Shown here: piece by piece, positions 1 through 32,204 of the stretch
How the letters are laid out: the number at the start of each line of letters is the position of its first letter
Position numbering within the stretch: the first letter of the stretch is position 1
From: Salinicola sp.
GTDB taxonomy: Bacteria > Pseudomonadota > Gammaproteobacteria > Pseudomonadales > Halomonadaceae
Length of the DNA stretch: 32,204 nt
Reading direction: 5' to 3'
Assembly: GCA_002695065.1 (NCBI GenBank)
Contig: NZNW01000038.1
Span: 1 to 32,204 of the forward strand
Translations under genes and position numbers: made by a program
The notes under the pieces: model-generated
What the model saw: the letters and a program-made list of their open reading frames with translations, nothing else
What the model was told of the DNA's origin: nothing
The model's database searches: none

Positions 1-1066
1 CGATGCCCTGGGCCATCGCCGAGAGGCTGGCGGCCGTTGTCGCATCCGGCGCGCGCAGCGCCAGCAGGGTCAACGCCATGCTGAAGGTGCCGCCCTGGCC
101 CAGACCCAGCACCACGATCCACAGCCATATGCTGCCGATCGGGGCGTAGAGACAGCCCAGCAGCCCGACCAGGGTGAGCGCCATCACCCCGACCAGTACC
201 GCCCGCTGGTCCCGCATGCGGCTGCCGATCCACGGCGCCAGGATCGCCGTGATCACCTGCAGCAGGATCGAGACCGACAGCGCCAGCCCCGCGGTGACCG
301 CCGCCAGCCCGCGATCCTGCAGGATCGTCGGCAGCCAGCCGAACACGATGTACGCCAGCGACGACTGCAACCCCATGAACAGCGACACCTGCCACGCCAG
401 CGGGTCGTGACGCAGGCGCGCACCGCGACGGACGGGCACGCGAACGGGCTTGGTGCCCTTGAGCTGTGGCAGCCACAACAGCGCGGCGATCACCGCCGGC
501 AGCAGCCAGAACGCCAGCGCACCCTGCCAGGCGCCGTGCGAGATACCTTGTGCAGCGTCCTGCCAGCCACTACCGAGCAGCTGACGCAGCGGCTCGGTGG
601 TACCTGCGGCAGCGGAAGCGCCGAGATTGAGCGCCACGGTGTAGAGGCCGGTCATGATGCTGACGCGGCGGGGAAAGTCGCGCTTGACGATGCCCGGCAG
701 CAACACCCCGATGACCCCGATACAGCTCCCGGCGATAGCCGTTCCCAGAAACAATCCCGGCGTGCCGATATAGGGCCGCGCCAGCAGCGCCACCGCCAGC
801 ACCACAAGTGCGGCGAACACGCTGCGCTCCGGCCCGATGCGACGCACCAGCCGCGGCGCCAGCGGTGCCGCCAGGCCCAGGAACAGCACCGGCAGGGTGG
901 TCAGGATGCCCTGCCAGCTGGGGGAGAGCGCCAGCGCCTCGGCGATGCTGCCGAGCACCGGCGACACGCTGGTCAGCGCCGGACGAAGGTTGAGCGCCAC
1001 CAGCAGCAGCGCCACGAGAGTCAGAACGCCCCGGCGGGGCATCGCGGAAGTCGACAAGAGAGCCAT
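1..1066 (-). CDS. CynX/NimT-type MFS transporter (3' end beyond the window)
   Basis: This is an inner-membrane major facilitator permease read leftwards and cut by the window edge after about 355 codons. The reading frame gives alternating hydrophobic segments starting with LTLVALLLVALNLRPALTSV near residues 14-33. The NLRPALTSVSP signature is typical of the CynX/NimT (cyanate, 2-nitroimidazole) branch, whose members are about 390-400 residues, so only the last 40 or so are missing. Substrate cannot be told from sequence. The start is uncertain. The ATG at 1066 has AAGG directly abutting it, an in-frame TTG ten bases on is better spaced from AAGGA, and a second ATG lies at 1042. The diverged duplicate at 10.9 kb keeps only the 1042 start in frame. 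It lies downstream of and in the same direction as the AraC-type regulator gene, 193 bp away. Confidence 0.85.
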   Translation of the reverse strand, partial: MALLSTSAMPRRGVLTLVALLLVALNLRPALTSVSPVLGSIAEALALSPSWQGILTTLPVLFLGLAAPLAPRLVRRIGPERSVFAALVVLAVALLARPYIGTPGLFLGTAIAGSCIGVIGVLLPGIVKRDFPRRVSIMTGLYTVALNLGASAAAGTTEPLRQLLGSGWQDAAQGISHGAWQGALAFWLLPAVIAALLWLPQLKGTKPVRVPVRRGARLRHDPLAWQVSLFMGLQSSLAYIVFGWLPTILQDRGLAAVTAGLALSVSILLQVITAILAPWIGSRMRDQRAVLVGVMALTLVGLLGCLYAPIGSIWLWIVVLGLGQGGTFSMALTLLALRAPDATTAASLSAMAQGI

Positions 1067-1189
1067 CCTTGGAGATCGAAAGATATTGCTTCACGGCGGC
1101 AAGCCGAGGACGCAAGGGTAGCCGATCACGGCCAGGACCGGGATGGTTCTACGCCAATGGTCGCGAGAGGGTAGTGATGTCGACTTCAG
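932..1189. repeat. Duplicated MFS 5' segment, copy A (match to 10905-11162)
   Basis: About 258 bp covering the first 37 codons (from the 1042 start) and about 150 bp of leader of the MFS gene recur, diverged, at 10905-11162 in the same orientation. By eye roughly four bases in five match, and several blocks of 15-20 bases are identical or nearly so. Both coding and upstream non-coding sequence are conserved, so this is a true duplication or paralogous locus, not only protein-level similarity. Confidence 0.85.
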
Positions 1190-1259
1190 GAGAGGGGGAG
1201 CTCAAAGACGCCTCGGCAAGGAGAGCTTTTCCCATTCATGTACCGAGTTTCCCCGTTTT

Positions 1260-2183
1260 TCACGGTAGGGGATAGATCGTGACATGCCGTTCCAGATCGG
1301 CCGTCTGCTGTTGGTATTGGCGCGGCGTCATGCCCTTCTGCTCGCGGAAGTGGCGATTGAAATTGGAGAGATTGTTGTAGCCGACCTGGAAGCAGATATC
1401 GGCAACGGAGTGTTCACCCTCCAGCAGCAGCCGGCAGGCGTGTCCTATGCGAATACGCCTGAGGAAAGCCACGAAGGTGTCGCCGGTGGCGTGCTTGAAG
1501 AAGCGCGAAAACGTGGAGGGAGTCATGCCGTACCGCTCGGCCAGCCTCGACATGCGCAGCTCTTCGTGGAAATGGTCGTGGATATAGCGCAGTACGGCAT
1601 CGACCTGCTCGGAAGAGGTACTCCTGGCATCCAGGCCGTACCCGCGGCCGGCCAGGGTGTGGTACCCGCACTGCGAGAGGCTGCGGAGGATGGTCAGCAT
1701 GGTCAACAGCCTGCCGGCGTTGTCCTGCTCGCCCATGGTGACCAGCAACTCGCCGCAGCGTGCCGCTTCCTCCCCTTCGAACTCCACACCCAGAGCCGAG
1801 TCCTCGATCAGCGTCGACAGGCAGTTGAGCTCCGGGCAGAGCTCCATCATGTGCTCCAGCCATTCGCCCTTGAACTGCAGCACGACATCGCGCCCCTCGA
1901 TGACCGGCCGTGCCTCGTCGGGGTCGCTGAACCAGGCGTGCGGAATGTTCGGCCCCACCAGTACCAGGTTGCCGGGCCCGAAGCGGCCAATGTAATCGCC
2001 CACGAACGCATGCCCCTCCGAGTAACGGATGAGATGCAACTCGTACTCTGGGTGATAATTCCAGCGGGCGATGGGCGCGGGAAAATCATGGCAGTGCCAG
2101 TAGAAGCTGAACTTCGGATCCTGGGTGACGCTTTCGAAGACAGGCGCACCAAGACGAGTATCGTTGAGCTGCGCAGCGATCAT
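1260..2183 (-). CDS. AraC-family transcriptional regulator of the polyol operon
   Basis: A 307-residue cytoplasmic regulator. The N-terminal half (about residues 20-110) is a cupin-type sensor with the FYWHCHDF...YHPEYELHLI pattern seen in AraC regulators of sugar and polyol genes. The C-terminal 100 residues carry two helix-turn-helix units: RLAERYGMTPSTFSRFFKHATG and VADICFQVGYNNLSNFNRHFREQKGMTPRQYQ. It is divergent from the dehydrogenase/ABC transporter operon that starts at 2574 and shares a roughly 390-bp regulatory gap with it, so it most likely activates that operon in response to the transported polyol (inference). Length is normal for the family. The function class is certain; the inducer is not known. 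Confidence 0.93.
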   Translation of the reverse strand: MIAAQLNDTRLGAPVFESVTQDPKFSFYWHCHDFPAPIARWNYHPEYELHLIRYSEGHAFVGDYIGRFGPGNLVLVGPNIPHAWFSDPDEARPVIEGRDVVLQFKGEWLEHMMELCPELNCLSTLIEDSALGVEFEGEEAARCGELLVTMGEQDNAGRLLTMLTILRSLSQCGYHTLAGRGYGLDARSTSSEQVDAVLRYIHDHFHEELRMSRLAERYGMTPSTFSRFFKHATGDTFVAFLRRIRIGHACRLLLEGEHSVADICFQVGYNNLSNFNRHFREQKGMTPRQYQQQTADLERHVTIYPLP

Positions 2184-2309
2184 GAGTTATCGGAGCCTCT
2201 TTCTATCAGGCCTGGATGAGGTCTACGCTCTGCCTGAAAAATGCCTGCACTGGTCCTCCTTTCCAGAGCCACTATATATCCTGAAACAGAGCGAAACAGT
2301 GGACTTTTA

Positions 2310-2327
2310 TACCTTGGTATCAAGGTA
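2310..2327. promoter_or_regulatory. Perfect inverted repeat, candidate operator
   Basis: TACCTTG-GTAT-CAAGGTA is a perfect 7-bp inverted repeat around a 4-base centre. It lies in the divergent control region 246 bp before the dehydrogenase start. AraC-type proteins usually bind direct repeats, so a perfect palindrome would suit a second, dimeric regulator such as a LacI-family protein. It could instead form an RNA hairpin, since CTTGG here can pair with CCAAG at 2341-2345. No binding protein is known. Confidence 0.45.
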
Positions 2328-2334
2328 GACTTTG

Positions 2335-2372
2335 GTCCTGCCAAGCCTATTGGATTGGTAGGACATTTTTTT
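2335..2372 (+). terminator. Terminator-like hairpin in the leader of the polyol operon
   Basis: GTCCTGCCAA at 2335-2344 pairs with TTGGTAGGAC at 2355-2364, giving a 10-bp stem with one G-U wobble and a 10-base loop, followed by A and seven T residues (2366-2372). This is the layout of an intrinsic terminator on the plus strand. It sits 200 bp upstream of the first structural gene, with no complete gene before it on that strand. It could therefore be an attenuator for a transcript starting near 2280, or a block on read-through. Confidence 0.55.
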
Positions 2373-2573
2373 GTCGCCCCCTAAATAGCGATAAAAAACA
2401 ATAGTTTGTCACCTGATTCGATAAGGTCTGCAAAAAAGTATCATTGTCTCGAAAATTACAGCCTAGCCGCTTTTCCGGCGCGAGGCGTAGGTTCATTGCC
2501 ACGCCGATAGCGAGGGTGTGGTCGCCTATCGACCGACTCTCGACCCATGTCAATATCTCCCGGGAAACGCGCC

Positions 2574-3620
2574 ATGAAAGCCAGAGCCCTGGTGCTGGAA
2601 AAGCAACGCGAGCTGTCGCTACGCGAGATCGACCTGCCGGACCGACTCGGGCCCGACGATGTTCGCGTCCGCATACACACCGTCGGGATATGCGGCAGCG
2701 ACGTCCACTACTACACCCATGGCCGGATCGGCCCCTTCGTGGTCCGCGAGCCGATGGTGCTCGGCCATGAAGCGTCCGGCGTGGTCACCGAGGTCGGCGG
2801 CAACGTCAGCCACCTGCGGGTAGGCGAGCGGGTGTGCATGGAACCCGGCATTCCCGATCTCACCTCGCGTGCCGCCAGGCTGGGCGTCTACAACGTCGAC
2901 CCCAGCGTACGCTTCTGGGCCACGCCGCCGGTGCACGGCTGCCTGACCCCGGAAGTCATCCACCCGGCAGCCTTCACCTTCGCGCTGCCCGATTCGGTCT
3001 CCTTCGCCGAGGGGGCGATGATCGAGCCGTTCGCCATCGGCATGCAGGCGGTGGTCAAGGCGCGTATGCAACCGGGCGATGTCTGCGTCGTCACCGGCGC
3101 CGGGCCGATCGGCCTGATGGTCGCCCTGGCCGCGCTGGCAGGGGGCGCCAGCGAGGTGCTGGTCTCCGATCTGGTCGAGGAGAAACTGGCGATCGCGGCC
3201 CGCTACGCCGGCATCACCCCCGTCAACGTCTCGCGTGAGTCTCTGCGGGAAGCCGTCGACAAGCGCTGCGGCGAGGACTGGGGCGCCGACGTGGTGTTCG
3301 AGGCCAGCGGCAGCCCCAGGGTCTACGACGACGTGCTGGCCTGCGCCCGGCCCGCCGGCGCGGTTGTGCTGGTCGGCATGCCCGTCGAGCCGGTCACCTT
3401 CGACATCGTCTCGGCCCAGGCCAAGGAGCTGCGCATCGAGACGGTGTTCCGCTACGCCAACGTCTACGACCGGGCGATCGGCCTGATCGCCTCGGGCAAG
3501 GTCGATCTCAAGCCGCTGATCAGCGAGACCTTCGATTTCGAGCAGAGCATCGCCGCGTTCGAACGCGCCGCGAGCGCGCGACCCGATGACGTCAAGCTGC
3601 AGATCACGCTTGACGCCTGA
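2574..3620 (+). CDS. NAD-dependent xylitol/sorbitol-type dehydrogenase (zinc MDR family)
   Basis: A 348-residue cytoplasmic medium-chain dehydrogenase predicted to oxidise a polyol such as xylitol or sorbitol to the ketose. Catalytic-zinc ligands are seen in [10 protein letters not shown] (Cys near residue 40) and GHEASG (His-Glu near 65). The Rossmann motif GAGPIG is near residue 174. The motif [10 protein letters not shown] and the surrounding sequence resemble bacterial xylitol dehydrogenases. The four structural-zinc cysteines of many relatives are absent: the lobe reads [19 protein letters not shown]. The start at 2574 fits the usual N-terminus (MKARALV). An in-frame ATG at 2547 would add nine residues but has no ribosome site. 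It is the first gene of the operon, 54 bp before the solute-binding protein. Confidence 0.9.
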
Positions 3621-3674
3621 CCTCGCCAGCCCAGGAAGCACACTGGACCTGAACCCACCAAGAGGTGAACAACA

Positions 3675-5108
3675 ATGACCCAGTTCAAGCGTCGCGACAT
3701 ACTGAAAGGAATGGGGGGACTCGCCGGCCTGTCGTTGATGGGGGCGGGATCGCTGCGTACGGCCCTGGCCCAGGGCATGGCCAGCGACGAGGCCTGGAAG
3801 CAGGCCAGCGGCACCACCATTCAGTTCATCTCCGAGAACACCCCGCCGACCACGGCGATCGCCGCCAACCTGGCGTCGTTCCAGGAGCTCACCGGCATCA
3901 CCGTCAACATCACCGAGATGCAGCTGGGCGCCCTGGTGCAGAAGGTCGCGCTGGACTTCGGCGCTGGCCGCAGCGCCTTCGACGTGATCTATGCCGACCC
4001 CTACCAGGTGCTCGCGCCCTATCACCGCGGCCTGGTGGATCTCAACACCTTCATCAACGACGACCAGCAGCCGGTCGTGCCCAAGGGCATCGAGGATTTC
4101 ATCCCCTCGCAGCTGGCCGCCGCCGGCCGCTTCGAGGACGAGGAAAGCCTCTATACCCTGCCCTACGACTGCCCGACGATGATCTGGATCTACCGCCGCG
4201 ACCTGTTCGAGAAATACCACGACCAGATGCAGCAGGATCTCGGCTTCGATCCCATGCCGTCGGACAGCACGACCTGGGAGCAGTACTACCAGATCGCCGC
4301 GTGGTTCAGTAACGGCAACGCCAGCGAGGTCAAGTACGGCACCGGCCATCAGGCCCAGCAGTACGACTCGCTGATGTGCGACTTCTCCAATGTGCTGTTC
4401 GCCTACGGCGGCAGCTACTTCGCCAACGGCGAGCAGGTCGGCCTGCTCGGCACCGAATCCCCCGGCGCCTGCCAGTTGACCAGCGACGCCTCGCTGGAAG
4501 CGGCGCGCTTCTACCAGAAGCTGCTCAAGGTCGCCCACCCCGGCAGCACCAGTTGGGACTGGACCGGTGTCGCCAACGCCTTCCAGAACGGCGAGTTCGC
4601 GATGATGCCGGAGTGGCACGAATTCGCCGGCTCGCTGGAAGGTTCGGACCTGAAGGGCAAGGTCGGCTACGCCCCGCTGCCCAAGGGCCCGGCGCGCAGC
4701 GCCAACCTGTGGGGCGGCACGGGCATCGGCATCAATGCCAACGCCTCGCCCGAGAAGCAGAAAGCGGCCTGGCTGTTCCTGGTCTGGGCAACCTCGCCGC
4801 AGACCCAGCTGATGGGCCTGAAGAGCCAGGTCGGCGGCGGTACCCCGACCCGCCAGTCGGTCTACGACATGCCGGAGGTCAAGGCCGCCAGCACCCCGCC
4901 CACCGACATGCCCAACATGCTCACGGCGGACACCATGCTGACCGCCTGGCAGGAGGGTTACATCGGCCTGCGGCCCAAGATTCCCCAGTGGAACGAGGTC
5001 GACACGGTGATCTTCACCGAACTCTCCAAGATGCTGGCGGGGCAGATGTCCCCCGAGGAAACCATGCAGAGCGCCAAGCAGCGCATCGACCGCATCGTGG
5101 GGGCGTGA
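3675..5108 (+). CDS. ABC transporter solute-binding protein, polyol/sugar type, Tat signal
   Basis: A 477-residue periplasmic binding protein of the extracellular solute-binding family 1. The N-terminus MTQFKRRDILKG followed by a hydrophobic stretch and ALAQG is a twin-arginine signal with a probable cleavage after residue 33, so the protein is likely exported folded. The body shows family features such as the NAFQNGEFAMMPEW segment and GGTGIGINANASPEKQKAAWLFLVWATSP near the C-terminal hinge. A good ribosome site (AGAGGTG) precedes the ATG. It is followed after three bases by the first permease gene. Ligand is inferred to be a sugar alcohol from the neighbouring dehydrogenases. Confidence 0.92.
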   Translation: MTQFKRRDILKGMGGLAGLSLMGAGSLRTALAQGMASDEAWKQASGTTIQFISENTPPTTAIAANLASFQELTGITVNITEMQLGALVQKVALDFGAGRSAFDVIYADPYQVLAPYHRGLVDLNTFINDDQQPVVPKGIEDFIPSQLAAAGRFEDEESLYTLPYDCPTMIWIYRRDLFEKYHDQMQQDLGFDPMPSDSTTWEQYYQIAAWFSNGNASEVKYGTGHQAQQYDSLMCDFSNVLFAYGGSYFANGEQVGLLGTESPGACQLTSDASLEAARFYQKLLKVAHPGSTSWDWTGVANAFQNGEFAMMPEWHEFAGSLEGSDLKGKVGYAPLPKGPARSANLWGGTGIGINANASPEKQKAAWLFLVWATSPQTQLMGLKSQVGGGTPTRQSVYDMPEVKAASTPPTDMPNMLTADTMLTAWQEGYIGLRPKIPQWNEVDTVIFTELSKMLAGQMSPEETMQSAKQRIDRIVGA

Positions 5109-5111
5109 GGC

Positions 5112-6008
5112 ATGGCGCTGCTGACCGGAAAACCCTCGGCGCGACGACAGGGATTCGAGCTGGCGATGATGTCGCCAGCCCTTCTCCTGCTCGCCCTGAT
5201 CACGCTGGTCCCGTTCTTCTCGATCATCTGGATGAGTTTCAACGACGTCAGCCTGATGGGCGGGCTGACCTTCGAGTTCTCGGGTCTCGATAACTGGCAG
5301 CGGGTGTTCACGGACCCGGACATCCGCTCCAGCTGGCTGATCAGCCTGTTCTACTTCCTGGCCACGGTGGGCCTGGAGATGGTCCTCGGCACGGTGATGG
5401 CGCTGCTGGTCTACAGCTTGACGCGGGGCAGCAACATCATCATTTCGCTGCTGTTGATCCTGATGTTCATCGCCCCGGTGATCGTCGGGCTGCTCGGGCG
5501 CTTCATGCTCGACCCCAGCCACGGCCTGTATGCCTGGCTGCTCAATGAAACCGGCCTGTTCGACGGCAATATCCTCGGCAGCGTCGGCCCCGCCATGGTC
5601 GCGGTCATCCTCATGGACGTCTGGGAGTGGACCCCGCTGGTGGCGCTGATCGTGCTCGCCGGGCTCGCCTCGGTCCCCGAGGATATCCTGGAAGCGGCCG
5701 AGATGGACGGCGCCAAGTATGGCCAGAAATTGCTCTACATCATCCTGCCGTCGATCTCCAACATCCTGCTGGTGGCACTGCTGATCCGCGCCATGGATGC
5801 GATCCGTTTCTTCGCGATCATCTTCATCACCACCAACGGGGGGCCGGCGGACTCCACCAAGATCATCCCCATCCGGCTCTACGACATCGCCTTCCGCTTC
5901 TTCGACCTGGGCTATGCCGCCGCCGTGGGCATCACCATGCTGGCGTTCTCGATCCTGGTCGCCAATGCGTTCATGAAGCTGCTCAAACGCCAGGAGAAGC
6001 GCTCATGA
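5112..6008 (+). CDS. ABC transporter permease, MalF/SmoF-like
   Basis: A 298-residue inner-membrane permease with about six transmembrane segments, the first at about residues 17-38. The cytoplasmic EAA loop that contacts the ATPase is visible as ILEAAEMDGAKYGQKLLYIILP near residues 193-214. The gene lies three bases after the binding-protein gene and overlaps the next permease gene by four bases (ATGA), which implies translational coupling. The pair would form the heterodimeric channel of a carbohydrate uptake type 1 importer. Confidence 0.93.
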   Translation: MALLTGKPSARRQGFELAMMSPALLLLALITLVPFFSIIWMSFNDVSLMGGLTFEFSGLDNWQRVFTDPDIRSSWLISLFYFLATVGLEMVLGTVMALLVYSLTRGSNIIISLLLILMFIAPVIVGLLGRFMLDPSHGLYAWLLNETGLFDGNILGSVGPAMVAVILMDVWEWTPLVALIVLAGLASVPEDILEAAEMDGAKYGQKLLYIILPSISNILLVALLIRAMDAIRFFAIIFITTNGGPADSTKIIPIRLYDIAFRFFDLGYAAAVGITMLAFSILVANAFMKLLKRQEKRS

Positions 6009-6835
6009 CCGCTCCCAAGCGCTGGGTCTCACTCACCGTCAAGATCGTCCTGCTGACGCTACTGCTGCTGTGGACGCTGGTGCCGATCGTGTGGATGGTG
6101 CTCTCCTCGTTCAAGCCGAACAGTGTCATCACGGCCAACACGCCACGGGTCTTCTTCACGCCCACCCTGGAGCACTACGCCTCGCTGTTCAGCGGCGGTA
6201 ACAGCCTCTGGCCCTACCTGATGAACAGCTTGTTGATCGCCGGGGTCTCGACGCTGATCGCCGTGGTGCTCGGCTGCATGGCGGGTTTCGGGCTGTCGCG
6301 GATCCGGATCAAGGGCAAGCAGCACCTGGCGTTCTGGATCATCAGCACCCGCATGGCGCCGATCGCGGCGGTGATCGTGCCGCTGTACCTGCTGTTCCGC
6401 TATCTCTACCTGCTGGATACCCACGTCGGCCTGATCGTCGCCTACCTGAGCTTCAACCTGCCCTTCGCCATCTGGCTGATGACCGCCTTCTTCGACGACC
6501 TGCCGCCCGACCTGGAAGAGGCGGCGATGATCGACGGTGCCACCAAGTTCCAGGCGTTCCGCTACGTGGTGCTGCCGCTGATGACCCCCGGGCTGGTGAC
6601 CACCGCCATCCTGTGCTTCATCTTCGCCTGGAACGATTACGCCTTCGCCCAGACCTTTTCCGGGCCTAGCACCCAGACCATCCCCATCGCCGCGGCACAG
6701 CTGCTGACCCAGACCGGTATCGACTGGGGCAAGCTGCTGGCGATCGGCACCATCGTGGTCTGCCCGATGGCGATCGCCGGGCTGCTGGTCAAGCGCTGGC
6801 TGGTCCAGGGGCTGACCATGGGCGCCGTGAAATGA
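6005..6835 (+). CDS. ABC transporter permease, MalG/SmoG-like
   Basis: A 276-residue inner-membrane permease. It has an N-terminal membrane segment (LTVKIVLLTLLLLWTLVPIVW), further hydrophobic segments, and the EAA loop DLEEAAMIDGATKFQAFRYV near residues 173-193. The start at 6005 overlaps the previous stop in an ATGA. A longer open frame begins upstream but lies inside the first permease gene and is not real. No ABC ATPase gene follows, although such operons normally include one; the importer must borrow an ATPase encoded elsewhere. Confidence 0.93.
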   Translation: MTAPKRWVSLTVKIVLLTLLLLWTLVPIVWMVLSSFKPNSVITANTPRVFFTPTLEHYASLFSGGNSLWPYLMNSLLIAGVSTLIAVVLGCMAGFGLSRIRIKGKQHLAFWIISTRMAPIAAVIVPLYLLFRYLYLLDTHVGLIVAYLSFNLPFAIWLMTAFFDDLPPDLEEAAMIDGATKFQAFRYVVLPLMTPGLVTTAILCFIFAWNDYAFAQTFSGPSTQTIPIAAAQLLTQTGIDWGKLLAIGTIVVCPMAIAGLLVKRWLVQGLTMGAVK

Positions 6836-6881
6836 CGCGCCGGCAGGCGATTTCACACTGCAGCAGAGGGAGGAGACCAGC

Positions 6882-7646
6882 ATGAACGTGATGTCGCAGT
6901 TCGACCTGAGCGGCAAGGTCGCCGTGGTCACCGGTGGCAACGGCGGGCTCGGCGAGGCGTTCGCCCACGCCCTGGCCGAGGCTGGCGCGAAGATCGCCAT
7001 CGCCGCCCGCGGACACGCCCGCAGCCTCGAGGTGGTCAAGGCCCTGGAGGATGCCGGGCACCGCGCCATGGCGGTGGAGGTCGACATTACCCAACCCGAG
7101 GCGGCGGACGCCCTGCTCGACGAGGTCGAGGCCGGCCTCGGCCCGGTCGATATCTTCCTCAACAACGCCGGCGCCTGCCAGCATGCGCCGGCACTGGAGG
7201 TCACCCCCGAACGCTGGCGCGACATCTTCGACATCAACGTCCACGGGCTGTGGTACTGCGCCCAGGCCGCCGGCCGGCGGATGCAGTCGCGTGGCGGCGT
7301 GATCATCAACATCGGCTCGATCTCGGCGATGATCGTCAACCGCCCACAGATGCAGCCCGCCTACAACGCCTCCAAGGCCGCCGTGCACCAGCTGACCAAG
7401 TCGCTGGCCGCCGAGTGGGCGCCCTACGGCATCCGCGTCAACGCGCTGGCCCCCGGCTACGTCAAGACCGCGATGGCGCCGGTCGACGATCCCCGCTTCA
7501 AGCCGCGCTGGATCGACGACGCGCCCATGCAGCGCGCCGCTACTCCTGAAGAACTCGGCCCCACCATCGTCTACATGGCCAGCAACGCCTCGAGCTTCAT
7601 GACCGGCTCCATCGTCGTGGTGGATGGCGGCTACACCCTCTGGTAG
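6882..7646 (+). CDS. SDR-family polyol/sugar dehydrogenase
   Basis: A 254-residue cytoplasmic short-chain dehydrogenase/reductase. The dinucleotide motif TGGNGGLG is at about residues 17-24 and the NNAG motif near 96. The catalytic serine (GSIS) and YNASK are near residues 145-148 and 162-166. The C-terminus carries SFMTGSIVVVDGGYTLW, the usual SDR ending. A strong ribosome site (GGGAGGAG) precedes the ATG, 46 bp after the permease stop, so it is probably the last gene of the operon. The pairing of an MDR and an SDR dehydrogenase with a polyol importer recalls the smo/mtl operons of alphaproteobacteria. It probably oxidises a second polyol such as arabitol or sorbitol (inference). Confidence 0.9.
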   Translation: MNVMSQFDLSGKVAVVTGGNGGLGEAFAHALAEAGAKIAIAARGHARSLEVVKALEDAGHRAMAVEVDITQPEAADALLDEVEAGLGPVDIFLNNAGACQHAPALEVTPERWRDIFDINVHGLWYCAQAAGRRMQSRGGVIINIGSISAMIVNRPQMQPAYNASKAAVHQLTKSLAAEWAPYGIRVNALAPGYVKTAMAPVDDPRFKPRWIDDAPMQRAATPEELGPTIVYMASNASSFMTGSIVVVDGGYTLW

Positions 7647-7951
7647 CGGATTCGCATGATCCCCCGCGGGCCGGCGCTGCGCTTCCAGAGCGAGGCGCTC
7701 TACCGGCACATGCGCGTCGCGGACGACATCTCTCCACTCGCGCGAGCCCACTGCGCCTTGGAAGGGGCGCCTTGGAAGGTGCACCTACCTTTCCTCGCCG
7801 CTGTCGTGCCGTTCCCAGCCATACCGCCGGCGCATGCACCACCACGCAACGGCATTGGGAAGCGCTTCACATCAGCGATAACGTAGCGCCACGGGTCGCG
7901 TCGCAATGGGCGGTGCGGCCTTCCCATTCCGCTGCGAAGACGATACCCACC
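7647..7951. other. Intergenic gap between the SDR gene and aspA
   Basis: About 305 bp with no supported gene; the short open frames here have no ribosome site or recognisable product. It contains a 13-base direct repeat, GCGCCTTGGAAGG at 7753-7765 and 7767-7779, in tandem with a 14-bp period. No terminator with a T-run is visible after the SDR gene. A promoter for aspA is expected here but none stands out. Confidence 0.5.
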
Positions 7952-9403
<1,452 letters not shown>

Positions 9404-9600
9404 ATGAGTCACTAGAAAGTTAAGGTAGGAATGCATTCTGGTTGGCTCCAGTTTGGCATCTCGAGGTCTAGCCAGATGCGGTATCCGCTTGGTGGAGCCG
9501 TCGACCTCCGCGCCTGAAAACGAGATATGGTCGTCGTATGTCACATCCGGCTATCGATGGCGCCAGGAGGGTGTGGACGAGGCGTCTTGGTCTCAGTGAT

Positions 9601-9629
9601 CTGTATAGAATGTTCCGCTTTCTATACAG
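9601..9629. promoter_or_regulatory. Perfect 10-bp inverted repeat upstream of the Fic gene
   Basis: CTGTATAGAA at 9601-9610 is exactly inverted as TTCTATACAG at 9620-9629 around nine bases. A related half-site, TTCTCTATAC, follows at 9661-9670. The spacing suits a dimeric repressor or a promoter-embedded operator. No binding protein is known. Confidence 0.5.
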
Positions 9630-9682
9630 GTCGCGTGATTCATGTCGAGATTTTGGCGTTTTCTCTATACGACGCGTAGACG

Positions 9683-9699
9683 TGTCGATAGCATCGACA
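9683..9699. promoter_or_regulatory. Palindrome copy 1 in the Fic leader
   Basis: TGTCGAT-AGC-ATCGACA, a perfect 7-bp inverted repeat with a 3-base centre. Sixteen of its 17 bases recur at 9756-9771. Its right arm is also the left arm of the terminator-like hairpin at 9693-9726, so as RNA the two structures exclude each other. As DNA it could be an operator, possibly for the winged-helix end of the Fic protein itself (inference). Confidence 0.5.
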
Positions 9700-9726
9700 T
9701 GACCGCCGCGTCATGTCGATTTTTTT
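9693..9726 (+). terminator. Terminator-like hairpin in the Fic leader
   Basis: ATCGACATGAC at 9693-9703 pairs perfectly with GTCATGTCGAT at 9710-9720 around the 6-base loop CGCCGC, and seven T residues follow directly (9720-9726). This is a plausible intrinsic terminator on the plus strand, 77 bp before the Fic start. It would stop transcription before the gene unless the alternative hairpin at 9683-9699 forms first. Confidence 0.5.
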
Positions 9727-9755
9727 GAATACCGTGAACATGATCTGTCGGATGA

Positions 9756-9771
9756 GTCGATAGCATCGACA
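9756..9771. promoter_or_regulatory. Palindrome copy 2 in the Fic leader
   Basis: GTCGATAGCATCGACA, identical over 16 bases to 9684-9699. It ends 32 bp before the Fic start codon, where a bound repressor or an RNA hairpin could affect expression. Confidence 0.5.
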
Positions 9772-9803
9772 CAAGCTAACTGGAACTGTCTCGAGAACTC
9801 CCT

Positions 9804-10889
9804 ATGCCCTGGCAGCCCGACACGCCGTTCAACGACATTCCACGCTTGCCGCCAGAAGTCGGCGATATCGAGACGAGGGCCATCCTCAAAGCCTGTATCG
9901 AAGCGCGCGCGGCACTGGCCGAACTGAAACAGGCTGGCGAGCTGCTGCCGGATCAGGGGCTATTGATCAATCTGCTGCCAATGCTCGAGGCGCAGGACAG
10001 CTCCGAAATCGAGAACATCGTCACCACGACCGACAAGCTGTTCCAGTTTGCCGAAGAAGATACACTCGCCGACCCGGCGACAAGGGAAGCATTACGCTAT
10101 CGGACGGCGCTCCATGACGGCGTCCGCCAGATCCAATCCCGCCCGCTGACCGTCGGCACTGCTGAAATCATTTGCACAACGCTCAAGGGCATCGAGATGA
10201 GTGTCCGCAGGGTGACGGGTACGACGCTCAGCAATCAGCGCACCGGCGAAGTCATCTATACGCCTCCCGTCGGCGAGCCGTTGCTTCGTGATCTGTTGGG
10301 GAACTGGGAACAGTTTCTGCACGTCGAAGATGATCTCGACCCCTTAGTCAGAATGGCGATCGCGCACTATCAGTTCGAGGCCATCCACCCGTTTCTGGAT
10401 GGCAACGGCCGTACCGGACGTATTCTCAATATCTTGTTTCTCATCGAACGCAACCTGCTGACGCTGCCGAGCCTCTATCTGAGCCGCTATATCGTCCGCC
10501 ACAAGAGCGACTACTACCGCCTGCTGCTGTCCGTTTCCGCCGGCGACGATTGGGAGCCCTGGATTCTGTTCATGTTGAAGGCAGTCGAGCAGACGGCACG
10601 CTGGACGACGGCAAAAATCGCGGCGATTCGGCGCCTGATGGGCGAGACGCGCGATCATATTCAAAAGGCGCTACCCAAGCTCTACAGCCACGCGCTGGTA
10701 CAGCTGATTTTCGAACAGCCGTATTGCCGTATCGGCAATCTCGTCGAGCGCGACATCGCCAAACGCCAGACCGCGTCTGTCTATCTCAAGCAGTTGGTGG
10801 AAATCGGCGTGTTGGAAGCGAGGCAGGCCGGAAAAGAACGGCTTTTTATCAATGCACCGCTCATGGCGCTGATGCGGGACGACGGATAG
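9804..10889 (+). CDS. Class II Fic-domain protein (probable AMP-transferase)
   Basis: A 361-residue protein. The Fic catalytic motif HPFLDGNGRTGR is complete at residues 195-206, including the catalytic His and the phosphate-binding Asn-Gly-Arg. An N-terminal inhibitory helix with the (S/T)xxxE(G/N) pattern is seen as SSEIEN at residues 66-71, which makes it a class II, self-inhibited Fic protein that needs no separate antitoxin. The C-terminal 90 residues (LYSHALVQLIFEQPYCRIGNLVE...SVYLKQLVEIGVLE) look like a winged helix, as in SO4266-type Fic proteins. It would transfer AMP from ATP to a target protein; the target is unknown. The ribosome site is poor, which fits low expression. It borders the defence island and may be a stand-alone stress or defence effector. 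Confidence 0.92.
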   Translation: MPWQPDTPFNDIPRLPPEVGDIETRAILKACIEARAALAELKQAGELLPDQGLLINLLPMLEAQDSSEIENIVTTTDKLFQFAEEDTLADPATREALRYRTALHDGVRQIQSRPLTVGTAEIICTTLKGIEMSVRRVTGTTLSNQRTGEVIYTPPVGEPLLRDLLGNWEQFLHVEDDLDPLVRMAIAHYQFEAIHPFLDGNGRTGRILNILFLIERNLLTLPSLYLSRYIVRHKSDYYRLLLSVSAGDDWEPWILFMLKAVEQTARWTTAKIAAIRRLMGETRDHIQKALPKLYSHALVQLIFEQPYCRIGNLVERDIAKRQTASVYLKQLVEIGVLEARQAGKERLFINAPLMALMRDDG

Positions 10890-10904
10890 CCGTTGCCTGA
10901 AAGT

Positions 10905-11015
10905 CAGCGCGTCGCCAATGCTGCCGAGCGCCGGCGACACGCCAGTCAGCGCGGGGCGGAGGTTGAGCGCTACCAGCAGCAGCGCGACAAGCGTCAGAAT
11001 GTCCCGGCGGGGCAT
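10905..11015 (-). pseudogene. 5' remnant of a second CynX-type MFS transporter gene
   Basis: Leftward translation from 11015 gives MPRRDILTLVALLLVALNL and continues RPALTGVSPALGSIGDAL, matching the N-terminus of the MFS protein at the left edge of the window. After about 37 codons the similarity stops, 16 bp from the Fic stop codon, and the open frame runs into unrelated residues. The remaining nine-tenths of the gene is missing. The adjoining leader up to 11162 is also similar to the intact copy. This is a dead fragment, probably left when the Fic gene or the island was acquired. Confidence 0.85.
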
Positions 11016-11162
11016 CGCGGAAGTCGCTAAGAGGCCATCCTTGGAAATCGAAAGGTATTCCTTCACGGCGGCAAAGCCAAGGACACAAAGGTTGCCGATC
11101 ACAGCCAGAATCGGGATGGTTTTACGTCGATAGTCGAGGGTTGGTAGTGGTTTTGACTTCAG
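10905..11162. repeat. Duplicated MFS 5' segment, copy B (match to 932-1189)
   Basis: The partner of the segment at 932-1189, in the same orientation and of the same length. One base fewer between the two candidate start codons puts only the inner ATG in frame in this copy. Its right end coincides with the left end of the defence island. Confidence 0.85.
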
Positions 11163-11554
11163 AGACGGGCTCTGGGCGTCGTGATGTGCTGTTAAGCGTT
11201 CAAGGGGTGGAGTTAGTGCTAGGAAGGCGAAGGCCCGCTATTGTCCAACGGGAGTATCGGAATTTGAAATAGGGGTGTTCGTTATTTCAACTTGGGACAT
11301 AAAATGAAATAGTCTCGCAATATGCGTTAACTTCGAGGCAAGGCGAATGTATCGCGACTTGACCGGTCACCATCTTCCCAGCATCGCTGGCAGCATTATT
11401 TGTCAGGCGTTCGTGCCGACGCCGTTGCTGCCCAAAGCACAGTTGTTTCTCTATCTCGCGCTCAGATTGCTGAGGCTGGATACAGAACCTGCCACCAAGG
11501 AGTAGCAAGATCAGCAGATCGTGCTTCTCAACAGGAGGGGGTGCCATAAAGATC
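11163..11554. promoter_or_regulatory. Leader region of the defence operon
   Basis: About 390 bp without a convincing gene. A plus-strand open frame of 52 codons at 11347-11505 and a minus-strand frame overlapping the next gene lack any recognisable feature. The stretch contains an inverted repeat at 11264-11290 and a further TGAAATAG half-site at 11305-11312. An AGGAGG sequence ends 16 bases before the first gene's ATG, rather far for a ribosome site. Confidence 0.5.
11264..11290. promoter_or_regulatory. Inverted repeat upstream of the sigma-factor gene
   Basis: TTGAAATA at 11264-11271 is exactly inverted as TATTTCAA at 11283-11290 around 11 bases. A third, direct half-site TGAAATAG lies at 11305-11312. 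The same octamer TTGAAATA recurs in the dcm-vsr divergent promoter at 22743-22750. It is a candidate operator or special-promoter element for the island. Confidence 0.4.
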
Positions 11555-13741
11555 ATGGATAGGCTGTCCTGGGACCTTAGTAGGTGCGCCCAGCAGATAA
11601 GCGAAACTGAAAGCCTCGTTCTTGACCCCGTCGAGATCCGGCTGATTGCTGAAGGTAGGCTCGAAAGGCTTGCCGATTTTGCGGCGTCCTCTCGCGTGCA
11701 TGCTGTCGACCCAAAGGGCGACACGTCGCTCCATCTTGCGGCGCGCAAAGGAAATCTTGCTGTTTGCGATCTCTTAATTCGGTCGGGTGCTGACCCTAGG
11801 GCACTGAATCATGACTGGCAGACACCCGCTGACGTGGCATTTGCCGAAGGCAACCGCTTGGCCGCACAACTCCTCTTGGCCGCACAACTCCTCTCCTCGC
11901 TTGTTGCGACTTCACTGGCGACGGCCAGCGAGCACGATGATATATCGGAGATCGACACGGCCCTGGGCGGAACTGACGCGGGGTTAGAGCATGGTTTCGA
12001 TATGGTTAGAGAGATTGAGTCGGATGATACGACCGACGACCCTGATGACATCCTGAGTTTTGAGGCCGAGGCAGAGCCTGAGGAATTCTTCGACCAACAT
12101 ACAGGGGAAACTGCGTCGGGGGAGTTCATTGCGCTCGTCAGCTCGGCATCTGTAGTTTCCGACGAACAGGACGGGGATTGGCATTTAGACCTTTCTCCCG
12201 CGCCGATTGCCGGAGAGGGGATTGGCGCCAGCGCCGCAATACAAGCGGATCACGGTGCAGAACATGACTTTCTCAAGGTTCGCAACCGCGGTCGGAAATC
12301 ACTTAAGCGCGCTGTCATTCAGAGCGGAACGCGGCTTTCGATCGATCCGAAGATCTGCATCAGCTGGGCACAAGAAATATTGGCAAAGGGCTGGTGCTCT
12401 ATTGATGATGTCGACCAGTTAATTTTCCTCTGCGAAGGTAATGGTGACCTCGACGAACTACGCATCAACCTTCAGCGCACTTTGGAAAGTGCGGGTTTTG
12501 ACTTTATCGGTCAAGCCCAGGAGTACGAAGCTGGGCTTTGGAATGCCAGATCAATCGTATTGCCTATGGAGCTTGCTGAAGCGATTGAGGCGACCCTGAC
12601 TCGCAAGACGAGTTTTCCAGGAACGCAACGCTTCGTGATGGATAGGGCAAACGAACTGCAGCTATTAGAACCAATGGTTCGTGCGAAGCAGGAACTCCAA
12701 TTGGAAATTCTTACTTCCGAAATTGTCGTCGAAATGATCGTCGATGTCCTAGACAGCATCCGCGACGGGACCCGGGAACCCGGTTCGGTTTCGTTGCGGA
12801 CAATCATTCCGTTGCGCCCCGATCACACCGAAACGGCCGAGGTGATGTCAGCTGTTGAAGCCTTGAGGTCTTGGCAAGCCAATGGTCGCGTAATGGATGG
12901 AAAACAGCGACGAGAAGCACTTGCGGCGCTTGAGGCCCTAGACCTTTCTCTTGTGTTCCACAAAGAGTTAGTTCGATCTTTCAAGAAAGGAAGGGAGAGC
13001 GTCGATCATTCAATCCGGTTGGGCGAGCTGATTTCAAGGTACGAAGCAGCCAACGAGCGGTTAATTATTGAGCACCTTGCCTATGCGCGGCGTTTCTCAG
13101 CAAGGAATGTGGAGGACGGTGAGGACCCGGAAGATGTTTTTCAGGTGGCTTTTACGGGCTTGCAGCGCTCGACGAGGCGCTTTGACCCGACGCGTGGGAC
13201 CAGATTCGTAATCTATTGTACTTTCTGGATGAAGCAGGCGCTGAACAGATGGCGTGCAGACGAGGGTGCTTCTATCCGTGTCCCTGTGCACAGGCATGAA
13301 AATCTCGTGAACCTTGATTGTGCGTTCAAAAATCTGGACATTTGGGCGAATGGCAGGGTTTCCGACAATGAACTCGCTGCGGAGCTGGAATGGACACTTG
13401 ATGAAGTGCGGCAGTTCCGCAGCATCCCCCGCGAGGCCGAGTATCCCGACAGCATTGATGACTGGGACGATCTGCTGCCCGAGCCTGCGGAAGAGGATGT
13501 ATTCGATCAGGCTGAAACAGAAGCGATTGTCACGGATATTCTTGCCGAGCTGCAAGAGCGTCAGGCAGACGTAATCCGAATGCGCTTTGGCATCGGATGT
13601 GATACCCAAATGACCCTGGAAGAGATCGCTCAGCTCTATGGACTTACGCGAGAGCGTATCCGCCAGATTGAAGCCAAGGGACTCGGCCGCCTGTCCCTTC
13701 CGGGACGCAAGCGTCGCCTTCGAGAACTGCTGGGAATGTGA
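11555..13741 (+). CDS. Ankyrin-sigma70 fusion protein, first gene of the defence operon
   Basis: A 728-residue protein with a sigma70-family C-terminal half. Residues about 53-115 resemble ankyrin repeats (DPKGDTSLHLAARKGNLAVCDLLIRSGADP, then DWQTPADVAFAEG). Residues about 128-210 form an acidic linker. Residues about 260-320 have a helical pattern that may correspond to sigma region 1.1 (weak). Region 2 is clear at about 498-585: NERLIIEHLAYARRF, EDVFQVAFTGLQRSTRRFDPTRG, FWMKQALNRWRADEGASIRVPVH. Region 4 is clear at about 655-715: LQERQADVIRMRFGI and LTRERIRQIEAKGLGRL. It stops four bases before the GHKL ATPase start. It should bind RNA polymerase core and a promoter; the ankyrin part may sense or bind a partner (inference). 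No anti-sigma gene is adjacent. The ATG at 11555 is the likely start, though the ribosome site is distant. Confidence 0.88.
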   Translation: MDRLSWDLSRCAQQISETESLVLDPVEIRLIAEGRLERLADFAASSRVHAVDPKGDTSLHLAARKGNLAVCDLLIRSGADPRALNHDWQTPADVAFAEGNRLAAQLLLAAQLLSSLVATSLATASEHDDISEIDTALGGTDAGLEHGFDMVREIESDDTTDDPDDILSFEAEAEPEEFFDQHTGETASGEFIALVSSASVVSDEQDGDWHLDLSPAPIAGEGIGASAAIQADHGAEHDFLKVRNRGRKSLKRAVIQSGTRLSIDPKICISWAQEILAKGWCSIDDVDQLIFLCEGNGDLDELRINLQRTLESAGFDFIGQAQEYEAGLWNARSIVLPMELAEAIEATLTRKTSFPGTQRFVMDRANELQLLEPMVRAKQELQLEILTSEIVVEMIVDVLDSIRDGTREPGSVSLRTIIPLRPDHTETAEVMSAVEALRSWQANGRVMDGKQRREALAALEALDLSLVFHKELVRSFKKGRESVDHSIRLGELISRYEAANERLIIEHLAYARRFSARNVEDGEDPEDVFQVAFTGLQRSTRRFDPTRGTRFVIYCTFWMKQALNRWRADEGASIRVPVHRHENLVNLDCAFKNLDIWANGRVSDNELAAELEWTLDEVRQFRSIPREAEYPDSIDDWDDLLPEPAEEDVFDQAETEAIVTDILAELQERQADVIRMRFGIGCDTQMTLEEIAQLYGLTRERIRQIEAKGLGRLSLPGRKRRLRELLGM
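11857..11892 (+). repeat. In-frame 18-bp tandem duplication in the sigma-factor gene
   Basis: CTTGGCCGCACAACTCCT occurs twice in direct succession (11857-11874 and 11875-11892). It duplicates the hexapeptide LAAQLL at the end of the ankyrin segment, giving LAAQLLLAAQLL. The copies are identical, so the event is recent or prone to slippage. Confidence 0.95.
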
Positions 13742-13745
13742 TGGC

Positions 13746-15248
13746 ATGAGTGTACGGAATGCTCCTCCTCATGCGGGGGCGATGCTCGAGTCTCTGCGGG
13801 GCCTCGGTTATGCGCCTGCGACCGCACTTGCCGATCTGATCGACAATTCGATCTCGGCGAATTCGCGAGAGGTATCTATTCATCTAGAGTGGGCCGGTCC
13901 GGAAAGTTGGGTGCGGGTCGTCGACGACGGCGATGGCATGGACGATAGAACCCTTGAGACTGGCATGCGGCTCGGTGCACGCGATCCGAAGGCTGAACGC
14001 GCTGCCAGCGACTTGGGGCGCTTTGGGCTGGGATTGAAGACAGCAAGCTTCTCGCAGGCTCGGCGACTGACCGTGGCTAGTCGGAAGAACGGCGGGCCGG
14101 TCGTGTGCCTGCGCTGGGATCTCTCTCTTGTTGGTCAAGAACCAGGTACAGAATGGCCACTCTTTGAAGGCCCTGCGCCGGGGTCAGAGCATCTGATTGC
14201 GCCACTTGTGAAGATGGAACACGGCACGATCGTGCTTTGGGAAAACCTTGACCGTATCGTGACCGATGGGTTTAACGCCACAGACATGATCGAGCTTGTT
14301 GATCGTATCGAGGCGCACCTTGCGATGACCTTTCATCGCTTTCTTGACGGCCCGCAGCCCGACCTTCGCCTTCTGCTCAATAGTAGAGAAGTGAAGCCTT
14401 GGGATCCGTATCTTGTGGGGCACCCCGGCAAGGCACTCGAAAGCCCCGTGTATCGGATCCTCCACACCACTGGTGTGACAGCTCAAGGCCATGTCCTTCC
14501 TCATCGCGACATGCTCAAGCCCGCCGAGCAGGAAGTCGCAGCGGGGCCTGGAGGATGGACGCAGCAGGAGGGTTTCTATGTCTACCGCAACAAGCGCCTC
14601 CTTCTCGCGGGAAGTTGGCTGGGCCTCGGCGACGGCGGTAAGCCATGGTCGTGCGATGAAGCCCACAGGCTTGCCCGCATCCGGCTCGACATACCGAACA
14701 GCGCTGACGCCGATTGGAAGATCAATGTCCTGAAATCGACGGCCAGTCCACCAGTAAGGCTGCGCTCTCAGCTCCATCGTTTGGCATCGGAAGCACGCGA
14801 CACGGCGAGACGGGTTTTCGCCCACCGTGGGTATATCACCCCAGCTTCTGGAACGCGCTCGAGCGCGGTAGCAGGGGCTTGGCAGGTGAGGCGTTCGGTA
14901 CAAGGGACATCCTACCGGATTGCCCGTGACCACGACCTCGTTGCCTCGATCCTTAATCGCGCCGGTCCGGTCAAGTCCGATATTCTTTCTCTTCTCAGGC
15001 TCATCGAGGAGACCGTTCCTGTTCAGCGTATTTGGCTGGATACGACGGAAGATAAGGAAACGCCAAGGACAGGTTTCGTCGGAGCGCCCGACAACGAAGT
15101 TATGGAGACGCTGTCCTCTATGTTTGAAGCGCTGGTGACGTTTCGCGGACTTAGCCCGACCGAGGCGCGCGAACGGCTCGGTCGCACGCCCCCATTTGAT
15201 CGACATCTCGATCTGGTTTCAGCCCTTGAGGTAAAAGACAGGCAATGA
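13746..15248 (+). CDS. GHKL (MORC/MutL-like) ATPase of the defence operon
   Basis: A 500-residue ATPase of the Hsp90/MutL/MORC superfamily. ATP-binding motifs are visible: the N-box ALADLIDNSISA (about 28-39), the G1 motif DDGDGM (60-65) and the G2 motif GRFGLGLKTAS (91-101). The long C-terminal part has no recognised domain. Proteins of this kind act as ATP-driven clamps on DNA and, in the predicted MORC-type restriction systems, are paired with Z1, nuclease and AIPR proteins. The start is the ATG at 13746, which gives MSVRNAPPHAG and is four bases after the sigma gene's stop; the open frame upstream lies inside the sigma gene. It overlaps the Z1 gene by four bases (ATGA). Confidence 0.92.
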   Translation: MSVRNAPPHAGAMLESLRGLGYAPATALADLIDNSISANSREVSIHLEWAGPESWVRVVDDGDGMDDRTLETGMRLGARDPKAERAASDLGRFGLGLKTASFSQARRLTVASRKNGGPVVCLRWDLSLVGQEPGTEWPLFEGPAPGSEHLIAPLVKMEHGTIVLWENLDRIVTDGFNATDMIELVDRIEAHLAMTFHRFLDGPQPDLRLLLNSREVKPWDPYLVGHPGKALESPVYRILHTTGVTAQGHVLPHRDMLKPAEQEVAAGPGGWTQQEGFYVYRNKRLLLAGSWLGLGDGGKPWSCDEAHRLARIRLDIPNSADADWKINVLKSTASPPVRLRSQLHRLASEARDTARRVFAHRGYITPASGTRSSAVAGAWQVRRSVQGTSYRIARDHDLVASILNRAGPVKSDILSLLRLIEETVPVQRIWLDTTEDKETPRTGFVGAPDNEVMETLSSMFEALVTFRGLSPTEARERLGRTPPFDRHLDLVSALEVKDRQ

Positions 15249-18112
15249 CGATTTTAAACCAGAAGGCCTTCGATTCAATCCTTTCCATCGCGCAGAACAT
15301 GCTCCGACTTGCGGCGGAGCGTGCCCAGAGTTCCGTCACCCCGGAGATGATCGAGAAGGAGCTCAACAAGCTCACAATCATGATGGAAGAGGACTTTGCC
15401 CTTGTTGATCGGGATGCACTTGTAGACGAGCTGATCCGTCGATCAAGCCGCACCGTGGGTGACAACGCTACGCTATCCAGCGGTGAGGACCATATTGCTT
15501 GGCTCGATGCGGAAAGGAAGAAAGGCTGGACGTACTGGCAGCGCTACTCCGAATACATGGAGACACGCATCCCTTGGACGGCCCTCGACGCCCTAGACGT
15601 GGCAACGGATGAAGTCCTGTCGCAACTCGAGGACCCGATCCGGGAAGGCGCATGGGATCGTCGCGGTCTGGTCGTAGGTCATGTTCAGTCGGGAAAAACC
15701 GGCAATTATACCGGACTGATCTGCAAAGCCGCCGACGCCGGTTACAAGATCATCATCGTGTTGGCTGGCCTGCACAACAACCTCAGAGCCCAGACCCAGA
15801 TCCGCCTCGATGAGGGCTTTCTTGGCTTTGCCACTATCGCTGACGCTGAAGAGCTTCCAGCAGTAGGGGTGGGACTGATCGACAAGGACATGTCGGTCCG
15901 TCCCAACGCTGCAACCAATCGCAGCGACAAGGGCGACTTCAATACGGCCGTTGCGGCGAAGATGAACATAAGCCCGGAGCAGCGACCATGGTTGTTCGTG
16001 GTCAAGAAGAACAAGACGGTGCTGGAGCGCCTGCTGCACTGGATCCGCAACCGTGTCGCCAATCACATCGACCCCGAAACAGGTCGTAAACTCGTCACCA
16101 ACCTGCCTCTCATGGTTATCGACGACGAGTCCGATCACGGATCTGTCGATACGGGCGAAGATATCGTAGACGAGTTCGGCATACCGGATCTCGAACACGA
16201 ACCCAAGACTATCAACAGATTGATCCGGTCAATACTCCACCACTTCTCGCGAAAAGCATATGTCGGCTACACGGCGACGCCTTTCGCAAACATCTTCATT
16301 CATGACCGTGGGGAGACTCAGGAGCACGGACCGGACCTCTTCCCCGCAGCCTTTATCACCAGCCTTGCGGCGCCATCGAATTATGTCGGACCGGGTCGTG
16401 TCTTCGGATCAGCTTCCAGCACGCCGGAAGACCTGCCTCTGGTGCGCCCGCTGTCGGACGATGAGTTCCAGCCGTGGATGCCGCCACGACACAAGAACGG
16501 CTACCGGCCGCGATGGCAGGGGGAGGATCGTGTGCCGGACTCGCTCGCAGAAGCGATCCGCTCCTTCGTCTATGCCTGTGCCGTGAGGAAGCTGCGCGGA
16601 CAGGGCAGCAAACACTCCTCGATGCTCATCCACGTTACCCGCTTTACCTCGGTACAGAACGCTGTCGTCAACCAAGTCGCAGAGTACGTGCGAGATCTGA
16701 AGGGCCGCTACAACCGCGGCATCGAGCTCGAGAACCTCGAGGCGTCCATGCGCAAGGAATATGAAAAGACCTTCCTGCCAGGCATGAAGGGAATCCGCTC
16801 TGCCCTCGTCGAAGGAGAAACGCTAGAGGACTTCTCGTGGGCGGACATTCGTGGCGTCCTCCCCGACGTCCTATCAGACATTCGCGTGCGCGAAATCAAC
16901 GGGACGGCCAAGGATGCACTCGACTACGCCGAAAATGATGCCACTGGCCTCAAGGTGATTGCCATCGGCGGTGACAAGCTGGCGCGTGGTCTGACGCTCG
17001 AGGGTCTCTGCACGAGCTACTTCCTTCGAACCGCACGTATGTACGACACACTCATGCAGATGGGGCGATGGTTCGGCTACCGCGACGGCTACCTCGATGT
17101 CTGTCGCCTCTACACATCGCAGGAAATGGTGGAGTGGTTCGGCCACATCGCCGATGCGGCCGAAGAGCTGCGCCAGGAGTTCGACAACATGGTCGCGGCT
17201 GGCGCCACGCCAAAACAGTTTGGTCTCCGGGTGAAATCGCATTCCGTGCTGACGGTGACCTCTCGGGCCAAGATGAGAAACGCTCGCGCGATGCAGCTGA
17301 CCTATTCGGGCGATCTTCTGCAGACCATCGTGTTTCCCAACCGCAAGGAAGACATCACTGCAAACTTCAATGCCACGGATCGGTTCATCAGCACGTTAGG
17401 TCCATCGACCGATCTGAACGATCAGTATTTCCTTCCACAAGGTCAGAAGTGGAACGGTCACCTTTGGCGGGATGTGTCAGCCCTGAACGTCATTTCGTTC
17501 CTGCGGGACTACAGGACCCACTCCGCCAGCTTCCGGATCATGAGTCCGCTGATCGCGGACTTCATCGAGGAGATGAACAAGGATCGTGAGCTGACGAACT
17601 GGACGGTCGCACTGATCGGGAAGGACAGCGGCCCGGACGACAAGCACCGCACGGTAGGTGGTTGTTCGGTCAACATGCTCCAGCGCAAGCGCACGACCGA
17701 ACATGCGGATCGATACTCGATCAAGACCCTGATCTCGCCTCGCGATCAAGCAATCGATCTGACGGAAGCGGAATGGAAGGCTGCACTGGAGCTCAGCCGG
17801 AAAACGTGGCGCAACGACACCGATCGCAACGAGGGCAAGGAGCCTCCATCAGAGCCGAGAGGTCCCCAGATCCGTCACGTTCTCGGGGAAGGCGACACCG
17901 AAGCAGGCGTCCGGGCTCGCCGGGAGCGTGGTCTCCTGATGCTCTATCTGCTCGATCCCGAGAGTGCCGGCGTCGATGAACTGAAGAATGCCGATCCGGT
18001 CGTCGCCTGGGCAATCAGTTTTCCGTCAAGCACTTCCGAGAGAAGGGTGTCCAACTCGAGGTACATCGCCAACAGCGTACTGTGGGGGGGCCTCAATGAG
18101 TGGGTGGACTGA
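15245..18112 (+). CDS. Z1-domain SF2-like ATPase of the defence operon
   Basis: A 955-residue protein of the Z1 family, a helicase-like P-loop ATPase group associated with restriction systems. Walker A is GHVQSGKT at residues 145-152 and Walker B is VIDDE at 291-295, followed by YTATPFANIF (about 342-351), the equivalent of helicase motif III. A C-terminal motor lobe is marked by GGDKLARGLTLEGL (near 575) and MQMGRWFGYRDG (near 604), the latter with an arginine-finger-like pattern. It probably translocates on or remodels DNA for the nuclease partner (inference). It overlaps the upstream gene by four bases and the downstream gene by 17 bases. Confidence 0.92.
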   Translation: MTILNQKAFDSILSIAQNMLRLAAERAQSSVTPEMIEKELNKLTIMMEEDFALVDRDALVDELIRRSSRTVGDNATLSSGEDHIAWLDAERKKGWTYWQRYSEYMETRIPWTALDALDVATDEVLSQLEDPIREGAWDRRGLVVGHVQSGKTGNYTGLICKAADAGYKIIIVLAGLHNNLRAQTQIRLDEGFLGFATIADAEELPAVGVGLIDKDMSVRPNAATNRSDKGDFNTAVAAKMNISPEQRPWLFVVKKNKTVLERLLHWIRNRVANHIDPETGRKLVTNLPLMVIDDESDHGSVDTGEDIVDEFGIPDLEHEPKTINRLIRSILHHFSRKAYVGYTATPFANIFIHDRGETQEHGPDLFPAAFITSLAAPSNYVGPGRVFGSASSTPEDLPLVRPLSDDEFQPWMPPRHKNGYRPRWQGEDRVPDSLAEAIRSFVYACAVRKLRGQGSKHSSMLIHVTRFTSVQNAVVNQVAEYVRDLKGRYNRGIELENLEASMRKEYEKTFLPGMKGIRSALVEGETLEDFSWADIRGVLPDVLSDIRVREINGTAKDALDYAENDATGLKVIAIGGDKLARGLTLEGLCTSYFLRTARMYDTLMQMGRWFGYRDGYLDVCRLYTSQEMVEWFGHIADAAEELRQEFDNMVAAGATPKQFGLRVKSHSVLTVTSRAKMRNARAMQLTYSGDLLQTIVFPNRKEDITANFNATDRFISTLGPSTDLNDQYFLPQGQKWNGHLWRDVSALNVISFLRDYRTHSASFRIMSPLIADFIEEMNKDRELTNWTVALIGKDSGPDDKHRTVGGCSVNMLQRKRTTEHADRYSIKTLISPRDQAIDLTEAEWKAALELSRKTWRNDTDRNEGKEPPSEPRGPQIRHVLGEGDTEAGVRARRERGLLMLYLLDPESAGVDELKNADPVVAWAISFPSSTSERRVSNSRYIANSVLWGGLNEWVD

Positions 18113-19100
18113 AGAAGGACTCGCACGTGCGTGGCGAGCGCTTGCACGTCAGGAAGCGGCGGAAGATTGGCGATTTGTGCATCTCACCGATATGGGCGCC
18201 GTCTCGGTCGAGGCGGGGTGTCACTTCCCCCTCGGACGGGAAGCCTTGATCGTTTCCTTTCCCGGATCGTGGCCGGTGAACCCGGCAAGGCTTCCTGAGG
18301 GCAAGGGCTTCGACGTCTCCTGCATTGAGGGTCAGTCCGTATTCACAGGCAAGACGGCGATTGCTCTCGTCAGGCGGCCGGAGGGCTCCCCCGACATCTT
18401 CGCCATCATGGTCGTGGATGTCTTGAGAACTCTGGATACAGCAGCCAACAGCGCGGGCCGCGATGTTATGGAGACCTTCCTCGAACGGGTCAGGGAATGG
18501 CAGGCTTTCATGGCCCGAACGCACCGTCCTCTTTCGTCCGATGCGCAGATCGGCCTGCTCGGCGAACTCTGGATGCTCAGGCTGCTCACGGACACCTCCC
18601 TCGGAGCTGGTGCTCTCGACTGCTGGCAGGGGCCGTTGCGGGCTGCACAGGACTTCCACGTTCGGGGTGGCGCGATAGAGGTGAAGAGCACGGTCCGGAC
18701 CGGCAGCTTCCTCGCGCGGATCAACAGCATCGAACAGCTGGATGGTGACCGGGAGCCCAACTTCCTGTGCGCCTTTCGCTTCGAGGAGAATACCGATGGG
18801 ATCTCGCTCGTAGATCTTGTGACTGAACTCCGAGAGAGGTTCGGACTGGCCGGAGTGCAACGCGGGTTCGAAGCACTGCTCATGGTGATGGGGTACCTCG
18901 ACGAGCATGCAGCGCTCTACGGGCGCACACTTACATTGAAGGACGCAAGGGCGTTCCGCGCGGAAGGTGACATGCCGCGTCTCACGCGCGCTGCGCTTCC
19001 AGCTGCCATCCGCTCAGCTGCCTATTTGCTCGACCTCGACGCGCTCGAAGCCCCCTCGATCGGACTTTCGGAGTTGATCAACGAATTTGGACTGGATTGA
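18096..19100 (+). CDS. PD-(D/E)XK-motif protein (DUF4420-type) of the defence operon
   Basis: A 334-residue probable nuclease. The PD-(D/E)XK core is visible in order: Glu157 in IGLLGELWML, Asp186 in AAQDFHV, and EVK at 195-197 in GGAIEVKSTVRTG. This matches the family found next to Z1 and AIPR genes. It is the best candidate for the DNA-cutting subunit. The start at 18096 (MSGWTEEGLARAW) is 17 bases inside the Z1 gene, and the open frame upstream of it is only a shadow of Z1. The next gene starts one base after its stop codon. Confidence 0.9.
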   Translation: MSGWTEEGLARAWRALARQEAAEDWRFVHLTDMGAVSVEAGCHFPLGREALIVSFPGSWPVNPARLPEGKGFDVSCIEGQSVFTGKTAIALVRRPEGSPDIFAIMVVDVLRTLDTAANSAGRDVMETFLERVREWQAFMARTHRPLSSDAQIGLLGELWMLRLLTDTSLGAGALDCWQGPLRAAQDFHVRGGAIEVKSTVRTGSFLARINSIEQLDGDREPNFLCAFRFEENTDGISLVDLVTELRERFGLAGVQRGFEALLMVMGYLDEHAALYGRTLTLKDARAFRAEGDMPRLTRAALPAAIRSAAYLLDLDALEAPSIGLSELINEFGLD

Positions 19101-19101
19101 C

Positions 19102-20907
19102 ATGAGCCTCGACGATTTTCACCGCAACTTTCGTTCCGATCTGCAGACCATCATCGCCGAGCGCGTAGAGGCCGGCGAAGGCCCATTTCCTTCGGATGAG
19201 CTCGTTTTTGCGGAAATGGTCATGGAGCATGTTGAAGAAACCGGGATCTGCGAGGCACCAACCGTTTGCCACTGGAGCGGCAAGGTCGGCAACGCGAAAC
19301 TCCGCATTACGGGCTATGCGCTCAGCTCCGATGAAACAGCTCTCGACCTCTTCGTGACCCACTATTTCGGGACAGAAGAACTGAGCGATCTCAGGGACTC
19401 GGATGCCACCGCAACCGCAAGCGAAGGCGTTCGCTTTCTGTTTCGAGCGGCAAGCGGCAACCTCGATGCAAAGATCGATCCGACGCATCCGGTCAGGGAT
19501 CTGGTTGCGACCATTCGTTCTCACTGGGGCGACATCGACCGACTTCGTGTGTTCGTGATTACCGATGGCCGAACCAAGAACAAACGCTTCTCGAATAAGG
19601 AAGTTCACCAGAAGATAGTGGCCGTCGAAGCCATGGATATGGAACGGCTGTTTAGGCATACCGAAGGCAAGCCGCGGGATGAACTCGCTGTCAGTCTCGT
19701 TCAATCGATCGGTCGCCTCCTCCCCTGCGTCCATGTCCCAGACCCTGATGCGGACTACGAGTACGTCCTGACAGCAATTCCGGGGCAGCTCATCCGCGAT
19801 CTCTACCTGCGGTTCGGTACCCGGCTCCTCGAGGCCAACGTCCGGACTTTCCTCGGCGCCAAGCGCGCAGTTAATAAAGGAATCGTGGAAACACTCCGAA
19901 AGGAGCCGGAACATTTCTTGGCTTTCAACAATGGGCTGGTTCTTGTCTGCGACGAGGCCTCATTCGAGCGAACTGACGAAGGGAGTCTGGGCCTTGCCTT
20001 CATAAAGGGGCTGCAGATCGTGAATGGTGGACAGACAACTTCATCGATCTACTTCGCATCGCGTGATGATCGAACAATCGACCTTAGCCACGTCATGGTT
20101 CCCGCCAAGATCATCATCCTAAAGGGCTCACAGGACGAAGCTCGCGAGAGCCTGATAAGCAATGTCTCACGCTACGCGAACAGCCAGAATGCCGTGAAAG
20201 TATCGGATCTTTCGGCAAACCGGCCGTTCCATGTACAACTCGAAAAGCTTGCAAACGACATTTGGTGCCCGGATGGTGTGACCCGCTGGTTCTATGAGCG
20301 TGCTGCCGGCGCGTATAACGTCATGCTGCTTAGGGAGGGGACCACACCGGCCAAGCGGAGGAAACTGCAGACAATGGTCGGGCCCCGTCGCAAGCTAACA
20401 AAGAACGACGTCGTCAAATATCATGAGGCTTGGCGCGGTAAGCCCTACAACGTGGCTCTCGGTGGTGAGAAGAACTTCGCTGCTTTCATGGCCGCCCTCG
20501 ATGATGACCCGTCGATCGTCCCGAATCCGCTCGACGCTCGATGGTATCGGACGATGATTGCCAAAGTCATTTTGTTCAAGGCAATCGAGAGCATGATCAA
20601 GACAAAAGATGCAAAAGCTATCTTTCGTCAAGGGTATGTGAACATTGCTACTTATGTTGTTGCAATTGTCGCAGATCGTCTTGGAGACAAACTCGACCTT
20701 GAACAGATATGGAGAAACCAAACCATCTCCACAAGCCTTCGTAATCTGCTCTGGGATTGGGCCATAATTGTGAACGCGGAGTTCAATAGAATCGCTCCTG
20801 GTCAGCAGTTTTCTGAGGTCGCAAAACGCGCAGATACATGGGCAAAGATGAGGAACGCTGAGTTTTCAAGGCCGCCTAGTTATCTTCAGGAGCTGCGTAG
20901 CTTATGA
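19102..20907 (+). CDS. AIPR-family protein (abortive-infection-type) of the defence operon
   Basis: A 601-residue protein of the AIPR family. The hallmark region is FLGAKRAVNKGIVETL, then FLAFNNGLVLVCDEA and IVNGGQTTSSIYFA with NGGQTT at residues 308-313, then SRYANSQNAVKVSDL. Members were linked with abortive infection by phage; the biochemical activity is not settled, though a nuclease role has been suspected. The start at 19102 follows the previous stop by one base (TGA-C-ATG); a TTG 15 bases upstream is a less likely alternative. It is the last gene of the co-directional set and converges on the methyltransferase gene 111 bp away. Confidence 0.9.
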   Translation: MSLDDFHRNFRSDLQTIIAERVEAGEGPFPSDELVFAEMVMEHVEETGICEAPTVCHWSGKVGNAKLRITGYALSSDETALDLFVTHYFGTEELSDLRDSDATATASEGVRFLFRAASGNLDAKIDPTHPVRDLVATIRSHWGDIDRLRVFVITDGRTKNKRFSNKEVHQKIVAVEAMDMERLFRHTEGKPRDELAVSLVQSIGRLLPCVHVPDPDADYEYVLTAIPGQLIRDLYLRFGTRLLEANVRTFLGAKRAVNKGIVETLRKEPEHFLAFNNGLVLVCDEASFERTDEGSLGLAFIKGLQIVNGGQTTSSIYFASRDDRTIDLSHVMVPAKIIILKGSQDEARESLISNVSRYANSQNAVKVSDLSANRPFHVQLEKLANDIWCPDGVTRWFYERAAGAYNVMLLREGTTPAKRRKLQTMVGPRRKLTKNDVVKYHEAWRGKPYNVALGGEKNFAAFMAALDDDPSIVPNPLDARWYRTMIAKVILFKAIESMIKTKDAKAIFRQGYVNIATYVVAIVADRLGDKLDLEQIWRNQTISTSLRNLLWDWAIIVNAEFNRIAPGQQFSEVAKRADTWAKMRNAEFSRPPSYLQELRSL

Positions 20908-21018
20908 TGTGAAAATTAAGCTTGAGATTCACATATAATGTCCAAAAAAACAGGCGGGGCGGCAAAATAAGTCATGTTTAACAAGAAGATTTCCTGTTCC
21001 ACTTGATGCGGATACGTA

Positions 21019-22719
21019 TCAAATCGAACTGATGCGTGATATGTCTTGGTCATGGTTTTTACGTATCAATTCTAGCGCGCTTGCTACTTGGTTAGCTATA
21101 AGACGAGCCAGTAGGGGCGGTACTGCATTGCCTACCTGAACATACTGTTGGGTGCGGTTTCCCTCAAAATAGTAGTCATCCGGAAAGGTTTGAAGCCTTG
21201 CGGCCTCTCGCACGGTTAAGCTTCTGCATTGACTCGGATCGTAGTGGATGAAGTAATGTCCGTCCTTTGAAATGTGGCTAGTTATGGTCTTGGACGGTTG
21301 GTTTTCCAGTATGACACTGAATCTATCGGCAAATTTGCCAGACTTCCAGTTTGCATGGCTAGGAGTAAGGGAGTCGAGATAGATTTCCTGACTGCCCTTC
21401 GGTGCACGCCCTGTGACCTTGGCAAAAGAGGCACAATAGAGATACCTGGCTAGGTCCTGTTCCATATGGGCCCGTGTTTCATGGTTGTACCAAGGGCCCT
21501 TTTTATTGGGAGCCTGAGAGCCGTGGTACCACTTGCCTAGCCTGTTGGTAGGCCGGATGAGCCTAATGACGGACTCGGAGCTGGGTTTCCTTTTCAGCTC
21601 CATGGCCGGTTTGTTAGAGATTCTGCGCAATTCCTCAACAATGAGTTTTCTGTCGGTCGCTTTGACGTGCTCACTGCTATGGACAGTGAGCTCGTCTGCA
21701 ATCCTGGTTGCTAGGTGTTTGATGATGTCGCACCAAGCTTCATCCGAGTCCTGTTGACGGCTCAGTCCGCTGCGCAGCATGGGAAGCTCGGCAAGCACAT
21801 CGGCTGCGGTTACCTGCTCATCCAACCCGGCTTTCGGGATTTTTAGAATATCGGCGAGAGTTGGAGCGCCTAAATCTTGCACAATATTGTTCCTGACACC
21901 GACGAGAATCACTCTGTGCCGAGCTTGGGGAATGCCATGACGTTCGGCTCTTATGGTAAAAGCTCCATATTTGTCCTCTGCTAGGGGAGAAGATTCGAAT
22001 AATGTTCCGCCATCCGGATAGTAGACATCGGAATTCTCAAGCGAAAAGATAGTGTATCCGTCCTTTGCGTATGAAGAAAACTCTGTTCCTTGAATCCCGG
22101 TAGCTGCAGCCGGATCACGTAGATCGCTGAGAATTTGACCAAATATTCTGTCTCGGCCGACCTTTGACGTAAGTATTCCTTTGACATTTTCCATGACAAA
22201 AATGGATGGCTGAAATCTTGCAATGATGTTCAGATATTCTTTGTACAGAAAATGTCGATCATCTTTTTCTGGTCGATAATCCTTGTTGCCGCGATTGCGA
22301 GAGCGACCTGCGAGAGAATAGGCTTGGCAAGGCGGGCCGCCTATCAGCACCCAGTCTTGTTCGGTGTCCAGCTCCTCTCCAAGGCGTTTTTCCAGGATTT
22401 CGTTTCCATCCTCGCTGCCCAGTGTCAGGCAGAGGGCCTCCTGACGAGCTTGCTCCCATAGATGTTGCGTACTCTCGTTTTCAGACGGATGAGTACCACC
22501 CTGAAGATAGCTATAATAGGTCGACATGCCGAGCTCACTGTCACGTAGTAGCCTGTAGAAAGCCCGCAGTGTCAGTGTGCGATGGGCAGAAGGCTCTTTC
22601 TCTACGGAGATCAGCGTCTGGAATGCCCGTGAACCATCGGACATTCGAATCGAATTGAAGCCTTCACCCAGCCCTCCGGGGCCGGCAAACAAATCAACTA
22701 TCTGAATGGGCTTCATCAT
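21019..22719 (-). CDS. DNA (cytosine-5-)-methyltransferase
   Basis: A 566-residue C5 methyltransferase. Motif I is DLFAGPGGLGEGF (9-21), motif IV is GGPPCQAYS with the catalytic Cys131, motif VI is MENVKG (about 176-181) and motif VIII is QARHRVILVG (265-274). The C-terminal motifs are SLTVREAARLQTFPD and QYVQVGNAVPPLLA (about 500-535). Compared with minimal enzymes it has an insertion of about 60 residues between motifs I and IV and a long target-recognition stretch at about 330-470. The specificity cannot be read from sequence. It is divergent from vsr with 45 bp between them. It probably protects host DNA from the nuclease genes on the opposite strand (inference). Base composition is visibly richer in A+T than that of the host genes. 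Confidence 0.95.
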   Translation of the reverse strand: MMKPIQIVDLFAGPGGLGEGFNSIRMSDGSRAFQTLISVEKEPSAHRTLTLRAFYRLLRDSELGMSTYYSYLQGGTHPSENESTQHLWEQARQEALCLTLGSEDGNEILEKRLGEELDTEQDWVLIGGPPCQAYSLAGRSRNRGNKDYRPEKDDRHFLYKEYLNIIARFQPSIFVMENVKGILTSKVGRDRIFGQILSDLRDPAAATGIQGTEFSSYAKDGYTIFSLENSDVYYPDGGTLFESSPLAEDKYGAFTIRAERHGIPQARHRVILVGVRNNIVQDLGAPTLADILKIPKAGLDEQVTAADVLAELPMLRSGLSRQQDSDEAWCDIIKHLATRIADELTVHSSEHVKATDRKLIVEELRRISNKPAMELKRKPSSESVIRLIRPTNRLGKWYHGSQAPNKKGPWYNHETRAHMEQDLARYLYCASFAKVTGRAPKGSQEIYLDSLTPSHANWKSGKFADRFSVILENQPSKTITSHISKDGHYFIHYDPSQCRSLTVREAARLQTFPDDYYFEGNRTQQYVQVGNAVPPLLARLIANQVASALELIRKNHDQDISRISSI

Positions 22720-22764
22720 TTGTCAAATCTGCAACGTGTTAATTGAAATAATAGGGCGGAAGTG

Positions 22765-23238
22765 ATGGCTGATATCGTTGATTCCCCGACTCGCTCCCGA
22801 ATGATGCGGACGATTAAGGGACAGAACACTCATCCGGAAATCGTTCTGAGAAAGTATCTGCATGCCCGTGGATACCGCTTCAGGCTGCATCGGAAAGGCC
22901 TCTCCGGCTCTCCGGATATTGTTCTTCCTCGTCATAATCTGGTGATCTTTGTACACGGCTGTTTCTGGCATAGACATGCCAACTGTTTCTATACCACGAT
23001 GCCGAAGACTAGGCCGTCTTTTTGGCAGGCCAAGTTTGAGGGCAATACTCGTCGTGATCGGACTGCATACGGAGCCTTGAATCAGGCGGGCTGGCGTATT
23101 CTTGTTGTATGGGAATGCGGTATCAAACATTGGCGCGAACAGATGTGCGACATTCCCGAGCTGATTCAGACAACCGATCAATATCATGAATGGCCTGCCA
23201 AACCTCCTAGAATGGGTAGAAAGCCGCGACAGACCTAA
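22765..23238 (+). CDS. vsr: Very short patch repair (Vsr) endonuclease
   Basis: A 157-residue mismatch nickase that starts repair of T:G mispairs arising from deamination of 5-methylcytosine. The key residues occur at the same numbers as in the E. coli protein: Glu25 in NTHPEIVL, Asp51 in SGSPDIVL, and His64 and His69 in VHGCFWHRHANC, the last also containing zinc-ligand residues. The ATG at 22765 is preceded by AGGGCGGAAG; a GTG one codon upstream is possible. Its presence indicates that the adjacent methyltransferase makes 5-methylcytosine. The stop lies 58 bp from the yicC stop, and the two genes converge. Confidence 0.95.
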   Translation: MADIVDSPTRSRMMRTIKGQNTHPEIVLRKYLHARGYRFRLHRKGLSGSPDIVLPRHNLVIFVHGCFWHRHANCFYTTMPKTRPSFWQAKFEGNTRRDRTAYGALNQAGWRILVVWECGIKHWREQMCDIPELIQTTDQYHEWPAKPPRMGRKPRQT

Positions 23239-23296
23239 CCATCTCGACCAAGGCATGATACCAAGTTATCTGGGTTGAGCTAGGAGTATCAAACAC

Positions 23297-24160
23297 TCAC
23301 TCCAGATTCTGAATCTGCTCCCGCATCTGCTCGATCAGCACCTTCAGTTCCACCGCGCAGCGGGTGGTATCGGCGACGATGGCCTTGGAGGAGAGGGTGT
23401 TGGCTTCGCGGTTGAGTTCCTGCATCAAAAAGTCGAGGCGCCGTCCGACCGGCCCTTTCTGCTTCAACTGACGTTCCACTTCGGTGACGTGGGTTTCCAG
23501 CCGGTCGAGTTCCTCGGCGACGTCGGCCTTGTGCGCCATCATCACCATTTCCGCTTCCAGCCGCTGCGGGTCGAGTTCGGTCTTGGCGGTTTCCAGTCGC
23601 TCCAGTAGCTGCGCGCGCTGGCGCTCGAGAATCAATGGCAGGTGTTCGCGCACCCGGTTGACCTGTTCGCGGGTGCCGCTCAGGCGCTCGCGAATCAGTT
23701 CCGCCAGGCGCTCGCCTTCGCGGGCGCGGCCGGCGTCCAGATCCCCGAGCGCCGCGTCGAACAGCTCGAGTGCGGCGGCCTTGACGCTCTCCAGGTCGAG
23801 ACGCTGGGTGGCCATCACGCCGGGGTGAGCGAGCAGTTCCAGCGCGTTGGGCATCGGCGCTTCCGGCAATTGGGCGCGAATCCGCTCCAGCGCCTGGGAG
23901 AGCGCGGCGAGCTGATCGGCGTTGATCCCCGGCGCGGCGTTGTCTTCGGCTGGGTCGAAGCGCAGAGAGCATTCCACCTTGCCGCGGGCGAGACGCTGGC
24001 GCATGGCGTCGCGGAACTGCGGCTCGAGATCGCGCAGGGTATCGGGGAGGCGGAAGTGCGGCTCCAGGTAGCGCTGATTCACCGAGCGCAGTTCGAGCTG
24101 CAGGCTGCCCCAGTCGGCATCACGGGTCTGGCGTGAGAAGGCGGTCATGCTGTGGGGCAT
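23297..24160 (-). CDS. yicC: YicC-family endoribonuclease
   Basis: A 287-residue protein, exactly the length of E. coli YicC, an endoribonuclease implicated in small-RNA turnover. The N-terminus MPHSMTAFSRQ matches the family start (IRSMTAYAR in E. coli), and the C-terminus has the conserved GRRLDFLMQELNREANTLSSKA and ELKVLIEQMREQIQNLE. The chosen ATG at 24160 has a good ribosome site (AAGGA, seven bases away). The longer open frame to 24205 is not supported. It is divergent from rph, an arrangement common in gammaproteobacteria. It marks the right edge of the defence island. Confidence 0.95.
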   Translation of the reverse strand: MPHSMTAFSRQTRDADWGSLQLELRSVNQRYLEPHFRLPDTLRDLEPQFRDAMRQRLARGKVECSLRFDPAEDNAAPGINADQLAALSQALERIRAQLPEAPMPNALELLAHPGVMATQRLDLESVKAAALELFDAALGDLDAGRAREGERLAELIRERLSGTREQVNRVREHLPLILERQRAQLLERLETAKTELDPQRLEAEMVMMAHKADVAEELDRLETHVTEVERQLKQKGPVGRRLDFLMQELNREANTLSSKAIVADTTRCAVELKVLIEQMREQIQNLE

Positions 24161-24333
24161 GGGAGTTCCTTGAATCGTCGAGCTGATCGATCGAGTGTAA
24201 CCCATCCGTGAAGCCGTTGGCCGCCGCTCGCCGGCGGTGAATGTGCAGCCGAGCCGTGTAGAATGGCCGGCCTGCTGTGAAGCGTCGAAGGCGTGGCGCT
24301 TCTGTCATTGATGTTTTGGATCGAGAGGCTTTC

Positions 24334-25056
24334 ATGCGCCCGAGTGGACGACAACCCGATCAGCCCCGCGAGGTCACGCTGACCCGCGGTTTTACCCGTC
24401 ACGCCGAAGGCTCGGTGCTGGTGAGCTTCGGGGATACCCAGGTGCTGTGCAACGCCAGCGTCGAGGCCGGCGTGCCGCGCTGGCTGCGCGGCAAGAACCA
24501 GGGCTGGGTGACCGCCGAGTACGGCATGCTGCCGCGGGCGACCCACACCCGCGGCGGCCGTGAGGCGGCACGCGGCAAGCAGGGCGGGCGCACGCTGGAG
24601 ATCCAGCGCCTGATCGGCCGCAGCTTGCGCGCGGCGGTGGATCTGAAGAAGCTCGGCGAGTTCACCATCACGGTGGACTGCGACGTGCTGCAGGCCGATG
24701 GCGGCACGCGTACCGCCTCGATCACCGGGGCCTGCGTGGCGCTGATCGAGGCGCTGCAGTACATGCAGCGCAAGAAGATGATCAAGACCGATCCGTTCCG
24801 TCAGCTGGTCAGCTCGATCTCGGTGGGCGTCTACAAGGGCACCCCGGTGCTCGATCTGGACTATCCGGAGGACAGCGCCGCGGACACCGACATGAACGTG
24901 GTGATGACCGAAGACGGCAAGCTGATCGAGGTGCAGGGCACGGCGGAGGCCGAGGCGTTCTCCCGCGCCGAGCTCAATAACATGCTCGACCTGGCCGAGA
25001 GCGGCTGCCGGGCGCTGTTTGCCAAGCAGCATGAGGCGCTGGGTATTCGCCGCTAG
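24334..25056 (+). CDS. rph: Ribonuclease PH
   Basis: A 240-residue phosphorolytic 3'-5' exoribonuclease that trims tRNA 3' ends. Family features are MRPSGR at the start, [17 protein letters not shown] (about 58-74), and [13 protein letters not shown] (about 125-137), with the phosphate-binding arginines in the last two. The C-terminus has [23 protein letters not shown]. Length agrees with E. coli (238). The start at 24334 follows GAGAGG; an upstream in-frame ATG at 24277 gives an extension foreign to the family. A strong terminator follows. Confidence 0.96.
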
Positions 25057-25068
25057 TTCGTTGTAGTG

Positions 25069-25100
25069 ATGGCGGCCACCATGGCCGCCATTTCGGGTTT
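25069..25100 (+). terminator. Intrinsic terminator after rph
   Basis: ATGGCGGCC at 25069-25077 pairs perfectly with GGCCGCCAT at 25083-25091 around ACCAT, followed by a T-rich stretch (TTCGGGTTTT). It begins 13 bases after the rph stop. Confidence 0.8.
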
Positions 25101-25194
25101 TCTCATCTTCATTCCCTCTAGTTTCTCTTTCTCTTCTCCCTTCTCCCTGTCGTTCCAGCAAGATCGCGTCCGGCTGCAGGGATGCGCACGTCGA

Positions 25195-25201
25195 CTAGAC
25201 T
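25195..25201 (+). promoter_or_regulatory. Candidate stationary-phase-type -10 element for poxB
   Basis: CTAGACT followed by AAAG lies 73 bp before the GTG start of poxB and differs by one base from the extended -10 CTATACT favoured by sigma S. E. coli poxB is sigma S dependent. No good -35 element is seen, which is compatible with sigma S use. This is only a sequence resemblance. Confidence 0.3.
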
Positions 25202-25273
25202 AAAGCCCAAAGCTATTGGGCAGAGAGGCAATTCTTGTCGTCATTGCCCGTCGTCCATGTCAGGGAGACAACT

Positions 25274-27010
25274 GTGGCCGAACCGACCATCGCGGATCTC
25301 ATCATCGAGACGCTGGACCGCGCCGGCGTGCGTAACATCTGGGGCCTGCCGGGCGACTCGCTCAACGGCCTGACCGAGAGCCTGCGACGCCAGGAGCGGA
25401 TTCGCTGGCGCGGCGTGCGTCACGAGGAGGTGGCGGCACTCGCCGCCAGCGCCGAGGCCGATGCCACCAAGCGGTTATCCGTCTGCGCCGGCTCCTGCGG
25501 CCCGGGCAACCTGCACCTGATCAACGGCCTGTACGAGGCCCAGCGCGCCAACGTGCCGATGCTGGCGATCGCCGCGCAGATCCCCTCCAGCGAGATTGGC
25601 CTGGGCTACTTCCAGGAGACCCACCCCGAGAACCTGTTCCGCGAGTGCAGCGACTACTGCGAGCTGGTGTCGTCGCCGGCGCAGATGCCGCGGGTGCTGG
25701 AAACCGCCATGAACGTGGCGATCACCCAGCGCAGCGTGGCGGTGGTCGTGATACCGGGGGATATCGCGCTGCAGCCGGCACCGGTCAAGGCCTCGAACTG
25801 GTCCGAGCCCGTGCGTGCCGTACCGGTGCCGCCGGAGCCGGCGCTCGACGAACTGGCCGAGCTGATCAACGGCGAGCAGCGCGTGGCGATCCTTGGCGGC
25901 TACGGCTGCGACGGTTATCACGATCAGGTCGTCGCCCTGGCAGAGCGGCTGAAGGCACCGGTGATCCATGCGCTGCGCGGCAAGCAGTCGCTGGAGTACG
26001 ACAATCCCTATGATGTCGGCATGACCGGACTGATCGGCTTCAGCTCCGGATACCACGCGCTCAAGGATTGCGACTTCCTGTTGATGCTGGGGACCAACTT
26101 TCCCTATCGCGACTTCTTCCCCGAGCACGGCAGGATCGTCCAGATCGACGAACGTGGCCCGCACCTGGGCCGGCGCAGCCCGTTGCTGAAGGGGCTGGTG
26201 GGCGATATCGGCGCCACCCTCGAGGCGCTGCTGCCGCGTCTGGCCGAGAAGAGCGATCGCAGCTTTCTCGACGACGCCCAGAAGGATTATCGCAAGGCGC
26301 GCCAGGGGCTCGACGATCTCGCCGCGCCGCGAGACAGCGGCGAGCCGTTGCATCCGCAATACCTGACCGCGCGGATCAGCGAGCTGGCGGACAGCGACAC
26401 CGTATTCACCTGCGACGTGGGCACGCCGACGGTGTGGGCGGCGCGATATCTGGCCATGAACGGCCAGCGGCGGCTGACCGGTTCGTTCATGCACGGCTCG
26501 ATGGCCACGGCGGTCCCCCAGGCGATGGGCTGGCAAGCGGCGTTCCCGCAACGCCAGGTGGTGGCGCTGGCCGGCGATGGCGGCGTCAGCATGCTGATGG
26601 GCGATCTGATCACGCTGGTCGAGCACCAGCTACCGGTGAAGATCGTGGTCTACAACAACGAGACGCTGGGCTTCGTGGCGATGGAGATGAAGGCGGCGGG
26701 CTTCGTCGATGAAGTCACCAACCTGCCGGCGGCGGATTTTGCCAAGGTCGCCGAGTCGCTGGGCATGTTCAGCGTGCGCGTCGAGTCCTCGGATGCCATC
26801 GACGATGCCCTGCGTCTGGCGTTGGCGCATGACGGCCCGGCGCTGGTCGACGTGCGCACCGCCAAGCAGGAGCTGTCGATTCCGCCGCGCATCCAGGCCG
26901 AGCAGGCCAAGGGCTTCAGTCTCTATACCGTGCGCGCGGTGATGAGCGGTCGCGGTGACGAGGTGGTCGACCTGGCCAAGACCAACTGGCCGTGGCGGCG
27001 CAAGAAATAG
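25274..27010 (+). CDS. poxB: Pyruvate dehydrogenase (quinone) / pyruvate oxidase
   Basis: A 578-residue thiamine-diphosphate and FAD enzyme that converts pyruvate to acetate and CO2, passing electrons to ubiquinone at the membrane. It closely follows E. coli PoxB (572 residues): [24 protein letters not shown] with the catalytic Glu, [19 protein letters not shown], and [33 protein letters not shown]. The ThDP motif starts at [12 protein letters not shown] and ends at VVYNN. The start is the GTG at 25274, supported by AGGGAGA eight bases upstream; an in-frame TTG at 25235 lacks a ribosome site. The stop codon directly abuts that of the convergent TetR gene, with no base between. Confidence 0.94.
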
Positions 27011-27619
27011 TCAGTACCGCGTGGTGGGTGAATCGCGCGTCAGCAGCCCCGAGGCCAGCTGACGGAACGCGTCGGTGGCTCTGGCCAGCACGCCGGCATC
27101 GTCGCTGGCGGCAACCCAGAGCGCGGCGTTGAGTGCCGCGCCATTGATCAGCCGCGCTGCGGCTTCCACGTCCACCGGCTTGACGACCCCTTCCGCGATC
27201 AGCGCCTCCAGCGTCGTCATCGTCGCCAGCAGGCAGCGGTTCTGGCTCGGCCACTGGGAGGGATCTCCCAGCACCGCCGGGCCATCCAGCAGCACGATGC
27301 GCTGGATCTCCGGATCGCGCGCCAGCTCGATGTAGGCACCGCCCTCCGCCAGCAATCCCTCCCAGGCGTTCCTATGGCGCTGCCCGATCTCGTGGGCGCG
27401 AGCGGCCATCTCGCTGTCGAGCCGGTCGACGACGGCAGCGAGCAGACCCCGCTTGTCGCCGAAGTGATGGTAGAGCGCGCCACGGGTCAGGCCGGCGCGG
27501 GCAGTGAGCTCATCCATCGAGGCGCCGGCGTAGCCCTTCTCGGCGAAGGCCGCTCGTGCGGCATCGATCAACTTGGCGCGGGTCTCTTCCAGCATCTCGG
27601 CGCGACTGCGTCGGGCCAT
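27011..27619 (-). CDS. TetR-family transcriptional repressor
   Basis: A 202-residue regulator. The N-terminal helix-turn-helix is ARAAFAEKGYAGASMDELTARAGLTRGALYHHFGDKRGLLAAV (about residues 20-62), a textbook TetR DNA-binding region; the rest is a helical ligand-binding domain. The ATG at 27619 has a strong ribosome site (GAGAGGAG); the open frame extends a further 18 codons upstream without family support. It is divergent from the RidA-family gene, and three operator-like palindromes lie in the gap. Autoregulation and control of the RidA gene are therefore likely (inference). Ligand is unknown. Confidence 0.93.
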   Translation of the reverse strand: MARRSRAEMLEETRAKLIDAARAAFAEKGYAGASMDELTARAGLTRGALYHHFGDKRGLLAAVVDRLDSEMAARAHEIGQRHRNAWEGLLAEGGAYIELARDPEIQRIVLLDGPAVLGDPSQWPSQNRCLLATMTTLEALIAEGVVKPVDVEAAARLINGAALNAALWVAASDDAGVLARATDAFRQLASGLLTRDSPTTRY

Positions 27620-27684
27620 GGTGTCTCCTCTCTTCAAAGCGGACTTCACGGCCCAGAGAGTATCGCAGGGCAAAAATAAATGGC

Positions 27685-27745
27685 ATACGCGGCGTATATT
27701 AATTTGACATACGCGGCGTATGCGTCATTAATATACGCTTCGTAT
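27685..27745. promoter_or_regulatory. Three tandem TetR-type operators at a 24-bp period
   Basis: ATACGCGGCGTAT occurs at 27685-27697 and again at 27709-27721. A variant, ATACGCTTCGTAT, lies at 27733-27745. Each is a near-perfect 6-bp inverted repeat (ATACG...CGTAT) and the starts are exactly 24 bp apart. The array fills the gap between the divergent TetR and RidA-family genes, so it is very probably bound by that TetR protein (inference). Confidence 0.8.
27704..27734 (+). promoter_or_regulatory. Candidate sigma70 promoter for the RidA-family gene
   Basis: TTGACA at 27704-27709 is a consensus -35 element. TAATAT at 27729-27734 is a good -10 element, at a 19-bp spacing; ATTAAT at 27727-27732 gives 17 bp. 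The second operator lies between the two elements, so a bound repressor would block RNA polymerase. Confidence 0.55.
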
Positions 27746-27796
27746 GTCAATTCCCTGGCGCCCTCGCGCGTCGCACTCTCCCCAAGGAGTCAAACC

Positions 27797-28213
27797 ATGT
27801 CGCAAGCTCAGCCTACCCAGTCGCCGCAGCCGGTCTTTCCGGCCAACCGTAGTGCACTCTACGAGAAGCACGGCTACTCGGCCGCGATTCGCTCCGGCGA
27901 CCTGCTGTTCGTCTCCGGTCAGGTCGGGAGTCTGGAGGATGGCTCGCCGGAGCCCGATTTCGAACGCCAGGTCGCGCTCGCCTTCGACAACCTCAAGGCG
28001 GTGCTGGCCGCTGCCGGTTGCGGGCTGGAGGATCTCGTCGACGTCACCACCTTCCACACCGATCCGGAGCATCAGTTCGAGACGGTGCTGGCGGCCAAGT
28101 CGCGCCACTTCCCCGCGCCGCCCTATCCCAACTGGACCGCCGTGGGCGTGACCTGGCTGGCCGGGTTCGATTTCGAGATCAAGGTGGTGGCGCGAATTCC
28201 CAACAGCGGCTGA
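27797..28213 (+). CDS. RidA (YjgF/YER057c/UK114) family protein
   Basis: A 138-residue cytoplasmic protein of the Rid family, small trimeric proteins that include 2-iminoacid deaminases. The fold signature is visible in IRSGDLLFVSGQVGS (about 30-45), QVALAFDNLKAVLAAAGCGLEDLVDVTTFHTD and FEIKVVARIP at the end. The arginine that binds the substrate carboxylate in archetypal RidA (within ARSxVEV) is not present: the segment here reads YPNWTAVGV. It may belong to a non-archetypal Rid subgroup with another function. The ATG at 27797 has an excellent AAGGAG; the open frame further upstream runs through the operators and is not real. It is probably repressed by the divergent TetR protein. Confidence 0.9.
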   Translation: MSQAQPTQSPQPVFPANRSALYEKHGYSAAIRSGDLLFVSGQVGSLEDGSPEPDFERQVALAFDNLKAVLAAAGCGLEDLVDVTTFHTDPEHQFETVLAAKSRHFPAPPYPNWTAVGVTWLAGFDFEIKVVARIPNSG

Positions 28214-28282
28214 TGCCCGCGGCCAGTCGCCCAGGGGGCGAGACGATCCGTCCGGCCAGGCCATGCCAGGGGAGAGAGGGGG

Positions 28283-29200
28283 TCAATGTGGCGAGCGTTC
28301 GAGGCGGTAGTCACGGGGCGCGACGCCCATCACTTTCTTGAACTGCCGGGAGAAGTAGTAGGGGTCCTCGTAACCCAGCCGGTTGGCCACCTGCGCGATG
28401 TTGAGATCGGTGACGTCGAGCAGATAGCAGGCACGGCTGATTTTCAGATGCTGGAACGCCTGCATCGGCGCCTGTCCGGTCAGGCGCTTGTATTCACGGA
28501 TGAACTGAAATTGCGACAGGGTGCTGGTGGCCTCGACCAGCTGCGCCAGTTCGATGCGCTGGTGGATACGGGCCTGCAACCAGGCGTCGACCTGGGCCAC
28601 GTCCAGCGGTGCGTGTCGTTCCCGATACTGATGCCGCAGCAGCGCCAGCAGTGACAGCAGGCTCTTGAGCCGGTTGGCGGCATGGATCAAGTGCGGGGCG
28701 CGAAAGCGGGTCGCGGTGGTGAGCAGCAGTTCCCACTCCTCGAGGATCCTGGAGTGCCTGCCGACACCGATGAGGAAGGTGTCGGCGTCTCCGAGAACGG
28801 CATCGAAGTAGGCATCGGCCTGGTGTCCGCCCAGATGGACCCAGTAGATGCTCCAGGGGTCGTGTGGATTGGCGCAGTAGCGATGGGCGACGGCCCGCCG
28901 GAGCAGCAGGATGTCCCCGGCGCCCACGGATACCTGGCGACCGTTCTGTTCTGCCGTGCCCGAGCCCGCCACGCAGTAGATCGCGAGATGATCCTTGGGA
29001 GCCCGGCGGTACATGTGATGACCGGCGGCCATGGGATAGTAGCCGACCCCGTGGGGCAGGCAGTCGCCACACAGCGGATGGTTCGATAGCGACATTATCA
29101 ACGGATGCGGGATCACCACCCGGCGGCCGTCGATTGTCAGGGGCCAGTGCGATGTTTCAGCCAATGGGGTGACGTCGTCTTTCGTCTGATGGCGCAACAT
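28283..29200 (-). CDS. AraC-family transcriptional regulator of the GntP/mmsA locus
   Basis: A 305-residue regulator with an N-terminal cupin-like sensor (SVGAGDILLLRRAVAHRYCANPHDPWSIYWVHLGG near residues 115-150) and a C-terminal double helix-turn-helix. The second unit is IAQVANRLGYEDPYYFSRQFKKVMGVAPRDYR. The ATG at 29200 has a ribosome site (GGGAGAT); the long upstream extension of the frame runs into the divergent permease gene and is a shadow. It is divergent from the GntP permease gene, 175 bp away, and probably controls it and mmsA. The inducer is unknown. It converges on the RidA-family gene with 69 bp between stops. Confidence 0.92.
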   Translation of the reverse strand: MLRHQTKDDVTPLAETSHWPLTIDGRRVVIPHPLIMSLSNHPLCGDCLPHGVGYYPMAAGHHMYRRAPKDHLAIYCVAGSGTAEQNGRQVSVGAGDILLLRRAVAHRYCANPHDPWSIYWVHLGGHQADAYFDAVLGDADTFLIGVGRHSRILEEWELLLTTATRFRAPHLIHAANRLKSLLSLLALLRHQYRERHAPLDVAQVDAWLQARIHQRIELAQLVEATSTLSQFQFIREYKRLTGQAPMQAFQHLKISRACYLLDVTDLNIAQVANRLGYEDPYYFSRQFKKVMGVAPRDYRLERSPH

Positions 29201-29274
29201 TGTCCATCTCCCGGCAATTTCCACCATCCTAGTGCCACTGCCAGCGTGATACCTATTAGCCATTGATCGTGCAT

Positions 29275-29320
29275 AGCCGATCCGATCTTTCGTTAAAAAG
29301 CCTGAAAATCGAAGCCGATC
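29275..29320. promoter_or_regulatory. Direct repeat between AraC and GntP genes
   Basis: AGCCGATC occurs at 29275-29282 and again at 29313-29320, 38 bp apart, in the gap between the divergent genes. AraC-family proteins typically bind direct repeats, so these are candidate half-sites. The match is short and could be chance. Confidence 0.3.
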
Positions 29321-29375
29321 GAGATAAACAAGAATTCGGCTAAAAAATGCAGTATTACAAGAAAAGAGGTGCGCC

Positions 29376-30686
29376 ATGTTGCTCGCCAGTTTCCTCGGTC
29401 TTTTTCTAGGCCTGGCACTGTTGGTCGTGCTGACCATGCGCGGTGTCAATATCATCATTTCGGCGGTCTCCTGTGCCGTTATCGTCACGATCTGCAGCGG
29501 ACTGCCTTTTTGGGAGACCATGCTCGGTAATTACATGGAAGGCTTTACCGGCTTCTTCATTTCCTGGTTTCCGCCCATTTTGCTGGGAGCGATCTTCGGC
29601 CAGCTCATGGACGACAGCGGCGCCGCCCGAACGATAGCGCGGAAATCCCGGGACTGGTTCGGCGAAAAGCGCGCGATCGCGGCCGTGGTGGGGGCTTCAG
29701 CGATCATGACCTACGGCGGGGTGAGCGTGTTCGTGGTGGGGTTCAGTGTCTACCCCATTGCCTATGAACTCTTCAAGAGTGCCAATCTGCCGCACCGGTT
29801 CATTCCTGGTGCCATGGTTTTCGGTTCCATTTCTTTCACCATGACATCACCCGGTTCCCCGGAAGTGCAGAATCTGATTCCCACCGAATACTTCAACACG
29901 ACCGCCATGGCGGGTGGTTGGATCGGTCTGTTCTGTTCCGTGACAATCCTGCTGCTGGGTGCCTACTGCCTTAAACTGATGGTCGCCCGCGCCGTGAGAT
30001 CTGGTGAGCATTTCGATCCTCCGCAGCCTGGCCAGCATCGTTGCGATTCGGAAAAGCACGACGCCATTCCTGCGCTGGCCGCGTTGGCTCCGTTGCTGGT
30101 ACTGGTCGGGGGCTTCAACGGGCTGTCGTCGGGCATGGAGATGAGTGCCGTCGAGGCGCTGTTGACTTCCATGGCTGCCAGCCTTGCGCTGGGATTCTTG
30201 CTCTTCCACCGTCATCTGGCACAGCGCTCGAAGATACTCGGACTCGGCGCCGAGAATGCGCTGATGGCAACCACCAATACCTGCGCCGTGGTGGGGTTCG
30301 GCGCCGTCGCCTCCCACACCCTGGCATTTCAATCCATCGTCGGAACGCTCACGGATTTGCCGGGGATGGAGTACGCCGGACTGGCCATGGCCATTACCGT
30401 GATCGCCGGCGTCACGGGCTCCGCATCGGGCGGTCTCGGTATCGCCTTGCCGATTCTGGCTCCCGCCTATCAGGCAATGGGCCTGGATAACGGCGCCATG
30501 CATCGTATCGCCTCGCTGGCCTCCGGAGGACTGGATTCACTTCCTCACAATGGCTACGTGGTGACGACCATCCGTGCGGTTTGCAAGGAAACCCACCAGC
30601 GAGCCTATCCGACGATATTCGTTGTCAGCGTACTGGTACCGACCCTCGTGCTGGTCATGGCGGTCGTGCTCTACACGGTGGCCTGA
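29376..30686 (+). CDS. GntP-family permease
   Basis: A 436-residue inner-membrane proton-coupled carboxylate transporter. It is hydrophobic throughout with about a dozen membrane segments. Family-type stretches include WFPPILLGAIFGQLMDDSGAARTIA (about 65-90), MTYGGVSVFVVGFSVYPIA (about 111-130), TSPGSPEVQNLIPTEYF (about 157-175) and the C-terminal GGLDSLPHNGYVV (about 383-396). The ribosome site AGAGGT lies just before the ATG. The mmsA gene follows after 90 bp in the same direction, so the substrate is probably a hydroxy- or keto-acid whose breakdown passes through a malonate-type semialdehyde (inference). Confidence 0.9.
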   Translation: MLLASFLGLFLGLALLVVLTMRGVNIIISAVSCAVIVTICSGLPFWETMLGNYMEGFTGFFISWFPPILLGAIFGQLMDDSGAARTIARKSRDWFGEKRAIAAVVGASAIMTYGGVSVFVVGFSVYPIAYELFKSANLPHRFIPGAMVFGSISFTMTSPGSPEVQNLIPTEYFNTTAMAGGWIGLFCSVTILLLGAYCLKLMVARAVRSGEHFDPPQPGQHRCDSEKHDAIPALAALAPLLVLVGGFNGLSSGMEMSAVEALLTSMAASLALGFLLFHRHLAQRSKILGLGAENALMATTNTCAVVGFGAVASHTLAFQSIVGTLTDLPGMEYAGLAMAITVIAGVTGSASGGLGIALPILAPAYQAMGLDNGAMHRIASLASGGLDSLPHNGYVVTTIRAVCKETHQRAYPTIFVVSVLVPTLVLVMAVVLYTVA

Positions 30687-30776
30687 TTCCCCCGGAGAGG
30701 CTCGATCCGGCCACCGACCGTGGGTAACACATGAAGATCCAAGCCGTTCCAGCCAAGAATGCCAAAGGAGAGAATC

Positions 30777-32204
30777 ATGACCCGACGCTTACCGCAATTG
30801 ATCGCGGGTGAGTTCGCCCCCAGCGCTACCGAACAGTGGATCCCCGTGACCGATCCGGCTACCCAGGAGGTGTTGTGCGAAGCACCGGCGGCGACCGAGT
30901 CGGAGCTGGCCCGTGCCATCTCCTCCGCCCAGCTCGCCTTCGAGTCCTGGCGCGAGGTGCCGGTGAGCGAGCGGGCGCGGCTGATGATGCGCTATCAGGC
31001 GCTGTTGAAGGAGCGTCATGAAGAGATCGCCAAGGTGCTGGCGAGGGAGACCGGCAAGACTTTCGATGATGCCAAGGGCGATGTCTGGCGCGGTATCGAA
31101 GTGGTCGAGCAGGCGGCCAACGTACCCTCGCTGATGATGGGGGAGACCGCGGAAAACGTGGCCCGCAACATCGACACCCACTCGTGGATCCAGCCGATAG
31201 GGATATGCGCCGGGATCACCCCGTTCAACTTTCCGGCAATGATTCCGCTGTGGATGTTTCCGCTGGCCATCGCTTGTGGCAACACCTTCGTGCTCAAGCC
31301 CTCGGAGCAGGATCCGATGACGCCCAACCTGCTGGCGGAGCTGTTCCTCGAGGCCGGTGCCCCGCCGGATCTGCTGCAGGTGGTTCATGGTGGCAAGGCG
31401 CAGGTGGATGCGCTGCTGGTGAATCCCGATATTCGGGCGGTCTCCTTCGTCGGCTCGGTGGCGGTGGGCCAGCACGTCTATCGCACCGCTACCGACCACC
31501 TCAAGCGCGCGCAGTGCTTCGCCGGGGCCAAGAACCACATGGTGGTTATGCCGGACGCCGATCCGCGCCAGGTGGTCAATGCGCTGGTGGGCTCCGCCTG
31601 CGGGGCCGCCGGCCAGCGCTGCATGGCGATCAGCGTGGCGGTGTTCGTCGGCAGCGCGCGCGACTGCATCGAGTCGCTCACCGCCGCCTTCGCCGAGCTG
31701 CGTCCCGGCGCCTGGGACGATCCCGAGGCCGCCTATGGCCCGCAGATCAGCCCTCAGGCCAAGGCGCGAATTCTCGACCTGATCGCCAAGGGCAAGGCGG
31801 AGGGCGCGACCTGCCGACTTGATGGCAGCGACTGCCAGGTCGAGGGGCTGCCCGACGGCAACTGGGTCGGGCCGACCCTGTTCACCGATGTGACGCCGGA
31901 AATGTCGATCTATCGTGAAGAGATTTTCGGGCCGGTGCTCTGCTGCGTCTGCGTCGATACCCTCGACGAAGCCATCGCGCTGGTCAACGCCAGCCCCTAT
32001 GGCAACGGCACCTCGATCTTCACCGCCAGCGGGGCGGCGGCGCGGCGCTATCAACACCGGGTCGAGGTGGGGCAGGTCGGGATCAACGTGCCGATCCCGG
32101 TGCCGCTGCCGTTCTTCAGCTTCACCGGCTGGAAGGGCTCGTTCTACGGCGACCAGCACGCCTACGGCAAGCAGGCGGTGCGCTTCTACACCGAGACCAA
32201 GACC
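30777..32204 (+). CDS. mmsA: CoA-acylating methylmalonate-semialdehyde dehydrogenase (3' end beyond the window)
   Basis: The first 476 residues of an aldehyde dehydrogenase of about 500. It oxidises (methyl)malonate semialdehyde with NAD and CoA to propionyl- or acetyl-CoA plus CO2 in valine, inositol or beta-alanine breakdown. The oxyanion Asn is in [11 protein letters not shown] (near 151) and the catalytic Cys282 is in [11 protein letters not shown]. The segment [11 protein letters not shown] replaces the usual ALDH glutamate motif, the diagnostic loss of the general base in this CoA-dependent family. The ribosome site AAAGGAG precedes the ATG at 30777. It follows the GntP gene, and a 3-hydroxyacid dehydrogenase (mmsB) downstream would be expected but is outside the window. 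Confidence 0.95.

Follow-up and report, generated by a model that had tools for sequence, protein, structure and literature searches.

The window, the whole 32,204-nucleotide stretch of Salinicola sp. DNA analysed here, carries five contiguous genes on one strand in the order of the MZA system, mzaA-B-C-D-E. The first, mzaA (11555–13741, + strand), is a stop-free open reading frame with an ATG start and encodes a 728-residue ankyrin–sigma70 fusion, as judged from the reading frame, its Pfam domains and a best NCBIfam match to MzaA. mzaB (13746–15248, +) encodes a GHKL (MutL/MORC-like) ATPase matched by the NCBIfam MzaB model and starts four bases past the mzaA stop at 13741, the spacing already reported in the first-pass annotation of this DNA. 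Beyond mzaC lie mzaD (17988–19100, +), encoding a DUF4420/PD-(D/E)XK protein, and mzaE (19087–20907, +), encoding an AIPR protein, both assigned by Pfam and NCBIfam. Position 17988 opens the mzaD reading frame, but as its profile match starts only at residue 45, the true start probably lies further downstream. The mzaE frame opens with TTG, and an ATG is present at 19102.

Each of the five proteins has its own Mza model as best match, in NCBIfam as well as in PADLOC. The NCBIfam scores of MzaA to MzaE (200, 638, 1183, 280 and 690 bits) all fall below the corresponding equivalog cut-offs (800, 850, 1500, 420 and 1050 bits). By gene content, gene order and best matches, the operon is recognised as a divergent MZA anti-phage system, not as a set of NCBIfam equivalogs. 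It shares its five genes and their order with the MZA loci of the named family (MzaA: NCBIfam NF041931, PADLOC PDLC02203 and the RefSeq E. coli copies), and its MzaB to MzaE are 50, 52, 36 and 41% identical in local alignments to those of one E. coli locus (L098, mzaA-E in RefSeq). The E. coli MzaA likewise joins ankyrin repeats and sigma-70 regions within one protein, with stronger sigma regions than the window copy.

In the available excerpt of PMC9523054, mzaA is termed 'a sigma factor' and mzaABCDE is termed validated, with citation of Gao 2020; an anti-phage role of the window operon is predicted from its membership in this system. The earlier view of sigma factors as foreign to such operons is therefore mistaken, since MzaA is the named sigma factor of MZA in both NCBIfam and that excerpt. 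A grouping of MORC-type ATPase, nuclease and AIPR genes like that of the window also appears, in the portions available, in the MORC/nuclease/AIPR systems of PMC9523054 and in the restriction–modification operons of PMC2292703 (Iyer 2008) that include MORC-type ATPases, and cytosine methylase genes are among those named with the latter operons. BrxL of BREX, according to the available part of PMC12839542, resembles MzaA in that it, too, serves in defence and has a DNA-binding domain of sigma-like type.

The window MzaA begins with ankyrin repeats (residues about 25–112; 11627–11890, +), followed by an acidic linker (residues 113–216; 11891–12202, +). Pfam detects Ank_2 at residues 45–109 (28.2 bits against a cut-off of 27.3), Ank at 55–85 and Ank_4 at 59–108; Ank_2 and Ank_4 both exceed their cut-offs. 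In the AlphaFold2 model, three helix pairs begin at residues 25, 58 and 91 and so recur every 33 residues; with the Pfam matches this indicates at least two tandem repeats. The mean pLDDT of the model is 47.6, rising to about 73–76 across residues 21–80. Positions 26–108 of the NF041931 profile align with window residues 46–134, so the family profile itself covers the ankyrin part. The first-pass annotation had placed the ankyrin at about residues 53–115; the repeats are present but the block begins earlier, with the helix pair at residue 25. The linker contains 29 D/E against 1 K/R, for a net charge of −28. A fold comparison of the model returned sigma subunits among its best 50 matches, which carries little weight given the poor model and low TM-scores.

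The C-terminal part contains sigma region 2 (residues 499–585; 13049–13309, +), a degenerate region 3 (residues 586–654; 13310–13516, +) and a region 4 with an RpoD-like −35 helix (residues 655–718; 13517–13708, +), the last marked by invariant TRER-RQ-E-K positions. Sigma70_r2 matches residues 509–568 (E = 1.3e-9, 38.2 bits against a cut-off of 24) and Sigma70_r4 residues 663–713 (E = 1.5e-15, 56.9 bits against 24.1), and the sigma-70 superfamily model TIGR02937 scores 78.1 bits against 42.9. By these cut-offs the window MzaA belongs to the sigma-70 family, and binding to core polymerase and transcription initiation are predicted activities. Sigma70_r3 reaches 18.8 bits, under its cut-off of 25.3, and Pfam reports none of regions 1.1, 1.2 and the non-essential region. 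On these results the window copy does not qualify as a group 1 housekeeping sigma factor of the RpoD type, and a full-length sigma factor is rejected as well, so that the initial description of a 'full' sigma70 factor was too strong. The combination of ankyrin repeats, acidic linker and sigma regions 2 and 4 in one 728-residue protein, as first described, is borne out.

To sample relatives, 44 loci were fetched, L005 through MzaA and all others through MzaC, which was chosen as the search anchor because the NCBIfam MzaA model, which RpoD also matches, hits every genome of the class (274 of 274). The MzaC-fetched loci comprise 5 of 32 matching plasmid records, 16 loci from genomes, 14 viral contigs, 2 of 55 E. 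coli genomes and 6 more genomes. MzaA is present in 18 of the 44, giving 19 proteins with the window copy, among which L045/L046, L098/L099, L059/L061, L060/L100 and L102/L103 are close pairs. A family-profile search of reading frames of at least 120 residues in 42 loci (the short contigs L094 and L096 left out) found no further MzaA, apart from a match to region 4 only in L065.

All 19 proteins contain Sigma70_r2, Sigma70_r4 and Ank_2 (E up to 0.05), the E. coli copies included; in L088 only the ankyrin portion downstream of the ORF start is present. An acidic linker with a net charge between −10 and −31 is found in every one, and mzaA lies immediately 5' of mzaB at each locus. On these domain matches the ankyrin fusion is a family-wide trait of MzaA, seen in every copy examined (n = 19). 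The proposal of a novel fusion in a novel setting is accordingly rejected: MzaA is a named family with ankyrin throughout, its place as the sigma factor of MZA was already known, and of the original interpretation the ankyrin–sigma anatomy stands while the novelty of the setting does not. A search of published titles and abstract openings found no description of the MzaA ankyrin, which is weak evidence, as subscription journals were mostly outside the search.

One protein, that of L060 (L060:4049–6472, +), carries an extra C-terminal GcrA domain at residues 756–803 (Pfam E = 1.8e-17), the only such case among the 19. GcrA is a sigma-70 cofactor. Of 5426 E. coli genomes, 55 contain mzaA over 80% or more of the query length, and the number with an mzaC match is also 55. 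None of the 64 phage records (of 50,697) or 411 plasmid records (of 72,556) that match the MzaA query does so over 80% of its length. The 15 phage matches listed of the 64 cover the sigma part only, as do the 40 listed of the 411 plasmid matches, one of which (H5) is an MzaA, that of L045. Among solved structures, the best 60 of 424 matches to MzaA are only sigma factors, ankyrins and designed ankyrins, and none was found for MzaC. In the MzaC tree the sigma-bearing loci form one clade, with three state changes sufficing to explain their distribution; no MzaA was found in the 24 other rows, and in one of these, L084, the contig breaks off shortly before mzaB.

RpoD resembles MzaA in regions 2 and 4. 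Outside the window's subclade the likeness extends over nearly all of RpoD: a profile of ten such MzaA proteins aligns over residues 226–749 with residues 6–615 of the RpoD profile (E = 8e-132). MzaA differs in having ankyrin repeats and an acidic linker in front, and the window copy also in its eroded region 3 and N-terminal sigma regions. The RpoD encoded by the same genome gives no ankyrin match. Residue numbers and roles (−35-reading, −10-reading and core-related) are those of E. coli RpoD. The presumed −35-reading residues R584, E585 and R588 are invariant in all 19 proteins, as are the equivalents of Q589, Q437, W434, F427, R451, D403 and Q406. Those of H455 and Y430 are each kept in 18 of 19. 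Other promoter residues vary, T440 being T in 7 and W433 being W in 12 of the 19. The E407 equivalent is E in 11. In the seven-member subclade of the window, E407 is replaced by V, N409 by F, and W433 is F or Y; core binding is less certain there because of the E407 and N409 changes and the weak region 3. Group-3 sigma factors also differ at or lack these residues, and a loss of core binding is not claimed from the two substitutions.

Among the close relatives (window, L005, L060 and L063), no other gene of the operon has diverged as far as mzaA. Over the six pairs dN is 0.21–0.37 for mzaA versus 0.02–0.14 for mzaB-E, and dN/dS, where computable, is 0.10–0.24 versus 0.05–0.14. The synonymous sites of mzaA are near saturation and far more diverged than in mzaB-D, so the higher divergence partly reflects allele age. 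An older age is as expected if mzaA alleles have been exchanged. Divergence within the protein is greatest at residues 1–44, 113–235 (spanning the linker) and 466–498. The ankyrin repeats of the window, L005 and L060 are 73–80% identical versus 71–75% for sigma region 2, and a fast-changing ankyrin engaged in a sensor arms race was dropped as a reading, the ankyrin of these three copies being about as conserved as sigma region 2.

L063 presents a different picture. Its ankyrin is 72–73% identical to those of L102 and L103, which come from the same host family, and 24–27% identical to those of its five close relatives. The rest of the protein follows the operon: the middle part is 69–76% and sigma region 2 66–78% identical to the close relatives, and the L063 MzaB-E are 83–91% identical to the window's. 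The trees conflict in the same manner, with AU p = 0.0034 against grouping the L063 ankyrin with its operon relatives and p = 1e-73 against grouping its sigma part with L102/L103, p-values weakened by the naming of the clades after the identities had been seen. The ankyrin clade of L063, L102 and L103 has support of 92/90, below the star of the tool. The switch point falls within the acidic linker, at about L063 residues 100–180. These comparisons show at least one exchange of the ankyrin as a whole, with its boundary in the linker; the event is that of L063 alone. Such behaviour would be expected of a specificity or sensor module, and among the observations made here it is the principal new one. 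A second exchange was not found among the 55 E. coli mzaA genes, in 3 of which the ankyrin segment is 80–90% identical versus 90–95% for the middle segment.

Immediately upstream, the window retains the 3' remnant of a WYL-type regulator gene (11457–11560, +), which overlaps the mzaA start, has an in-frame stop and shares 71–76% DNA identity with the WYL gene ends of L060, L085 and L100. In these three of the six closest loci an intact gene for a WYL-domain regulator runs into the 5' end of mzaA (called by Pfam in L060 and L085, and in L100 by 89% DNA identity to L085). The window keeps about 100 bp of the gene's 3' end and L005 about 170 bp, and no match to the gene was found in L063. Because of this overlap, control of mza transcription may rest with the WYL regulator. 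Upstream of the intact genes, L060, L085 and L100 share inverted-repeat-like DNA (CCCAGAAA.TGGGCGCGCA, with a GCGCA...TGCGC block), read by eye, which could be a candidate WYL operator. A scan for sigma-70-like promoters found none upstream in the window (0.4 expected) and only one in E. coli, on the wrong strand (0.7 expected). An operon promoter motif was rejected, there being nothing over chance, and the upstream DNA common to the close relatives is the end of the WYL gene.

MzaA is, on the reading that we tentatively favour over a nuclease tether or a phage anti-sigma decoy, an ankyrin-gated, promoter-reading sigma subunit of MZA. The ankyrin repeats and linker would hold MzaA autoinhibited, a ligand would release this autoinhibition, and the promoters of the mza operon would be the targets. 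The constant pairing of Sigma70_r2, Sigma70_r4 and Ank_2, the −35 residues, the linker and the adjacency to mzaB, all in 19 of 19, argue for such a subunit, as do the L063 exchange, the GcrA fusion of L060 and the alignment with the RpoD profile. Weighing against it are the variable −10-reading residues, the changed E407 and N409 and weak region 3 in the window's subclade, an ankyrin that changes no faster than sigma region 2 in the window, L005 and L060, the absence of a recognisable operon promoter, the WYL regulator of close relatives, with which transcriptional control may lie, and the 24 MzaC-tree rows in which no MzaA was found.

Fixed −35-reading residues in all copies, together with the decay of region 3 and the N-terminal sigma regions in the subclade of the window, would suit a targeting subunit that carries the nuclease assembly of MzaB-E to promoters or transcribing polymerase, so that transcribing incoming DNA is attacked. 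The ankyrin or the linker would then dock MzaB-E, a role with which the position of mzaA directly before mzaB and the conservation of the ankyrin in the window, L005 and L060 are compatible. The L063 ankyrin, however, was swapped while MzaB-E stayed close to the window's, a surprising finding for a docking face. The linker ranks with the protein's most divergent stretches, and the rows with no MzaA found also speak against this role; we regard targeting as rather unlikely. Still less probable is a decoy or guard, in which MzaA would mimic host sigma-70 and phage sigma-seizing proteins (AsiA-like anti-sigma factors and others) would bind it and trigger MzaB-E: the highly conserved region 4, the nearly full-length RpoD match outside the window's subclade and the divergence of mzaA among close relatives fit, but the ankyrin repeats and the exact keeping of the −35-reading residues are left unexplained, and the exchanged part is the ankyrin, not region 4. 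Equally improbable is a plain accessory sigma factor, gained by one MZA clade only to keep the operon expressed in new hosts and using its ankyrin for stability or localisation, to which the single MzaC clade with its three state changes, the retention of mzaA beside an eroded WYL gene in the window and L005 and the unhurried ankyrin would be suited, against an ankyrin in every copy (partial in L088) and its exchange as a unit, which points to a function for the ankyrin itself.

Catalogues list MZA among the anti-phage systems with a sigma factor for which no explanation of its role was found. New here is the exchangeable ankyrin as a putative sensor module of MzaA, which gives direct access to the question of why a sigma factor belongs to a defence system; with the family-wide ankyrin, the exchange at the linker and the invariant −35 residues, a sigma role in phage defence becomes testable. 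Extending the gated subunit further, MzaA might be a modular, RNA-polymerase-based infection sensor, an exchangeable ankyrin on a promoter-reading sigma factor through which an R-M-like nuclease would be armed or aimed via transcription initiation and whose exchange would alter what is sensed. This extension is doubtful, and slightly more so given that in the window, L005 and L060 the ankyrin and sigma region 2 are conserved to about the same degree.

The operon is flanked on its 3' side by diverging genes for a C5-cytosine DNA methyltransferase (21019–22719, −; Pfam DNA_methylase) and a Vsr mismatch endonuclease (22762–23238, +; Pfam Vsr, 1.9e-27). Both are recurrent MZA partners, each with a homologue in 30 of the 44 loci, so that MZA-like systems look like R-M systems with m5C marking. 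The methylase is found in 10 of the 18 sigma-bearing loci and in 20 of the 24 others, the flanks compared being unequal in length; that of L044 is known from annotation only. Unlike in the window, neither gene was found in the E. coli loci examined, two from among the 55 mza-bearing genomes. A 177-residue reverse reading frame at 22723–23256 was dropped, as it overlaps the Vsr gene on the opposite strand.

Three further observations concern the operons and their neighbourhood. In L099, an IS421-family element splits mzaB. In L065, an 817-residue reading frame (L065:12367–14820, −) that runs to the end of the fetched stretch contains a lone sigma region 4 (E = 1.4e-7) and adjoins an MZA-like operon that yielded no MzaA. 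Just upstream of the window operon, positions 9804–10889 (+) encode a SoFic-type Fic adenylyltransferase, which scores 612.9 bits against an NCBIfam cut-off of 550 and is matched by a PADLOC model too.
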